Source: Streptomyces sp. NBC_00442 (lineage in GTDB: Bacteria; Actinomycetota; Actinomycetes; Streptomycetales; Streptomycetaceae). From it: a stretch of 64,000 bases of DNA. Where the stretch lies: assembly GCF_036014195.1 (NCBI RefSeq), contig NZ_CP107918.1:1426001-1490000 (forward strand), given 5' to 3'. The notes below the pieces were generated by a model that was not told where the DNA came from, did no database searches, and worked only from the letters and a program-made list of their open reading frames with translations. Position 1 is the first letter of the stretch, and every line of letters starts with the position of its first letter. A program made the translations under genes and the position numbers. Shown piece by piece: positions 1-64,000 of the stretch.

Positions 1-227
1 AACGAGAGGACCACGGCGGGGCCGGCCTTGGCGACGCTGTCGGAGAGCCCGACGAAGATGCCGGTGCCCACGATCGCGCCGACGCCGAAGCACACGAGCT
101 GGAAGAGCCCCATCGTGCGGCGCAGGCCGTGTCCTTCGAGGTCGGCGCCGGATTCGGCGATGAGCTGCCGCGGCGGTTTGATCCGCAGGCGGTCGGCCGG
201 GCTGGTGGCGGGGTGGGGGCGCCGCAT
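1..227 (-). CDS. APC-family amino-acid permease, N-terminal fragment cut by the window edge
   Basis: Only the first 75 or so codons are inside the window. The start is the ATG at 227. A basic cytosolic head (MRRPHPATSPADRLRIK) is followed by the first membrane helix with the glycine-rich GVGAIVGTGIFVGL signature of the APC superfamily; the unwound glycines of this helix contact the substrate amine in known members. It lies 147 bp downstream of the ornithine carbamoyltransferase on the same strand. By context it is likely an arginine/ornithine carrier serving the deiminase genes; that substrate is inferred, not read from the sequence. Confidence 0.85.
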   Translation of the reverse strand, partial: MRRPHPATSPADRLRIKPPRQLIAESGADLEGHGLRRTMGLFQLVCFGVGAIVGTGIFVGLSDSVAKAGPAVVLS

Positions 228-374
228 GACGGGGGTCTCGTTCCTGGTCGTACGCACCGCGGCCGGGCAGGGGCCGCGCACAAAGAAAGCGGGGCCCGAG
301 CGTGCGAGCTCGGACCCCACCAAGAAGCGACATAGTAGCCACCCCACCGCATGTGCACCCAATCGGGCACATCC

Positions 375-1406
375 CTATGCGGCACCTGCGCGGGCGGCCC
401 CGGGCCGGTCGCCGAGCGTGGCCACCATGATCGCCTTGATGGTGTGCAGCCGGTTCTCCGCCTCGTCGAAGACGACCGAGTGCGCCGATTCGAAGACCTC
501 GTCGCTCACTTCGAGCTCGGCGAGTCCGAACTGCTCGAAGATGTCGCGGCCGACCTGGGTGGAGAGGTCGTGGAAGGCGGGCAGGCAGTGCAGGAACTTG
601 ACGCCGGGGTTGCCGGTGGCGCGCAGCACGTCCATGGTCACCGCGTACGGGGCGAGCGCCTTGATCCGCTCGGCCCAGATCTCCTGGGGCTCGCCCATCG
701 AGACCCAGACGTCGGTGGCGACGAAGTCGGCGCCCGCCACGCCGTCCTCGACGGACTCGGTGAGGGTGATGCGGGCGCCGCTCGCCGCCGCCGCCTCGCG
801 CGCCTGCGCGACGATCTCCTCGGCCGGCCAGTACGCCTTCGGCGCGACGATCCGCATGTCCATGCCGAGCAGGGCTCCGGTGACGAGGTAGGAGTTGCCC
901 ATGTTGAAGCGGGCGTCCCCCAGGTAGGCGAAGACGACCTCGGTCAGCGGCTTGTCCGTGTGCTCGGTGACGGTCAGGACGTCGGCGAGCATCTGGGTGG
1001 GGTGCCAGTCGTCGGTCAGGCCGTTGTAGACCGGCACGCCGGCGTGGGCGGCGAGGGTCTCGACGGTGTCCTGCCCGTCACCGCGGAACTCGATCGCGTC
1101 GAACATCCGGCCGAGGACCCGGGCGGTGTCGCGCGGGGACTCCTTCTTGCCGATGTGCGAGCCGGCCGGATCGATGTACGTCGTCGACGCCCCCTGGTCG
1201 GCGGCGGCCACCTCGAAGGAGCAGCGGGTACGGGTCGAGGACTTCTCGAAGATGAGCGCGATGTTGCGGCCGCGCAGCCGCTGGACCTCGGTGCCCGCCT
1301 TCTTGGCGGCCTTGAGGTCGGCGGCGAGCGTGACGAGCCCGAGGAACTCCTCGGCCGTGAAGTCCAGCTCCTTGAGGAAGTGGCGGCCTGCGAGGTCTAT
1401 CGCCAT
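375..1406 (-). CDS. argF: Ornithine carbamoyltransferase, probably the catabolic partner of arginine deiminase
   Basis: A 343-residue cytosolic enzyme that interconverts citrulline plus phosphate with ornithine plus carbamoyl phosphate. The carbamoyl-phosphate loop SSTRTR and the ornithine-side motif HCLPAFHD are both present, and length is normal for the family. The frame extends upstream to 1508, but I chose the ATG at 1406 because it begins the conserved [16 protein letters not shown] segment and has a good CAGGAG ribosome site 8-13 bases upstream. It follows arcA by about 90 bp on the same strand. Next to arcA and a permease it is more likely the catabolic (arcB) form; sequence alone does not separate the two, and no carbamate kinase is visible before the window edge. 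Confidence 0.93.
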
Positions 1407-1497
1407 GGTGGCTGCTCCTGGGGGACGGGTCGGGGGGCGTGCTGGGGCGTCCGGCGCGACCGGACCTAGCTGGAAGTCTATACGTTTGAGCGCATCA

Positions 1498-2730
1498 CTA
1501 TACGGCATCGCGTTCGACCGGACAGCTCATGCACCGCGGGCCTCCCCTCCCCCGGCCCAGTTCGCTGCCCCGGATCTCGATCACCTCGATGCCCTCCTTG
1601 CGCAGATGCGTGTTGGTCGTCACATTGCGCTCGTACGCGACGACCACCCCCGGCTCGACGGCGAGCACGTTGCAGCCGTCGTCCCACTGCTCGCGCTCCG
1701 CGGAGTGCACGTCCTGGGTGGCGGTGAGCACCCGGATCCGGTCGAGGCCGAGGGCCGCCGCGATCGCCCGGTGCATGTGCTCCGGCGGATGGTCGGTGAC
1801 CTTGAGCTCCTGCTCGCCGGCGCCCGGCTCGATCGTGTACGAGCGGAGCATGCCGAGGCCCGCGTACTGAGTGAAGGTTTCTTCGTCGACCATCGTCATC
1901 ACCGTGTCGAGGTGCATGAACGCCCGGCGCTTGGGCATGTCGAGCGCCACGATGGTCTGCGCCGAACCCGCCGCGAACAGCCCGCGGGCCAGCATCTCGA
2001 CGGCCTGCGGGGTGGTCCGCTCGCTCATCCCGATCAGCACCGCCCCGTTGCCGATCACCAGGACGTCACCGCCCTCGATCGTCGAGGGGTAGTCGCGCTG
2101 ACCCTGCGACCAGATGTTGAACGGGCCCGCCTCGGCGCCCCTGAACAGCGGGTGGTGCCGGTAGATCGCCTCGAAGTGCACGGTCTCGCGCTGCCGGGCC
2201 GGCCAGCGCATCGCGTTGATCGAGACACCGTCGTAGATCCATGCGGAGGTGTCGCGGGTGAAGAGGTGGTTGGGCAGCGGACCGAGCAGGAAGTCGTCCA
2301 GGTCCATCGCGTGGAAGCGCACCGACGTGGGCTCCGGATGGCCCTCCAGGAACTCCCGTTTGGTCATCCCGCCGACCAGCGCCTCCGCGAGATCCGCGTC
2401 CGGCAGGTCGTCGAACGCCGCCCGCAGATGGTCCGTCGCGAGCGGCCCGTACTCCTTCTCGTCGAAGACCCGGTCGAGGACGAGCGCGCGGGCCTGCGGG
2501 ATCCCCAGCGACTCGCGCAGCAGGTCCCCGAAGAGGTGCACTTCGACCCCTCGGTCGCGCAGCACGTCGGCGAACCCGTCGTGCTCCTGTCTGGCCCGGC
2601 GCACCCACAGCACGTCGTCGAAGAGCAGCGCGTCCTTGTTGCTGGGCGTGAGCCGCTTCAGCTCCAGGTCCGGCCGGTGGAGTATGACGCGGCGCAGCCG
2701 CCCTGCCTCGGAATCGACATGGAATCCCAT
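1498..2730 (-). CDS. arcA: Arginine deiminase
   Basis: A 410-residue enzyme hydrolysing L-arginine to citrulline and ammonia, the first step of the deiminase pathway. Visible landmarks are the N-terminal LRRVILHRP segment, [22 protein letters not shown] with an active-site His/Asp pair, and the C-terminal GGPRCMSCP carrying the nucleophilic cysteine. The frame is open further upstream, but that part is proline/arginine-rich out-of-family sequence; the ATG at 2730 opens the conserved [14 protein letters not shown] start. It heads an arcA, carbamoyltransferase, permease set on the minus strand. I could not find a convincing ARG box in front of it. Confidence 0.95.
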
Positions 2731-2939
2731 GCCCCCATCCTGTCCCGCCCCGGCCCGCCTCACCCGGCAAACACGGCCGCCGCGGGGCGGGACGGGGAGC
2801 GGGACGGCGGGGGGCGGGCCCGCCGTCGAAGCGGCCGACGGGCCGCACGCGGCCCGCGGCCGGCCGGATCGGGCCCGGTGGCCGGCCGGCCCGGGGCCCC
2901 GCTCACCGCCGCGGGGCGGCCGGGTCCGGGCCCGCAGGC
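2731..2939. other. Intergenic, very GC-rich
   Basis: This gap lies between the start of arcA and the end of the ligase module. It holds G/C-rich inverted repeats around 2855-2896 (GGCCGGCC copies) that may end transcription of the upstream RNA-repair remnant. I see no gene in it; the open frames here are compositional. Confidence 0.4.
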
Positions 2940-4028
2940 TCAGAGGCGGGGGTCGACCGGTTCCGACTCCAGCGCCAGCACCGCGAAGACCGCCTCGTGG
3001 ATCCGCCACAGCGGCTCACCGTCGGCGAGGCGTGCGAGCGCTTCGAGGCCGAGCGCGTACTCGCGCAGCGCCAGCGAGCGTTTGTGTCCGAGCGAACGCT
3101 GCCGCAGCCGGTCGAGGTTGTCCGGGCGCGTGTACTCGGGACCGTAGATGATCCGCAGGTACTCGCGGCCGCGCACCTTGATGCCGGGCTGGACGAGCCG
3201 GCCCCGGCCGTCGCGGGCCAGCGCCTGGAGCGGTTTGACGACCATGCCCTCGCCGCCCGCGCCGGTGAGCTCCAGCCACCAGTCCACGCCGGCCCGCACC
3301 GAGGCCTCGTCGCCGGTGTCCACGACCAGGCGGCGGGTGCGCTGGACCAGTCCCGTCGCATCGTGCTCGGCCAGCCGGTCGAGCCGGGCCAGCTGCTCGT
3401 CGTGGGGCACCCCGGCGAAGCTGCGGCCGTGTCCCGCAAGGATCTGGAAGGGCGCGATCCGTACACCGTCGAGCCCGTCCGTGGTCCAGCAGTAGCGCCG
3501 GTAGGCCTGGGTGAACGCTGCGGCGTCGGCGGCGCGTTCACGCTGGTGGCCAAGGAGCTCCGCCACCTCCACACCTCGGGCCGACGCTCTTTCGAGCGCC
3601 TGGACGGCAGCCGGGAACACGGCCCCCGACGCGGCGCCCACCGCGGCGTACTGCGAGCGCAGCAGCCCCGACGCCTTCAGCGACCACGGCATCAGCTCGG
3701 CGTCCAACAGCAGCCAGTCCGTGGCGAGTTCGTCCCACAGCCCGGCTGCGGTCACCGCCGTCCGCAGCCGCCCGAGAACCTCCTCGGTGAGGGCCGCGTC
3801 GTCGAAGAACGGCCGTCCGGTCCGGGTGTGCAGCACCCCGGTCGCTCCGCCCGCGCCGAACCGCTCCCGTGCCACCTCCGTGTCGCGGCAGACCAGCACC
3901 ACCGCCCGCGAACCCATGTGCTTCTCCTCGCACACGACCTGGGCGACGCCGTCCTTCCTGTACTGCGCGAACGCTTCCGCCGGGTGTTCGAGGAAGCCGT
4001 CCTGCGCCGAGGTCGCCGTCGGCGCCAT
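2940..4028 (-). CDS. Stand-alone RNA ligase module of polynucleotide kinase-phosphatase Pnkp (kinase and phosphatase domains missing)
   Basis: The 362-residue frame matches the C-terminal adenylyltransferase/ligase domain of bacterial Pnkp. Nucleotidyltransferase motif I with the AMP-accepting lysine is EEKHMGSRA near residue 35; later come [22 protein letters not shown] (motif IV) and [18 protein letters not shown] (motif V). Full Pnkp is about 850 residues with kinase, then phosphatase, then ligase; here nothing of the first two remains. Pnkp-like sequence (RRLLTYLPPT) continues upstream of the ATG in frame for about ten codons and then changes abruptly to Hen1 sequence in another frame. 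No good ribosome site precedes the ATG at 4028, so translation would need coupling to the overlapping Hen1 frame. The ligase frame itself is undamaged. Confidence 0.85.
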
Positions 4029-4804
4029 CGTCGGAGGCAGGTAGGTGAGCAGCCTCCGAGCCGCTCCATCGCCTGGCGGGCCAGGCCGCCGCGCCGCGCG
4101 AGGTACCGGCTGGTGATCAGCTTCCGCTCGGGGTGGTCGGCGAGCCAGCCGTCACCGGCCCGCAGCAGCTTGTCCACCTCGTCCGGCGCGACCCAGTAGT
4201 GCTTGGCGTCGTCGAGCACGGGCAGCAGGACGTACAGCTGCCGCAACGCGTCGGCCAGTCGCAGCTCGCCTTCGAGGACGAGGCGCACATACCGCGAGTC
4301 GCCCCACTGCGGGAACTGCCCGTCCAGCGGTATGGGTTCGGCGCTCACCGTGTCCCATCCGAGCGGCCCGAACAGCTGGTGCACGAGGTCCGCGCCGCCG
4401 CGCGCGGGCAGCGACGGCACCTCGATGCGGAGCGGCATCGACATCGCGGCCCGCTCCGGCATCGCCGCGCACACCCCGCGCAGTGCACTCTTGAAGACGG
4501 TCGACATGGCGACCGACATCAGCGACGAGGCCGCATAGGGACGGTCGTTGACGTACTGCGCGAGCGCCGTGTCCGGTGCGCCGCCGCGGCCCTTCCCCTG
4601 CCCGCGCCGGACCAGCGCGATCGGATCCACCTCCAGGAGCAGCGCGGCCGTGCAGCGCTCGGCGGTCGCCTCCGGGTAGAGGACGTGCGCGGTGCCGTGG
4701 GAGGTCGAGAAGCGCTGCGCGTTGTCGGGATGCTTGTGCAGCAGGAAACCGAGGTCGGTCGCGGGGCGCTCAGGGGTGCCGGTGGTGGTGATTGCCAGGA
4801 ACAC
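3752..4804 (-). CDS. Truncated Hen1: N-terminal domain kept, methyltransferase domain lost, out-of-frame tail
   Basis: Hen1 2'-O-methylates the RNA 3' end at the break during Pnkp repair, and its N-terminal half is known to activate the Pnkp ligase. From the GTG at 4804 about 250 residues match that N-terminal half: PATDLGFLLHKHP, YPEATAERCTAALLLEVDP, AQYVNDRPYAASSLMSVA, FPQWGDSRYV, LPVLDDAKHYWV and ITSRYLARRG. Just after QAMERL (about 4055-4060) the Hen1 similarity stops where the methyltransferase domain should begin. The frame then runs about 100 codons out of frame through the Pnkp ligase to a stop at 3752. The start is chosen by homology (VFLAITTTG); its ribosome site is weak. Deletion of the 3' half of hen1 and the 5' half of pnkp explains the arrangement. 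Confidence 0.82.
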   Translation of the reverse strand: MFLAITTTGTPERPATDLGFLLHKHPDNAQRFSTSHGTAHVLYPEATAERCTAALLLEVDPIALVRRGQGKGRGGAPDTALAQYVNDRPYAASSLMSVAMSTVFKSALRGVCAAMPERAAMSMPLRIEVPSLPARGGADLVHQLFGPLGWDTVSAEPIPLDGQFPQWGDSRYVRLVLEGELRLADALRQLYVLLPVLDDAKHYWVAPDEVDKLLRAGDGWLADHPERKLITSRYLARRGGLARQAMERLGGCSPTCLRRWRRRRPRRRTASSNTRRKRSRSTGRTASPRSCARRSTWVRGRWCWSAATRRWHGSGSARAERPGCCTPGPDGRSSTTRPSPRRFSGGCGRR

Positions 4805-4851
4805 GCAGCCGAGTATTGCCTGGTCCAGGCCGCGCGCACCAAGGGTTTTCG

Positions 4852-5790
4852 CTACCCACGCATGCCGTGGATCCGCGCCGCCACCTGGGCGATCAGGGCC
4901 GGCCCGACCCGGCAGCACCCTCCGACGAGCCGCGCCCCGGACGCCGTCCACTCATCGGCCCGCGCCGCGTCGAAGCTCACGTCGCCCGTCCAGCGACGGC
5001 GCTCCGCGTCCCACCGCTCGCCGCTGTTGGGGTAGACCACCACGGGCTTGCCCGAGGCCGATGCCGCGAGCGGCACCGCCCGGCCCGCGTCAAACGGGGT
5101 GCAGCAGTTCGCCCCGACGGCGATGACCTGGTCCCGTCCTGCGGCCAGACCGAACGCCTCGGCCAGGTCCTGCCCGGCCCGCGTGCACCCGCCCTCGATG
5201 CTGTACGAGAGCCACACCGGCACCCCGCAGCCCTCGACCGCCCGCAGCAGCGCCTCCGCCTCGTCGATGTCGGGCACCGTCTCCAGGGCCAGCACATCGG
5301 GCTCCTCGGCCACCAGCGCCTCGATCCGGGGCCGGTGGAAACGCTCCAGCTCCCGCACGCTCAGCCCGTACCGTCCCCGGTACTCGCTGCCGTCGGCCAG
5401 GAAGGCGCCGTAGGGACCGACGGACGCCGCCACCCAGACGCCGTCCGCCGATCCTCCGGCCGAATCCTCCGCTTGCGTCAACTGGCCCGCGGTACGGGCT
5501 AGTTGAATGCTGGAGGCCATGAGACGTCCGGCCTCGTCACGGCTCAGGCCCCGGCGAGCGAACCCTTCGAACGTCGCCTGATAGCTGGCCGTGGTCAGGA
5601 CTCGGGCGCCCGCCCCTACATACGCCGCGTGTGCGGTCCGGATCTGCCCCGGGTCGTCCGCCAGCAGCCGGGCCGACCACAACGCGTCGCTCAAGTCGCA
5701 GCCCTGGTCGCCCAGTTGGTTGGACAGACCGCCGTCAAGGACCACCGGCCCCCGCGCGAGGGCCGCGGCGAGCGTCCGGGCGGGCCGCAC
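4852..5790 (-). CDS. mmuM: Homocysteine S-methyltransferase
   Basis: A 312-residue zinc-dependent methyltransferase that moves a methyl group from S-methylmethionine (or AdoMet) to homocysteine to give methionine. Visible are the N-terminal VVLDGGLSNQL, the first zinc cysteine in GANCC, and the C-terminal GGCCRVGP with the paired zinc cysteines. GTG at 5790 is the start; it lies two bases after the stop of the upstream oxidoreductase gene, so the two are probably co-transcribed and translationally coupled. It ends 47 bp before the Hen1 remnant. Confidence 0.93.
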   Translation of the reverse strand: MRPARTLAAALARGPVVLDGGLSNQLGDQGCDLSDALWSARLLADDPGQIRTAHAAYVGAGARVLTTASYQATFEGFARRGLSRDEAGRLMASSIQLARTAGQLTQAEDSAGGSADGVWVAASVGPYGAFLADGSEYRGRYGLSVRELERFHRPRIEALVAEEPDVLALETVPDIDEAEALLRAVEGCGVPVWLSYSIEGGCTRAGQDLAEAFGLAAGRDQVIAVGANCCTPFDAGRAVPLAASASGKPVVVYPNSGERWDAERRRWTGDVSFDAARADEWTASGARLVGGCCRVGPALIAQVAARIHGMRG

Positions 5791-5792
5791 GG

Positions 5793-6722
5793 TCAGGCCC
5801 CGGTCAGCTGGGTCAGCACCTGCGCCGAGATCAGTTCGAGATGGTCCAGGTCGTGGAGGTCGAGCAGTTGCAGGTAGATGCGCGACGAGCCGGTCGCCTC
5901 GTACTTGCCGATCTTCTCGACGACTTCGGCGGGCGAGCCCGCGAGGCCGTTGGCCTTGAGTTCCTCCACGTCCCGTCCGATGGCCGCCGCGCGACGGGCC
6001 ACCTCCGCGTCGTCCTTGCCGACGCAGACCACCAGCGCGTTGGAGTACACGAGGTCGTCCGCCCTGCGCCCGGCGGCTTCGGCGGCCGCCCTCACCCGGG
6101 TGAACTGCCGTTCGCTGTCCTCGATGGAGGCGAACGGGATGTTGAACTCGTCGGCGTACTGCGCGGCCAGGCGCGGGGTGCGGGTCGCCCCGTGCCCGCC
6201 GATGAGGACGGGCACCTTGGCCTGCGCGGGCTTGGGCAGCGCGGGTGAGTCGCTCAGCTGGTAGTAGGTGCCCTGGTAGTCGAAGGTCCGGCCCACCTCG
6301 GTGGCCCAGAGCCCGGTCACGATGGCCAGCTGCTCCTCCAGCCTGGCGAACTTCTCCTTCGGGTAGGGAATGCCGTACGCCTTGTGCTCGTCCTCGAACC
6401 AGCCCGCGCCCAGGCCGAGTTCGACCCGGCCGCCGGACATCTGGTCGACCTGGGCGACCTGGATGGCGAGGACGCCCGGCAGGCGGAACGTACCCGCGGT
6501 CATCAGCGTGCCGAGGCGGATGCGGTTGGTCTCGCGGGCGAGCCCGGCCAGGGTGATCCAGGCGTCGGTCGGGCCCGGCAGCCCGTCGGCGGTCCCCATC
6601 CGGAGGTAGTGGTCGGAGCGGAAGAAGGCGTCGAAGCCGAGGTCTTCGGTGGCCTTGGCGACGGTCAGGAGGGTGTCGTAGCCGGCGCCCTGCTGGGGTT
6701 CGGTGAAGATGCGAAGATCCAT
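5793..6722 (-). CDS. LLM-class (luciferase-like) flavin-dependent oxidoreductase, TIGR03560-like
   Basis: A 309-residue TIM-barrel oxidoreductase of the F420/FMN luciferase-like family. It starts with MDLRIFTEPQQGAGYDTLL and contains FDAFFRSDHYLRMG, IRLGTLMTAGTFR, LGAGWFEDEHKAYGIPYP and PVLIGGHG, all usual for this group. The start at 6722 is supported by a GGATGGAGCC ribosome site; the frame upstream is non-conserved. Its substrate cannot be told. The downstream mmuM gene begins within two bases of its stop, so they form an operon. Confidence 0.9.
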   Translation of the reverse strand: MDLRIFTEPQQGAGYDTLLTVAKATEDLGFDAFFRSDHYLRMGTADGLPGPTDAWITLAGLARETNRIRLGTLMTAGTFRLPGVLAIQVAQVDQMSGGRVELGLGAGWFEDEHKAYGIPYPKEKFARLEEQLAIVTGLWATEVGRTFDYQGTYYQLSDSPALPKPAQAKVPVLIGGHGATRTPRLAAQYADEFNIPFASIEDSERQFTRVRAAAEAAGRRADDLVYSNALVVCVGKDDAEVARRAAAIGRDVEELKANGLAGSPAEVVEKIGKYEATGSSRIYLQLLDLHDLDHLELISAQVLTQLTGA

Positions 6723-6970
6723 GGCTCCATCCTGCACCGTGGAGCCGCCGTCAACCCTGCCTCCACGACTCCCGTGACGAATGCCCGGTCGGGTGAATAT
6801 TGGCCTTTCTGGCGGTTCACGCCCCCTCTGACCAGTGACGTTGAGGCCCAACGGTCGTTGGCTCGGGCGGAGCCGGAGTGCCCGGCCCGCGTGTCGGCGG
6901 CCGTGGCCGGTACGTCGACCGATTCTCCGCCCTCCGCCCCTGCCGGAGGGCTCGGGCCGAGGAGGCCGCC

Positions 6971-7288
6971 ATGTCCCAGGAAGCCGTGCCGGAACAGACT
7001 GTGCCGCAGCAGTCGGCGGCGCACTCCGCATCCGAGCAGAAGGGTGCACCCAAGGGGCTGTTGCAGCAGATGGAGGAGCTGATGGCGGCGCTGAGCGCGG
7101 ACCTGACCCAGCTGGACGCCGACCTCCAGTCCACCACCGCCGACCGCACGCCGCACGCGAACGGAGCGGGCGAGGCCCCGCAGACGGACGAGTCCAGCGA
7201 GACGCCGCGGGCGGGCAGGAACGAGGAGCCCCAGGAGCACCCGGAACACGAGGGCCGCCAGGAGCAGCAGAGCAGTCCTCAGCCGTAG
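6971..7288 (+). CDS. Small hydrophilic hypothetical protein
   Basis: A 105-residue Glu/Gln/Ser-rich protein with one short amphipathic helix (GLLQQMEELMAALSADLTQLDADL) near residues 35-60 that could form a coiled coil. The rest looks disordered. There is no signal peptide or membrane segment. ATG at 6971 has an ideal GGAGG ribosome site. I do not recognise the family. The same reading frame stays coding-like after the amber stop at 7286 (see the findings). Confidence 0.6.
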   Translation: MSQEAVPEQTVPQQSAAHSASEQKGAPKGLLQQMEELMAALSADLTQLDADLQSTTADRTPHANGAGEAPQTDESSETPRAGRNEEPQEHPEHEGRQEQQSSPQP

Positions 7289-7620
7289 GAGTGGCGGGAC
7301 AGGAGTGGGGAGCGGCCGGCGGTCGGTCGGCGATCCGGCGATGCGCCGGTGCTGGACTTGGCGGGGGTCTCCGCAGTCGCCGCGGCATCGGCCCGGCACC
7401 ACCTGCAGGCGATCGCGGCGCACCCCCACGACGCCCCGCTCTCGGCGCGAGCCCCGCGCGCCCTGCCGCGCGGCGGGACCCCCGACAGTGCCGACGCGTT
7501 CCTGGCCGCCTGCCGTGCGACGCGGCACGTTCGGCCCCACCGGCCCACCTCGGCCCCACAGGCCCGTCTCAGGGCCGCTCCCCAGGACCCGGCCCGCAAG
7601 AGCTGCCCGCGCGGAGGCGC
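7289..7620 (+). other. Gap with coding-like frame downstream of the 7286 amber stop
   Basis: In the same frame as the preceding small gene, codons from about 7349 (GTG) to 7560 have roughly 93 percent G/C at third positions, giving an Ala/Leu/His-rich peptide (SAVAAASARHHLQAIAAHP). No ribosome site precedes it and no family is recognised. It may be a fragment of a longer gene or just composition. Confidence 0.25.
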
Positions 7621-7649
7621 CGCGGAGCCGGGACGGACCCGGCTCCGCG
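7621..7649. terminator. Bidirectional hairpin terminator
   Basis: A perfect 12-bp stem (CGCGGAGCCGGG with its complement) closes a 5-base loop ACGGA. It sits just past the 3' end of the minus-strand DUF6099 gene and after the plus-strand small gene, with no U-tract, as is usual in Streptomyces. Confidence 0.7.
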
Positions 7650-7654
7650 CCCCT

Positions 7655-8146
7655 TCAGGGCGGACCCGTCGTCGAGTCGCGGAGCACCCCGGTCGATCTC
7701 TCCTCGCTCCGCACGGTCAGGCGGCGCAGCATTCCGCGGACGCGGTCGGTGGATTCGTCGGCCGCGTCGATGGCCTCCATGCACTGCCAGTACAGGCTCT
7801 CGTCGTCCGTGGCGCAGGCCACCGAGACCAGAGCCATGGCGACGTCACCCAGAAGCTCCGCCAGGGAGGTCAACGCGCTCGCCGCGTCCCCCACTTCGGA
7901 CAGCTGAGTGGCTCTGACTGCGGCCCGCCGGAGGCCGGGGTGGTCCAGGACCGCGCAGCCCCGGCTGCCGGCTTCGCCGAGGCCGCGGGCCTCGCCTCTC
8001 AGCTCCGGCGGACCGGTGGCAGCGAGGTGGCCGCCGATCGACTGGGCGAGTGCCTGCGCCTGCCAGGCCTCCGCCACGATGTCGAGCACCGCCCGACTCT
8101 GGGTCAGTGCGTGCCGGCTGACTTTTAAGAGCCTTACCGCATCCAT
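7655..8146 (-). CDS. DUF6099-family protein
   Basis: A 163-residue soluble, alpha-helical protein of unknown function. Segments such as DIVAEAWQAQALAQSIGGHL, GPPELRGEARGLGEAG and LYWQCMEAIDAADESTDRV match what I remember of the Streptomyces DUF6099 family. There is no signal peptide or membrane helix. ATG at 8146 is the only sensible start. It is monocistronic, converging on the 7621 terminator. Confidence 0.75.
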   Translation of the reverse strand: MDAVRLLKVSRHALTQSRAVLDIVAEAWQAQALAQSIGGHLAATGPPELRGEARGLGEAGSRGCAVLDHPGLRRAAVRATQLSEVGDAASALTSLAELLGDVAMALVSVACATDDESLYWQCMEAIDAADESTDRVRGMLRRLTVRSEERSTGVLRDSTTGPP

Positions 8147-8272
8147 CCGATGCCCCCGTTTCCTGTGCCGGACCCGGCATTCGTGTCCACTACCTAGAGT
8201 GAGCTTGCCCGGCCCGGAAAGCCAGAGGAAATCGGAAATCTGTGCACAGCAAGGCGATTGTGAGCATCTCGG

Positions 8273-8662
8273 TCACTCAAAAGAGTGACTCTCCGTGTTC
8301 GTGGGCGAGTTGGGCGGGCCGAGCGGGGGCTTCGGACGTTCAGGGACCGGAAAGCGCACTTCGTTGCGGTCGATCTTGGCGGCGAGCGCCGCGAGGGCGT
8401 CGATGCCGAGGACCTCGCAGAACTGGAGCAGATAGGCCAGGACATCGGCGACCTCGTCCGTGACGCGGTGGGCCTTGTCCGGGTCGCTCATCACCCGGTC
8501 CGACTGTTCCGGCGTGAGCCACTGGAAGATCTCGAGGAGTTCGGATGCTTCGACGCTGAGGGCGGCGACGAGGTTCTTGGGGGTGTGGTACTGCTGCCAG
8601 TCGCGGGCGGCGGCGAATGCGGCGAGCCTGCGTTGCAGGGCCGCTACGTCGAGTTGGGTCAC
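8273..8662 (-). CDS. MazG-like nucleotide pyrophosphohydrolase
   Basis: A 129-residue all-alpha NTP-PPase, a family that hydrolyses (often non-canonical) nucleoside triphosphates to monophosphate and pyrophosphate. The metal-binding acidic helices are visible: SVEASELLEIFQWL and TDEVADVLAYLLQFCEVLG. Length fits the short dCTPase/MazG-like group. The GTG at 8662 overlaps the stop of the upstream ATPase gene (GTGA), so the two are translationally coupled; the true start cannot be further upstream because that frame is shadow sequence. Confidence 0.88.
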   Translation of the reverse strand: MTQLDVAALQRRLAAFAAARDWQQYHTPKNLVAALSVEASELLEIFQWLTPEQSDRVMSDPDKAHRVTDEVADVLAYLLQFCEVLGIDALAALAAKIDRNEVRFPVPERPKPPLGPPNSPTNTESHSFE

Positions 8663-9816
8663 GGCTGCAGGTCTACCACTGTCGCCCCGTGGGTTTCCCG
8701 GGCCCCGTCCGCGCTGCCGACCGCGGCGAGGAGCCGGATGTGGCCCCTCGCGCACATCTCGGCCGCGAGGGCGATGAGTTCGCGGGTCTGACGGGGGTCG
8801 AGTGCGCGGTCGAGCCCGTCGGCGAGGACGGTAAGGGTCTGCATGGCCGGGGGCACTTCGGCAACGGTGTCGACGGCGAGGACGCCGGGACCCGTGAGCA
8901 GGACGAGGGCGAGCGCGAGATAGCGCAGTTCGCCTTCGCCGAGTCGTCCGACGGGGGTGCCGTGCCGGTTTCCGCCGCGCGCGAGGACGGCACGTACCGT
9001 ACCGTCGGCGAGTTCTTCGGCGGTCAGGCCGGTGACGGTGCCGTGGCAGCCGGCACGGGCCGCGGTGACGAGACGGCCGTGGCGGATGCCGCATTCGGTG
9101 CGGGTGCGGAGCAGGACCTCGGCGAGGTTGTCGCAGCCGCGCCGCAAGCGGCCGCCCGCGGCCCCCTGGGTGGGCACGACGGGGGCGCGCATGCCCTGCG
9201 GCTGGGGGTCGCAGGGAAACACCGAGCGCAGGGCGACGACGACTTGTTCCGCCGCCGCGAGGACGTGCCGTTGGCCCTCCGTCTTGCCCGCGACGCGCAG
9301 CGGCAGCAGCGCGGTGCCGAGACGGTCGTCGGGAAGGGGGGCACGGGTGACGGGGACCGCGCCCGCGGTGTGCCAGGCCGCCTGGACGGTGGAGCGGCTC
9401 GGGTCGCGCAGCGCGGTGCTCAGGAGGGTCTGTCCCTCACTGGTCAGACGTTCGCCGACGACGCGGAGTTCCGGTTCGGCCTGCACGGCGAGGTCGAGGC
9501 GGACCGGACCGGCCGGACCGTCGACGGTGCAGCCGATACGGAAGCCGCGCCGCCCCTGCGCGTCCGCGTCGGCGCGCTCCGGCACGCAGCCGACGGGATC
9601 GCGGAAAACGGCCCCCAGCGCGGCGCCGGAGCCGAGTCTGGCGAGCGCCTCGAACGCCTCGATGACGCTGGACTTGCCGCTGCCGCTCGGCCCCGTGAGC
9701 AGGGTGAGGGGGCCGAGCGGGATGGCCGCCCCCCGGTGCGTCCTGAAGGCGGACAACCGTAATTCGGTGACGGTGGGTCGATCGGGCCGGCTGTTTTTGT
9801 CACTGTTGGTGGTCAT
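8659..9816 (-). CDS. AAA-family ATPase with degenerate Walker B
   Basis: A 385-residue ATP-binding protein of the AAA_21/RecF-like type. Walker A is GPSGSGKSS near residue 37; an ABC-like signature occurs at GRLGEGELRYLALALVLL, and the following hydrophobic strand reads VLAVDTVAEVPP, so the catalytic glutamate expected after the Walker B aspartate is replaced by threonine. ATG at 9816 has no ribosome site, but a TACGGT -10-like box ends seven bases upstream, which suggests a leaderless transcript. It overlaps the MazG-like gene by four bases. Function unknown; the pair may act together on nucleotides or DNA. Confidence 0.75.
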   Translation of the reverse strand: MTTNSDKNSRPDRPTVTELRLSAFRTHRGAAIPLGPLTLLTGPSGSGKSSVIEAFEALARLGSGAALGAVFRDPVGCVPERADADAQGRRGFRIGCTVDGPAGPVRLDLAVQAEPELRVVGERLTSEGQTLLSTALRDPSRSTVQAAWHTAGAVPVTRAPLPDDRLGTALLPLRVAGKTEGQRHVLAAAEQVVVALRSVFPCDPQPQGMRAPVVPTQGAAGGRLRRGCDNLAEVLLRTRTECGIRHGRLVTAARAGCHGTVTGLTAEELADGTVRAVLARGGNRHGTPVGRLGEGELRYLALALVLLTGPGVLAVDTVAEVPPAMQTLTVLADGLDRALDPRQTRELIALAAEMCARGHIRLLAAVGSADGARETHGATVVDLQP

Positions 9817-9898
9817 GGCTCGGACCGTACGCAGCCCGAAAACTGACGAACCGTTCCGCCTCGTCGACCTTCCTACGAATGAGGGACGGGGACGGGGA

Positions 9899-10288
9899 TC
9901 AGGGCTGTGGGAGGGCCGCCGCGGCGACGCCTTCCACTTCGGTGCCGACCGGCGCGAGCAGGAAGACGTTGCGGTCGACGCGGTGCATTCCGCTGCCCAG
10001 GCCGAACACGACACCGGTGCTGAAGTCGAGGATCCGCTTGGCGACTTCGGGGTCCGCGCCGGTCAGGTCGAGCAGGACCGGGATCTGGGCCATGAGGTAG
10101 TCGGCCACCTCGCGGGCGTCGGCGAAGATCTGCACCCGCAGGACGACGAAGCGCCGCTGCTCGGCCGTGGCGTAGTCGCCGGGGATGGTCTCGTGGTCGA
10201 CTCTGGACGGCCATTCGTTGCGGCCGCGCAGCGGAACGACCTGGGCGAGGCCCTCCCACTGTTCGTCGGTGACGTCGTACCTGCTCAC
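9899..10288 (-). CDS. SepF-like cell-division protein (paralogue)
   Basis: A 129-residue protein with the SepF core: RRFVVLRVQIFADAREVADYL, PVLLDLTGADPEVAKRILDFSTG and HRVDRNVFLLAPVG. SepF anchors and aligns FtsZ at the membrane. The usual N-terminal amphipathic membrane anchor is short or absent, so this is probably one of the SepF-like paralogues (the Sfl type) rather than the main sepF of the division cluster. GTG at 10288 has a GAGGTGG ribosome site. It is not near ftsZ. Confidence 0.85.
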   Translation of the reverse strand: MSRYDVTDEQWEGLAQVVPLRGRNEWPSRVDHETIPGDYATAEQRRFVVLRVQIFADAREVADYLMAQIPVLLDLTGADPEVAKRILDFSTGVVFGLGSGMHRVDRNVFLLAPVGTEVEGVAAAALPQP

Positions 10289-10430
10289 CGGACCACCTCG
10301 CCCACGTGCTGTATTTGCATCCGGCCATGATGACGCCGCTCACCCGTTCAGCCCAACTTCGACACGGCTGCGGGAGTGTCGGTCATGACTCGTTTCACTC
10401 AGGGCGCCCCACCCGGGCGCCACCGGGCCG

Positions 10431-10500
10431 CCCGTCGGCCACGCGCGGGAGCTGCCCGTCGGCCACGCGCGGGAAAGCCGCCCGTCGGCTACGCGCAGGA
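10431..10500. repeat. Three 20-bp direct repeats at the 3' end of the Fur gene
   Basis: CCCGTCGGCCACGCGCGGGA occurs at 10431-10450 and 10455-10474. A third copy with two changes at 10481-10500 contains the Fur stop codon. The outer copies look like duplications of the coding 3' end. Confidence 0.8.
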
Positions 10501-10899
10501 CGGGCACAGCCCGCGGTAGGTGACCTCGGCCCGCGACAGCGTGAAGCCGAAGCGCTCCTCCGTGGGGAGGTCGGCCAGGCGGTCGCCGCCCGGGTGGACG
10601 TCGCGGATGGTGCCGCAGCCGGAGCACACCAGGTGGTGGTGCGGGCGGTGGGCATTGGGGTCGTAGCGCTTGGCGCGGCCATCGGTCGAGAGCTCCATGA
10701 CCTCGCCGAGCGACACGAGCTCGCCCAGCGTGTTGTACACGGTCGCCCGGGAGATCTCGGGCAGCAGCTCGGCGGCGCGGCCGTGCACCTCGTCCGCCGT
10801 CAGATGGACGTGGTCGCCGTTCAGGACCTCCGCGACGACACGCCGCTGGGACGTCATCCGCCAGCCGCGCCCTCGCAGCCGTTCGAGCAGGTCACTCAT
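10489..10899 (-). CDS. Fur-family peroxide/iron-responsive repressor (CatR/FurA/PerR type)
   Basis: A 136-residue DNA-binding repressor. The winged helix covers the first 80 residues (RMTSQRRVVAEVL, ISRATVYNTLGELVSLGEV). The metal region follows, with HRPHHHLVCSGCG and a second CXXC at the extreme C-terminus (GLCPSC), forming the structural zinc site of PerR/Fur proteins. ATG at 10899 is preferred over the GTG at 10908 because AGGTGA lies at the right distance. It faces katG across a 640-bp gap and probably represses katG and itself until peroxide oxidises the metal site. Confidence 0.92.
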   Translation of the reverse strand: MSDLLERLRGRGWRMTSQRRVVAEVLNGDHVHLTADEVHGRAAELLPEISRATVYNTLGELVSLGEVMELSTDGRAKRYDPNAHRPHHHLVCSGCGTIRDVHPGGDRLADLPTEERFGFTLSRAEVTYRGLCPSCA

Positions 10900-10978
10900 G
10901 CCGTTCACCTGTCCACGGTTCGGGGTTGGATGGATACGCGCAGTGTGCCGGAGGGGACGGCCGCGTTCCGAAGGGATA

Positions 10979-11023
10979 TGGATTTGGTGTTTTTCTTGAC
11001 TTGGATTTGGTCCATCGTAGGAT
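10979..11023 (+). promoter_or_regulatory. Likely katG promoter with paired Fur/PerR-type operator repeats
   Basis: TTGACT at 10996-11001 and TAGGAT at 11018-11023, 16 bp apart, form a good sigma-70 type promoter toward katG. The 10-mer TGGATTTGGT occurs twice, at 10979-10988 and 11002-11011, 23 bp apart (about two helical turns). The second copy lies between the -35 and -10 boxes and forms a short dyad with the following TCCA. This is where a repressor would block initiation. Confidence 0.55.
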
Positions 11024-13764
<2,741 letters not shown>

Positions 13765-13807
13765 CCATGTGAGCGTCCGACCGCGTGACCCGGCCCTTCC
13801 CGGCCCG

Positions 13808-13843
13808 CCGCCCGCCCCCGACCACCACCCCGGGGGCGGGCGG
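13808..13843 (+). terminator. katG terminator hairpin
   Basis: A perfect 13-bp stem, CCGCCCGCCCCCG with its complement, closes a 10-base loop, 44 bp after the katG stop. There is no U-tract. Confidence 0.8.
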
Positions 13844-14068
13844 CGCCGTGTCCGGCCCGGCAGGGAACCCCCTCGCGCCCAGGTCCGTCCGCGGGTACGA
13901 ATCCGGGGCGCGGGGTACGAGGTGCGGGCGGAACCAACGGCAGGATTGCGCCAAACACGGGCGGGAGGCCGGGCTCGTACGTTCGACAGGGCGGACGGCT
14001 CATTACGCTGGGGTGGCAGAAAGTCGGTCAGGGCCGGAAAGCGGTCCCTGCGCACGGGGGTTGGAGAC

Positions 14069-14383
14069 ATGAGCGGGAACGCCAGGGCCGACGCCGACGC
14101 ACACCATCCGCCGGCCGCGCCGCGACGTCTCGGCGGTATGCCCGGCGCTTGTCACCGGGGCGTTCGAGCGCCCGTCCCCGGAGCCGCCGGGAGGCGCCGG
14201 GAGAAGGCACCCCGGGCCCTGCCCACCAGGAGCCGGCGCGAACGCGCCGTCGGACGCCCCGGAACGGACGGACGCGCCAGAACGGACGGACGCGCCAGAA
14301 CGGACCGACACCTCGGAGCGGGCCGGCACCTCGGAGCGACCGGACGCATCAGAACGGACCCGGCTCACCGCCCCGTCTTGTGA
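14069..14383 (+). CDS. Doubtful small ORF upstream of the metalloprotease gene
   Basis: ATG at 14069 has a GGAG site six bases upstream and begins a 104-codon frame (MSGNARADADAHHPPAAPRR). Codon bias is good for about 20 codons and then decays, while another frame becomes the coding-like one around 14250. In related MAB_1171c loci I would expect a helix-turn-helix regulator here; none is readable in any frame. It may be the decayed remains of such a gene, or nothing. Confidence 0.2.
   Translation: MSGNARADADAHHPPAAPRRLGGMPGACHRGVRAPVPGAAGRRREKAPRALPTRSRRERAVGRPGTDGRARTDGRARTDRHLGAGRHLGATGRIRTDPAHRPVL
14258..14362. repeat. Short tandem repeats
   Basis: An 18-bp unit (GAACGGACGGACGCGCCA) is present two and a half times, followed by two copies of an ACCTCGGAGCG-containing unit and another GAACGGACC. 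Read in one plus frame it gives Glu-Arg-Thr-Asp-Ala-Pro repeats, but that frame has no start codon. Confidence 0.6.
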
Positions 14384-14518
14384 GGCATGTGAGGCCCGCC
14401 CCGTGGTCCCGACGGACGGCCCCCGAAGACACCCGCTTGTGCACGTGGAGAGGGCCCTTCCAGCGTGCTGTGCCCGGCGACAGTGGAAGGCGCGACAGTG
14501 GAAGGCGGCAGAGAGCCA

Positions 14519-15040
14519 GTGCGGACAACCGGCGCGTACGAGGAATTGCAACGCAGGTGCCTCGCGATCCTGCGTGATCTCGGCGTGGAGCGTTCCCTGC
14601 CCTTCGACGCCGTCTGCGCGCGGGTGGAGGAGCTCCGGGGCCGCCGCCTGGTCCTGCGGGAATTGCCGGAGGAGGCCGCACTGAGCGGGGTCTGCGGACT
14701 CTGGCTCGGCACCGACACCGCCGACTACATCTTTTACGAGGCCAGGACCGCGCCCTTGCACCGCGAGCACATCGTCCTGCACGAAATCGGCCATGTGCTG
14801 TGCGATCACCGCCGTGACGTCGCGGCCACGGCCGACGGCCCGGCCGGTCCGCCGGACGGCGACCTCCAGCCGCAGCTCGTCAAACGCCTCATGGCGCGCA
14901 GCAGTTACACCACCCGCGAGGAGCAGGAAGCGGAGATGATCGCCAGCCTGATCCAGAGTTCGGGGAAGCCCAGCCGTCTGGCGGGCCCGATGGGACGGCT
15001 CGGCGCCTTCCTGGGATTGACGGTCGCCGGTGACGAGTGA
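14519..15040 (+). CDS. ImmA/IrrE-like zinc metalloprotease-fold protein
   Basis: About 173 residues with the HEIGH zinc motif in IVLHEIGHVLCDH and a downstream glutamate-rich helix REEQEAEMIASLI typical of ImmA/IrrE peptidase-fold proteins. Such proteins cleave or bind repressor partners, or act as toxin components. The frame is open back to a GTG at 14465, but the sequence there is a short tandem duplication, so I favour the GTG at 14519 (MRTTGAYEELQRR). It overlaps the next gene by 11 bases, as in other actinomycete pairs of this kind. A partner XRE regulator is not visible upstream. Confidence 0.75.
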   Translation: MRTTGAYEELQRRCLAILRDLGVERSLPFDAVCARVEELRGRRLVLRELPEEAALSGVCGLWLGTDTADYIFYEARTAPLHREHIVLHEIGHVLCDHRRDVAATADGPAGPPDGDLQPQLVKRLMARSSYTTREEQEAEMIASLIQSSGKPSRLAGPMGRLGAFLGLTVAGDE

Positions 15041-16190
15041 TCGTGTGGTGCGTGAACTGGCGGACTTCATCGGCCTGTTCGGCGTCCTCGTGCTGTGGGC
15101 CGCCCTGCTCTGGCGGGCCCTTCCGGCGTTGCGCCGTCCCGCGCAGCGCGGGCTGTGGCTCACCGTCCTCACGGCGACCATCGCCATCACCCTGTTCCAG
15201 CCCAGGGTCGTCCAGTGGCTCATGAGCGCCGGGGCGGGCGCCCACCTGGTGTCGCTGACCCGCAATGTGCTCGGCGTGCTGAGCGCCGGCCTCGTCCTCC
15301 TGTTCGTCGTCGACTCCACCCGCTCGCGCCGGCTTCAGGCCACCGTGGTCGCGGGCCTCGCCGCGGCGATGGGTTCGCTGCTCGTGCTCGACCGGTTCGG
15401 CATCGATCAGTCGGGTTCGCTGATGGCCCTGCAGGGGCCGGCCGACCCGTCGACCCTGTACTGGCTGATCCTCGTCGCCGCACACCTGCTGGGCGACGCC
15501 GTCGCCGTGGTCGTCTGCTGGGACTACAGCAGGCGCGCCGACGACCGCGATCTCGTATGGTCCCTGCGGCTGTTCGCGGCGGGAAGCGTCCTGGCCATCG
15601 TGTTCTGGAGCGGCTACCTGTTCAACCTGTGCTTCCACACCGCCGGTACGCTCCCCTACCTCTCCCTGGTCATCAGCGTCCACGGCCTGTTCCGCGCGGC
15701 GTCGCTCCTCGTGCCCACCGCGACCGCGTGCGCCAGGTCGGCGTCGGACCTGCGCACGACGTGGGCGCTGTGGCCGCTGTGGCGCGATCTGGTCGTCGCC
15801 GTACCTCAGGTGACCTTGACCAGACCGCAGCGGTCCCGGGTCCAGGACGTGCTGCGCCCCCGCTCCCCGCTGTCCCTCCAGGCACACCGCCAGACCATCG
15901 AGACGTACGACGCGATGCTGGAGCTTCAGCAGTACGTCAGGCCCGACGCGTACGAACAGGCGCTCCTGCGGGCGCGGCACGCGGGCATGTACGGCGACCG
16001 GCTGACGGCTGCCGCGCTCGCCGGCGCCCTCGACCAGGCACGGCGCGCCAAGCTGGCGGGCGCGCCGCCCTCCGCGCCGCGCCCGCTGCCCGGCGTCGAC
16101 CGCGGCAGCACGGTGACCCTGCTCGCGATCGCCCGGATGTGGCCTGCCGTGTCGGGCAGCGGCGCCACGGGTGCGGTGCGATCGGGGTGA
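15030..16190 (+). CDS. MAB_1171c-family multi-spanning membrane protein
   Basis: 386 residues with about seven hydrophobic helices in the first 230 (for example FIGLFGVLVLWAALLW, VLGVLSAGLVLLFVV, VLAIVFWSGYLFNLCF), then a cytosolic C-terminal half with RDLVVAVPQVTL and QTIETYDAMLELQQYV. This matches the putative transporter family named after MAB_1171c (DUF6545). The start GTG at 15030 lies inside the end of the metalloprotease gene, so the two are coupled. Function is unproven; the constant pairing with ImmA/IrrE proteins suggests a joint signalling or toxin-like role. Confidence 0.8.
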   Translation: MTSDRVVRELADFIGLFGVLVLWAALLWRALPALRRPAQRGLWLTVLTATIAITLFQPRVVQWLMSAGAGAHLVSLTRNVLGVLSAGLVLLFVVDSTRSRRLQATVVAGLAAAMGSLLVLDRFGIDQSGSLMALQGPADPSTLYWLILVAAHLLGDAVAVVVCWDYSRRADDRDLVWSLRLFAAGSVLAIVFWSGYLFNLCFHTAGTLPYLSLVISVHGLFRAASLLVPTATACARSASDLRTTWALWPLWRDLVVAVPQVTLTRPQRSRVQDVLRPRSPLSLQAHRQTIETYDAMLELQQYVRPDAYEQALLRARHAGMYGDRLTAAALAGALDQARRAKLAGAPPSAPRPLPGVDRGSTVTLLAIARMWPAVSGSGATGAVRSG

Positions 16191-16244
16191 CGTTCGCGCG
16201 CGTCACGTCCGCGCCGGGGTGACACCCGCGCCGGGCCGTGGGCC

Positions 16245-17090
16245 TCAGAGCGCGGCTTCGTCCCGCGGTGTGATCCGGAAGTCGAACGCGAGGGTCCCGG
16301 GGTCGAGGGCGGTGGCTCCGCCGTCGATGGTGAGCACGGAACCGTTGACGTAGGAGGATGCCGGGGAGAGCAACCAGCTGATGGCTTCGGCGACTTCGCG
16401 CGGCTCGGCCGGGCGGCCCATGGGCAGGAGCCGGGTGGCTTCGGCGTACGCGGCCTCGGCGCCCCCGCCCCCGAGGCCGGCCTCCTCGGCGAAACGGCTC
16501 ATGCGCCGGTCGGCCATCTCGCTCCGCACCCAGCTGGGGCAGACGATGTTGGAGCGCACTCCCACGTGCCCGTAGTCGACGGCGACGGAACGGGCCAGCT
16601 GCAACAGGGCCGACTTGGACACGGCGTACGGTGCGTTGCCGCGGCCGTTGCGCAGCGCGGACACGGATGCGACGGAGACCACCGCGCCGCGCGTGTCGAT
16701 CAGGTGCGGCATGGCGGCGCGCAGGAGCAGCAGCGGTCCCGTGACGTTCGTCCGCATGACCTCGTCCCAGTCGTCCAGGGACATGTCACCGACCGTTCCG
16801 CCGCGCCCGATACCGGCGTTGAGGACGACGCCGTCGAGCCGCCCGTAGGTGTCGAGGGCGGCGCGCACGAGACTGTCGGCGGCCTCGGGGGTCCCCACGT
16901 CACAGGGGTGCGCCAGCGCTCCGCTCTCCCGAGCGAGCCGCTCCAACGGTTCGACCCGCCGCCCGCCGGCCACCACGCAATGCCCCCCTTCCCGCAACAA
17001 CCGGGCGCTGGCCTCCCCGATCCCGGACCCGGCACCGGTGACGATGACAACTCGCTTGTCGTTCCTTGCGGCAACTGACGTGTCGTTCAT
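16245..17090 (-). CDS. SDR-family oxidoreductase
   Basis: A 281-residue Rossmann-fold NAD(P)-dependent dehydrogenase. The cofactor loop TGAGSGIG is near residue 19, with LNAGIG, the catalytic serine region VSVASVSAL, the catalytic YAVSK pair, and the C-terminal LSPASSYVNGSVLTIDGG typical of classical SDRs. The substrate is unknown. It is transcribed in the same direction as the MerR gene upstream but separated by about 155 bp, so it may be a separate or MerR-linked unit. Confidence 0.9.
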   Translation of the reverse strand: MNDTSVAARNDKRVVIVTGAGSGIGEASARLLREGGHCVVAGGRRVEPLERLARESGALAHPCDVGTPEAADSLVRAALDTYGRLDGVVLNAGIGRGGTVGDMSLDDWDEVMRTNVTGPLLLLRAAMPHLIDTRGAVVSVASVSALRNGRGNAPYAVSKSALLQLARSVAVDYGHVGVRSNIVCPSWVRSEMADRRMSRFAEEAGLGGGGAEAAYAEATRLLPMGRPAEPREVAEAISWLLSPASSYVNGSVLTIDGGATALDPGTLAFDFRITPRDEAAL

Positions 17091-17245
17091 TGCGGTTCAG
17101 CCTTCTGATCGAGTGCGGTGCGTACCAGGGATCCGTTCGCATCGTAGATCGGGAGGCGGGACGCTTGGATGATCTTGAGACGGGGTGGCTGGTTCTGGGG
17201 GCCGACGAGGCCGCGCGGCACAAGCTCCCCAGGGGGCAGGTCGGC

Positions 17246-17617
17246 TCAGGCTTCGCGGACGAAGTGCGCGCAGTCCGGACAGTCATCGAGATACCGATGC
17301 CGGCACTCGACGGTGTGCCGCAGGAACGTGATGGCTTGTTGCGCTCGGGCGATCTCACCTTCGAGCGCGGCGATCTTCGCCCTCACCACCGCTTGTGCCG
17401 CCTGCTTCCTCGGCGTCATGGCCGCTATGACGTCCGGCAACGACAGACCAACGCGCCGCAGCTTCAGCACGGTGCGCGCCTGCTCCAGAGCGCTGTCGTC
17501 GTAGATGCGGTGACCATTGCCGTCGCGGCGCACGGTGAGGGCCCCCACATCCTCCCAGTGCCTCAACACGTGCGCTTCGACGCCGAGTTCCGCGGCTGCG
17601 TTTCCGATCGTCCGCAT
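17246..17617 (-). CDS. MerR-family transcriptional regulator
   Basis: A 123-residue regulator with the MerR winged helix at the N-terminus (MRTIGNAAAELGVEAHVLRHWEDVG, LTVRRDGNGHRIYDD) and the long dimer coiled coil. It ends with a cysteine/histidine-containing tail (CRHRYLDDCPDCAHF) that could bind a metal or sense redox state. ATG at 17617 starts the conserved domain; the longer open frame is shadow. It is divergent from an NAD(P)-binding protein gene across a 48-bp gap holding a MerR-style promoter. Confidence 0.9.
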   Translation of the reverse strand: MRTIGNAAAELGVEAHVLRHWEDVGALTVRRDGNGHRIYDDSALEQARTVLKLRRVGLSLPDVIAAMTPRKQAAQAVVRAKIAALEGEIARAQQAITFLRHTVECRHRYLDDCPDCAHFVREA

Positions 17618-17627
17618 CACACACGCC

Positions 17628-17658
17628 TTGCCTTCATGTCGACCTGAACCCCTAGCGT
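17628..17658 (+). promoter_or_regulatory. MerR-type promoter with 19-bp spacer, leaderless start
   Basis: TTGCCT (17628-17633) and TAGCGT (17653-17658) are separated by 19 bp, the over-long spacer that MerR regulators untwist. TTCA and TGAA half-sites flank 8 bp inside the spacer. Position +1 would fall on or next to the ATG at 17666, which has no ribosome site. Confidence 0.5.
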
Positions 17659-17665
17659 CTCGATC

Positions 17666-18553
17666 ATGCCTGACACCCATCGCCCCACGGGCACCCATCA
17701 CCATGCATCGGTCCTCGTCACCGGCGCCGCCGGAAGCCTCGGCCGTGAGGTTGTCGACCGCCTCCAGGAACACGGCGCACGCGTGCGATGCCTGGTGCGC
17801 CGTCACACCACCCGTCCGCGCCCTGGAGTCGAGCCGGTGATCGGCGACCTCACAGACCCCACGGTGCTCCGCGACGCGCTCCGGGGCATGGACGCGGTCC
17901 TTCTCCTGTGGCCGCTGCTCGATTCCGCCCCCGCCCACGAACTGGTCGCGGAGCTCGTCGCGGCGGCGCCCCGCGTCGTATACGTGTCCTCGACAGCCAT
18001 AGACGACGAAGCCGCCCAGCAGAGCGATCCCATCGTTCAGGTGCATGCCGACATGGAAGTCCTGCTGCGCGATGCCGGGCTACGCCCCGTCGTGCTCCGC
18101 AGCGACACGCTGGCCTCCAACGCCCGCGGGTGGGCGGCACAGTTGCGGGCCGGCGACGTGATCGCGGGTTCGGACATCGCGCGCACGGCCGTGGTCGACG
18201 AACGCGATGTCGCCGATGCGGCGGTAGCCGTCTTGCTCGCGCCCCACGACGCCCGGCCGACTCTCCCCCCGTACGTATTGACCGGACCCGAGGTGCTGAG
18301 CCGAGCCGACCAAATCGCCCGACTCGGCGCCGTCCTCGGACGCCGACTGAGCTTCCAATCGCTTCCCGCCGACCTTGCCCGATCCCGCATGCTCGCGGAC
18401 GGTCGTCCCGAACGACTGGTGGAGGCGCTGCTGGCCGCATCGGCGAACCGACCGGAGTCGCACCGCGTCACCGACCATGTCGAACGCCTCACTGGCCGGC
18501 CGGCCGGCACCTTCGCCCGATGGGCCGTCGACCACGTTGCCGACTTCGGGTGA
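17666..18553 (+). CDS. NmrA/SDR-a-like NAD(P)-binding protein
   Basis: A 295-residue atypical short-chain dehydrogenase. The nucleotide-binding loop is VTGAAGSLGREV near residue 19, followed by MDAVLLLWPL and VVYVSSTAI; the second half (VDERDVADAAVAVL, YVLTGPEVLSRADQIARLG) is as in NmrA/azoreductase-like proteins. It lacks the YxxxK catalytic pair, so it may be a redox sensor or quinone reductase rather than a classical dehydrogenase. The divergent MerR gene is its likely regulator, acting through the 19-bp-spacer promoter. The mRNA is probably leaderless. Confidence 0.88.
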   Translation: MPDTHRPTGTHHHASVLVTGAAGSLGREVVDRLQEHGARVRCLVRRHTTRPRPGVEPVIGDLTDPTVLRDALRGMDAVLLLWPLLDSAPAHELVAELVAAAPRVVYVSSTAIDDEAAQQSDPIVQVHADMEVLLRDAGLRPVVLRSDTLASNARGWAAQLRAGDVIAGSDIARTAVVDERDVADAAVAVLLAPHDARPTLPPYVLTGPEVLSRADQIARLGAVLGRRLSFQSLPADLARSRMLADGRPERLVEALLAASANRPESHRVTDHVERLTGRPAGTFARWAVDHVADFG

Positions 18554-18804
18554 CGGGAGGGCGACAGCACGGCCCGAGAAGGTCGAGCGAAGCCAGAACC
18601 TCGGCGCCGTTGCGCGCCGCCTTCAATACCCCTTCCACGGACAGAGGTTGGTCCGGGGCCTCACGCCACCCCCTCACATCGGAGGGCGGCACCCGGCTTC
18701 GCTCTGGACCGGGGTCGCCCCCCGGACTCGGCGCCTCGGGGCGAGAGGCACTCTCGACGAGAAGTGATGATGTGATTACCGTGAGTTGAAGAAGCGGTGG
18801 GGGT
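18554..18804. other. Gap at the left edge of the accessory island
   Basis: No gene is supported here. A minus-strand frame around 18580-18680 has good codon bias (VEGVLKAARNGAEVLASLDLL) but lacks a start and a recognisable family, so it may be a gene tail left by insertion of the island. The last 40 bp before the next gene are AT-richer and probably hold its promoter. Confidence 0.3.
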
Positions 18805-21800
18805 GTGCTGACCTCGGGGGGCGGGATGCAGCGCAAGGAGCGGTTGCGGAGCATCGTCAGCGAATTCGGTGCGACATGTAAGCAGGCGTTGCTGCACGGG
18901 CAGAAGGAAGCCGCGATTCGCCGGGCAGTCGAAACGCTTCTCGTCGATGCGGCAGGGGTGTTGGGACTGCGAGCGGTCGTCCATGCCGAGGTTGCCATCG
19001 CCGCGCACCGGATACGCCCCGACCTAGCCGTACGGGTGGGAGGATCACCTCGCAACATCGTCGGCTACGTCGAGCTGAAGAGCCCCGACAAGAGCACGAT
19101 CCATCCCAGCGGCCTGAACAAGCGGGACCGTCGCCAATGGGAGGGCATGGCCAAACTGCCCAATCTGATCTATACGAACGGTCAGACATGGATCATGTAC
19201 CGCTCAGGTCGGCAGTACGGCGACACCATCCACTTCGAGGGCGATCTACGCAGCGCCGGCTCCCGGCTACGACTGCCGGTCGCCGGCGAGGCCGCCTTCG
19301 AGGCGATGCTTGTCGCATTCTTCGGCTGGCAGCCCCATCCCCTGACGTCAATGCGGGAGATCGTCACCCAGGTCGCCCCTCTGTGCGCGCTCCTGCGTGA
19401 TTGTGTTCATGATCGCCTCGACGCCGAAGCGAGCCTTCCGCGCCACCAGCGTCCGTTCACCGACCTGGCCGCCACGCTCGAAGTCGACCTCTTCCCGACC
19501 ACGGACGACCGGGACAAGCACGCGACCTTTGCCGATCGTTACGCACAGTCCGTCACCTTCGCTCTCCTGCTGGCCGGTTCCGACACGGCTGGCGGGAACG
19601 ACAAGGCACTTGTCGGTATGAGCCTGCACGAGATAGGCAGACGGCTTGGAGCCGAACACTCCGTCATGGGCCGCGCCTTGCAGATCCTCACCGACCAGGT
19701 CGAGGGAGAATTCCGCGACAGTCTGGACATGCTCGTGCGCGTCATCGACGCCATCGACTGGGGAAGTGCTCTCGCCGGCGAACCCGGCTTCCACGTCCAT
19801 CTCTACGAGCACTTCCTGCAGGAGTACGACGCCGAGCTGCGCAAGGACTCCGGCACCTACTACACCCCGGCCCCGCTGGTGACCGAGATGATCCGCCTGG
19901 TCGACGAAGTACTGGCGACCACTCTGGACTGCCCGGACGGCTTCGCCGACCCCGGTGTGTCGATCATCGACCCGTCCATGGGAACCGGGACCTTCCTCAC
20001 CGGCATCATCGAACTCGTCGCCCGCAAACAGTCCGAAGGTGGCAACGAAGGCTTCCGTGCCGAATCCGTGCAAGAACTCGCGGGCCGACTGATCGGGTTC
20101 GAAAAGCAGATGGGCGCCTTTGCCGTCGCTCAGATGCGTGTGGGGCAAATGCTCCGGCACCTCAACGCCCGGGTCCCGCTGGGCGACATGCGCCTGCACT
20201 TGGCCGACACTCTCGCCGATCCCTGGCGACCCAGTGAACTCTTCGACCGCTATGGCGCCTTGTGGGGGCCCTTGCGTGATGACGCCGAGGCAGCCAGCAC
20301 TATCCAGCGCACCGAACGCATCACCGTCGTCATCGGCAACCCTCCCCACCGCGAACAGGCAGAGGGCCAGGGCGGGTGGATCGAGAAGGGCTCACCGGGC
20401 CGCGGTGCCCCGCCCCTTGACGACTTCCGGCTACGCGGCGCAGCAGGCGTGTACGAGAACAAACTGAAAAGCCTGTGCACCTACTTCTGGCGCTGGGCCA
20501 CCCACAAGGTCTTCGACCAGGACGGCGATCACCGCCACGGCATCGTCTGCTTCGTCAGCACCGGCGGCTTCATCCGCGGTGCCGGCTTCCAGGGCATGCG
20601 CTCCTACCTGCGGCGCACCTGCACCGAGGGCTGGATCATCGACCTCACACCGGAGACCAAAAGACCCCCGCTCAACAGCCGCTTCTTCCCCGGAGTCCAG
20701 CAGGAGTTGGCCATCGCCATCTTCGTCCGCCGGCAAGGCGAGCGAGAAGAGGACGTGGCCCCGATCCATTATGTTGCCGTTCATGGCTCCAGGCAGAGCA
20801 AAGAGGAGCAGCTGCGCAACCTGCACATCGACGGTCCCGGCTGGCGCGCGGCCCGACCTGTCGAGTCCGTCCCTTTCACACCCGCTTCCCAGAGCGGTTG
20901 GGACACTTTCCCCGCCCTCACCGAGCTCATGCCCTGGTGCAAGCCGGGCATCAAGCCCAACCGAAACTGGGTCATCAGTCCGTCCAGAACCGTCCTGCGC
21001 CGACGCTGGAACCGACTCGTCCAAGAACGCGACCCTGCCACGAAAGAGGAGCTGTTCAAAGAGACCCAAGACCGCACCCTGGACAAGGAAGCCCTCCAGA
21101 TCCCGGGTCATCCCCACCCGCCGAATCGTCTACGCATCGAGCAAGGACCCTGCCCCGCTCCGATACGCATCGCCCGCAGAGCCCTGGACCGCCAATGGCT
21201 CATACCCGATGGCCGCGTCATCGACCGCTCGCGCCCCGAGTTGTGGCAGACCGACATCGATGGCCAAATCTTCGTAGTCGAGCAGCACACCCAACGCCTG
21301 CAGACAGGGGCGGGACTACTCTTCACGGCCCTGATCCCCGACATGCACTACTTCAATGGAAACGGCGGACGTGTCCTACCACTCATGCACGCCGATCGAA
21401 CTCCCAACGTCACGCCAGGGCTATTGCCACACCTCGCCAACTCCTACGGCCTCCAGCAAGTTCTCCCCGAGGAGCTGCTCGCCTACGTCGCCGCTGTAAC
21501 GGCCCATCCCGGCTTCACCGAGCGCTATGCGGACGACCTCAACTCCCCCGGTGTACGTATCCCCCTGACCTCCGATCGCGGCCTCTGGCGCGAGGCCGTC
21601 GGCGTGGGGTACCACGTGTTGTGGGCCTCAACGTTCGGTACACGCTGCATCAACCCCGAGGACGGCCGCCCGGCAGGCACATCGAACTGGTGGCGGCGCC
21701 TGCACCCCGAGATCACGTACGCCCGAGAGGTCGCGTCCGACACGCTCCCATCGGCCGTCACGTACGACATCGAAGGCCAGCACCTTGTCATCGGAAGCGG

Positions 21801-22290
21801 CATCTTCACCGGCGTCACTCCACGTATGCGCAACTACTCCACGGGCGGGCGCAATGTACTCGACAGTTGGCTCGCGTACCGCAGCGACCGCACCCCCGGC
21901 AAAGTAACCAGTGAACTCGACCGTGAGCGACCCGAGCGCTGGGAACCCGGCTGGAGCCGGGAACTGGTCGAAGTCCTGGCCGTGCTCAGTCATTTGACGA
22001 CTGTGGAGCCTCAGCAGGCGCAGATCCTCAGCCGTATCGTCGCCGCGCCCATGATCGACGTCACTGAACTCACCCGCCGACACATCCTCCCGGTACCTGC
22101 ACGCGCCCAGCACGCCCACATCGGACCGGATCATGCGTTCCTGCCCGGCATGGACGCGGTCGATGGCCAACCGCGAGGTCCTGTCGAGCCTCTGTCCCTC
22201 CCGGACGCCCCCGCGGAGACCCAGCCACCCACGTCGCACCCGACCGCACGTCCCGTCCCGCGCGCTCGGCGGCGTCGCGGCCCGGCCTGA
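18805..22290 (+). CDS. Single-polypeptide restriction-modification enzyme, type ISP/IIG-like, without a helicase domain
   Basis: 1161 residues. The N-terminal nuclease-like domain has Asp73 (RPDLAV), Glu90 and Lys92 (YVELK) as a PD-(D/E)xK site, then QW...LPNLIYTNG. The adenine methyltransferase domain has DSGTYYTP (348-355), AdoMet motif I DPSMGTGTFL (389-398) and catalytic motif IV as NPPH (512-515) where NPPY/F is usual. The C-terminal half resembles the target-recognition region of type ISP enzymes. No RecA-like helicase motors are seen between nuclease and methylase. GC content and codon bias are weaker than in flanking genes, which points to transfer. The start may be the GTG at 18805 or the ATG at 18826. 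It would both methylate and cut foreign DNA, so no separate methylase is needed. Confidence 0.82.
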   Translation: MLTSGGGMQRKERLRSIVSEFGATCKQALLHGQKEAAIRRAVETLLVDAAGVLGLRAVVHAEVAIAAHRIRPDLAVRVGGSPRNIVGYVELKSPDKSTIHPSGLNKRDRRQWEGMAKLPNLIYTNGQTWIMYRSGRQYGDTIHFEGDLRSAGSRLRLPVAGEAAFEAMLVAFFGWQPHPLTSMREIVTQVAPLCALLRDCVHDRLDAEASLPRHQRPFTDLAATLEVDLFPTTDDRDKHATFADRYAQSVTFALLLAGSDTAGGNDKALVGMSLHEIGRRLGAEHSVMGRALQILTDQVEGEFRDSLDMLVRVIDAIDWGSALAGEPGFHVHLYEHFLQEYDAELRKDSGTYYTPAPLVTEMIRLVDEVLATTLDCPDGFADPGVSIIDPSMGTGTFLTGIIELVARKQSEGGNEGFRAESVQELAGRLIGFEKQMGAFAVAQMRVGQMLRHLNARVPLGDMRLHLADTLADPWRPSELFDRYGALWGPLRDDAEAASTIQRTERITVVIGNPPHREQAEGQGGWIEKGSPGRGAPPLDDFRLRGAAGVYENKLKSLCTYFWRWATHKVFDQDGDHRHGIVCFVSTGGFIRGAGFQGMRSYLRRTCTEGWIIDLTPETKRPPLNSRFFPGVQQELAIAIFVRRQGEREEDVAPIHYVAVHGSRQSKEEQLRNLHIDGPGWRAARPVESVPFTPASQSGWDTFPALTELMPWCKPGIKPNRNWVISPSRTVLRRRWNRLVQERDPATKEELFKETQDRTLDKEALQIPGHPHPPNRLRIEQGPCPAPIRIARRALDRQWLIPDGRVIDRSRPELWQTDIDGQIFVVEQHTQRLQTGAGLLFTALIPDMHYFNGNGGRVLPLMHADRTPNVTPGLLPHLANSYGLQQVLPEELLAYVAAVTAHPGFTERYADDLNSPGVRIPLTSDRGLWREAVGVGYHVLWASTFGTRCINPEDGRPAGTSNWWRRLHPEITYAREVASDTLPSAVTYDIEGQHLVIGSGIFTGVTPRMRNYSTGGRNVLDSWLAYRSDRTPGKVTSELDRERPERWEPGWSRELVEVLAVLSHLTTVEPQQAQILSRIVAAPMIDVTELTRRHILPVPARAQHAHIGPDHAFLPGMDAVDGQPRGPVEPLSLPDAPAETQPPTSHPTARPVPRARRRRGPA

Positions 22291-22413
22291 CCGATGAGCA
22301 ATCCGCGTGCGATTGCACCCCGACGAACCGGCTGCGGCTGCGCTTCATCCTCCGCGGCGGCTCCCCGCACGACGGAGGCGCGAGGGGACGTCGAGGCAGG
22401 AACCGGGCTGATC

Positions 22414-22623
22414 ATGCCGCACCGCCGCACTCCCGGCGAAGAGTTGCCCGGCTGGAAGCAAGAGCACAACCGCTCACACAAGCAGGTCCGTGCCCGAGTG
22501 GAGCACGTCTTTGCCCGGATGAAGACCTGGCAGACCCTCCGGGACTGCCAGCTCAGGGGTGACGGCGTCCACCATGCCAGGCGCGGCATCGCCCGGCTGC
22601 ACAACCTCAACCTCACCGGATAG
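22414..22623 (+). pseudogene. C-terminal remnant of an IS5-family DDE transposase
   Basis: About 70 codons match the end of IS5-type transposases: MPHRRTPGEELPGWKQEHN, HKQVRARVEHVFARMKTW (with the catalytic glutamate region) and GDGVHHARRGIARLHNL, then a TAG. The frame is open back to an ATG at 22294 but that part is unrelated. The N-terminal two thirds, with both aspartates, and the terminal inverted repeats are missing, so the copy is dead. It marks a past insertion immediately downstream of the restriction-modification gene. Confidence 0.85.
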
Positions 22624-22746
22624 ACGACCGGCCGCAGTCGCAGCGACCGCATCAGCGGCAACTCAGAGATCGTCTACGGGACGTCTCTCAACCGGACCAG
22701 CCACGCCAAGAGCCTTCCACGCAGCGGTGGTCGGCCTCAGGCCCGC

Positions 22747-23007
22747 TCACGGACGTCGGTGCGCCCGCCTCCTCGCATAGTGACGGCGCGCCGCTGCCGC
22801 CAGCAGGGCCGCACCTGCAAAGCCGACCAGGAGGGTTCCCCACTCAGGCACACGGGCTGCCCGCAGAAGGCCGGCGACACCGAAACTCGTACCCCACCCG
22901 GCCTCCGTGATGGCGGAGCCGAACCCCTGGATGACCAGGATGGCGCCGAACAGCCAGAACAACCCCTCGCCTGAGCTGTTGTCCGGCTTCTTGAGCTGCT
23001 TCCCCAT
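22747..23007 (-). CDS. Small two-helix membrane protein under TetR control
   Basis: 86 residues with two predicted membrane helices (GLFWLFGAILVIQGFGSAI and WGTLLVGFAGAALLAAAA) and a strongly basic C-terminal tail (RRHYARRRAHRR). ATG at 23007 has a GGGGGAG ribosome site; longer frames are shadow. No family recognised. It is divergent from the TetR regulator and shares with it a 102-bp region containing two palindromic operators, so it is the probable regulated target. Export or stress protection is possible but not shown. Confidence 0.75.
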   Translation of the reverse strand: MGKQLKKPDNSSGEGLFWLFGAILVIQGFGSAITEAGWGTSFGVAGLLRAARVPEWGTLLVGFAGAALLAAAARRHYARRRAHRRP

Positions 23008-23042
23008 GACAGGCTCCCCCTCCGCAATACACACATCGTTCC

Positions 23043-23056
23043 GATGCGGTCGCATC
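23043..23056. promoter_or_regulatory. TetR operator copy 1
   Basis: Perfect inverted repeat GATGCG-GT-CGCATC in the divergent control region. Its centre is 38 bp from that of the second copy. Confidence 0.65.
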
Positions 23057-23077
23057 ACATCGTGCAATGCAGCCGAA

Positions 23078-23094
23078 TATGATGCAAGTGCATC
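23078..23094. promoter_or_regulatory. TetR operator copy 2 overlapping a -10 box
   Basis: Perfect inverted repeat GATGCA-AG-TGCATC at 23081-23094. It overlaps a TATGAT -10 box (23078-23083) reading toward the tetR gene, so binding would autorepress. Same half-site and 2-bp spacer as copy 1. Confidence 0.65.
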
Positions 23095-23109
23095 GGAAAC
23101 CAGGAGGGG

Positions 23110-23730
23110 ATGAGTGTGCCCAGGCAGGTCGACTACGAGGACCGACGCCGACGGATCGCCGAGGCGGTCTGCACCCTGATCGCGCGTTCCGGCATGGAAG
23201 CCGTCAGCCTCCGCGACGTCGCCGCTCAGGCAGACGTGTCCATGGGCTCCGTCCAGCGGTGCTTCCGCACCAAGGAGGACATGCTGCTCTTCGCGCTGGA
23301 GCACGTCTCCCAGCACGTCAGCGAACGCGCCAACCAGCGCATCACCACAGCCTCCGCCCCTCAGGCCGCAGCCACTCTGCTGTCACACACCCTGGCCGAA
23401 CTCGCCCTGCTGGATGAGGAATCGACGACGCAGGCGCACGTCTGGCTGGCCTTCGTCGCCCACGCACCGGCCAGCGAGAAACTGGCCGCCGTCCTGCACG
23501 ACACTTACGCCAAGCTCCATGACCTCATCGCGTGGCTCATCCGCTACGGCCAGGACACCCAGGAAATCCCACAGCATCTCGACCCCACCCGTGAGGCCCA
23601 CAGCCTCCTCGCTCTGGCCGATGGCCTCACGGTCCACGTGCTTGCAGGCCACCACTCTCCGGAGATGGCGCTGGCCATCCTTCACCGCCACATTGACCAC
23701 GTGCTGCAAAGCGCACCCAGCCACGGATGA
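23110..23730 (+). CDS. TetR-family transcriptional repressor
   Basis: 206 residues. The N-terminal helix-turn-helix is clear (RRIAEAVCTLIARSGMEAVSLRDVAAQADVSMGSVQRCFRTKEDML). The C-terminal ligand/dimer domain is BetI-like (ARLG-type helices, HSLLALADGLTVHVLAG). ATG at 23110 follows an AGGAGG site. It probably represses itself and the divergent small membrane protein through the twin operators between them. The ligand is unknown. Confidence 0.92.
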   Translation: MSVPRQVDYEDRRRRIAEAVCTLIARSGMEAVSLRDVAAQADVSMGSVQRCFRTKEDMLLFALEHVSQHVSERANQRITTASAPQAAATLLSHTLAELALLDEESTTQAHVWLAFVAHAPASEKLAAVLHDTYAKLHDLIAWLIRYGQDTQEIPQHLDPTREAHSLLALADGLTVHVLAGHHSPEMALAILHRHIDHVLQSAPSHG

Positions 23731-24306
23731 CGCGCCCAGCCCCGATGCCCGGCGTAAGCGAAGACCCTCCTCGCCGAACTCGCCCCCACCGCAGCCGTGC
23801 TCGCTCCCGCACCCCCGGCGCTGCCTCTCACAGCGATCGCACTTCGGCTCCCCACCGCGACCTCAGCCTCGGGGCACCATCGCCGAGCCGCACCCTTCCG
23901 ACCCTCGTACGGGAAACCAAATTTCGCAGGTGAATGCCTGAATTTCCTGGATGATCATCCACTCGAACGTCGATGAGTGCGATTGCTAGCGTTCTGTCGA
24001 TTGAGCTCGGCGTGAATTGATCGGAGGGGGAAAGCGAAGGAGGGACGTGCGACCTGCGTGTTCGGGGGGATTCAGGTTGCCGCTCGGGGTGTCCAGTCGA
24101 TGGACGCAAGCAATCCAGTGGAGTGAAGGTGCCCGGAAGCCGACTTCCGGGCAACGCGGGGGCACGTGCTTCCAGATGCTGCGGTCATGCCTGTCTCACC
24201 CGTCTCACCCGTCTCGCCCGTCTCACCAGCTGGAATTCCCGACATCAGACGCTCGTCCCGGAACTCCCCCCTCGACCATTCCCCATAGCATTTCTGGAGA
24301 GGTTTC
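23731..24306. other. Intergenic leader of the RHS-like fragment, with a 9-bp microsatellite
   Basis: No gene is supported. From about 23910 the sequence is unusually AT-rich for this genome, with TAGCGT at about 23987 that may be part of a promoter. Around 24191-24228 the 9-mer CTCACCCGT is tandemly repeated about four times with one variation. GGAGAGG just before 24307 is the ribosome site of the next gene. Confidence 0.4.
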
Positions 24307-25654
24307 ATGACGCCACGAGGGTTCCACAGACGAACGAGATTGGCTTTGGGCTTATTGACGGCGTGGACGCTGTTGCTGTCGGGCGCGCCACCGGCCCTGT
24401 CGCTTCCGAAGGGGATTCAGGTCTCTTCCGCATCGGGTGCGGCACGCGCAAAGGGCGCCCCCAAGCCCACGCCGGCGCAGAAGCCCATGTCGCTTGCCGA
24501 GCGCAGGAAACAGGTGCGGGAGGACAAATCCAAGGCCGCCCAACGCACCCTGGGCGGCCCTGCGGGGAAAAATGAACAGAAGCCAGGTGCAGCCCCTCAG
24601 GCACCCAAGCCCCGGAAGCAGGGGAAGGCAAGCTCCGGCATCGCCGCGGCGGCGACTGCTTCCATCGTGCGGGCAGAACCGGATGACTTCCGCGTTCTGG
24701 GGCCCGAAGGCTCCACGCGGGGAGTCAGCCAGCAGTGGGTCGGGACCAGCCAGTGGTTCAGCGGGCAGGTTTTCATGGGGGAAACAATCACCCTGTCCAC
24801 GGCAATGCTGAATTCCGAATCGAAGTACGTCAACGGCAAATACGTGGACACACCGCATCAGGTCAAGGTGACCTGGAAGGTTTCATGCGGCAAGGACACC
24901 ACGATCGACAAGGGCCAGACCGTCACGGCTCCATCCACAACGTACCACTACAACAACAAGACCACCCCGGTTCCGTACGTCAGTACACAAGTGACGCTCA
25001 CCCCGGAGCTGTGCCCCAATTCCATGCCAGGTGATTCCGTCTACGCGACCGGCTTCACCGCTACGGCCATCGGAGAAGTACTGGACGACTCCAACCCCGA
25101 GCCGGGTGACCGGACCGGAAAAGTGACGATGCGACTCTTGTTCGCCGCGCCGATCCCCGATGCCTCGACCGACGGTTGCCTGACGGACTGCTCCCTGACT
25201 GGCTTCGCGCAGCCTCAGACGATACGGAACGGAACGGTGAACACCGCGACCGGAGCGTTCTCGCTCACGTCCACCGACCTGACCCAGGCGAAGGTCGGCG
25301 GCGGTTGGACCGCGGCCCGCCACTACTCGTCCCAAAGGGCGGCCGACGGGTCCTCTGCCGCCGGCTCCATGGGGCCAGGCTGGAGCCTCCCATGGGAAAG
25401 CACATTTCAGCACAACAAGGCGGCCAGGAACGCGGTCTTCACATCACCTACGGGTTCCGTCCATACCTACCCCTACTTCGTCGGCGGGGGAGGGTCGTGT
25501 TGCGATGCACCGAACACGAGTCGCTCGGACATGAGCCGACATCCCTGCCCCATTCATGTCGCCGATCTGACGGCGCCGGCCTGTGGACGCTCGCGGTCTC
25601 GGACGAGGCCTGCGTCTTCCATCTCGCCGGCGCCGATGCCCTCAGCCCCCACTC

Positions 25655-25681
25655 GTTGGGCGGGCCCATCGCCCGCCCAAC
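25655..25681 (+). terminator. Hairpin, probable terminator
   Basis: A perfect 11-bp stem, GTTGGGCGGGC with its complement, closes the 5-base loop CCATC, inside the decayed tail of the RHS fragment. This suggests that the original transcription unit ended here and that the remaining open frame is not coding. Confidence 0.65.
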
Positions 25682-25737
25682 GGCATCGCGCCCCCTTGCC
25701 GCCCAGACGAACCACGACGGGATATCCGCACAGCAGC

Positions 25738-25784
25738 AGGCCGCCCTTCCAGCCCGGATGTCATACCGGTCGGAAGGGCGGCCT
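25738..25784. terminator. Large hairpin between the RHS remnant and the convergent RNA methyltransferase gene
   Basis: The 13-bp perfect stem AGGCCGCCCTTCC with its complement has a 21-base loop. An outer GCAGCAG/CTGCTGC pairing extends it past a small bulge. It lies 50 bp beyond the end of the minus-strand methyltransferase gene and probably works in both directions. Confidence 0.7.
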
Positions 25785-25834
25785 TCTACTGCTGCCGACA
25801 CGTCAGCACACGAGCTGGGCGTGCAAGTCGGGCG

Positions 25835-27205
25835 TCAGCGGCCCTTTTCGACCGGCTCAAGAATCGCCACGCACTCCACATGATGCGTCATGGGAAACAG
25901 ATCGAACGCCCGCAGCGTCCGCGGCTTGTAGCCCGCCGTCGCGAAGTACGCCAGGTCGCGGGCCAACGCCGCCGGGTCGCAGGCCACGTAGGCGATGCGG
26001 CGGGCGCCCAGGGCTGCCAGGTGCTTGACCGTCTGCTTGCCGGCGCCCGCGCGGGGCGGGTCGAGGACGATCAGGTCGGCTTCGGTGATCTTCGTGCGGG
26101 GCAGGACCTGTTCGACCTTGCCCTGCTCGATGCGGACGCGGGGCAGGTCGGCCAGGTTGTGGCGGGCGTCCTCGACGGCGCGCTTGGAGGACTCGATGCC
26201 CAGCACCGCGCCCGTCTCGCCGACGCGCTCCGCGATCGCGCCCGCGAACAGGCCGACGCCGCAGTACAGGTCGAGGGCCATCTCGCCCTTGCGGGGCATC
26301 AGGCCCTGCATGACCGCCTTCACCAGGGTGTCGGGGGCCTGCGGGTGGACCTGCCAGAAGCCGCCCATGCCGACGCGGTAGGTGCGGCCGTCCGCGCGCT
26401 CGCGGACGAAGGCCCGGCCGTGGACGCGGTGGACTCCGCCGTCCTTCTCCTCGACGCGCAGGACCGATACGGGCTTGTCCAGTTCGACCAGGGGAAGGCG
26501 GCCGCCGGGGTTCGGGGTCAGGACGACCTGGCGGTCGTGCGAGCCCGAGGACGCGATCGCCTCGAGCGACGCCAGGGAGGGCCACTCCCGCTTCTCGATG
26601 CCGAGCTCCGAGACGCCGGGGGCGGCGATCATGCAGTGGTCGACGGGTTCCACGTCGTGCGAGCGGTGCTTGCGCAGGCCCGCGCGGCCCTCGTCGTCGA
26701 TCGCGTACTGGACGCGGGTGCGCCACGCCGGGACCTGGCCCGCGGGGAGCTTGTCGCCCTCGGCCGGCACGACCGTGCCGTCCCAGCCGGCCTCCTCGGG
26801 GGTGAGGCCCGCGAGCCGCTGGAGCTGCTCGGCGACGACCTCGCCCTTGAGGCGGCGCTGGGCACCGGGCTTGGCGTGCTGCCAGTCGCAGCCGCCGCAC
26901 TTGCCGGGGCCGGCGTAGGGGCACGGGGCCTCGACGCGGTCCTTCGAGGGCTCCAGGACCGTCACCGCGTCCGCGCGCAGGAAGCGGGAGTCGGCCTCGC
27001 CGTCGGTGACGCGGGCCACGATCTTCTCGCCGGGCAGGGCGTGGCGTACGAACAGGACGCGGCCCTCGGCGGTGCGGGCGATGCAGTGACCGCCGTGCGC
27101 GACGGGCCCGACCTCGACCTCGTACTCCTCCCCGACCAGCGACGACACCGACGGCTCGGTTGCCGACGGCTCAGGTGCCGACGGCTCGGGTGCGTTCTGC
27201 TGCAT
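25835..27205 (-). CDS. TrmA/RlmD-family 5-methyluridine RNA methyltransferase (TRAM domain)
   Basis: A 456-residue AdoMet-dependent RNA uracil-C5 methyltransferase. After a Ser/Ala/Pro/Glu repeat head (PEPSAPEPSATEPS) comes the TRAM domain (YEVEVGPVAHGGHCIAR), then an iron-sulfur cluster motif (CPYAGPGKCGGCDWQH plus a later cysteine). The Rossmann methylase follows with ALDLYCGVGLFAG, LDPPRAG, the catalytic cysteine in VACDPAALARDL, and the closing FDLFPMTHHVECVAIL. The start at 27205 is chosen because the longer frame is non-conserved. It lies 102 bp downstream of the KimA-like gene, beyond a strong hairpin. Confidence 0.92.
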   Translation of the reverse strand: MQQNAPEPSAPEPSATEPSVSSLVGEEYEVEVGPVAHGGHCIARTAEGRVLFVRHALPGEKIVARVTDGEADSRFLRADAVTVLEPSKDRVEAPCPYAGPGKCGGCDWQHAKPGAQRRLKGEVVAEQLQRLAGLTPEEAGWDGTVVPAEGDKLPAGQVPAWRTRVQYAIDDEGRAGLRKHRSHDVEPVDHCMIAAPGVSELGIEKREWPSLASLEAIASSGSHDRQVVLTPNPGGRLPLVELDKPVSVLRVEEKDGGVHRVHGRAFVRERADGRTYRVGMGGFWQVHPQAPDTLVKAVMQGLMPRKGEMALDLYCGVGLFAGAIAERVGETGAVLGIESSKRAVEDARHNLADLPRVRIEQGKVEQVLPRTKITEADLIVLDPPRAGAGKQTVKHLAALGARRIAYVACDPAALARDLAYFATAGYKPRTLRAFDLFPMTHHVECVAILEPVEKGR

Positions 27206-27237
27206 GGGTGGGTGACTCCAGGGGTGAGGGGAGAAAC

Positions 27238-27295
27238 GGCGGGCGGCCGGGTGAACAGCCCACCAGTCTACGTGGGTGTCACCCGGCCGCCCGCC
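27238..27295 (-). terminator. Terminator of the KimA-like gene
   Basis: A perfect 17-bp stem, GGCGGGCGGCCGGGTGA with its complement, has an inner CCCAC/GTGGG stem in its loop. It starts 12 bases after the minus-strand stop codon at 27307. Confidence 0.85.
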
Positions 27296-27306
27296 ACGAG
27301 CACCGC

Positions 27307-29352
27307 TCAGCTCTTGTTGCTGGGCTCCTTGGGCCGGGCCACCGGGCCGCGGCGCACCGCGCCCGGCGCGTTCCAGTCCGCCCGCCTGCGGGCCCGCTTC
27401 TTGGCGGCCTCGGAGGACTCCAGCTGGTAGGGGACGGACGTCACCATCACGCCGGGGGTGAACAGGAGGCGCCCTTTGAGCCGCAGCGCGCTCTGGTTGT
27501 GCAGCAGGTGCTCGTACCAGTGCCCGACGACGTACTCGGGGATGAACACGCTGATCGCGTCGCGCGGGCTCTCGCGGCGCAGGCCCCGTACGTACTCGAT
27601 GATCGGGCGGGTGATCTCGCGGTAGGGCGAGTCGAGGATCTTGAGCGGTACGTTGATGCCGCGCCGCTCCCACTCCTCCTTGAGCGCCTTCGTCTCGGCC
27701 GCGTCGACCGAGATGGAGAGCGCCTCCAGCTGGTCCGAGCGCATCAGCTTGGCGTAGGCCAGGGCGCGCAGGGTGGGGCGGTGGACCTTGGAGACCAGGA
27801 CGATGGAGTGGACGCGCGAGGGGCGCAGGCTGTCGTCGCTCGGCTCGTCGGGCGCGGCGATCTCGGTCGCGACGCGGTCGTAGTGCTTGCGGATCGCGGT
27901 CATCGTTCCGTAGAAGATGACCATGCCGAGCAGCGCGACCCAGGCGCCGTGGGTGAACTTGGTGGCGAGGACGACCACGAGGACCAGGCCGGTGAAGAAC
28001 GCGCCGAACGCGTTGATCGCGCGCGAGCGGACCATGTGGCGGCGCTTGGCCTGGTCGGTCTCGGTGGCCAGGTGGCGGTTCCAGTGGCGGACCATGCCGG
28101 TCTGGCTGAGCGTGAACGAGACGAAGACGCCGACGATGTAGAGCTGGATCAGCCGGGTGGAGTCCGCGCCGTAGATCACCACGAGCAGGACCGCGGCGCC
28201 GGCGAGCAGCACGATGCCGTTGGAGAACGCGAGGCGGTCACCGCGGGTGTGCAGCTGGCGCGGCAGGTAGCGGTCCTGGGCGAGGATCGAGCCGAGCAGC
28301 GGGAAGCCGTTGTAGGCGGTGTTCGCCGCGAGGAACAGGACCAGCGCGGTGGCCGCGGCGAGCACGATGAACAGGAAGCTGCCGTGTCCGAAGACGGCCT
28401 CGGCGACCTGCGAGATCACCGGGTTCTGGACGTAGCCGGCACCGAGCGGGGAGCCGTTGTGCAGCAGGTCCTCGGCGGGCTTCTCGGCCATGCGCACATG
28501 GGTCGACATGGCCAGCGCGATGATGCCGCAGAACATGGTGACGGCGAGGCCGCCCATCAGGGCGAGCGTGGTGGCGGCGTTCTTCGACTTGGGCTTGCGG
28601 AAGGCGGGGACGCCGTTGCTGATCGCCTCGACGCCGGTGAGCGCGGCGCAGCCGGAGGAGAAGGCGCGCAGCAGCAGGAAGACCATGGCGAAGCCCGCGA
28701 GGCCCTGGTGCTCGGCCTTGATCGTGTAGTCCGCGGTCGGCGCCTTCATGGTGTCGCCGAGCACGATCCCGCGGAAGGCACCCCAGGCGATCATGAGGAA
28801 GACGCCGGCGACGAAGACGTACGTCGGGATGGCGAAGAGCTTGCCCGACTCCTTCATGCCGCGCAGGTTCAGCAGCGTCAGGAGCACGATGACGGCGACG
28901 GCGCAGAGCACCTTGTGCTCGACGATGAACGGGATCGCGGAGCCGAGGTTCTCGATGCCCGAGGCGATGGAGACGGCCACGGTCAGGACGTAGTCGACGA
29001 GCAGGGCGCTGGCCACCGTGAGTCCGGCCTTCGGCCCGAGGTTGGTGTTGGCGACCTCGTAGTCGCCGCCGCCGCTCGGGTAGGCGTGCACGTTCTGCCG
29101 GTAGGAGGCGACCACGGTGAACATCAGCACCACGACCGCGAGGGCGATCCAGGGGCTGAAGTGGTACGCCGACACACCCGCCACGGACAGCACGAGGAGT
29201 ACTTCTCCCGGCGCGTACGCAACGGACGAGAGCGGGTCGGAGGCAAAGACGGGAAGTGCGATGCGCTTAGGGAGGAGCGTTTCTCCCAGCTTGTCGCTGC
29301 GCAGCGCCCGGCCGATCAGGATCCGTTTGGGCACGTCGGTCAGTTTGGACAC
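27307..29352 (-). CDS. KimA/YdaO-like APC-superfamily potassium importer
   Basis: 681 residues with twelve or so membrane helices in the first 460 and a long soluble C-terminal domain. DPLSSVAYAPGEVLLVL in helix 1, YPSGGGDYEVA, and SSGCAALTGVEAISNGVP are typical of the KUP/KimA branch rather than amino-acid carriers. The cytosolic tail (SIVLVSKVHRPTLRALAYAK) is the USP-like regulatory domain. GTG at 29352 starts it. It is divergent from two TrkA-type K+ regulators, which supports a potassium role. In KimA proteins transport is proton-coupled and inhibited by c-di-AMP. Confidence 0.8.
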   Translation of the reverse strand: MSKLTDVPKRILIGRALRSDKLGETLLPKRIALPVFASDPLSSVAYAPGEVLLVLSVAGVSAYHFSPWIALAVVVLMFTVVASYRQNVHAYPSGGGDYEVANTNLGPKAGLTVASALLVDYVLTVAVSIASGIENLGSAIPFIVEHKVLCAVAVIVLLTLLNLRGMKESGKLFAIPTYVFVAGVFLMIAWGAFRGIVLGDTMKAPTADYTIKAEHQGLAGFAMVFLLLRAFSSGCAALTGVEAISNGVPAFRKPKSKNAATTLALMGGLAVTMFCGIIALAMSTHVRMAEKPAEDLLHNGSPLGAGYVQNPVISQVAEAVFGHGSFLFIVLAAATALVLFLAANTAYNGFPLLGSILAQDRYLPRQLHTRGDRLAFSNGIVLLAGAAVLLVVIYGADSTRLIQLYIVGVFVSFTLSQTGMVRHWNRHLATETDQAKRRHMVRSRAINAFGAFFTGLVLVVVLATKFTHGAWVALLGMVIFYGTMTAIRKHYDRVATEIAAPDEPSDDSLRPSRVHSIVLVSKVHRPTLRALAYAKLMRSDQLEALSISVDAAETKALKEEWERRGINVPLKILDSPYREITRPIIEYVRGLRRESPRDAISVFIPEYVVGHWYEHLLHNQSALRLKGRLLFTPGVMVTSVPYQLESSEAAKKRARRRADWNAPGAVRRGPVARPKEPSNKS

Positions 29353-29580
29353 GCAGAGGATCGTAAGCGCTCTGTCTGAATAAGACGCACCCGCCTCCCC
29401 CCGGGCCGTGTCCGCCAGAGGGGCACTGCGTGAGTGCGTCCCCGGGCGGGCCGCATAAGCTCATCAGGCGGCAACGTGGATTTCTGTTGCCACGCCGTTG
29501 CCCGGCTAGCCGAGAAGGAAGTAGTGAGCAGGGTGTTTGCGCAGGTCATCGGGGCGACCAGGAGTGCGGGGTAAGGGGAC
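29353..29580. other. Divergent control region between the KimA-like gene and trkA genes
   Basis: Promoters for both directions must lie here. A bulged hairpin at about 29470-29502 (GGCAACG...CGTTGCC) is transcribed with the trkA genes. I looked for a c-di-AMP (ydaO-type) riboswitch and did not see its conserved core. Confidence 0.4.
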
Positions 29581-30249
29581 GTGCACATCGTCATCATGGG
29601 CTGCGGGCGAGTGGGAGCCGCTCTCGCGCAAGCTCTGGAACAGCAGGGGCACACCGTCGCCGTGGTCGATCAGGACCCGACGGCCTTCCGCCGCCTGGGT
29701 TCCGGTTTCGGCGGGCGGCGGGTCACCGGCGTCGGTTTCGACCAGGACACCCTGCGCGAGGCGGGCATCGAGGAGGCCGGCGCGTTCGCGGCGGTCTCCA
29801 GCGGCGACAACTCCAACATCATCGCGGCCCGGGTGGCCCGTGAGATGTTCGGCATCGAGAACGTGGCGGCGCGGATCTACGACCCGCGGCGCGCGGAGGT
29901 CTACCAGCGTCTGGGCATCCCCACGGTCGCGACGGTCAGCTGGACCGCGGACCAGATGCTGCGCCGGCTGCTGCCGTCCGGCGCGGAGCCGTTGTGGCGC
30001 GACCCGAGCGGTGGCGTGCAGCTGGCCGAGGTGCACACCTCGACGGCGTGGATCGGCCACAAGGTCAGCAAGCTGCAGGAGGAGACCGGCGTGCGGGTCG
30101 CGTTCCTGACCCGGCTGGGCGAAGCGGTGCTTCCGACGTCCCGGACGGTGTTGCAGGAAGGCGACCTGGTGCACGTGATGATGCGGACCGACGAGGTCGA
30201 AAAGGTCGAGGCGGCGTTCGCCCAGGGCCCCGAGGAGGGCGGTCACTGA
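29581..30249 (+). CDS. trkA: TrkA-type K+ channel/transporter regulatory protein (RCK_N and RCK_C)
   Basis: 222 residues. The RCK_N Rossmann domain begins at residue 1 with the NAD-binding MGCGRVGAALAQALEQQGH and VVDQDP; the RCK_C domain is from about residue 140 (GVQLAEVHTSTAWIGHKVSKL). Such subunits gate K+ uptake proteins in response to nucleotides. GTG at 29581 follows an AAGGGG ribosome site. Its stop codon overlaps the start of the second copy (TGATG). It is paired with the divergent KimA-like importer. Confidence 0.92.
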   Translation: MHIVIMGCGRVGAALAQALEQQGHTVAVVDQDPTAFRRLGSGFGGRRVTGVGFDQDTLREAGIEEAGAFAAVSSGDNSNIIAARVAREMFGIENVAARIYDPRRAEVYQRLGIPTVATVSWTADQMLRRLLPSGAEPLWRDPSGGVQLAEVHTSTAWIGHKVSKLQEETGVRVAFLTRLGEAVLPTSRTVLQEGDLVHVMMRTDEVEKVEAAFAQGPEEGGH

Positions 30250-30917
30250 TGCGTGTGGCGATTGCCGGGGCCGGTGCGGTGGGCCGTTCCATCGCGGGCG
30301 AGCTCCTGGAGAACGGGCACGAGGTGCTCCTGGTCGACAAGGCGCCCACCGCCATCTCGGTCGAGCGGGTCCCGCTCGCGGAGTGGCTGCTCGCGGACGC
30401 CTGCGAGATCACCTCGCTCGACGAGGCGGCGCTCCAGCGCTGCAACGTGGTCATCGCGGCCACCGGCGACGACAAGGTGAACCTGGTCGTCTCGCTGCTC
30501 GCGAAGACCGAGTACGGGGTGCCGCGGGTGGTGGCCCGGGTCAACAACCCGAAGAACGAGTGGCTGTTCAACGAGTCGTGGGGCGTGGACGTGGCCGTCT
30601 CGACGCCGCGTCTGATGTCGGCGCTCGTCGAGGAGGCGGTGAGCGTCGGCGATCTCGTACGGCTGCTGCGCTTCAGCCACGGCGACGCCAACCTGGTCGA
30701 GCTGACGCTGCCGCCGGAGTCGGCGCTCGCGGGCACGCAGGTCGGGGACGTGGCCTGGCCTGAGGACACCTCGCTCGTCACGATCATCCGGGGAACCCGG
30801 GTGCTCACGCCGAGCCAGGAGGAGACCCTGGAGGCCGGCGACGAGCTTCTGTTCGTGGCCGCGCAGGCCCGCGAGGAGCAGCTGGAGGACCTCCTCTCGG
30901 TGCGCCGCCAGAGCTGA
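30249..30917 (+). CDS. trkA: Second TrkA-type K+ regulatory protein
   Basis: 222 residues, a tandem paralogue of the preceding gene. The RCK_N start is VAIAGAGAVGRSIAGELLENGHEV with the acidic VDKAPT at the ribose position, followed by DDKVNLVVSLLAKTEYGV; RCK_C covers NLVELTLPPESALAGTQVGDV to the end. It is translationally coupled to the first copy by a one-base overlap. The two proteins may form a hetero-octameric gating ring. The operon ends at a strong bidirectional hairpin. Confidence 0.92.
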   Translation: MRVAIAGAGAVGRSIAGELLENGHEVLLVDKAPTAISVERVPLAEWLLADACEITSLDEAALQRCNVVIAATGDDKVNLVVSLLAKTEYGVPRVVARVNNPKNEWLFNESWGVDVAVSTPRLMSALVEEAVSVGDLVRLLRFSHGDANLVELTLPPESALAGTQVGDVAWPEDTSLVTIIRGTRVLTPSQEETLEAGDELLFVAAQAREEQLEDLLSVRRQS

Positions 30918-30933
30918 TCGCGCAGGACCACGG

Positions 30934-30972
30934 CCGAAGGGCCCGCGACCGTCGTGGTCGCGGGCCCTTCGG
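30934..30972. terminator. Strong bidirectional terminator
   Basis: A perfect 17-bp stem, CCGAAGGGCCCGCGACC with its complement, closes the loop GTCGT between the convergent trkA and DUF3159 genes. Confidence 0.9.
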
Positions 30973-31022
30973 CTTCGGCTCGGTCGTGCGGCTCGGTGGT
31001 GCGGCTCGGCCGTGTGCGGGAC

Positions 31023-31760
31023 CTACACCCCGGCTTCGCCGCGGGCCGCGGCCTTGCGGGCCTTCTCGGCCGCTTCCTCCGCCTCCATCTCGGCGAATAC
31101 GTCGATCGGCGCCGGGGCCTTCGCGAGGAAGACCCAGGTGAGCCAGACGGCGAGCAGGAACGGCGGGATCTTCAGGGCGATCAGGACCCAGCCGAGCTGG
31201 GAGGTGTTGGCCCACCAGTACAGCGGGAAGAGGATCGCGCACTTGGCGAGCAGGATCAGGCCCCAGGCCCAACTGGCCTTCGCGTAGGCCTTCTTGCGGC
31301 CCGGGTTGCGGGTGCGCCAGGACAGGTTCTCCTTGAAGACCGGGCCGAGGATCAGTCCGATCAGCGGGACCCCGCACAACGTGGTGACGATGTAGGCGAG
31401 GGCGAGGCCCAGCGTGTAGAGCATGCCCGGCAGGTAGAAGTCCTTGGCGTTGCCCGTGATCATCGCGAAGACCACGCCGAAGGCCACGCCGAAGACGCCG
31501 CTGAAGGCGTGCTTCATGGTGTCCTTGCGGACCAGGCGGACCGCGACGAGCAGCAGCGACACCGCGAGGGCGGCGATCGCCGAGACGTGCAGGTCCTTGT
31601 TGATCGTGAAGATCGTGACGAAGAGCAGTCCCGGAAGGACCGTCTCCACCATGCCGCGGACCCCGCCGAACGCGTCGAAGAGCGCGGCCTCGGTCACGGC
31701 CTTCGCGTCGGCGGGCGGCGCGGGGGCGGGGGTGGTGGTCGGCTTGTCGACTGACGTCAC
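31023..31760 (-). CDS. DUF3159 multi-spanning membrane protein
   Basis: 245 residues with about five or six membrane helices (ETVLPGLLFVTIFTI, IAALAVSLLLVAVRLV, LGLALAYIVTTLCGVPLIGLIL, WAWGLILLAKCAILFPLYWW) between a Pro/Ala-rich N-terminus and a charged Glu/Ala/Lys tail. It matches the actinobacterial DUF3159 family, function unknown. It starts three bases after the stop of the OB-fold gene and is co-transcribed with it and possibly with kdpDE upstream. Confidence 0.85.
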   Translation of the reverse strand: MTSVDKPTTTPAPAPPADAKAVTEAALFDAFGGVRGMVETVLPGLLFVTIFTINKDLHVSAIAALAVSLLLVAVRLVRKDTMKHAFSGVFGVAFGVVFAMITGNAKDFYLPGMLYTLGLALAYIVTTLCGVPLIGLILGPVFKENLSWRTRNPGRKKAYAKASWAWGLILLAKCAILFPLYWWANTSQLGWVLIALKIPPFLLAVWLTWVFLAKAPAPIDVFAEMEAEEAAEKARKAAARGEAGV

Positions 31761-31763
31761 CGG

Positions 31764-32162
31764 CTACTCCTGTCCGAGCGGTCGGAGTTCGTATTTGGGG
31801 TTGAACAGGACCCGCCGGCCGTGGCTCATGGAGATCCGGCCCGAAGCGATGAGCTTGCGGCCCGGCTCGATGCCCACGATCGAGCGCCGTCCCAGCCACA
31901 CCACGTCCAGCGGGGCGGTGCCGTCGAAGAGCTCGGCCTCGAGCGCCGGCACACCCGCCCGTGGACGCAGGGTGACCGTCCGCAAGGTACCAGTGACTTT
32001 GACTATCTGGCGGTCGCTGCACTCGGAGATGCGGGTGCACCCCGTGGCCTGCGTGTCCTCCTGCAGTTCCGCGGAGTGCAAGTCCTCCTGCGAGGTGGAC
32101 AGCCGGTCGAGCATCCGGCGGAAGCGCCCCGCGGGCTTCTCGGTACGAAGGTCAGCACTCAT
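31764..32162 (-). CDS. OB-fold nucleic-acid-binding domain protein
   Basis: 132 residues. After a charged N-terminal helix comes an OB-fold: IVKVTGTLRTVTLRP, ALEAELFDGTAPLDVVWLGRR and PGRKLIASGRIS, with the usual glycine-rich turns. This small actinobacterial family is commonly encoded beside DUF3159. Its substrate (DNA or RNA) cannot be inferred. ATG at 32162. The order kdpD, kdpE, OB-fold, DUF3159 is all on the minus strand. Confidence 0.8.
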   Translation of the reverse strand: MSADLRTEKPAGRFRRMLDRLSTSQEDLHSAELQEDTQATGCTRISECSDRQIVKVTGTLRTVTLRPRAGVPALEAELFDGTAPLDVVWLGRRSIVGIEPGRKLIASGRISMSHGRRVLFNPKYELRPLGQE

Positions 32163-32281
32163 ACAGAAAGGGTACCGGTGGCCACCCCCGCCGGATCGAA
32201 GAGTGTGGGCAGCACGGATTCCGCGGCCCTACCGCAGCGGTGTGAGGCGTTCCGGTCACCGGGGCGCCGCGGGAGGGCGGA

Positions 32282-32974
32282 TCAGCGTTCGAAGCGGTAG
32301 CCCATGCCCGGCTCGGTGATGAAGTGGCGCGGGTGCGAGGGGTCGAGCTCCAGTTTGCGGCGCAGCTGGGCCATGTAGACCCGCAGGTAGTTCGTCTCGG
32401 TGCCGTAGGAGGGGCCCCAGACCTCCTGGAGCAACTGCTTCTGGCTGACCAGGCGGCCGGTGTTGCGCACGAGGACTTCGAGCAGGTGCCACTCGGTGGG
32501 CGTGAGGCGTACGTCGCGGCCCGCGCGGTTGACCTTCTTGGCGGCCAGGTCGACGGTGAAGCCCTCGGTCTCGACCGTCACCACGTCGTCGGCGCCGTCC
32601 GCGCCGCCGACCGGTTCCGCGCGGCGTACGGCGGCGCGCAGCCGGGCGAGGAGCTCGTCCATGCCGAAGGGCTTGGTGACGTAGTCGTCGGCGCCCGCGT
32701 CGAGCGCCTCGACCTTCTCGTCGGAGGTGTGGCGGGCGGAGAGCACCAGGATGGGGACCCGGGTCCAGCCGCGCAGCCCGCGGATGACGTCGACGCCGTC
32801 CATGTCGGGCAGGCCGAGGTCGAGCACCACCACGTCGGGGTGGCGAGCGGCGGCGAGCTGGAGGGCGCTCGCTCCGTCGGGGGCCGCGTCCACCTCGTAC
32901 TTGCGTGCCTTGAGGTTGATCACGAGCGCGCGCACGATCTGCGGCTCGTCCTCGACCACGAGCACCCGGGTCAT
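32282..32974 (-). CDS. kdpE: KdpE response regulator
   Basis: A 230-residue OmpR/PhoB-type regulator. The receiver domain has the acidic pocket VVEDE, phospho-acceptor Asp52 in VVVLDLGLPDMDG and Lys in DDYVTKPFG. The winged-helix output domain ends with ETNYLRVYMAQLRRKLE and FITEPGMGYRF. ATG at 32974 opens the conserved MTRVLVVEDE. It pairs with KdpD just upstream. In other bacteria KdpE turns on the kdpFABC K+ pump; no such genes lie in this window. Confidence 0.95.
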   Translation of the reverse strand: MTRVLVVEDEPQIVRALVINLKARKYEVDAAPDGASALQLAAARHPDVVVLDLGLPDMDGVDVIRGLRGWTRVPILVLSARHTSDEKVEALDAGADDYVTKPFGMDELLARLRAAVRRAEPVGGADGADDVVTVETEGFTVDLAAKKVNRAGRDVRLTPTEWHLLEVLVRNTGRLVSQKQLLQEVWGPSYGTETNYLRVYMAQLRRKLELDPSHPRHFITEPGMGYRFER

Positions 32975-33017
32975 CTGGGATCCCTGCCTTCCGCGGTTGC
33001 GGTCTGAGCGGTTCGGT

Positions 33018-35561
33018 TCATGCGGCGCCCCCTGCGGTGAGGCCGGAGGTGGCGTGGGCGGGGCCGGGGGCGGCGCGGACGGTGAGGACCATGGTGAGGC
33101 CTCCGCCGGGGGTGTCCTCGGCGGCGAGCGTGCCACCCATGGCTTCGGCGAAGCCCCGGGCGACAGCGAGGCCGAGGCCCACTCCGGCGCCGCGCGGGGC
33201 GTCGCCGTAGCGCTGGAACGGCGCGAAGATGCGGTCCTTGGCGGCGTCCGGGACGCCGGGGCCGCGGTCGGTGACGCGGATCTCCACGCGGTCGGCGAGG
33301 GCGCTCGCGGCGACGGAGACGGGGCGGCCCGGCGGGCTGTACTTGACGGCGTTCTCCACCACGTTGGCGACGGCCCGCTCCAGGAGACCGGGGTCGACCT
33401 CGACCATGGGCAGCGTCTCGGGAACGTCCAGGACGACGCTGTCCTCGGGGACGCCGCCGAGCGCCATGGGGACCACCTCGTCGAGGTCGATCTCGCGGAT
33501 CAGCGGGGTGACGGTGCCGGTCTGGAGGCGGGACATGTCGAGGAGGTTGCCGACGAGGTGGTCGAGCCGGTCGGCGCCCTCCTCGATGCCCTGGAGGAGC
33601 TCGGCGCGGTCCTCGTCGGACCAGTCGACGTCGTCGGAGCGCAGCGAACTCACGGCGGCCTTGATCGAGGCGAGCGGGGTGCGCAGGTCGTGGCTGACGG
33701 CGGCGAGCAGCGCGGTGCGGATGCGGTTGCCCTCGGCGAGCTTGCGCGCCTCCTCGGCCTCGCCGAGCAGGCGCCTGCGGTCCACGACGACGGCGGCCTG
33801 GGCGGCGAAGGCGCCGAGCACGCGCCGGTCCTCGGCGGGCAGGACGCGCCCCGACAGGGCGAGCGCCATGTGGTCGCCGACCGGCATGTCGACGTCCGCG
33901 TCCTCGGGGCGGGCCACCGGGTGCGGGCCGACGCTGCCCGCGCACGTCCAGGGCTCCACGTCGCCGGCCCGTTCCAGGAGGGCGACGGACTGCATGGCGA
34001 AGGTCTCGCGGACCCGTTCCAGGAGGGCGTCCAGGCTGGTCTCGCCGCGCAGGACGCTGCCCGCGAGGAAGGAGAGGATCTCGGATTCAGCGCGCAGCCG
34101 GGCGGCCTGGTGGGTGCGGCGGGCCGCGAGGTCGACGACGGACGCCACCGAGACGGCCACCAGGACGAAGATGACGATGGCGACGATGTTCTTCGGGTCG
34201 GCGATCGTGACCTGGTGGACGGGCGGCGTGAAGAAGTAGTTCAGGAGGAACGAACCGAACGCGGCCGACGCGAGCGCGGGGAGCAGTCCGCCGAGCAGCG
34301 CCGCGGCCACCGTCAGGGTCAGGAAGAGCAGCATGTCGTTGGCGAGCCCGAGGCCGGCCTCGACGTTGGTGAGCAGCACCGTCAGCAGCGCGGGGCCGAT
34401 CACCCCGGCCGCCCAGCCCCACACGATGCGGACCCGTCCGAGCCGGGCGCCGCGCGCGACGGGCAGACCGCGGCCCTTGGCGACCGCCTCGTGCGTGACG
34501 ATGTGGACATCGAGGTCGGGGCCCGAGTCCCGGGCCACGGTCTGTCCGACGCCGGGGCCCAGGATGTACTGCCAGGCCTTGCGGCGGCTGGAGCCGAGCA
34601 CGATCTGTGTGGCGTTGACGCCGCGGGCGAAGGCGAGCAGCGCTGCGGGGATGTCGTCGCCTATGACGTGGTGGAAGCTCCCGCCGAGGTCCTCGACGAG
34701 GGTGCGCTGGACGGCGAGCTCCTTCGGCGAGGCGGAGGTGAGCCCGTCGCTCCTGGCCACATACACCGCGAGGACCTCGCTGCCGGAGCCCTTGGCGGCC
34801 ATGCGGGCGGCCCGGCGGATGAGGGTGCGTCCCTCGGGGCCGCCGGTGAGGCCGACGACGATGCGCTCGCGCGCCTGCCAGGTCGACTTGATGTCGTGCT
34901 CGCCGCGGTACTGCTGGAGGTACTCGTCGACGCGGTCGGCGACCCAGAGCAGCGCCAGCTCGCGCAGCGCGGTGAGGTTGCCGGGGCGGAAGTAGTTGGA
35001 GAGGGCGGCGTCGACCTTGTCGGACTGGTAGACGTTGCCGTGCGCCATGCGGCGGCGCAGCGCCTGGGGCGACATGTCGACGAGCTCGATCTGGTCGGCG
35101 CGGCGCACCACCTCGTCGGGCACCGTCTCGCGCTGGCGTACGCCGGTGATCGACTCCACGACGTCGCCGAGGGACTCCAGGTGCTGGATGTTGACGGTGG
35201 ACACGACGTCGATGCCGGCGGCGAGCAGTTCCTCGACGTCCTGCCAGCGCTTGGTGTTGCGGGCGCCGGGCACATTGCTGTGCGCCAGTTCGTCCACGAG
35301 GGCGACGGCGGGGCGCCGGTCGAGGACCGCGTCGACGTCCATCTCGGTGAAGGCGGCCCCGCGGTGGTCGATCGTGCGTCGCCGGACCTGTTCCAGGCCG
35401 TGCAGCATCACTTCGGTGCGGGGCCTGCCGTGGTGCTCGACGAGGGCGACGACGCAGTCGGTGCCGCGCTCGACGCGGCGGTGCGCCTCGGAGAGCATGG
35501 CGTACGTCTTGCCGACGCCCGGCGCCGCGCCGAGATAGATCCGAAGCTTGCCGCGTGCCAT
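33018..35561 (-). CDS. kdpD: KdpD potassium/turgor sensor histidine kinase
   Basis: 847 residues. The N-terminal KdpD domain begins with the nucleotide-binding GAAPGVGKTYAML and contains VALVDELAHSNVPG. A USP domain follows (RIVVGLTGGPEGRTLIRRAARM), then four membrane helices around 395-500, a GAF-like region, the histidine box SHDLRTPLASIK near 660, and the ATPase boxes NVVENAVKYSPPG and GLGLAVARGFAEAMGG. It is full length. It senses K+ limitation and phosphorylates KdpE, encoded 43 bp downstream. Confidence 0.95.
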   Translation of the reverse strand: MARGKLRIYLGAAPGVGKTYAMLSEAHRRVERGTDCVVALVEHHGRPRTEVMLHGLEQVRRRTIDHRGAAFTEMDVDAVLDRRPAVALVDELAHSNVPGARNTKRWQDVEELLAAGIDVVSTVNIQHLESLGDVVESITGVRQRETVPDEVVRRADQIELVDMSPQALRRRMAHGNVYQSDKVDAALSNYFRPGNLTALRELALLWVADRVDEYLQQYRGEHDIKSTWQARERIVVGLTGGPEGRTLIRRAARMAAKGSGSEVLAVYVARSDGLTSASPKELAVQRTLVEDLGGSFHHVIGDDIPAALLAFARGVNATQIVLGSSRRKAWQYILGPGVGQTVARDSGPDLDVHIVTHEAVAKGRGLPVARGARLGRVRIVWGWAAGVIGPALLTVLLTNVEAGLGLANDMLLFLTLTVAAALLGGLLPALASAAFGSFLLNYFFTPPVHQVTIADPKNIVAIVIFVLVAVSVASVVDLAARRTHQAARLRAESEILSFLAGSVLRGETSLDALLERVRETFAMQSVALLERAGDVEPWTCAGSVGPHPVARPEDADVDMPVGDHMALALSGRVLPAEDRRVLGAFAAQAAVVVDRRRLLGEAEEARKLAEGNRIRTALLAAVSHDLRTPLASIKAAVSSLRSDDVDWSDEDRAELLQGIEEGADRLDHLVGNLLDMSRLQTGTVTPLIREIDLDEVVPMALGGVPEDSVVLDVPETLPMVEVDPGLLERAVANVVENAVKYSPPGRPVSVAASALADRVEIRVTDRGPGVPDAAKDRIFAPFQRYGDAPRGAGVGLGLAVARGFAEAMGGTLAAEDTPGGGLTMVLTVRAAPGPAHATSGLTAGGAA

Positions 35562-35744
35562 GGCCCCATTGTCTTTCAGAATGCAGATGCGTACGCTGCG
35601 TCGACCTTACGGCCAACAATTGCGGCAAATGGGGTGGGGGTGGGGCGGGGGGCGCGTATTGACGCGATTCTGACGCGCCGGCCGGTCCGAGCGCGCGGGC
35701 CGGGCGGGGGGACCGCGGGCCGGGGACCGACGGGTGGGCCGTGA
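35562..35744. other. kdpD promoter region and tail of the ABC ATPase transcript
   Basis: Near 35565-35620 the sequence is relatively AT-rich (CAATTG, CATTCTGAAAG) and should hold the kdpDE promoter, though I cannot assign boxes with confidence. The remainder is G-rich without a clear hairpin or gene. Confidence 0.3.
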
Positions 35745-36479
35745 TCAGCCGTGGTCGGTGATGTGCCCGTCGTTGAGCTCCAGGACGCGGTCGGCGAGGC
35801 CCAGGAGCTGGCTGTCGTGGGTGGCGACCAGGACGGTGACGCCCTCGCTGCGTACGACGGCGCGCAGCAGCTCCATCACCGCGAGACCGGTGTCGGCGTC
35901 GAGCTGGCCCGTGGGCTCGTCCGCGATGAGCAGGGACGGGCGGTTGGCCAGGGCGCGGGCGATGGCGACGCGCTGCTGCTGCCCGCCGGAGAGCTCCCCG
36001 GGACGCTGGGCCGCGTGGTCGCCGAGGCCGACGAGGGAGAGCAGCAGGGCGGCGCGCTCCTCGCGCTCGCGCGGGTCGGCCTTCTTCAGCCGCATCGGGA
36101 CGCCCACGTTCTCGGCGGCGCTGAGGATGGGGATGAGGCCGAAGGACTGGAAGATGAAGCCGATGCGGTCGCGGCGCAGCTCCAGGAGGCCCTGCTCCCC
36201 CAGGCTTCCGACGTCGGTGCCGTCGACGGTGATGGTGCCGCCGTCCGGCCTGTCGAGGCCGCCGAGGAGGTTGAGCAGCGTCGTCTTGCCGGAGCCCGAG
36301 CGCCCCTTGAGGGCGACCAGTTCACCGCGCGGCACCTCGAAGGAGACCCCGCGCAGCGCGTGCACGGCGGCGGCGCCGCTGCCGTACGAGCGGTGCAGGC
36401 CCTCCACCGTGACCATGGCGCCGCTCGGCAGGCCGTCCGCGACGGCCGTGCCGCCCTGTCCGCTGGTGCTCCGGGTCAT
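35745..36479 (-). CDS. MacB/LolD-like ABC transporter ATP-binding protein without an adjacent permease
   Basis: A 244-residue ABC ATPase: Walker A GRSGSGKTT, Q-loop FIFQSFGLIP, signature LSGGQQQR, Walker B LLIADEPTGQLD and switch H in ATHDSQLL. The sequence is of the type that partners FtsX-like permeases for lipoprotein, peptide or drug export. The neighbours are kdpD and DUF3710 genes; no permease is beside it, so its partner must be elsewhere or it acts alone. ATG at 36479. Confidence 0.92.
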   Translation of the reverse strand: MTRSTSGQGGTAVADGLPSGAMVTVEGLHRSYGSGAAAVHALRGVSFEVPRGELVALKGRSGSGKTTLLNLLGGLDRPDGGTITVDGTDVGSLGEQGLLELRRDRIGFIFQSFGLIPILSAAENVGVPMRLKKADPREREERAALLLSLVGLGDHAAQRPGELSGGQQQRVAIARALANRPSLLIADEPTGQLDADTGLAVMELLRAVVRSEGVTVLVATHDSQLLGLADRVLELNDGHITDHG

Positions 36480-36740
36480 GCCAGTGTCCCCCGTACGTTC
36501 GTGTGCGCGGCCGGCCGCCAGTATGTGCGGGGCGCACCGGGCCGGGCAATGGAACGAAGGCGGTCTGCCCGGATCGCCCGCGCGGGGAAGGCCTTTCGGG
36601 CAACGCGGAGCCGGAATCCGCGGACGCGCGGCGCAGGACGGGGCGGCAGCCGGGCCAGGAAGGGTCCGGGGACGCCGATGGGCCGCGCCCCCGTGCGGGG
36701 GTGCGGCCCATCGGTCATACGGGCGTTACGGGCATACGGG
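36480..36740. other. Gap containing the DUF3710 operon terminator
   Basis: Besides the hairpin at 36675-36714 there is no gene; the remaining 190 bp is GC-rich and should contain the promoter of the ABC ATPase gene. Confidence 0.4.
36675..36714 (-). terminator. Terminator of the PaaI-dut-DUF3710 operon
   Basis: An 18-bp stem (CCGATGGGCCGCGCCCCC with its complement, one G-U pair) closes the loop GTGC, 26 bp after the DUF3710 stop. Confidence 0.85.
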
Positions 36741-37523
36741 TCAGCGGATCTCGGTGACCTCGGGGCCGCGCTGGAGCTGGCCCATGCCGCCGGAGAAGCG
36801 CGAGCCCTCCTGGTCCTCCTGCTGGACGCCCTCGGGCACCATCTGCGCGTCGTTGGGCAGCTTCAGGACGATCGGGTCGCGGGGCGCCATCGGGCCCTCA
36901 CCGCGCACCACGACGGTGTCGCGGAAGATCGTCTCCAGGAGCCCGGCGGCCTGCGGCTGCACCGCGCCCTGGCCGGAGATGACCCCGCGCAGGAACCAGC
37001 GCGGTCCGTCCACACCCACGAAGCGCACCAGCTGGACGCCGTTGGTCCCGTCGGGCAGCTGTACGGGGACCTGTGCCCGCAGCTCCCAGCCGAGCGGGCC
37101 CTCGACCTCGTCGATGATGCCGCCCTGCTGGGTGATGCCGGTGGCGATCTCCTCGCGGACCTCGCCCCAGATGCCTTCCTTCTTCGGTGCCGCGAAGGCC
37201 TGCAGCTGGACCGCGCTGTCGTTCAGGACGACCGTGGCCGCCACGATCGCGTCGCCCGCGACCTCGACCCGCAGCTCCATGCCCTCGACCCCGGGGACGA
37301 AGAGGCCGCCGAGGTCGACCCTGCCCTCTCCGGGCTCGGTCACCTCGGAGACGTCCCAGGGTCCGTCCGGACGGGGCGCGGGCGGCAGGTTCACCCTGCG
37401 CACCCCGGCTCCGTCGCCGGCCTCGCTGTCGTCGGCCTCCGTGCCGTCGACGACCTGCTCGGCCTCGCCCGGCGCGTCCGCCGCGTCGTCCGCGGATCCA
37501 CTCTTCTTGCGACGTCCGAACAC
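36741..37523 (-). CDS. DUF3710 domain protein
   Basis: 260 residues: a basic start (FGRRKKSG), a disordered acidic stretch (30 or so Asp/Glu/Ala residues), then the conserved DUF3710 domain with LPPAPRPDGPWDVSEV, VDLGGLFVPGVEGMELRVEV, LQAFAAPKKEGIWGEVREEI and RFVGVDGPRWFLRGV. This is a soluble actinobacterial protein of unknown function almost always next to dut. GTG at 37523 is chosen (AAGGAC ribosome site); it starts one base after the dut stop, so the two are coupled. Confidence 0.88.
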   Translation of the reverse strand: MFGRRKKSGSADDAADAPGEAEQVVDGTEADDSEAGDGAGVRRVNLPPAPRPDGPWDVSEVTEPGEGRVDLGGLFVPGVEGMELRVEVAGDAIVAATVVLNDSAVQLQAFAAPKKEGIWGEVREEIATGITQQGGIIDEVEGPLGWELRAQVPVQLPDGTNGVQLVRFVGVDGPRWFLRGVISGQGAVQPQAAGLLETIFRDTVVVRGEGPMAPRDPIVLKLPNDAQMVPEGVQQEDQEGSRFSGGMGQLQRGPEVTEIR

Positions 37524-37524
37524 G

Positions 37525-38055
37525 TCACTGTCCTTCCCGGTCGGATACGACCGAAGCGTATCGATTCCCACCCGTTGTGCCGCCATCGGCGGCCGAACCG
37601 CCCACGGCGGCGTGACCGCCGGTGGACCCGAAGCCCCCCTCGGCCCGCGCCGAGCCGGGAAGCTCCGCCACCTCGTGGAAGCGCACCTTCTCGACCTGCT
37701 GGACAACCAGTTGGGCAATGCGGTCGAAACGCTCGAACCGCACGCTCTCGCGCGGGTCGAGGTTGACCACGATCACCTTGATCTCTCCACGGTACCCGGC
37801 ATCCACCGTCCCCGGGGCATTCACCAGGGCGACACCGCACCGGGCGGCGAGCCCCGAACGGGGGTGCACGAAGGCCGCGTACCCGTCGGGCAGCGCGACG
37901 GAAACACCGGTCGCCAGAACCGCCCGTTCACCCGGGGCGAGCTCGGCGGCGTCGGTGGTCACCAGATCGACCCCGGCGTCGCCCGGGTGCCCGTACGCCG
38001 GAATCGGCACCTCCGGGTCGACACGGCGGATGAGGACGTCCACGGGTTCGCGCAT
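37525..38055 (-). CDS. dut: dUTP diphosphatase
   Basis: A 176-residue trimeric dUTPase that removes dUTP and supplies dUMP for thymidylate synthesis. Conserved motifs: GDAGVDLVTTD (1), PRSGLAARCGV (2), NAPGTVDAGYRGEIKVIVVN (3), RIAQLVVQQVE (4) and the C-terminal lid GGFGSTGG (5), followed by a Gly/Ser tail. Start is ATG at 38055 or the GTG directly before it; both overlap the stop of the thioesterase gene, so the operon is tightly coupled. Confidence 0.95.
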   Translation of the reverse strand: MREPVDVLIRRVDPEVPIPAYGHPGDAGVDLVTTDAAELAPGERAVLATGVSVALPDGYAAFVHPRSGLAARCGVALVNAPGTVDAGYRGEIKVIVVNLDPRESVRFERFDRIAQLVVQQVEKVRFHEVAELPGSARAEGGFGSTGGHAAVGGSAADGGTTGGNRYASVVSDREGQ

Positions 38056-38639
38056 CACGGGTTCACCTCGAAGGCGCGGGCGCGCCTGACCTGGTCGGGA
38101 TCGGACATCGCGGCCTGGATCTCGGCCGGGCGTCCGTTGTCGATGAAGTGGTCCACCTTCACCTCGATGAAGAGGGCCTGGGCCCGGACCGCCACGGGCC
38201 CCTCGGGGCCGCCGATGCGGCCGGTGGCCCGGGAGTAGATCTTGCGGCCGGCCACGGCCGTGACCTCGGCCGCCAGGTGCAGCACGGTGCCGACCGGGAC
38301 CGGGCGGGCGAAATCCGTCTCCAGGCGGCCGGTCACCGCGATGACCCGGAGCAGCCAGTTCAGCGAGCCGAGCGTCTCGTCGAGCGCGGTCGCGAGGACC
38401 CCGCCGTGGGCGAGCCCGGGGGCGCCCTGGTGGGCCTCCCGCACGGTGAACTCGGCGGTGACGGTAACTCCCTGCCCGGCGCGCGCGGCCAGGTGCAGTC
38501 CATGGGGCTGTCCGTCGCCGCAGCCGAAGCAGTGCCCGTAGTGCGCACCGAGCAGCTCACCGGGCGCGGGCGCCTCGGGGTGCCGCACCGGCGCCGTGGC
38601 GTCGGCCGGGGGCGTCAAGGACGCAGATGTAGCAGTCAC
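38055..38639 (-). CDS. PaaI-family hotdog thioesterase
   Basis: 194 residues of single hotdog fold. The N-terminal FGCGDGQPHGLHL is typical of the actinobacterial subgroup; HGGVLATALDETLG carries the usual catalytic glycine/aspartate region, and LETDFARPVPVG and FIEVKVDHF complete the fold. It likely hydrolyses a small acyl-CoA. GTG at 38639 is the start. It is first gene of the thioesterase-dut-DUF3710 operon. Confidence 0.88.
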   Translation of the reverse strand: MTATSASLTPPADATAPVRHPEAPAPGELLGAHYGHCFGCGDGQPHGLHLAARAGQGVTVTAEFTVREAHQGAPGLAHGGVLATALDETLGSLNWLLRVIAVTGRLETDFARPVPVGTVLHLAAEVTAVAGRKIYSRATGRIGGPEGPVAVRAQALFIEVKVDHFIDNGRPAEIQAAMSDPDQVRRARAFEVNP

Positions 38640-38696
38640 AGGCGCAGACCTTACCCGCGGTCAGGGAGCGGGTCGCGCCGTGCCAAGCTAGCTTTC

Positions 38697-39155
38697 ATGC
38701 AGCCCCATGCCCCGCAGTACGCAGAACGCCTCACCGCACCCCGCTCCTGGTGGTTCATCTCCGTCCTGGTCGGCGTCGCGTGCGCGCTCATGCTGCTGCC
38801 GGTGGGCACGCTGCCGATGCTGGCCGGTCTGGTCGGCGGCACCGCGGTGTCGTGGGTGGTGGTGAGCTCGTACGGGTCGATCAGGATCCGGGTGCTCCCG
38901 GACACCCTGGTCGCGGGCGAGGCCCGGATCCCGGTGAAGGCGCTGGGCGAACCCGAGATCCTGGACGCCGACGAGGCGCGGGCCTGGCGGCTGCACAAGG
39001 CGGATCCGCGCGCGTACATGCTGCTGCGGGCGTACATTCCGACGGCGCTGAAGGTGGAGATCACGGACCCGGCGGACCCGACGCCCTACGTCTACCTCTC
39101 GACGCGTGACCCCGAGGCCCTGAGGGCGGCGCTGAACGCGGCCCGCACGGCCTGA
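38697..39155 (+). CDS. DUF3093 membrane protein
   Basis: 152 residues with two adjacent membrane helices (FISVLVGVACALMLLPVGTLPMLAGLVGG split by a turn), then a soluble beta domain (IRIRVLPDTLVAGEARIPV, PYVYLSTRDPEALRAAL). It matches the actinobacterial DUF3093 family of unknown function. ATG at 38697 has no ribosome site and is closely preceded by AAGCTA/TAGCTT, so the transcript is probably leaderless. It is divergent from the dut operon. Confidence 0.87.
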   Translation: MQPHAPQYAERLTAPRSWWFISVLVGVACALMLLPVGTLPMLAGLVGGTAVSWVVVSSYGSIRIRVLPDTLVAGEARIPVKALGEPEILDADEARAWRLHKADPRAYMLLRAYIPTALKVEITDPADPTPYVYLSTRDPEALRAALNAARTA

Positions 39156-39159
39156 GGCG

Positions 39160-39180
39160 CTCGGCCGCTCAGCGGCCGAG
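39160..39180. terminator. Hairpin with the stop codon of the minus-strand gene in its loop
   Basis: CTCGGCCGC and its complement close the 3-base loop TCA, which is the TGA stop of the minus-strand gene ending at 39169. It lies 5 bp after the DUF3093 stop and probably serves both convergent genes. Confidence 0.6.
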
Positions 39181-40179
39181 TTCCTTGGGGATGCCGCCCG
39201 GCGGCAGCGGGTCGTGCGGCTGTTCCAGGGCCGGCAGGTCCGGCAGCGCGTCCCAGGGCACCTGACGCCGGCGCAGGTCCTTCCGCACGTGCCCGGCGAG
39301 CTTCTTGGTGTCCCGGCGGTTCATCACGGCGCCGACGGCCGCGCCGACCATGAACGGCGTCAGGTTCGGCAGATTGCGGACCATGCGCTTCATGATCTGC
39401 TGGCGCAGTTCGCGCTTCATCTGGCCGCCGAGCGCGAAGTTGAGCGTCGCCGGCTTGGTCACGTCGATGCCGCGCTCCTCCGTCCACGACGTCAGATACG
39501 CCATCGACCGCTCTTTGAGCGTGCCGGGCGGGCGCATTCCGTAGACCTCGTGCAGCTCGGCGATCAGCTTCAGTTCGATGGCGGCGACGCCCGTGATCTC
39601 CGCGGCGAGCTCGGCGGGCATCGCGGGCGGGACGGGCAGCATCGCGGCCGCGCCGATGCCCGCGCCGACCGTGGAGGTGCCGTTGGCGGCGCCCGCGATC
39701 AGCTTGTCGGCGATCTCCTCCGGGCCGAGCCCGGGAAACTGGGCGCGCAGGGTCGCCAGGTCCCGCACCGGGATGCGGGGGGCGACGTCGATGATCCGGT
39801 CGGCAAGGTGGCCGAGCGAGGCCTTCACGCCCTCGCCGCTCTTGCGTACGCCCTTCTTGAGCACCGGCACGCTCCTTTTCAGGGCGGGAACACCCTTGTC
39901 GAGAGCGCCCCTGCGCAGGGCGTCCAGGCGTCGGACCCCGGCCGCGGGTCCCGCCTCGTCCTCCGTCCGCGGCGCCGTGACGGCTGCTTCGAGCGAGGCC
40001 TGGTGGCCCCGCTCCGCGTCACGTGCACCGTCGACGGCGCTCACCGCAGGGAGGCCGGCCGGCTCGGCGGAGGCTTCCGCGCCTTCTGCCGGGCCTGTGC
40101 CGCCCTGTGGTGCCTCGGTGGAGCCCGGGGCACCCTTCCTCCGGAACGGTCGCTTCCGGGGCGGTTCAGCGCCTGTCAT
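39169..40179 (-). CDS. Conserved hypothetical protein, possibly EcsC-like
   Basis: 336 residues. The first 110 are disordered and rich in Pro/Ala/Glu after a basic start. The conserved part has basic helices (LKRSVPVLKKGVRK), a glycine/alanine hydrophobic stretch (STVGAGIGAAAMLPVPPAMPAE) that could touch membrane, AAIELKLIAELHEVYGM, and a second glycine segment FMVGAAVGAVMNRRDT. This resembles EcsC-type or channel-like proteins, but I am not sure of the family. It starts 11 bases after the DUF4193 stop, so the two are likely co-transcribed. Confidence 0.7.
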   Translation of the reverse strand: MTGAEPPRKRPFRRKGAPGSTEAPQGGTGPAEGAEASAEPAGLPAVSAVDGARDAERGHQASLEAAVTAPRTEDEAGPAAGVRRLDALRRGALDKGVPALKRSVPVLKKGVRKSGEGVKASLGHLADRIIDVAPRIPVRDLATLRAQFPGLGPEEIADKLIAGAANGTSTVGAGIGAAAMLPVPPAMPAELAAEITGVAAIELKLIAELHEVYGMRPPGTLKERSMAYLTSWTEERGIDVTKPATLNFALGGQMKRELRQQIMKRMVRNLPNLTPFMVGAAVGAVMNRRDTKKLAGHVRKDLRRRQVPWDALPDLPALEQPHDPLPPGGIPKELGR

Positions 40180-40190
40180 GGCCGGCCTGC

Positions 40191-40487
40191 TCAGTCGCAG
40201 TCGCGGCAGATGGGCTGGCCGTTCTTCTCGCGGGCCAGCTGGCTGCGGTGGTGCACGAGGAAGCAGCTCATGCAGGTGAACTCGTCGGCCTGCTTGGGCA
40301 GGACGCGGACGGCGAGCTCTTCGTTGGACAGGTCCGCGCCGGGCAGTTCCATGCCCTCGGCGGCCTCGAAGTCGTCGACGTCGACGGTCGAGGTGGACTT
40401 GTCGTTGCGCCGTGCCTTCAGCTCTTCAAGGCTGTCGGAATCGACGTCGTCATCGGTCTTGCGTGGGGTGTCGTAGTCCGTTGCCAT
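40191..40487 (-). CDS. DUF4193 small zinc-finger-like protein
   Basis: 98 residues, strongly acidic N-terminus (TDDDVDSDSLEELK, VDVDDFEAAEGMELPG) and a C-terminal four-cysteine motif (FTCMSCFLVHHRSQLA, PICRDCD) that should bind zinc. It is an actinobacterial DUF4193 protein, often dUTPase-cluster linked, of unknown function; the combination suggests an RNA-polymerase- or ribosome-binding role, which is only a guess. ATG at 40487 with a GAGGGGGAG ribosome site. Confidence 0.9.
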   Translation of the reverse strand: MATDYDTPRKTDDDVDSDSLEELKARRNDKSTSTVDVDDFEAAEGMELPGADLSNEELAVRVLPKQADEFTCMSCFLVHHRSQLAREKNGQPICRDCD

Positions 40488-40881
40488 GTCGCTCTCCCCC
40501 TCTTGGGTAGTTGCGGTGTCTCAGCGCACGTAACGCGTGAGAGGCCGGACTCGTGCCCGACCTGAGGCGGAGATTTTGCCTCACATCAAGGTCTGTTACT
40601 CAATCGACACCCAACCGCACTCCTTCAGAGTGCTCGTCTTGGATGGCGATCGGGACCGTACACGGTCCTAATGTCGCACTTCACCAGTGCCACCTCGTGT
40701 ACTTCCCGTGATCCCACCCCCCGGAAACCCGGACTTTTACCGGGATTCCAGGGGATTTAACGATCACGGAGAGTAGGTGGCCGGAAGTTTGCCTTTGTGA
40801 CTGATCACACACGAAACTCTCAGGAACAGGTCCAGAAAATTCCGCGCAAAGCGAACTGTCACCGCAGCTCCGAGCAGCGTC
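40488..40881. other. Intergenic control region between DUF4193 and cutS
   Basis: No gene. It contains a hairpin GCACTC-CTTCA-GAGTGC at 40617-40633 and a 7-bp palindrome GGACCGT-AC-ACGGTCC at 40653-40668 that could be an operator. The AT-rich part from 40730 to 40860 is noncoding. Confidence 0.4.
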
Positions 40882-42120
40882 TCAGACCGGGAGGGTGACA
40901 CGCATCACGAGGCCGCCGCCTTCGCGGGGCTCCGCGATGATACGGCCTCCGTGAGCCCGCGCCACCGACCGGGCGATGGACAGGCCCAGTCCGACGCCCT
41001 TGTCGCTGCCGGTGCGCTCGGTGCGCAGCCGCCTGAACGGCTCGAAGATGTTGTCGATCTCGTACGCCGGGACCACGGGCCCCGTGTTGGTCACCAGGAG
41101 CGTCGCGTGCCCCTCCCTGAGCTCGGTGACCACCTCGACCCAGCCGTCCTCGGGGATGTTGTACCGGACCGCGTTCTGGACCAGGTTCAGCGCGATCCGC
41201 TCCAGGAGCACGCCGTTGCCCTGGACGACGGCGGGGCTCCGCTCGCCGCGGATCTCGACGCCCTTGGCCTCGGCCTCGTTCCTGGCCTGGTCCAGGGCGC
41301 GGGAGGCCACCTCGGCGAGGTCGACGGGCTTGCGGTCGACGATCTCGTTGTCGCTGCGGGCGAGCAGCAGCAGCCCCTCCACGAGCTGCTCGCTGCGCTC
41401 GTTGGTGGCGAGCAGCGTCTTGCCGAGCTGCTGGAGCTCGACCGGGGCGCCGGGATCGGAGAGGTGCACTTCGAGCAGGGTGCGGTTGATGGCGAGCGGG
41501 GTGCGCAGCTCGTGCGAGGCGTTGGCCACGAAGCGCTGCTGCGCGGTGAAGGCGCGCTCCAGGCGGTCCAGCATCTCGTCGAAGGTGTCGGAGAGCTCCT
41601 TGAGCTCGTCGTCGGGGCCGTCGAGCTCGATGCGCCGGGTCAGGTCCGTGCCGGCCACGCGGCGGGCGGTACGGGTGATCCTGCCGAGCGGCGACAGGAC
41701 GCGGCCGGCCATCGCGTAGCCGAAGGCGAAAGCGATGACGCTGAGGCCGACCAGGGCGAGCAGGGAGCGGCTGAGGAGGTTGTCGAGGGCGTGCTGGCGC
41801 TGTTGGGCCATGCAGACGCCGATGGCGTCGTTGATCTCCTGGAAGGTTCCCGACGCGGGCAGCTGGCAGCTGCTGCTGGACAGCGCGATGCCCTGGCCGC
41901 CCACGATCTTGAAGGGGGCGCTGCCGGCGTGCAGGGCCTGGGCGGCGAGCAGGTAGATGATCGAGAGGAGCAGTATCCCCGCGATCATGAACATGCCGCC
42001 GTAGAGCAGGGTGAGGCGTATGCGGATGGTGGGCCTGAGCCAGGGGAAGGGCGGTTCGGCCGACTTCGGGGCCCAGGTGGGCTTGGGGGGCGCCGTGGGG
42101 GGCGCCGGCGTGGCGGCCAC
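40882..42120 (-). CDS. cutS: CutS sensor histidine kinase
   Basis: 412 residues. Helix 1 (LTLLYGGMFMIAGILLLSIIYLL), a short extracytoplasmic domain of about 55 residues with only two cysteines (Cys85 in SSSSCQLP and Cys103 in IGVCMAQ), helix 2 (SLLALVGLSVIAFAFGYAM), HAMP, histidine box NASHELRTPL and ATPase boxes NLVQNAVRY and GVGLGLSIARSVARAHGG. The paired cysteines suit a redox/secretion-stress switch, as proposed for CutRS. It is encoded five bases after cutR and in the same operon. Named from memory of the Streptomyces CutR sequence next to it. Confidence 0.88.
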   Translation of the reverse strand: MAATPAPPTAPPKPTWAPKSAEPPFPWLRPTIRIRLTLLYGGMFMIAGILLLSIIYLLAAQALHAGSAPFKIVGGQGIALSSSSCQLPASGTFQEINDAIGVCMAQQRQHALDNLLSRSLLALVGLSVIAFAFGYAMAGRVLSPLGRITRTARRVAGTDLTRRIELDGPDDELKELSDTFDEMLDRLERAFTAQQRFVANASHELRTPLAINRTLLEVHLSDPGAPVELQQLGKTLLATNERSEQLVEGLLLLARSDNEIVDRKPVDLAEVASRALDQARNEAEAKGVEIRGERSPAVVQGNGVLLERIALNLVQNAVRYNIPEDGWVEVVTELREGHATLLVTNTGPVVPAYEIDNIFEPFRRLRTERTGSDKGVGLGLSIARSVARAHGGRIIAEPREGGGLVMRVTLPV

Positions 42121-42125
42121 CGCCG

Positions 42126-42779
42126 TCAGATCCGGTAACCGGAGCCCGGCACGGTGACGATCACCGGGGGCTCGCCGAGCTTGCGGCGCAGGGTCATGAC
42201 GGTGACCCGTACGACGTTGGTGAACGGGTCGGTGTTCTCGTCCCAGGCCTTCTCCAGGAGCTGCTCGGCCGAGACCACGGCGCCCTCGCTGCGCATGAGG
42301 ACCTCAAGGACGGCGAACTCCTTGGGCGCGAGCTGGATCTCCTTGCCCTCCCGGAACACCTCGCGGCGGTTGGGGTCCAGCTTGATGCCCGCCCGCTCCA
42401 GGATGGGCGGCAGGGGCACGGTGGTGCGCCGGCCGAGCGCGCGCACGCGGGCGGTCAGCTCGGTGAAGGCGAACGGCTTGGGCAGATAGTCGTCCGCGCC
42501 GATCTCCAGGCCCTCGACCCGGTCGCTGACGTCGCCCGCGGCGGTCAGCATCAGGACGCGGGTGGCCATGCCCAGTTCGACGATCTTGCGGCAGACGTCG
42601 TCGCCGTGGACGAGCGGGAGGTCCCGGTCGAGCACGACCACGTCGTAGTCGTTCACTCCGATCCGCTCCAGGGCCGCGGCGCCGTCGTACACGACGTCGA
42701 CGGCCATGGCCTCCCGGCGCAGTCCGGTGGCCACCGCATCGGCGAGCAGCTGCTCGTCCTCGACGACGAGTACGCGCAC
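42126..42779 (-). CDS. cutR: CutR response regulator
   Basis: A 217-residue OmpR/PhoB-type regulator, the length of Streptomyces lividans CutR. Receiver: VVEDEQ, phospho-acceptor Asp51 in VVVLDRDLPLVHGD, DDYLPKPFAF. Output winged helix: KEFAVLEVLMRSEGAVVSAEQLLEKAW, NVVRVTVMTLRRKLGEP, VTVPGSGYRI. GTG at 42779 has a GGAAGGAA ribosome site. CutRS was named for suppressing a copper-related phenotype and affects antibiotic production and secretion stress genes. Confidence 0.9.
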   Translation of the reverse strand: MRVLVVEDEQLLADAVATGLRREAMAVDVVYDGAAALERIGVNDYDVVVLDRDLPLVHGDDVCRKIVELGMATRVLMLTAAGDVSDRVEGLEIGADDYLPKPFAFTELTARVRALGRRTTVPLPPILERAGIKLDPNRREVFREGKEIQLAPKEFAVLEVLMRSEGAVVSAEQLLEKAWDENTDPFTNVVRVTVMTLRRKLGEPPVIVTVPGSGYRI

Positions 42780-43168
42780 GGCGCATTTCCTTCCCTAGGA
42801 CCCGCGTCGTGCGCGGGCACATCTGTGCACTGAACCAGTGACTGTCCGCTTCCATCCTGCCCCTTACGCCCATAAACCGGCGGTAAGGCGCTGCCCGGCC
42901 GGTGCCCGCCCCGACCTGCGTCTTCCGGCCGGGACACGGCAGGCACGGCGCCGGGACCTGTGCCGGGACGCGTGCGGGGACGCGGGGTCGGCGCGGGAAT
43001 GAACTGGATTGGCGCGGCAGTTGAGGTTTCTTTGAGAGTGGGCTTGGGGAAGACGTCTGCACACCCCGCGATCACGCCCCGGCTGTGGCCTGCCACACCC
43101 TGACGTCGTGGTCGCTACCCACCGTCGGCACATCCCCGTGCCACCGACCCACGACGAGGGGGCGCACC
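42780..43168. other. Divergent gap between cutR and a small gene
   Basis: No supported gene. The cutR promoter should lie at about 42840-42890, where TTTATG and CTTACC elements occur on the minus strand. The stretch 42895-43000 is repetitive G/C-rich (CCGGGAC/CGGGACG variants) and noncoding. Confidence 0.35.
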
Positions 43169-43339
43169 ATGGACGCTTTCACCGCAGGACTTCTGCAGCG
43201 CATAAGGACCACGGAAACCGACCTCACACGGGCGCGCGAGACCGGCGACGACTTCCTCGCCGACGTCGAGCAGGCGGAGCTGGACGACCTGCGTCGTCTG
43301 GCCGCCGAGCACGGCGTAGAAGTAGCCGTAGCGCTCTGA
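43169..43339 (+). CDS. Small conserved helical protein
   Basis: 56 residues, amphipathic and acidic: DAFTAGLLQRIRTTETDLTRARE then DDFLADVEQAELDDLRRLAAEHGV. It looks like a helical hairpin and has no membrane segment. ATG at 43169 is preceded by GAGGGGG. A strong hairpin follows, so it is its own transcription unit. Similar short proteins are common in Streptomyces; the role is unknown. Confidence 0.7.
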   Translation: MDAFTAGLLQRIRTTETDLTRARETGDDFLADVEQAELDDLRRLAAEHGVEVAVAL

Positions 43340-43352
43340 TCCCATCCACCGG

Positions 43353-43387
43353 GAAACCCCGGCGCCGCACCGCGGCGCCGGGGTTTC
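43353..43387. terminator. Bidirectional terminator
   Basis: A perfect 15-bp stem, GAAACCCCGGCGCCG with its complement, closes the loop CACCG. It ends with TTTC in the plus direction and lies between the small gene and the convergent phosphatase gene. Confidence 0.85.
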
Positions 43388-43440
43388 GTCATGCCGGGGG
43401 CGCCGGGCAGGCCCGCCCCCCGGGGCCGCGGGCGCCGGGC

Positions 43441-44241
43441 TCAGTCGTGCCAGGCGCCGTGCTCCTCCAGGAGCGCCTGGAGGGGGCCGAAGACCTCCGG
43501 GGACGCGGCGACCGTGAGTTCGCGCGAGGGGGTCTCCCCCGGCCGTCCGCCGGTGAGCGCGCCGGCCTCGCGGGCGATCAGGTCGCCCGCGGCCAGGTCC
43601 CACGGGTTCAGGCCGCGCTCGTAGTACCCGTCGAGCCGGCCGGCCGCCACGTCGCACAGGTCGATCGCCGCCGAGCCGCCGCGGCGGATGTCGCGGAACC
43701 GTGGGATCAGCCGCTGGGCCACGTCCGCCTGGTGGGCGCGGACGGAGTGGACGTAGGCGAAGCCCGTGCCGATGAGGGACTGCGCGAGCGGAGCCGGGGG
43801 GCGGCAGCGCAGCCGGTGCTCGCCCTCGAAGGCGCCGCCGCCGAGGACGGCGTGATAGGTCTCGCCGCGCATCGGGGCGGCGACCACGCCCGCGACCCGC
43901 TCGCCGTCCAACTCGGCGGCGATGGAGACGGCCCACGTGGGCAGCCCGTACAGATAGTTGACGGTTCCGTCGAGCGGGTCGATGACCCAGCGCACCCCGC
44001 TGGTGCCCTCGCTGGAGGAGCCCTCCTCGCCGAGGAACCCGTCATCGGGGCGGCGCTCGGCGAGATAGCCGGTGATCAGCTTCTCGGCGGCGATGTCCAT
44101 CTCGGTCACCACGTCGACGGGGCTGGACTTGGTGGTGGCGACGGCGAGGTCGGCGGGCCGGCCGTCGCGCAGCAGCGCGCCGGCCCGCCGGGCGGCCTCC
44201 ATGGCCAGGTCCAGCAGGTCGCGGTGGAGGGGGTCGGTCAT
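43441..44241 (-). CDS. Inositol monophosphatase-family protein
   Basis: 266 residues with all metal-binding motifs of the family: FLGEEGSSSE (Glu-Glu), WVIDPLDGTVNYLYG, GSAAIDLCDVAAGRLDGYYE and NPWDLAAGDLIAREAGA. Substrates could be inositol phosphate, histidinol phosphate or PAP; the sequence does not decide. ATG at 44241 has an AGGAG site and begins 9 bases after the ferrochelatase stop, so it is in the same operon. Confidence 0.9.
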   Translation of the reverse strand: MTDPLHRDLLDLAMEAARRAGALLRDGRPADLAVATTKSSPVDVVTEMDIAAEKLITGYLAERRPDDGFLGEEGSSSEGTSGVRWVIDPLDGTVNYLYGLPTWAVSIAAELDGERVAGVVAAPMRGETYHAVLGGGAFEGEHRLRCRPPAPLAQSLIGTGFAYVHSVRAHQADVAQRLIPRFRDIRRGGSAAIDLCDVAAGRLDGYYERGLNPWDLAAGDLIAREAGALTGGRPGETPSRELTVAASPEVFGPLQALLEEHGAWHD

Positions 44242-44250
44242 CGGTGCTCC

Positions 44251-45408
44251 TTACGCGTACGGGCTGTCGGCGCCGGCCGCCGCGGACTTGGCGGCGCCGC
44301 GGGCGGCGGGGCAGCAGCCGACGGGGCAGAGGTCGTGCGAAGGGCCCAGGGCGCCGAGCGCGCACCGCTGCGGCCCCGCCCCGCGCTCGGTGGCGGCCCG
44401 CTCGACGACGAGCTCGCGCACGGCCGCGGCGAAGCGGGGATCGGCCCCGACGGTGGCGGAACGGGCCACGGGGAGCCCGAGCTCGGCGGCCTTGGCGGTG
44501 GCCTCCGTGTCGAGGTCGTACAGGACCTCCATGTGGTCGGAGACGAAGCCGATGGGGACCATGACGACGGCCGGCGCGCCCTCGCCGTGCACGGCCTCCA
44601 GGTGGTCGCAGATGTCGGGTTCGAGCCAGGGGGTGTGCGGGGCGCCGGAGCGGGACTGGTAGACCAGCCGCCAGGGCCGCTCGACACCGGTCTCGGCGCG
44701 CACCGCGTCGGCGATCGTCCGCGCCACGTCGAGGTGCTCGCGCACATAGGCGCCGCCGTCGCCGTGCTCCTCGACGGGGCCGGAGGTGTCGGCGGCCGCC
44801 TCGGGGATCGAGTGGGTGGTGAAGGCGAGGTGGGCGCCCGCGCGCACGTCCTCGGGCAGCCCGGCGAGCGCGGCGAGGACGCCGTCGGTCATGGGCCGCA
44901 CGAAGCCGGGGTGGTTGAAGTAGTGCCGCAGCTTGTCGACCCGCGGCACGGCGAGCCCCTCGGCCTCCAGCGTGGCCAGTGCCTCGGCGAGGTTCTCGCG
45001 GTACTGGCGGCAGCCCGAGTACGAGGCGTAGGCGCTGGTGGCGAGGACCGCGATGCGACGGTGGCCGTCGGCGGCCATCTCGCGCAGGGTGTCGGTGAGG
45101 TAGGGCGCCCAGTTCCGGTTGCCCCAGTACACCGGCAGGTCCAGGCTGTTCTGCGCGAAGTCCTTGCGCAGGGCGTCGAGCAGCGCGCGGTTCTGCTCGT
45201 TGATGGGGCTCACTCCACCGAAGAGGAAGTAGTGCTGCCCCACCTCCTTGAGCCGCTCCCTCGGGATGCCGCGGCCGCGCGTCACGTTCTCCAGGAACGG
45301 GACCACGTCGTCGGGGCCTTCGGGGCCGCCGAAGGAGAGCAGCAGCAGGGCGTCGTACGGGGCGGCGGCCGAGGCCGCTCCGCGAGCTTCATCGTGCAGT
45401 TCGGACAT
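44251..45408 (-). CDS. hemH: Coproporphyrin III ferrochelatase
   Basis: 385 residues. It inserts Fe2+ into coproporphyrin III in the actinobacterial/Firmicute haem route (also called CpfC). Visible are [40 protein letters not shown], the active-site histidine in LAFTTHSIP, and [18 protein letters not shown]. The C-terminal C...CPVGCC cysteines, with one more upstream (QRCALG), bind the [2Fe-2S] cluster seen in actinobacterial enzymes. ATG at 45408. It may help supply haem to KatG. Confidence 0.95.
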
Positions 45409-45549
45409 GACTCGATCCTGCCATCCGCCACTGACGGACGGCCCACCGAGCCCGGTGGACGGAGCCGGAAAAGGCGGTGCGCAGGTCCACTTCAGCGTCG
45501 TAAGCTTTAGGAATTAATTACACGCGTCACGCCGGATCCGGAGCCCCCG

Positions 45550-46791
45550 TTGCCCAGTCCCTATCGCGCGATCTTCGCCGCCCCCGGCACCAAGGGGTTC
45601 TCCGCCGCCGGTCTGCTCGGCCGGATGCCGCTGTCGATGATGGGCATCGGCGTGGTGACGATGATCTCCCAGCTCACCGGGCGGTACGGCCTGGCCGGCG
45701 CGCTCTCGGCGACGCTCGCCATGTCGGCCGCCGTCATCGGCCCCCAGATATCCCGGCTCGTGGACCGGCACGGCCAGCGCAGGGTGCTGCGCCCGGCCAC
45801 CCTGGTCTCGGTGGCCGCCGTGACCGGTCTGCTCGTCTGCGCCCAGCGCGGCGCCCCCGACTGGACCCTGTTCGTCTTCGCCGCGGGCGCCGGCTGCGTG
45901 CCGAGCGTCGGCTCCATGGTCCGGGCCCGCTGGGCCGAGATCTACCGCGGCGACGCCCAGAACCTGCACACGGCCTACTCGTGGGAATCGATCGTCGACG
46001 AGCTGTGCTTCATCCTCGGGCCCATCCTGTCCATCGGGCTCTCCACCGCCTGGTTCGCCGAAGCCGGCCCGCTGATCGCCGCCTGCTTCCTGGTGGCCGG
46101 GGTGCTCTGGCTGACCGCCCAGCGCGGCACCGAGCCCGTACCGCACCCGCACGAGCACCACAGCGGCCGCTCCGCGCTGAGTTCGCGCGGGCTCCAGGTC
46201 CTGGTCGCCACCTTCGTCGCCACCGGCGCGATCTTCGGCTCGGTCGACGTGGTCACGGTGGCCTTCGCCGACGAGCGGGGCCACAAGGCGCTGGCCAGTC
46301 TGGTCCTCGCCGTGTACGCCCTCGGCTCGTGCCTGGCCGGAGCCGTGTTCGGGCTGCTGCGCCTGCGGGGCTCCGCCTCGACCAGGTGGCTGGTGGGCGT
46401 GTGTGCGATGGCGGTGAGTATGATCCCGCTCCAACTGGCCGGGAACCTGCCGTTCCTTGCCGTGACGCTCTTTGTCGCGGGTCTGTTCATCGCGCCGACG
46501 ATGGTGACGACGATGGCCCTCGTCGAACAGCACGTACCGCGCAGCAGGCTCACCGAGGGCATGACCTGGACCAGCACCGGGCTCGCGGTCGGTGTGGCGC
46601 TCGGCTCCTCCGCCGCCGGTTGGGTGGTGGACGCGGCGGGCGCACAGGCGGGGTACCTGGTGTCCGGCGTGTCGGGAACGCTCGCGGCGGTGGTGGCGTT
46701 CCTGGGGTACCGCCGGCTTCGCAGGCCGGTGCCGCATCGGGAGGGGCTCGGAGCAGATGAGCGGAGCGAACGGCAGCAGCACCTGGCGTAA
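45550..46791 (+). CDS. MFS transporter
   Basis: 413 residues with twelve predicted membrane helices and the loop 2-3 motif RLVDRHGQRRVLRP of major facilitator drug/sugar exporters, with a His/Pro-rich central loop (PVPHPHEHHSGRS). TTG at 45550 is the start, with GGAG eight bases before it; AT-rich sequence (TAGGAATTAATTA) at 45507-45519 is a likely promoter, divergent from hemH. Its 3' end overlaps the start of the lactone oxidase gene by 35 bp, so both are co-translated and may share a substrate. Confidence 0.9.
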   Translation: MPSPYRAIFAAPGTKGFSAAGLLGRMPLSMMGIGVVTMISQLTGRYGLAGALSATLAMSAAVIGPQISRLVDRHGQRRVLRPATLVSVAAVTGLLVCAQRGAPDWTLFVFAAGAGCVPSVGSMVRARWAEIYRGDAQNLHTAYSWESIVDELCFILGPILSIGLSTAWFAEAGPLIAACFLVAGVLWLTAQRGTEPVPHPHEHHSGRSALSSRGLQVLVATFVATGAIFGSVDVVTVAFADERGHKALASLVLAVYALGSCLAGAVFGLLRLRGSASTRWLVGVCAMAVSMIPLQLAGNLPFLAVTLFVAGLFIAPTMVTTMALVEQHVPRSRLTEGMTWTSTGLAVGVALGSSAAGWVVDAAGAQAGYLVSGVSGTLAAVVAFLGYRRLRRPVPHREGLGADERSERQQHLA

Positions 46792-48070
46792 CTGGGCGGG
46801 CAATGTCACCGCCCGGCCGGCGAGGGAGGCCACCCCGGCCTCCGTGGCCGAACTGGCCGCGGAGGTACGCAGGGCCGCCGAGGACGGCCTGACGGTGAAG
46901 GCGGTCGGCACCGGCCACTCCTTCACGTCGGCCGCCGCGACCGACGGCGTGCTCATACGCCCCGGCCTGCTGACCGGCATCCGCGAGATCGACCGCGCCG
47001 CGATGACCGTCACCGTGGAGGCCGGCACACCGCTGAAGCGGCTCAACGCGGCGCTGGCGCGGGAGGGTCTCTCGCTCACCAACATGGGCGACATCATGGA
47101 GCAGACGGTCGCCGGAGCGACGAGCACCGGCACCCACGGCACCGGCCGCGAATCGGCGTCGATCGCCGCCCAGATCACGGCACTTGAACTGGTGACCGCC
47201 GACGGCTCGCTCCTGACCTGTTCCGCGAAGGAGAACCCCGAGGTCTTCGCCGCGGCCCGGATCGGGCTCGGCGCGCTCGGCATCGTCACCGCGATCACCT
47301 TCGCCGTGGAGCCGGTGTTCTGGCTCACGGCCCGCGAGGAGCCGATGGCCTTCGACCGGGTCACCGCCGACTTCGACGAGCTGTACGCGGAGAACGAGCA
47401 CTTCGAGTTCTACTGGTTCCCGCACACCGGCAATTGCAACACCAAGCGCAACAACCGCAGCGCGGGTCCCGCGGCCCCGCCGGGGAGGGTGCGGGCCTGG
47501 ATCGACGACGAGTTCATGTCCAACGGGCTCTTCCAGGCGGTGTGTTCGCTCGGCCGGGTCGCGCCCGCGACCATCCCGGCCATCGCCAAGGTCTCCAGCA
47601 GGGCGCTCTCCGCCCGCTCCTACACCGACATCCCCTACAAGGTGTTCACCAGCCCGCGCCGGGTGCGGTTCGTGGAGATGGAGTACGCCCTGCCGCGCGA
47701 GGCCGCCGTCGGGGCGCTGCGCGAGGTGAAGGCACTGGTGGACCGCTCGCCGCTGCGCGTGAGCTTCCCCGTGGAGGTCCGTACCGCGCCCGCCGACGAC
47801 ATCGCGCTCTCCACCGCCTCGGGCCGGGAGAGCGCGTACATAGCCGTGCACATGTTCAAGGGCACGCCGTACCAGGCCTACTTCACGGCGGTCGAGCGGA
47901 TCATGACGGAGCACGCGGGCCGACCGCACTGGGGCAAGCTGCACACGCGGGACGCGGCGTACTTCGCGGAGGCCTACCCCCGCTTCGGCGAGTTCACCGC
48001 GCTGCGCGACCGGCTCGACCCCGAGCGCCGCTTCGCCAACGCCTATCTGCGGCGCGTGCTGGGCGACTGA
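46757..48070 (+). CDS. D-arabinono-1,4-lactone oxidase-family FAD enzyme
   Basis: 437 residues. The FAD-binding PCMH domain is N-terminal: VKAVGTGHSFTSAAATDGV, NMGDIMEQTVAGATSTGTHGTG (flavin-contacting), GLGALGIVTAITF. The ALO C-terminal domain follows (FEFYWFPHTGNCNTKRNN, RPHWGKLHTRDAAYF, DRLDPERRFANAYLRRVLG). It lacks the histidine in a covalent-flavin HXGH motif as far as I can see. It oxidises a sugar lactone or polyol. ATG at 46757 has GGAG and sits inside the MFS gene end. Confidence 0.9.
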   Translation: MSGANGSSTWRNWAGNVTARPAREATPASVAELAAEVRRAAEDGLTVKAVGTGHSFTSAAATDGVLIRPGLLTGIREIDRAAMTVTVEAGTPLKRLNAALAREGLSLTNMGDIMEQTVAGATSTGTHGTGRESASIAAQITALELVTADGSLLTCSAKENPEVFAAARIGLGALGIVTAITFAVEPVFWLTAREEPMAFDRVTADFDELYAENEHFEFYWFPHTGNCNTKRNNRSAGPAAPPGRVRAWIDDEFMSNGLFQAVCSLGRVAPATIPAIAKVSSRALSARSYTDIPYKVFTSPRRVRFVEMEYALPREAAVGALREVKALVDRSPLRVSFPVEVRTAPADDIALSTASGRESAYIAVHMFKGTPYQAYFTAVERIMTEHAGRPHWGKLHTRDAAYFAEAYPRFGEFTALRDRLDPERRFANAYLRRVLGD

Positions 48071-48096
48071 CCGGGGCCGTCCGGAGACCGCGCTCG

Positions 48097-49182
48097 CTAC
48101 GGGGCCGAGCTCGCGCCGGACTTCGGGTCCGGCGTGACCGGGTCGGCGGATCCGCTGCCCGAGCCGGAGCCCTGCGAGCCGGACGGGGTGGGGGTCGGGG
48201 TCGGCGTCGTGCCGCCCTTGCCCGAACCGGACCCGGAGTCCGCACCCGAGTCCGAACCGGAGCCCGATCCATGGGAAGTGGACGGGGACGGCGACGGCGA
48301 GGGGTCGCCCGAGCCGGAGCCGCCCCCGGTCCTCCCCGGCTCGTCGGTGCCGCCCGGCTGCGACGAGCCGCCGGTTCCGGGGGACGGCCGATCGCGCTCA
48401 CCCGGGTCCGAAGGGGCCGGCGGGGCCTGCTTCTTGGCGCCGCCGGTGAACACGGACTGCAACGTGGTCCCGTTGCCGTTTCCGCCGACCTCGCCGCCGG
48501 AGAGGAGTTCGTACGCCGTGATGCCGCCCATCGACACCCCGAAGACGACGGCCGCGGCCAGCACCGGGCGCTTCCATCCGCGCATCCGGGTGCCGTGGAC
48601 GCTCGCCTCGTTGAACTCCTTGGCGGGTGCCGCGCCCGGCGGCAGCCCGGCCCCGTCGACCGACTTGAGCAGCTGGGTGCGGTCGGCGGCCGCCCGGGGA
48701 AGCATCCGCGTGCGGTCCGCGTCGACCTGGCCGAGGAGCTGCGTGCGGTCGGCGTCGAGCCGTCCGAGGAGCTGCGTGCGCTCGGCGTCCGCCAGTGGCA
48801 GGGCCGTCGTCGCGTCGTGGGCGTTCGCGCCGCGGGCGTTCGCGTCCCGGGTGTTGTCGTCCTGAGCGTTGTCACCCTGAGCGTTGTTGCCCTGGGATCC
48901 CTTGTAGGGGGAGAGCACCGGTACCTGGCGCGAGCCGACCTTCGCCTGGACGGTCACCTCGCGCAGCTGCTCACCGGTCCTTCTGAAGAAATGCTGGAAG
49001 ACAGTGCCTCCGCAGGTGGCGACCACGCTCACGACACCCGCGCCGATGAACGTCCCGTACACCCCCAGGGTGGAGGCGAGCACCGCCGCGGCGACCGCCG
49101 CGAGCGCGCTGCCCGCGACTTGGGGCACGCTCAGGTCGATGCGCTTCCTGTCTTCGGTTCCGGTATCCGGCTTGTCACCCAT
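48097..49182 (-). CDS. Repeat-rich membrane protein of unknown function
   Basis: 361 residues. Two N-terminal hydrophobic helices (VAGSALAAVAAAVLASTLGVYGTFIGAGVVSVVATCGG, split by a turn) precede a soluble middle with NA-QGDNAQDDNTRDANARGANAHD repeats. An 11-residue repeat follows, four copies, of the form DADRTQLLGxx. A third helix (VLAAAVVFGVSMGGITAYELL) then leads into a 120-residue Ser/Gly/Pro/Asp/Thr tail, likely outside the cell. ATG at 49182. No family recognised. The topology suggests a wall-spanning anchor with a cytosolic repeat segment. Confidence 0.75.
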   Translation of the reverse strand: MGDKPDTGTEDRKRIDLSVPQVAGSALAAVAAAVLASTLGVYGTFIGAGVVSVVATCGGTVFQHFFRRTGEQLREVTVQAKVGSRQVPVLSPYKGSQGNNAQGDNAQDDNTRDANARGANAHDATTALPLADAERTQLLGRLDADRTQLLGQVDADRTRMLPRAAADRTQLLKSVDGAGLPPGAAPAKEFNEASVHGTRMRGWKRPVLAAAVVFGVSMGGITAYELLSGGEVGGNGNGTTLQSVFTGGAKKQAPPAPSDPGERDRPSPGTGGSSQPGGTDEPGRTGGGSGSGDPSPSPSPSTSHGSGSGSDSGADSGSGSGKGGTTPTPTPTPSGSQGSGSGSGSADPVTPDPKSGASSAP

Positions 49183-49680
49183 CCCCAGCCTCTGTTCGCC
49201 CTTCTCGTCGGTCTTGCACCTAGAAAGGACATTTGAGCGAAAGGAATAGTTCCGATTCCGGAGATTGTGTGAAGCAGGACACGTGGGAGCCGTGCGCGGG
49301 CGCGCCACAGGGGCTTCAACTCCCGTACCCCGGGACAACTTCGGCGGCGTGCCGGTCCACCCAGGTGGCCCGAATGGAGTACTGTGGCGAGCCCTGGGCC
49401 CCGGGTCCCACACGGGTACCCGGGACTGCGGGAGGGGGCCGAACGCGGCACTCGAACCGGCGGCGCCGCGGCACCGCACGGGCGCCTGCTGCACAGAGTG
49501 ACCACCTCGGTCACTCTGCGTTGCGAAGAGGTAACCGTGCCATAACGGCGTTCCAGGGCCCATGCCCGACACGCCGGGCAACTCGGCAATGTTGTGGCAG
49601 GCTGCACCCGGGCAGGCCACACTCGACTAGCGGAAGCAGCGACGCACGTGACGTCGGCAGGCACCACCCGGGAGGTCCCC
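49183..49680. other. Divergent control region between the repeat-rich protein and sepH
   Basis: No gene. The left third (49203-49270) is AT-rich and contains an ECF-like promoter candidate for the minus-strand gene; the rest holds GC-rich dyads such as CCCGGGT/ACCCGGG near 49400-49430. Confidence 0.4.
49228..49253 (-). promoter_or_regulatory. Possible ECF-sigma promoter of the repeat-rich membrane protein gene
   Basis: On the minus strand GGAAC (49249-49253) and GTC (49228-49230) are 18 bp apart, the general pattern of Streptomyces envelope-stress ECF promoters; the predicted start is about 40 bp before the ATG. Weak evidence because the motif is short. Confidence 0.25.
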
Positions 49681-50760
49681 ATGCCCGAACTGCGTGTCGT
49701 GGCCGTCTCCAACGACGGCACACGACTGGTGCTCAAGGCTGCGGACAGCACGGAGTACACGCTTCCGATCGACGAGCGGCTCCGGGCCGCTGTGCGCAAC
49801 GACCGAGCGCGCCTCGGACAGATCGAGATCGAGGTGGAGAGCCACCTCCGCCCGCGCGACATCCAGGCGCGCATACGAGCCGGTGCCTCCGCCGAGGAGG
49901 TCGCCCAGTTCGCCGGCATCCCCGTCGACCGCGTACGCCGCTTCGAGGGCCCCGTGCTCGCCGAGCGCGCCTTCATGGCGGAGCGGGCGCGGAAGACCCC
50001 CGTGCGGCGTCCGGGCGAGAACACCGGCCCCCAGCTCGGCGAGGCCGTCCAGGAGCGGCTGCTGCTGCGCGGCGCCGACAAGGAGAGCGTCCAGTGGGAC
50101 TCCTGGCGCCGCGACGACGGCACCTGGGAAGTCCTGCTCGTGTACTTGGTCGCGGGCGAGCCGCACTCCGCGAGCTGGACCTACGACCCGCCGCGCCGGC
50201 TCGTGCAGGCCGTCGACGACGAGGCGCGTTCGCTGATCGGCGAGTCCGACGACACCCTCGCCACGGTGCCCGAGCCGAGCTTCCCGTTCGTGCCGCGGAT
50301 CGCCCGGCTGCCCAGGGACCGGCCGCTCGACCGTGCCCTCGACCGCTCCCTGGAGCGGCCTCTGGACCGCGCCCTCGACCGGCAGTTGGAGCGCCCCGCG
50401 CCGCCCGAGCCGGTGACGGCCGAGGAGAGCGACTCGCTGACGAGCCTGCTCGAAGCGGTGCCGAGCTTCCGGGGCGACCTGGTCGTCCCCGAGCGGCCCT
50501 CGGCCGCGCCCGAGCCGGCCGAGCCCGAAGCGGACACCGAGCCGGAGATCGAGGAGCCGCCCGCGCCGGCGGCCTCGGCGGGCGCGGGCTCCGCGTACGC
50601 GGACGTCCTGATGCCGCGCACGGTCGCCGGCCACCGCGACCGGCTCACCGGCACGACGGACCGTCAGGCCGAGGCCGACGGCGTACGTCCGGGACGGCGG
50701 GCCGCCGTGCCGAGCTGGGACGAGATCGTGTTCGGCACGCGCAGGAAGAAGCAGGACTGA
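49681..50760 (+). CDS. sepH: SepH cell-division protein (DUF3071)
   Basis: 359 residues. SepH binds FtsZ and stimulates its assembly in actinobacteria. The N-terminal MPELRVVAVSNDGTRLVLK starts the conserved domain. A helix-turn-helix-like segment follows (SAEEVAQFAGIPVDRVRRFE), then VQWDSWRRDDGTWEVLLVY. The disordered C-terminal half holds a DRALDR/LERPLDR charged repeat and ends with a conserved WDEIVFGTRRKK tail. ATG at 49681 has a GGGAGG site; longer upstream frame is not conserved. It is monocistronic, ending at the 50833 hairpin. Confidence 0.93.
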   Translation: MPELRVVAVSNDGTRLVLKAADSTEYTLPIDERLRAAVRNDRARLGQIEIEVESHLRPRDIQARIRAGASAEEVAQFAGIPVDRVRRFEGPVLAERAFMAERARKTPVRRPGENTGPQLGEAVQERLLLRGADKESVQWDSWRRDDGTWEVLLVYLVAGEPHSASWTYDPPRRLVQAVDDEARSLIGESDDTLATVPEPSFPFVPRIARLPRDRPLDRALDRSLERPLDRALDRQLERPAPPEPVTAEESDSLTSLLEAVPSFRGDLVVPERPSAAPEPAEPEADTEPEIEEPPAPAASAGAGSAYADVLMPRTVAGHRDRLTGTTDRQAEADGVRPGRRAAVPSWDEIVFGTRRKKQD

Positions 50761-50832
50761 GCGTTGCGCGCGGGGCGGCGGCGGGTGACCGGCCCGCCTC
50801 CGGGTGCGGGCCGTGCTCGCTTCTCGCGCAGT

Positions 50833-50860
50833 TCACCGCGCCCCCGCCGGGGCGCGGTGA
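50833..50860. terminator. Bidirectional terminator
   Basis: A perfect 12-bp stem, TCACCGCGCCCC with its complement, closes the loop CGCC between the convergent sepH and sulfurtransferase genes. Confidence 0.8.
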
Positions 50861-50872
50861 CGTGGTGGTGGG

Positions 50873-51721
50873 CTACTGCGGGTCGGGGCCCGTCGCGACC
50901 GGGCGGGATTCGTCCGACGACCACTGGGACCACGAACCGGCGTACAGCGCCGCGGGAATCCCCGCCACGGCGAGGGCGAGCACCTCGTGCGCGCCGGAGA
51001 CGCCGGAGCCGCAGTAGACGCCGACCTCGGTGTCGACTGCGCCAAGGGCCTTGAAGCGGGCGGCCAGTTCACCGGCGGGCAGGAAGCGGCCGTCGGGACC
51101 CACGTTCTCGGTGGTCGGCGCCGACAGGGCGCCCGGGATGTGCCCGCCCACCCGGTCGATGGGCTCGACGTCTCCGCGGTACCGCTCCGCCGCGCGGGCG
51201 TCGAGCAGCACTCCGGAACGGGCCAGCGCGGCCGCCCCGTCCGCGTCGAGGAGCACCACACCGCCCGGCTCGGGCCGGAAGTCGCCCTCGCCGGGCACGG
51301 GGACGTCGGTGGAGAGCGGGCCCGTCCACGCGGCGAGTCCGCCGTCGAGTACTCGTACGTCCTCGTGGCCGGCCCAGCGCAGCAGCCACCAGGCGCGGGC
51401 CGCGGCCCAGCCCTGACCGCCGTCGTAGACCACGACCGGCGTACGCGTCGACACACCCGCGCCGCGCATCACCCGGCCGAATTCGGCCATGTCCGGGAGC
51501 GGGTGCCGGCCGCCGGATCCGGGCGGCCCGGCCAGCTCCGCGTCGAGGTCGACGAAGACCGCTCCGGGCAGGTGCCCCGCCTCGTAGGCGGCCCGGCCGT
51601 CGAACGGCGCGGCGCCCGATGCCTTCGCCATGGTCAGCTGCCAGCGGATGTCGAGCAGGACCGGCGGCCGGTGGCCCGCCAGTTCGGTCGCGAGGTCGGC
51701 TTCGGTGATGAGGTGATTCAT
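50873..51721 (-). CDS. Thiosulfate/3-mercaptopyruvate sulfurtransferase (tandem rhodanese)
   Basis: 282 residues, two rhodanese domains. The first is catalytically silent; the second has the cysteine loop VYCGSGVSGAHE, whose CGSGV form is of the mercaptopyruvate type. VVYDGGQGWAAARAWWLLRWAGH and VLDGGLAAWTG are standard. ATG at 51721 (MNHLITEADLA). It donates sulfur to cyanide or thiol acceptors. It stands alone between sepH and a divergent VOC gene. Confidence 0.92.
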   Translation of the reverse strand: MNHLITEADLATELAGHRPPVLLDIRWQLTMAKASGAAPFDGRAAYEAGHLPGAVFVDLDAELAGPPGSGGRHPLPDMAEFGRVMRGAGVSTRTPVVVYDGGQGWAAARAWWLLRWAGHEDVRVLDGGLAAWTGPLSTDVPVPGEGDFRPEPGGVVLLDADGAAALARSGVLLDARAAERYRGDVEPIDRVGGHIPGALSAPTTENVGPDGRFLPAGELAARFKALGAVDTEVGVYCGSGVSGAHEVLALAVAGIPAALYAGSWSQWSSDESRPVATGPDPQ

Positions 51722-51931
51722 GGGGTCATCCTCGCGCAGAGTCCCCCGCGACGTAACGCCCAGGAAACGGGTGAGCGACCCCAAAGCGGGCAAGCTCCTG
51801 CGGGAACGCGCCAAAAGCGGCGCGGCCGGGGCGCTCCGCGGTGCTGGTGGTGGAACCATCGGCCCGGGTGCGGGGGTTTGTGCACCGCACCTGCGAGCAG
51901 CAGTTTCTCGACCGCCGAGGAGAGAGTGACG

Positions 51932-52705
51932 ATGACCCAGTCGGAGACCCGGCGCATCCCTGGCACACCCTGCTGGGTGAGTCTCATGGTGCACGGTCTG
52001 GCCGCGACCCAGGAGTTCTACGGCGCACTGTTCGGCTGGGAGTTCAGCCCCGGCCCGCAGCAGCTCGGCCCCTACGTCCGCGCTCTGCTCGACGGCCAGG
52101 AGGTCGCCGGGATCGGCCAGTTGCCGCCCGACCGTCATCTGCCGATCGCGTGGACCACCTACTTGGCGACCGACGACGCGGACGCGACGGCCGAGACGAT
52201 CCGGCACTGCGGCGGGACCGTCGGCGTCGGCCCGCTCGACGCCGGCGAGGCCGGCCGGATGGCGATCGCCTCGGACCCGGCGGGCGCCGTGTTCGGCATC
52301 TGGCAGGGCGGCGCGCACATCGGCGCCGCCGTCGCGGGCGCGCCCGGCACCCCCGCCTGGAACGAGCTCGTCACGCGCGAGACGTCGTCCGTCGCCAAGT
52401 TCTACCAGGCGCTGTTCCCCTACGACGTGGAGCCGGTCATCTCGGCCGACTTCGACCACGTGACCCTGCACCTGGAGGGCCGGCCGGTGGCCTCGCTCCA
52501 GGGCGTGGGCAACGCGCTGCCGCGCGACAAGGGTTCGCACTGGATGACGTACTTCGAGGTGGCCGATGTCGACGAGGCCGCCGCGCGGGCGTCCGACCTC
52601 GGGGGCCATGTGCTGCGGCAGCCGCGCGAGGAGGCCGGCGGGCGGGCCGCGACGGTCGCCGACCCGGAGGGGGCCGTGTTCACCGTCGTCCGGTCGCTCG
52701 GCTGA
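51932..52705 (+). CDS. VOC/glyoxalase-like protein with two domains
   Basis: 257 residues, a tandem of two vicinal-oxygen-chelate domains (TPCWVSLMVHGLAATQEFYGALFGWEF and TPAWNELVTRETSSVAKFYQALFPYDV), each followed by the DPAGAVFGIW or DPEGAVFTVV end. The metal ligands typical of active enzymes are only partly present, so it may be a binding protein. ATG at 51932 has GAGGAG. It resembles hydroxylase-type or bleomycin-resistance-like proteins in Streptomyces; substrate unknown. Confidence 0.88.
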   Translation: MTQSETRRIPGTPCWVSLMVHGLAATQEFYGALFGWEFSPGPQQLGPYVRALLDGQEVAGIGQLPPDRHLPIAWTTYLATDDADATAETIRHCGGTVGVGPLDAGEAGRMAIASDPAGAVFGIWQGGAHIGAAVAGAPGTPAWNELVTRETSSVAKFYQALFPYDVEPVISADFDHVTLHLEGRPVASLQGVGNALPRDKGSHWMTYFEVADVDEAAARASDLGGHVLRQPREEAGGRAATVADPEGAVFTVVRSLG

Positions 52706-52829
52706 GCCGGCCGCTTCGCGGTCGGGCGGTGTCCATACCGTTTCTCCATGTAGAACGCGCATAGCCGCGTCCTTCACGCTGACCTCGCAGTTCTCGTCTC
52801 GTACGACACCTTGTGAGGGGCATCGCAGC

Positions 52830-53597
52830 GTGAGCAACGAAGAGGCAGTCCGGCTCGAACAGGTCAGCAGGTGGTACGCGTCGGGGTCGTCGGCGGCGGT
52901 GCGCGCCCTCGACCAGGTCACCGTGGGTTTCGAACGCACCACGTTCACCGCCGTGATGGGTCCTTCGGGATCGGGCAAGAGCACCCTTTTGCAGTGCGCG
53001 GCCGGACTCGACCGTCCCGACGCGGGACGGGTGGTCGTGGACGGCGTCCATCTCGGCCCGCTCGGCGAGAAGGACCTCACCGAGCTGCGCCGGGAGCGGA
53101 TCGGCTTCGTCTTCCAGGCGTTCAACCTGCTCGGCGCGCTGAGCGCCGAACAGAACGTGGGGCTCCCGCTGCGGCTGGCCGGCCGCAGGCCCGCCGCCCG
53201 CGCGGTGCGGGCGGCGCTCGCCCAGGTCGGCCTCGAGGAGCGCGGCGGGCATCTGCCCGCGCAGATGTCCGGCGGGCAACAACAGCGGGTGGCGATCGCG
53301 CGCGCCCTGATCACCCGGCCGAAGGTGTTGTTCGCCGACGAGCCGACCGGGGCCCTGGACACCGGCACGAGCAGGACCGTTCTGGAGCTCCTTCGCTCCC
53401 TGGTGGACGAGGAGGGACAGACCACGATCATGGTCACCCACGATCCGGTCGCCGCCTCGTACGCGGACCGGGTCGTCTTCCTCGTCGACGGCCGCCTGAC
53501 GGACACGCTGCTCCGGCCGACCGCTCGGCGGGTCGCGGAGCACATGTCACGGCTCGAAGCGGCGCCTACGCCGGCGGCCGCGGGCGGGGGCCGGTGA
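52830..53597 (+). CDS. ABC transporter ATP-binding protein, MacB/FtsE-like
   Basis: 255 residues. Walker A GPSGSGKST, Q-loop FVFQAFNLLG, signature MSGGQQQR, Walker B LFADEPTGALD and switch histidine MVTHDP. GTG at 52830 has GAGGGG ten bases upstream. The stop overlaps the start of the FtsX-type permease by one base (TGATG), so both halves are coupled. The family exports peptides, lipids or drugs and often gives antibiotic resistance. Confidence 0.95.
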   Translation: MSNEEAVRLEQVSRWYASGSSAAVRALDQVTVGFERTTFTAVMGPSGSGKSTLLQCAAGLDRPDAGRVVVDGVHLGPLGEKDLTELRRERIGFVFQAFNLLGALSAEQNVGLPLRLAGRRPAARAVRAALAQVGLEERGGHLPAQMSGGQQQRVAIARALITRPKVLFADEPTGALDTGTSRTVLELLRSLVDEEGQTTIMVTHDPVAASYADRVVFLVDGRLTDTLLRPTARRVAEHMSRLEAAPTPAAAGGGR

Positions 53598-55582
53598 TGG
53601 GAACGCTCTCCCTGCTCCTTCCGGTCGCGGTCGCCACCCTGCGCAGGCGCTGGACGGGGTTCATCGGCTCCTTCGTCGCCCTCACCCTCGGCGTCGCCCT
53701 GATCGGCGCCACCGGGCTCCTGGTGAGCACCTCGGCAGGCCTGGAGAACGACGATCCGTCGGCGCCGTCCCTGAAGAAGCTGCTCACCTTCATGGCGGGG
53801 ATGTCCGGCTTCGTCTCGGTGTTCGTGGTCGCCTCCACCTTCGCCTTCGCGGTCGCCGGGCGGCGCCGGGAAACGGCGCTGCTGCGGGCGGTCGGCGCGA
53901 CGCCCCGCCAGATCGGGCTGCTCGTTCTCGGCGAGGCGGTCGTCGTCTCGCTGGCCGCCTCGGTCTGCGGGGTGGTCCTCGGCCTGGTTGTGGCGCCGCC
54001 GTTCGCCGGCTGGCTGGTCTCCCAGGGCGCCGCACCCCGGGGCTTCAGCGTCGACATCGGCGCGGGGCCGCTCCTGATCGCCGTGGGCATCGAGACCGCG
54101 GTGGCCGTGGCGGGCGCCTGTGCGGCGGCCCGACGCGCCGGCCGGGTCCGGCCCGTCGAAGCGCTCGCGGACGCGGCCGTCGACGGCCGCGTGATGACGC
54201 TCGGCCGCTGGCTCTGGGCCGTCGGCCACCTCGTGCTCCTCGCCGGCGTACTGGCCCTGTTCGCGACTATGCCGGCGATGATGCGGCGCGACCCGCAGCT
54301 GCGTGACCCCCAGAACCTGCCGGTCTTCTCGCTCCTGATCGACGTCATGGCGATCGTGGCGGTCGCGCTGTTCGCGCCGCTCCTGATCCCGCCGCTGGTG
54401 CGGCTGCTGACCCTGCCGGTACCGCTGGCGCCGGGCGCGGTGGGGCTGCTCGCCCGGCAGAACGCGCTGGGCGCGGTGCGTCGTACGGTCTCCACCGCGA
54501 CTCCGATGTTCCTCGTGGTCGGCCTGACCGGCACGGTGGTCGGCTCGACCCTGGCCTTCGGGGAGGCACGGAGTCTGCAGTCACGGGCATCGCTCGCTGC
54601 CCAGTACGTGGTCGAGCCCGCGTCGGGCGCCACGCTGTCGTCCGCCGCGGTGCGGGACCTGCGGGCACTGCCCGGCGTCCGCACCACCACGGTCCGCTCG
54701 GCCCTGCTCGCCGGCCTGGACCTCGACGGCGTCAACTCCCTTACAGCGTCCGCCTCTTCGGGCACCATCGCCGCGACGGTCGTCGACGGGAGCCTCGCCA
54801 CCGCCTGGAAGCTCCCGACCGAGGCCGGCTCGCCCGACCGGCTCTCGGGGGCCACGGTCGCCGTCTCCGGGGCGCTGGCCACGGCCAGGGGCTGGCGCGT
54901 CGGGGACCGCCTGACCGCCACGTTCGCCGACGGCGCCCCGGTCTCCGTGACGCTGGTCGCCCTGGTCAGGACGCCGCTCAGCACGGCCGAAGTGCTCCTG
55001 CCGTACGCCACGGCGGCCCGGCACCTCACCGGCGACGCGGGACCGAGCGCCGCCTATGTATCCACCGGGCAGGGCGTTCCCGCGCCCCGGCTGGACGGCG
55101 CCGACGGGGTCGAAGTCACCGCGGCCGCCCAGTGGGGCAGCGCCGACAGCGGTCCGCGGGCCCGCTCCGACTGGATCGCGATGACGGCGATCCTGGGCCC
55201 GGCCCTGCTCTACGCGCTCATCGCGATCGTCAACACGATGACGATGTCCACCGGAGACCGGCTGCGGGACTTCTCCGTCCTCCGGCTGACCGGGGGGAAC
55301 GACCGGCAGGTCCTGTCCATGGTCGGACTCGAGGCGCTCCTCACCGCGGCGACGGCGACCGTGCTCGCCCTGCTCGTCACCACGGGTACCCAGGCCGCCA
55401 CCCTGATGCTGATCAACCGCCGTGTCCTGGCGGGCGGTTCGCCGCTCTCGCTGAGCCTGCCCTGGCCGGCGATCGGCGCGGCGGCGGCGGCCGGCCTCAC
55501 CCTCGCACTCGTCTCCAGCCTCCTGCCGGCCGGGCTCGCGCTGCGCGCACGCGCCCCGCGGCCGGCCGGAGCCCGCCAGTGA
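53597..55582 (+). CDS. FtsX-like ABC transporter permease
   Basis: 661 residues with two four-helix FtsX modules around long extracellular domains. The first helix follows the N-terminal amphipathic segment; the second module has ILGPALLYALIAIVNTMTM and VRTPLSTAEVLLPYAT. GSVR-type coupling segments (ARRRETALLRAVGATPRQIG and RDFSVLRLTGGNDRQVL) contact the ATPase. Start is ATG at 53597 by overlap with the ATPase stop. The 3' end is overlapped on the other strand by the SARP frame for about 370 bp. Confidence 0.93.
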   Translation: MGTLSLLLPVAVATLRRRWTGFIGSFVALTLGVALIGATGLLVSTSAGLENDDPSAPSLKKLLTFMAGMSGFVSVFVVASTFAFAVAGRRRETALLRAVGATPRQIGLLVLGEAVVVSLAASVCGVVLGLVVAPPFAGWLVSQGAAPRGFSVDIGAGPLLIAVGIETAVAVAGACAAARRAGRVRPVEALADAAVDGRVMTLGRWLWAVGHLVLLAGVLALFATMPAMMRRDPQLRDPQNLPVFSLLIDVMAIVAVALFAPLLIPPLVRLLTLPVPLAPGAVGLLARQNALGAVRRTVSTATPMFLVVGLTGTVVGSTLAFGEARSLQSRASLAAQYVVEPASGATLSSAAVRDLRALPGVRTTTVRSALLAGLDLDGVNSLTASASSGTIAATVVDGSLATAWKLPTEAGSPDRLSGATVAVSGALATARGWRVGDRLTATFADGAPVSVTLVALVRTPLSTAEVLLPYATAARHLTGDAGPSAAYVSTGQGVPAPRLDGADGVEVTAAAQWGSADSGPRARSDWIAMTAILGPALLYALIAIVNTMTMSTGDRLRDFSVLRLTGGNDRQVLSMVGLEALLTAATATVLALLVTTGTQAATLMLINRRVLAGGSPLSLSLPWPAIGAAAAAGLTLALVSSLLPAGLALRARAPRPAGARQ

Positions 55583-56445
55583 CCTGCGGCCCGAACCGCC
55601 ACCGGAACCACACGTCCGGCGGGACGGGCCGGCGCCGGATCGGGAGCGGTGACGGGCGGGCGCGGCGCGACAGCGGGGGCGGCTGCCGGGGGCGCCGGGT
55701 CCTGTGCGACAGGTCCCAACGTGCCGTGCAGCAAAGCCTCATGAGTGCTCGTCAGGTCGATTCCCGGATCCACGCCCAGCTCGTCGGCGAGCACGGTGCG
55801 GCCCTCGTGGAAGACACGGAGCGCGTCGGCCTGGCGCCCGCACCGGTAGAGGGCGGTCATCAGCTGGGCGCGCATCCGCTCGCGCAGCGGGAAGTCCGCG
55901 ACCAGGCGGGTCAGTTCGGCGACGATGTGCCGGTGGCGGCCGAGTGCGAGATCGGCCTCGACCCGGGCCTCCAGCGTGGCGGCCCGGCTTTCCTCCCACT
56001 GCGGCGCCTCCTCGTCCGCGAGGAACCCGGTGACGTTGCCGAGGAGGGGCCCCTGCCAGAGATCCATCGCGCCGTGGAGCAGGGCGCCCGCTTCCTCGTA
56101 GCGGTGCTCCGTGAGCGCCTGCCTGCCGAGCCGGTCCAGACGCTCGTACTCGACGACGTCCACCCGGCTCTCTCCGGTCACGAGGACGTAGCCGGGCGGG
56201 CGCCGTTCCAGGGTGACCTCGGGTTCGAGGAGTTTGCGCAGTCGGGAGACGTACGTGTAGATCTGCGCGCTCTTCGTGGCGGGTGGGTGGGGGCCCCACA
56301 ACAATTGGCTGATCCGGGTGTCCGGCACCACACGGCCCCGGGCGAACAGCAGCGCGGCCAGGAGGGTGTGCATTTTCGTGCCCGCGAGAGGGACCCGCAG
56401 GCCCCCGCGGCTGGCCTCGACCGGGCCGAGCAGATGGAAATACAT
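55210..56445 (-). CDS. SARP-type (BTAD) transcriptional regulator with a long antisense-overlapping tail
   Basis: 411 codons. The winged-helix DNA-binding domain (MYFHLLGPVEASRGGLRVP, LLWGPHPPATKSAQIYTYVSRLRKLL) and BTAD domain (VVEYERLDRLGRQAL, RMRAQLMTALYRCGRQADALRVFHEGR) fill the first 250 residues, the size of a complete small SARP. The last 160 are Pro/Ala/Arg-rich, and the final 124 codons lie antisense to the permease gene, where codon bias is that of the other strand. The real protein may end earlier if a frameshift exists. It probably controls the neighbouring ABC exporter. Confidence 0.75.
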   Translation of the reverse strand: MYFHLLGPVEASRGGLRVPLAGTKMHTLLAALLFARGRVVPDTRISQLLWGPHPPATKSAQIYTYVSRLRKLLEPEVTLERRPPGYVLVTGESRVDVVEYERLDRLGRQALTEHRYEEAGALLHGAMDLWQGPLLGNVTGFLADEEAPQWEESRAATLEARVEADLALGRHRHIVAELTRLVADFPLRERMRAQLMTALYRCGRQADALRVFHEGRTVLADELGVDPGIDLTSTHEALLHGTLGPVAQDPAPPAAAPAVAPRPPVTAPDPAPARPAGRVVPVAVRAAGHWRAPAGRGARARSASPAGRRLETSARVRPAAAAAPIAGQGRLSESGEPPARTRRLISIRVAAWVPVVTSRASTVAVAAVRSASSPTMDRTCRSFPPVSRRTEKSRSRSPVDIVIVLTIAMSA

Positions 56446-56633
56446 GGTTCCCCGTTCGCATGGGTGTGATGGTGGTGGCGCGCCACACCCTGGCGGACGG
56501 CTGTGTCCCGCCGATTTTCGTTCGATTTCGCCCCGCCCGTCGGCGGCCGCCCGGCCTCGCGGACCGGCCCGGCGCCGGGCTCCCGGCCGCCCGTTGTGGC
56601 TCGGCGCGGCGCCGGGCTCCGGCGCCGCCGCGT

Positions 56634-59600
56634 TCACTCCCCCAGGATCCCCGTCAGCCGACCGGCCGTCGGCGCCGCCCCGTCCGGGCCGGCCAGCCGG
56701 ATCAGCTGCCCGGTGCGTTCCACCCATGCGTGCGCCCCCACCGCCTCGAACGCCTTCCGGGCGCGCTCGAACCGTTCCGCCGCGCCGGTTCGGCCGGCCA
56801 GGAGGTCCGTGCAGCCGAGGTCCGTCTCGATCCGGCCGCGCAGCCAGTCGTCCGCCAGCTCGTGCGCGATCGCCAGCGCCTGCTCCAGCGTCCGCCGTGC
56901 CTGCGTCAGGTCACCTTGGCGCCACAGAATCGCGCCGAGCAGCCGCAGCGCGTACGTCTCCCCGACCCGGTCGCCGCCGTCGCGGGTCAGCGCGACGGCC
57001 TCGCGGCTGGACCCCGCGGCGGGGCCGGGCCGGCCCGCCTTGAGCAGCGCCTCGGCGAGCCAGTGCAGGCTCTGCGCCTCGGCCCGCCAGAATCCGCCCT
57101 CGCGGCTCTTGGCCACGGCCCGTTCGGTGAGCTCGATGGCGTGCGTGACATTGCCGCGCCGCGTCTCGATCTGGGCGAGCAGCCCCATCGAGTGGATCGC
57201 GCTGCGGACCTCGCCGATCCGCAGCAGCACCTCCATCGCCGGCCGGCAGTGGGCATACGCGCTCTCCATGTCCCCGCGGAAGTGCGCGCAGATGGCGAGC
57301 AGCCGCCTCACCCGTGCCGCACCCGACTCGTCGCCCTCGTTCTCGAACAGGCGCAGCGCCACCTCCAGCGACTCCTCGGCGGATGCGTACCGCCGCCGGT
57401 GGATGGCGAGGGAGCCGAGCGAGCGCAGCATCATCGCCTCGCCACCCCGGTCACCCGCGCGGCGCGCCGCGGCGAGGGACTGCTCGGCGCACGTCTGCCA
57501 GTCCTCCAGATAGTGGCGGGTCTCGAACAGCGCGGTGGCCGGGGCCGTCAGCAGCCAGCTGAAACGCGGACCCGTCGACCGGGCGGACCCGACGGACGGG
57601 GCGGCCCCCACAGCCCCGACGGACACGACGGACGGACGGGACTGCGCGGACTGGCCGGACTGGCCGGCCTGCACGCATTGTCCGGCCTGCGCGCATTGTC
57701 CGGACTGCGCGGACTGCGCGACGATCCCCACGATCGCGGCGCGCTCGGCCTCGAACCATTCCGTCGGTTCGGCCAGGAGTTCCTCCACCAAGGACGCGGG
57801 CAGGTCCCGGCGACTGCCCTGCTGGGCCCCGAGCCCGCCGAAGCCCTCCATCCTGCGGTGCGCCTCCTCGGCGAGCGCCAGCCAGCCGCCATGGGCGCGC
57901 TCCAGCGCCTCGGCGCGCTCCTGCTCGCTCTCCTCGGCCAGCGCCAGTTCCCAGGCGTACAGCCGCAGCAGGTCCTGGAAGCGGTAGCGGGCCGGGGCTC
58001 CGGCCGGGCCGGAGACGACCTCCAGGAGCTGGGCGTCCACGAGCTGCTCGATCAGGTCCTCGGCCTCCCACAGGTCCGTGTCCAGGAGGCAGGCCCCTAC
58101 CCACGCCGCGAAGTCGGGCACGGTGAGCAGACCGAGCCTGCGGTACATCCGGGCGGCGGCCGGGTCCAGATCGCGGTAGCTGAGCCGCAGTCCCGCCCGT
58201 ACTCCGCCCTGACCGGGGCTGAGTTCGTCGAGCCGGCGACGCTGGTCCTCCAGGCGGCCCACCAGGGAGCGCAGCGACCAGTGCGGCCGGGCCGCGAGCC
58301 GCGCCCCGGCGATCCGCAGGGCGAGCGGCAGCCGGTCGCAGAGCTCGCCGAGCCGGGCCGCGGCGACCGGGTCGGCCGTGAACCGGCCGGGCCCGGCCAC
58401 CTGCGCGAGCAGCGCGGTCGCCTCGGCCTGCGCGAGGGTGGGCAGGGTCATCCGCAGCACGTCGTAGTCGCCGGTCAGGCCGTCGAGGGCGGTCCGGCTG
58501 GTGATCAGTACGCAGCAGCGGCCGGCGCCGGGCAGCAGGGGCTGAATCTGGTCGTAGGAACCGGCGTTGTCGAGAAGGATCAGCATCCGCTTGGTGTCGA
58601 GGACGCTGCGGTAGAGCGCGGCCCGGTCGGCGGGGTCGGGCGGGATCTGTGTGCCGGGCACGCCGAGGGAGCGCAGCAGCCGGTCCAGTGCGGCGCCGGG
58701 GGCGACCGGGTCGTCCTTCTCGTCGTGCCCTCGCAGGTCGATGAAGAGCCGCCCGTCGGGGAAGCGGGCGGCGGCCTGGTTGGCCCAGTGCACGGCGAGC
58801 GCGGTCTTGCCGACGCCCGCCACTCCGGCGACGACGCCCACGGCGAGCGGGCGGGAGCCGTAGCTGTCCTCGATCATCCGGTCCAGGCGGGCGAGTTGGT
58901 CCATCCGGCCGGTGAACGCGGCCACGTTGGCCGGGAGTTGGGAGGGAACGACGCCGATGGGCGCGGGCGGGGTGTCGGTGGCCGCCGGCCGGCCCAGTTC
59001 CGGCGCGTCCCGCAGGACGAGGTCGTGGAGCGACCGGAGCGCCCGGCCCGGCTCGATGCCCAGCTGGCCGACCAGAACGGCCCGTCCCTCGCGGAAGACC
59101 TCCAGCGCTTGCGCGCGGTGTCCCGACCGGTACTGGGCCAGCATCAGGAAGGCCCGCGCCTGCTCACGCAGGGGGTTCTCCCGTACCAGCGCGGACAGTT
59201 CGTCGACGAGCGCGCGGTGCCGGCCGAGCCGCAGGTGCAGTCCGGCCCTCTCCTCCCGCAGGTCGAGCCGGAGTTCTTCGAGCCGGGCCGCCGCCGACTC
59301 GGCGGGTTCCCCCTCGATCCCTTCCAGGGCCCGGCCGCGCCACAGACCGAGCGCCTGCTCCATCAGAGCGCTCGCCTCGGCGGCCCGCCCGCGCCGGGCG
59401 GCGTCCCTGGCCCGGCTCGCGCACTCCTCGAACTCCCGTGAGTCCAGGCGGTGTTCGGCGAGGGAAAGGAGGTATCCGGGGTGCGAGGTGACGATCAGCT
59501 CGTCGGTTCCCGCCGCGTCGCGGAAGATCTTGCGGAGCGCTCCGACACAGATGGCGATCTGATTGCGGGCGGTGGCCGGTTCGTCGCCCTGCCAGACGGC

Positions 59601-59750
59601 GTCGATCAGACTGCCGACGGAAACCACCCGGTCCGCGGCGAGCAGCAGCGTCGTCAGGACGATGCGCTGCCGGGCACTGCCGAGCGCGACCCGCACCCCG
59701 TCCACCCGGACGTCCAGGGCCCCGAGCAGCCCGAACACTATCTGGCGCAC
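56634..59750 (-). CDS. AfsR-type SARP regulator with NB-ARC and TPR domains
   Basis: 1038 residues. SARP winged helix (1-95, ARNQIAICVGALRKIF), BTAD (about 100-245, EQARAFLMLAQYRSGHRAQALEVFREGR), NB-ARC ATPase with Walker A GVAGVGKTALAVHWANQ and Walker B MLILLDNAGS, then TPR repeats in the last 350 residues (YASAEESLEVALRLFENEG, ARRTLEQALAIAHELA). An insertion with Gln/Ser/Cys/Ala tandem repeats separates NB-ARC from TPRs. GTG at 59750. Members switch on secondary metabolism when phosphorylated or bound. It lies just upstream of the smaller SARP on the same strand. Confidence 0.92.
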   Translation of the reverse strand: MRQIVFGLLGALDVRVDGVRVALGSARQRIVLTTLLLAADRVVSVGSLIDAVWQGDEPATARNQIAICVGALRKIFRDAAGTDELIVTSHPGYLLSLAEHRLDSREFEECASRARDAARRGRAAEASALMEQALGLWRGRALEGIEGEPAESAAARLEELRLDLREERAGLHLRLGRHRALVDELSALVRENPLREQARAFLMLAQYRSGHRAQALEVFREGRAVLVGQLGIEPGRALRSLHDLVLRDAPELGRPAATDTPPAPIGVVPSQLPANVAAFTGRMDQLARLDRMIEDSYGSRPLAVGVVAGVAGVGKTALAVHWANQAAARFPDGRLFIDLRGHDEKDDPVAPGAALDRLLRSLGVPGTQIPPDPADRAALYRSVLDTKRMLILLDNAGSYDQIQPLLPGAGRCCVLITSRTALDGLTGDYDVLRMTLPTLAQAEATALLAQVAGPGRFTADPVAAARLGELCDRLPLALRIAGARLAARPHWSLRSLVGRLEDQRRRLDELSPGQGGVRAGLRLSYRDLDPAAARMYRRLGLLTVPDFAAWVGACLLDTDLWEAEDLIEQLVDAQLLEVVSGPAGAPARYRFQDLLRLYAWELALAEESEQERAEALERAHGGWLALAEEAHRRMEGFGGLGAQQGSRRDLPASLVEELLAEPTEWFEAERAAIVGIVAQSAQSGQCAQAGQCVQAGQSGQSAQSRPSVVSVGAVGAAPSVGSARSTGPRFSWLLTAPATALFETRHYLEDWQTCAEQSLAAARRAGDRGGEAMMLRSLGSLAIHRRRYASAEESLEVALRLFENEGDESGAARVRRLLAICAHFRGDMESAYAHCRPAMEVLLRIGEVRSAIHSMGLLAQIETRRGNVTHAIELTERAVAKSREGGFWRAEAQSLHWLAEALLKAGRPGPAAGSSREAVALTRDGGDRVGETYALRLLGAILWRQGDLTQARRTLEQALAIAHELADDWLRGRIETDLGCTDLLAGRTGAAERFERARKAFEAVGAHAWVERTGQLIRLAGPDGAAPTAGRLTGILGE
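57640..57720. repeat. In-frame tandem repeats inside the AfsR-type gene
   Basis: Degenerate 9- and 27-bp units (GGACTGGCC, CATTGTCCGGCCTGCGCG) encode the peptide repeat Gln-Cys-x-Gln-Ala-Gly and Gln-Ser-Gly/Ala in the linker before the TPR region. All changes keep the frame. Confidence 0.7.
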
Positions 59751-59953
59751 ACGCCCCGCTCCCCCAGCCCCGCTCCCCCGACGTCAGGCGACCATTGTGC
59801 GCACCTGGGCCGAAGGACGCCACCACGTTCGGGCGGGCGGCGCGCCGGTCGCCCCCGCGGTACGGGCTTCCCGCGAACCCGGGGCGGTCCGGGCCGCGGG
59901 CCCGTGGCGGTCGGCCGATCCCCTGGACGCGTGGCGGTCCGATCCTCGGGCGG

Positions 59954-60604
59954 TCAGGGCGACGCGACCGGCAGCACGTCCGGGGACAGGGCGGCGGCCC
60001 GCTCCGACGCGCTCGTCATCCGCCTGCGGTGGTGGCGCCGGCACAGCACCTCGTAACCGATCTCGTCCGCGGCCTGGTTGACGTCGCCGACGACGACCTG
60101 GGCGCCCTCGACGACCATCCGGCCCCCGATGGTGCGGGCGTTGTGGGTGGCGCGGGCGCCGCACCAGCACAGCGCCTCGACCTGGAGCACCTCGACCCGG
60201 TCCGCGAGTTCGACGAGCCGCTGGGAGCCGGGGAACAGTTTGGAGCGGAAGTCCGTGGTGATGCCGAAGGCGAAGACGTCGAGGTCGAGGTCGTCGACGA
60301 CCCGGGCGAGCTGGTCGATCTGCTCGGGCGCCAGGAACTGGGCCTCGTCGGCGATGACGTAGTCGCAGCGGCCGCCCTTGGAGAGGTGGGCGACCAGGTG
60401 GCCGTAGAAGTCGAAGCCGTCGGCGGCCTCGACCGCGTCGGTCACCAGGCCGAGCCGGGACGACAGTTTGCCCTGGCCCGCCCGGTCGTCCCGGGTGAAG
60501 ATCATGCCCTGCAGGCCCCGCGTGGAGCGGTTGTGCTCGATCTGAAGAGCGAGGGTGCTCTTTCCGCAGTCCATCGTTCCGGAGAAGAACACCAGCTCGG
60601 GCAT
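59954..60604 (-). CDS. tdk: Thymidine kinase
   Basis: A 216-residue type II thymidine kinase that phosphorylates thymidine for salvage. P-loop FFSGTMDCGKST, Walker B-like VIADEAQFL, the lid FGITTDFRSKLFPG and the zinc-ribbon cysteines ALCWCGARATHNAR with a C-terminal CRRHH. ATG at 60604 opens the conserved MPELVFF. It lies 50 bp downstream of the phosphatase gene in the same direction. The arginine-rich end is normal for Streptomyces members. Confidence 0.95.
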   Translation of the reverse strand: MPELVFFSGTMDCGKSTLALQIEHNRSTRGLQGMIFTRDDRAGQGKLSSRLGLVTDAVEAADGFDFYGHLVAHLSKGGRCDYVIADEAQFLAPEQIDQLARVVDDLDLDVFAFGITTDFRSKLFPGSQRLVELADRVEVLQVEALCWCGARATHNARTIGGRMVVEGAQVVVGDVNQAADEIGYEVLCRRHHRRRMTSASERAAALSPDVLPVASP

Positions 60605-60654
60605 GGGGAGGTGACGGCCTTTCAGGTCTGGGCGGGGCAGGGGCGGGTGGGGCG

Positions 60655-61842
60655 CTACGAGCGTACTTCGAGGAGCGGGACGAGCTGCTCCACCGGGGTC
60701 ATCGAGCCGTGGTTGCCCACCATCAGGGACTCGTGGGGCTCGCGCCGCGAGGCGATGATGACGACGTCGTCGTGGGCGGCGGCCACCACGTCGCCGATCC
60801 GGCCGTACACCCGCTCGTCGATCCGCGGGCCGAACCAGCCCGCGGCGATCGCCTCGTCGCGGCTCGCCACCCAGAACTGTTCGCCGAGCACCTCGCGCCA
60901 GCAGGTCAGCACGTCGGACGCGGCGCCCGGAACCGCGTACACATGGCGGGCGCGGCCCTCGCCGCCGAGCAGGGCGACGCCGGCCTGCAGCTCCCAGTCC
61001 TCGTCGAAGTCGATGCGGGACTGTTCGTCGAAGGGGATGTCGATCATGCCGTGGTCGGCGGTGACGTACAGGGCCGCGCGGGGCGGGAGTTGTTCGGCGA
61101 GGCGCTGGGCGAGGCGGTCGACGTACATCAGCTGGCCGCGCCAGGCGTCCGAGTCGACGCCGAACCGGTGGCCCTTGCCGTCGACCTCGGAGTAGTACGT
61201 GTAGACCAACGAGCGGTCGCCCGCGGCGAGTTGGGCCGCCGCGAGGTCCATGCGGTCCTCGCCGGAGAGCTTGCCGCGGAAGGTGCCGCCGCTCAGCGCG
61301 ATCTTGGTGAGCGGGGTGTGCTGGAAGTCCGGCGCGGACACCTGCGCGGTGTGCACACCGGCCTGGTCGGCGAGGTGGAAGACGGTGGAATAGGGCTGCC
61401 ACTGGTGCGGGTCGGTCCAGGGCTTCCAGCGGAGCTGGTTCATCAGCTCGCCGCTGTCGGGGTTGCGCGCGGTGTAGCCGGGCAGGCCGTGCTCGCCGGG
61501 GGCACGGCCGGTGCCGACCGAGGCGAGCGAGGTGGCGGTGGTCGCGGGGAAACCCGCGGTTATGGGGCGCCCCGTGCCGCCGCGCGAGGTGGCGAGCAGG
61601 GAGTGCAGGAACGGCGCCTCGTCCGGGTGGGCCTTGATCTGCTCCCAGCCGAGGCCGTCGATGAGGAAGACGCAGTTGCGGTCGGCGGGGGTGAGCTCGG
61701 CGATGCGCTGCTCGAACCCGGGGACGCCCTGGCCGGCCACGAGGGTGGGCAGCAGATCGGCGAGCGATCCGGTGCCGTACGCGGGGACGGGCGCGCTGTC
61801 GAGGGCGAGGGGTTCGGGATCCTGCCAGGCGGGCTGGGCCAT
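60655..61842 (-). CDS. Alkaline phosphatase/nucleotide pyrophosphatase-superfamily protein
   Basis: 395 residues. Metal and nucleophile motifs are in order: FLIDGLGW, FPATTATSLASVGTG with the threonine nucleophile, YYSEVDGKGHRFG, VTADHGMIDIP and MVGNHGSMTP. This is the NPP/phosphodiesterase branch. No signal peptide is seen, so it acts in the cytosol. ATG at 61842 overlaps by one base the stop of the DUF5998 gene upstream, so they are translationally coupled. Confidence 0.92.
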   Translation of the reverse strand: MAQPAWQDPEPLALDSAPVPAYGTGSLADLLPTLVAGQGVPGFEQRIAELTPADRNCVFLIDGLGWEQIKAHPDEAPFLHSLLATSRGGTGRPITAGFPATTATSLASVGTGRAPGEHGLPGYTARNPDSGELMNQLRWKPWTDPHQWQPYSTVFHLADQAGVHTAQVSAPDFQHTPLTKIALSGGTFRGKLSGEDRMDLAAAQLAAGDRSLVYTYYSEVDGKGHRFGVDSDAWRGQLMYVDRLAQRLAEQLPPRAALYVTADHGMIDIPFDEQSRIDFDEDWELQAGVALLGGEGRARHVYAVPGAASDVLTCWREVLGEQFWVASRDEAIAAGWFGPRIDERVYGRIGDVVAAAHDDVVIIASRREPHESLMVGNHGSMTPVEQLVPLLEVRS

Positions 61843-62438
61843 CAGCGGCCGGTCGCCGCGGTCGCCTCGGACAGCGCCTGGGCGAAGGCCAGGGTCTGGC
61901 GGACGGTGTCGGGGCCGTCACCGGCCTCGCTGACGCGCAGGCTCAGGTCGTCGGCGGTGGAGTTGCCGGTGTAGCCGTGGTCGGCGTCGCAGTTGGGGTC
62001 GCCGCAGGCGGCGGGCTCCAGGTCGAGCCGGGACACCGCGCCCCAGCCGATGGTGAGGACGACCTCGCGGGGCAGGGTGCCCGGGGTGTAGGACTCGGGA
62101 TTGGCGACGACGCGGCTCACCACCACCGAGGAGATCCTGGCGAGCTTGACGGACTCCGTCGAGGTGGTCGCGTACGGCGTGGGGGAGCTGGTGTCCGCGT
62201 TCTGCTCGTCGGTGTGGCTGACGATGAAACGGTTGTCCGTGAGCACGAGGACCGTCACATGCCGGCGCACCTCGTTCGCGTCGAACGTCGTCTCCTGGTG
62301 CACCAGGTACGACGCGATCGGCTCGCCGCCGACCGCGGCCTCCACCGCCTCGGCCACGAGGGCCGGGTAGTAGCCGCTGCGCTCGATCGCCGCGCGGAGC
62401 CCCTGGGTCGTCGTACCGGTCTTCGCCATGGGGTCCAT
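61842..62438 (-). CDS. DUF5998 protein
   Basis: 198 residues. Conserved segments include GLRAAIERSGYYPALVAEAVE, VAHQ-like YLVHQETTFDANEVRRHVTVLVLT, VKLARISSVVVSRVV, VLTIGWGAVSRLDLEPA and a cysteine/aspartate-rich GDPNCDADHGYTG that could bind a metal. The family is restricted to actinobacteria and of unknown function. ATG at 62438 or 62429 (MAKTG). It heads a three-gene run with the phosphatase and thymidine kinase. Confidence 0.85.
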   Translation of the reverse strand: MDPMAKTGTTTQGLRAAIERSGYYPALVAEAVEAAVGGEPIASYLVHQETTFDANEVRRHVTVLVLTDNRFIVSHTDEQNADTSSPTPYATTSTESVKLARISSVVVSRVVANPESYTPGTLPREVVLTIGWGAVSRLDLEPAACGDPNCDADHGYTGNSTADDLSLRVSEAGDGPDTVRQTLAFAQALSEATAATGR

Positions 62439-62467
62439 CTTAAGCTGCCGCCGGGGGCCGGCGGCCC

Positions 62468-64000
62468 TCAGTAGCTGGGCAGGCGCCTCGGGCCGAGATC
62501 ACCCAGGGCCGGGGCGGGGGCCAGGCGCACGCTCGCACCCAGGACCGCGAGGCCCCTCTGGGCGACGATGACGGGCTCCAGTCCGACGGCGACCACCTCG
62601 GGATGGTCGTCCACGAGCCGCGACACGCGCAGGAGCAGCTCTTCCAGGGCCGCGGTGTCGACGGGCGCGGAGCCGCGCCAGCCGAACAGGAGCGGCGCCG
62701 TCCTGATGGTTCTCAGCAGCTCGGCCGCGTCGCGGTCGGTGGCCGGGATCAGCCGGTGGGAGGTGTCGCCGAGAAGCTCCGACGCGGCCCCGGCCAGGCC
62801 GAAGGAGAGCACCGCGCCGACCGCGGGGTCGATCGAGGCACGGACGACGGTGTCCACGCCGCGCGGGACCATGGCCTGCACGACCGGGCCCAGCTCTTCG
62901 GGCTTGCCGAGCGTGGCCCTCAATTCGGCATATGCACGGGCGAGTTGGTGCTCGTCCGCGAGGTCGAGGCGGACGCCGCCGAGGTCGGGGCGGTGGCGCA
63001 GGTGCGGGGCGGTGGTCTTGAGGGCGACGGGGTAGCCGAGGCGGCCCGCGGCCTCGACGGCGTGGGCCGCGTCCGGCGCGGGCAGCGTGGGGTGGACGGC
63101 GATGCCGTACCGGGCGAGCAGCTCATCGCCGTCCGCGGCGGTCAGGGTCGTGCCGCGGGGGTCGGGGTCCGGCCCGAGCAGGCGCTCGATCAGCGCGGCC
63201 GCTCCGGCCTCGTCGATGTCGTCGTACTCCCCCACCTTGCCGGGCTCGGCCGCGTCCTGCCGCCAGCGGGCATAGCGGACGGCTTCGGCGAGGGCCCGCA
63301 CGGCTCGCTCGGCGGCGGGGTAGGCGGGAATACGGGTTGCCTCACGGGGCGGGGTGGCGTTGTGGCCCGGCTCCGGGCCCGTTCCCGGCCGACCGCCGGT
63401 GGGTGGGCTGGGGGCGCTGCCCCCGGACGCCCGCTCCTCGAACGCCGGAGCGGCTGGATGTGTGCCGGGGCGGGGAGGTCGCGAGGGCGTGTACGTCGTG
63501 GGCTGGGGGGACGGTTCGATGGGGCCCGCCGGGCGCGGGGCGGTGCGGGTTGCCGCCGCGAGCGCTTCGGCCAGGCCGCCGATCTCCACGTGGACCACCA
63601 TCACCGGCTTGGCCGGGCCCGTGGCGGCCGCCTCGCGCAGGGCGTCGGCGAGGACCTGGCCGTCACCGGACTCCAGCGCCCCGTTCTCGCCGACCCAGGG
63701 AATCGCGGTCACCACGACCGCGTCGCAGGTGTCGTCGGCGAGGGCGGCCGCGAGCGCCGCGCGGAAGTCGGCCGGGGTCGCCGCCGTCGTCAGGTCGAGG
63801 GGCCTGCGGGGGCGCAGCCCTTCGGTGAGACAGGCGTCGTACGTCAGGAGACCGAGCGATTCGGAGTTGCCGAGGATCGCCACGCGCGGGCCCGCCGGCA
63901 GGGGCTGGCCCGCGAGGAGCAGGCCGGCGTCGACGAGTTCGGTGACCGTGCCGACGAGGATGACGCCGGCCTGGCGCAGCAGCGCCGAGACCGTGGCGTC
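62468..64000 (-). CDS. NDP-forming acyl-CoA synthetase / CoA-binding protein, C-terminal part (5' end outside window)
   Basis: The frame runs through the window edge; 511 codons are visible. First comes the succinyl-CoA-synthetase-like flavodoxin fold (VAILGNSESLGLLTYDAC, DAVVVTAIPWVGENG). A Pro-rich linker follows at about 63345-63560, then the ATP-grasp part (LLARYGIAVHPTLPAPDAAHAVEAAGRLGYPVALKTTAP, GGVRLDLADEHQL, ELGPVVQAMVPRGVDTVV, EPVIVAQRGLAVLGASVRLAP). In Streptomyces the full protein usually begins with a CoA-binding and often a GNAT acetyltransferase domain. The linker contains a repeat element (63408-63458). Confidence 0.88.
   Translation of the reverse strand, partial: DATVSALLRQAGVILVGTVTELVDAGLLLAGQPLPAGPRVAILGNSESLGLLTYDACLTEGLRPRRPLDLTTAATPADFRAALAAALADDTCDAVVVTAIPWVGENGALESGDGQVLADALREAAATGPAKPVMVVHVEIGGLAEALAAATRTAPRPAGPIEPSPQPTTYTPSRPPRPGTHPAAPAFEERASGGSAPSPPTGGRPGTGPEPGHNATPPREATRIPAYPAAERAVRALAEAVRYARWRQDAAEPGKVGEYDDIDEAGAAALIERLLGPDPDPRGTTLTAADGDELLARYGIAVHPTLPAPDAAHAVEAAGRLGYPVALKTTAPHLRHRPDLGGVRLDLADEHQLARAYAELRATLGKPEELGPVVQAMVPRGVDTVVRASIDPAVGAVLSFGLAGAASELLGDTSHRLIPATDRDAAELLRTIRTAPLLFGWRGSAPVDTAALEELLLRVSRLVDDHPEVVAVGLEPVIVAQRGLAVLGASVRLAPAPALGDLGPRRLPSY
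63408..63458. repeat. Streptomyces-type palindromic repeat inside a coding linker
   Basis: The hairpin GGGGGC-GCT-GCCCCC (63410-63424) followed by GGACGCCCGCTCCTCGAACG and CCGGAGCGGCTGG looks like the dispersed palindromic element I remember from many Streptomyces intergenic regions (GGGGTC CGGGGGC GGAGCCCCCGG type). Here it lies in frame, encoding Ala-Phe-Glu-Glu-Arg-Ala-Ser-Gly-Gly-Ser. Confidence 0.55.

Follow-up and report, generated by a model that had tools for sequence, protein, structure and literature searches.

What is left of an RNA repair operon that has kept its first and last modules, the N-terminal domain of Hen1 (Hen1-N) and the ligase domain of Pnkp, and has lost the modules between them: a ligase that still works, or the residue of a broken system? 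The original prediction had left both answers standing, a fresh pseudogene pair or a minimal ligase. The former fits better and the latter comes out weaker than proposed, because the ligase has no usable ribosome-binding site, hen1 overruns its start, the stop/start overlap of the two genes is gone, and the modules that were kept are the outermost ones. We suggest that the locus is a young, probably inactive remnant of the Pnkp-Hen1 operon, a reading that we hold to be reasonably probable.

An internal deletion in place

The window, by which we mean the whole 64,000-nt stretch of DNA analyzed, corresponds to positions 1,426,001-1,490,000 of a single-contig chromosome of 7.73 Mb, and its nearest named relatives, judged by the hen1-pnkp locus, are Streptomyces. 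The parts of the remnant operon are listed in Table 1. The hen1 frame matches Hen1_L (PF12623) over profile positions 2-241 of 242 with 370.9 bits, and the ligase frame matches PNKP_ligase (PF16542) over positions 14-377 of 377 with 565.4 bits; given these scores, chance is no issue for the domain matches. The residues VFLTI at the GTG start of hen1 are also read in most of the intact relatives inspected, and we take the lysine of the EEKHMGS motif to be the residue responsible for nucleotidyl transfer in the ligase.

Table 1. Coordinates within the window of the remnant operon and its neighbors.
Feature	Position	Strand	Description
Upstream neighbor, homocysteine S-methyltransferase family	4852..5790	-	PF02574; same neighbor in SDr-06
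hen1 5' remnant	4058..4804	-	From the GTG start to codon 249, with the whole of Hen1_L, the ligase-activating domain; 88% identical to SDr-06
Deletion junction	4053..4057	-	2,225 bp of SDr-06 missing; comparison with SDr-06 and seven further relatives
hen1 out-of-frame overrun	3752..4057	-	101 residues, 29 of them Arg; stop at 3752-3754; from translation
pnkp 3' remnant, frame of the ligase (adenylyltransferase) domain	2940..4055	-	Residues 482-852 of SDr-06 Pnkp
First ATG/GTG/TTG in the ligase frame	4026..4028	-	No Shine-Dalgarno pairing upstream
Presumed nucleotidyl-transfer lysine codon (EEKHMGS)	3921..3923	-	K45 of P0001; invariant in 25/25 aligned rows
Downstream neighbor, arginine deiminase	1498..2730	-	PF02274; SDr-06 has it at the same position, 95% identical

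Homology to Hen1 ends at codon 249 (position 4058) and homology to the ligase restarts at about 4055, within about 2-5 bp and in the -1 frame, in agreement with the original prediction of a switch from Hen1 to the Pnkp ligase in a different frame within about 5 bp. A few bases at the junction, GGA, can be assigned to neither side when SDr-06 and the seven further relatives are compared. A simple microhomology deletion was rejected: CGGCT is common to both sides, yet the joined sequence keeps extra bases. Hen1 had been described as intact through its N-terminal domain and as stopping there; the first part of this description holds, whereas the frame in fact stays open past the junction into the overrun given in the table. 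The ligase frame is open upstream as far as a stop at 4154 and contains no ATG, GTG or TTG before 4028. With that ATG as its start the ligase ORF covers 2940-4028 (362 aa), as had been stated, and it is slightly shorter than the domain, matching PF16542 from position 23, where the match of the intact protein P0257 begins at position 1.

In a tree of 79 Hen1-N plus ligase sequences the nearest to the window was that of Streptomyces sp. SDr-06 (locus L052), with a path length of 0.29 and an SH-aLRT of 97 for the pair. The two share the gene order Lux - MmuM - hen1 - pnkp - ADI - OTC, with genes for a luciferase-like protein and a homocysteine methyltransferase upstream and for arginine deiminase and ornithine carbamoyltransferase downstream. 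In SDr-06 hen1 has 510 codons (the Hen1 reference in the domain comparison has 499 codons, 11 fewer) and overlaps pnkp by ATGA, the stop of one gene overlapping the start of the other, and the points that adjoin in the window lie 2,225 bp apart. The extra sequence consists of codons 250-510 of Hen1, with the methyltransferase domain, and codons 1-481 of Pnkp, with the kinase (AAA_33) and metallophosphatase domains (SDr-06 numbering); all three domains are absent from the window's locus. The window operon has lost 2.2 kb by an internal deletion in place. A single event within the ancestral hen1-pnkp operon would have removed this stretch and joined the remainder out of frame; it was probably recent relative to the split from the nearest sequenced species, and may have originated by end joining.

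That the Hen1 methylase and the Pnkp kinase and phosphatase are gone, as had been claimed, holds for the locus. No second Pnkp copy was found in the chromosome, where the 845/852-aa query strongly matches only the window's ligase; its other match is weak and confined to the phosphatase region (E 2e-8, 45% over 75 residues). The Hen1 methylase query likewise found no close homologue in the chromosome, only three weak matches with E 7e-5 or worse and 27-35% identity. Set beside the intact Pnkp-Hen1 operon, the window's version is a direct descendant, at the same locus and in the same gene order, with domains 87-88% identical to those of SDr-06, but it is without the methylase, the 5'-kinase and the 2',3'-phosphatase, its remnants are out of frame, and its ligase has no ribosome-binding site.

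Distribution of the junction among relatives

The junction was sought in 80 named loci, the best 80 of at least 560 confirmed relatives, all from species other than the window's own, and none of them (0/80) shares it. Both genes are full length in 77 of the 80, with open frames of at least 430 and at least 780 codons, and the ends of the Hen1-N and ligase matches lie 2,129-2,438 bp apart in the 78 loci that have both. Three loci are exceptions. At L115 intact Pnkp sequence continues upstream of the ligase to the contig edge. Locus L080 (2843-7131), from Streptomyces sp. NP-1717, has pnkp without an adjoining hen1, and the 5' end of pnkp shares sequence with a frame, taken from stop to stop, for a divergent serine recombinase (Resolvase) of 587 aa. 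At L129 (Streptomyces phaeofaciens) codon 64 of the ligase match in pnkp is an in-frame stop (6190-6192).

Among the matches listed from 295 genomes, of which the window's is one, no match other than that of the window itself spans the query, and none of the best 120 proteins listed for the joined 620-aa query is a Hen1-N-ligase protein with this junction. The ligase domain itself is widespread: PF16542 is matched in 363 of 392 Streptomyces genomes, in 360 of them over the family cut-off, and is without a match in the other 29 (27 of the 380 genomes of good quality). In a survey at the level of titles and abstract openings, a natural Hen1-N/ligase remnant was not named in any title; two papers published in PNAS in 2012 reportedly have the Hen1-N/Pnkp ligase as their subject.

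Expression, selection and the case for a minimal ligase

The Shine-Dalgarno duplex at ATG 4028 is calculated at +1.3 kcal/mol, a value matched or bettered by 99% of 3,000 random 30-mers, as against -14.3 kcal/mol at the intact pnkp start of SDr-06. The measure is a rough one: the accepted starts of mmuM in the window (-5.2) and of hen1 in SDr-06 (-5.5) lie close to the average for random sequences, -4.2. Pairing is weak, too, at the start of hen1 in the window (-2.5 kcal/mol). In addition, the window's hen1 frame runs 277 nt past the ligase start, at the place where the intact operon has its stop/start overlap. The cell would still be able to make Hen1-N, which, to judge from the translated frame, would carry a foreign Arg-rich tail of 101 residues. 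With no ribosome-binding site and the stop/start coupling to hen1 lost, little or no ligase would most likely be made. The operon would no longer be able to heal 2',3'-cyclic-P and 5'-OH ends or to methylate them, and a loss of function appears to be the result.

The sequences of the two pieces are less decisive. There are no stops or frameshifts in the 620 codons of both remnants, which bears out the earlier statement that both frames are undamaged. Calculated separately for the two pieces against SDr-06 (NG86), dN, dS and their ratio were 0.074, 0.509 and 0.146 for the ligase and 0.063, 0.295 and 0.215 for Hen1-N, both ratios lying inside the range of four neighboring genes (0.077-0.269) and neither clearly raised. 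Lineage counts polarized with six outgroups for the ligase gave N/S of 30/46 in the window and 14/36 in SDr-06 (Fisher p 0.25), those polarized with five outgroups for Hen1-N gave 16/30 and 12/10 (p 0.19), and the same test on the neighboring genes gave p values of 0.07-0.79, none significant. At columns conserved at 97% or more, the window has changed 3 of 224 in the ligase (rank 7 of 82) and 1 of 147 in Hen1-N (rank 21 of 80), which is no excess of odd residues; partial matches and stop-bearing sequences had been left out of the conserved-column and selection sets. The end branch of the window (0.17; SDr-06 0.12, median 0.075) is longish but not extreme. Thus neither conserved columns nor lineage counts give a sign that both parts are decaying, and relaxed selection was not detected by odd residues, by polarized counts and NG86, or by end-branch length, although a young lesion would show none either. 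The lack of decay suggests either a young deletion or the maintenance of both pieces; as far as such comparisons go, undamaged frames, low dN/dS and conserved columns would be expected of a working pair and of a young pseudogene alike.

The choice of modules could itself be read as a sign of selection. However, the stretch between Hen1-N and the ligase makes up 55% of the operon (SDr-06 coordinates), and for about 30% of breakpoint pairs placed at random within the operon both would fall between the outer modules. That these two modules survive together is thus no strong argument for selection. A clean removal of all three other modules is rarer. The 5' breakpoint coincides exactly with the end of the Hen1_L match, and the ligase domain is slightly clipped at the other side, its profile match beginning at 14, or at 23 with the ATG start.

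The main alternative is a natural minimal RNA ligase, in which Hen1-N and the Pnkp ligase would assemble as in the structures 4drf and 4e6n and would seal 3'-OH/5'-P RNA ends without healing or methylation; we consider it unlikely. Hen1-N would hold the insertion module of the ligase open, and substrates could include the cuts of metal-dependent nucleases. Nucleases of this kind, such as PIN-domain toxins, leave 3'-OH/5'-P ends, and the chromosome has one PIN-domain and one RtcB match, an observation that bears weakly on this reading. Both domains are complete and conserved, and the retained parts are, as the original prediction had it, those that form an RNA ligase in known systems: by sequence match they are almost the same two pieces as the chains found together in 4drf and 4e6n (4dqz for Hen1-N). 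The Pnkp ligase is reportedly activated by the N-terminal domain of Hen1, which locks the insertion domain of the ligase (PMC4411300).

The solved structures, however, are of constructs, and the ligase chain of 4drf begins about 44 residues before LLTYLPPT, whereas the first start codon of the window's ligase lies after this motif and its Hen1-N would bear the long tail. The residues YLPPT, which would be lost with the ATG 4028 start, are nearly invariant, and all four solved Pnkp ligase sequences matched start at least 13 residues before them. On the other hand, in an AlphaFold2 prediction from 25 sequences (mean pLDDT 82.5) the Met encoded by ATG 4028 opens the first strand, and this start would therefore cost no secondary-structure element; residues 1-9 of the predicted fold, those lost, have no secondary structure, and the mean pLDDT over residues 1-10 is 57. 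What weighs against a working pair is, besides the shortened N terminus, the lack of a Shine-Dalgarno sequence for the ligase, the overlapping frames and the Arg-rich tail on Hen1-N, and that the same arrangement was found in no second lineage. Moreover, the Hen1-N remnant is not among the best 120 proteins listed in its own search and is therefore apparently uncalled as a gene on the contigs on which the 362-aa ligase ORF is recorded (as P0123), perhaps owing to its overlap with the ligase.

A fuller version of the minimal-ligase reading, which we find quite doubtful, is that one deletion reduced an RNA repair system of four activities to a two-protein ligase, in which Hen1-N would be a pure activator with a basic, possibly RNA-binding tail and 3'-OH/5'-P breaks would be sealed directly. 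If functional, the pair would be a natural counterpart of the crystallized Hen1-N/Pnkp-ligase pair, and would make Hen1-gated ligation testable in vivo apart from end healing and methylation. A ligase that is a separate protein working with Hen1 is also described for the Pnkp1-Rnl-Hen1 complex (PMC4411300). That complex differs from the window's pair in keeping the kinase, phosphatase and methylase, and the sequences are weakly similar (37.5 bits, window ligase to Rnl). If the pair is instead inactive, as is more likely, the window would provide one precise case of how a widely kept Streptomyces operon can be dispensable in some lineages and be lost through varied lesions.

Assembly, frameshifting and other lesions of the operon

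A different kind of explanation would place the fault in the assembly, collapsed or with a false indel at the junction; the operon would in reality be intact or encode an in-frame Hen1-N-ligase fusion. One indel could indeed bring both pieces into one frame, but we judge this explanation very improbable. There are records of the 362-aa ORF that begins at ATG 4028 on two contigs, the longest of 47,549 bp and thus not the 7.7-Mb contig, so that a one-off collapse is unlikely as far as contig records go, even though these contigs may derive from other assemblies of the same strain. Had the operon been intact or in frame, a longer protein should, moreover, have been called, and no longer fused protein is among the best 120 listed for the fused query; homopolymers at the junction are of at most 2. 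That -1 frameshifting from the hen1 frame into that of the ligase yields a fused protein is extremely improbable: both frames are open from 4151 to 3755 and the ligase frame, which is the -1 frame, stays open on the upstream side of the junction, but the shared stretch has no strict X XXY YYZ slippery heptamer.

Returning to the remnant as a young and probably inactive one, lesions of the same operon are seen in other lineages. A protein of S. xanthochromogenes (P0243, 560 aa, on one contig) is an in-frame fusion of Hen1, with its N domain and part of the methylase, to the ligase. Like the window's, it results from an internal deletion of the operon, an independent one; it differs in its breakpoints, in being in frame, and in lacking positions 1-156 of the ligase profile, where it resumes at 157 and is thus without the catalytic lysine. 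Records from S. mirabilis (P0151) and S. chitinivorans (P0177) have a fragment of the Pnkp kinase joined directly to the ligase, with the phosphatase missing. In two further Streptomyces genomes, G006 (L178:4264-11509) and G025 (L179:3070-11697), pnkp is split at the same place in the kinase domain (...VVDAT / N). Together these records suggest that the hen1-pnkp operon has been broken repeatedly, and not always in a way that spares the ligase, although some of them could be assembly errors.

The inserts in G006 and G025, of about 7.2 and 8.6 kb, each encode a tyrosine-recombinase-like protein of about 510-520 aa and a protein with a weak DUF6381 match, and the G025 insert also carries a DDE transposase. 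The insert looks like a site-specific element that targets pnkp. Of the 246 Streptomyces genomes searched, 29 have relatives of the recombinase (E <= 1e-60), and in G006 and G025 the recombinase gene lies in pnkp.
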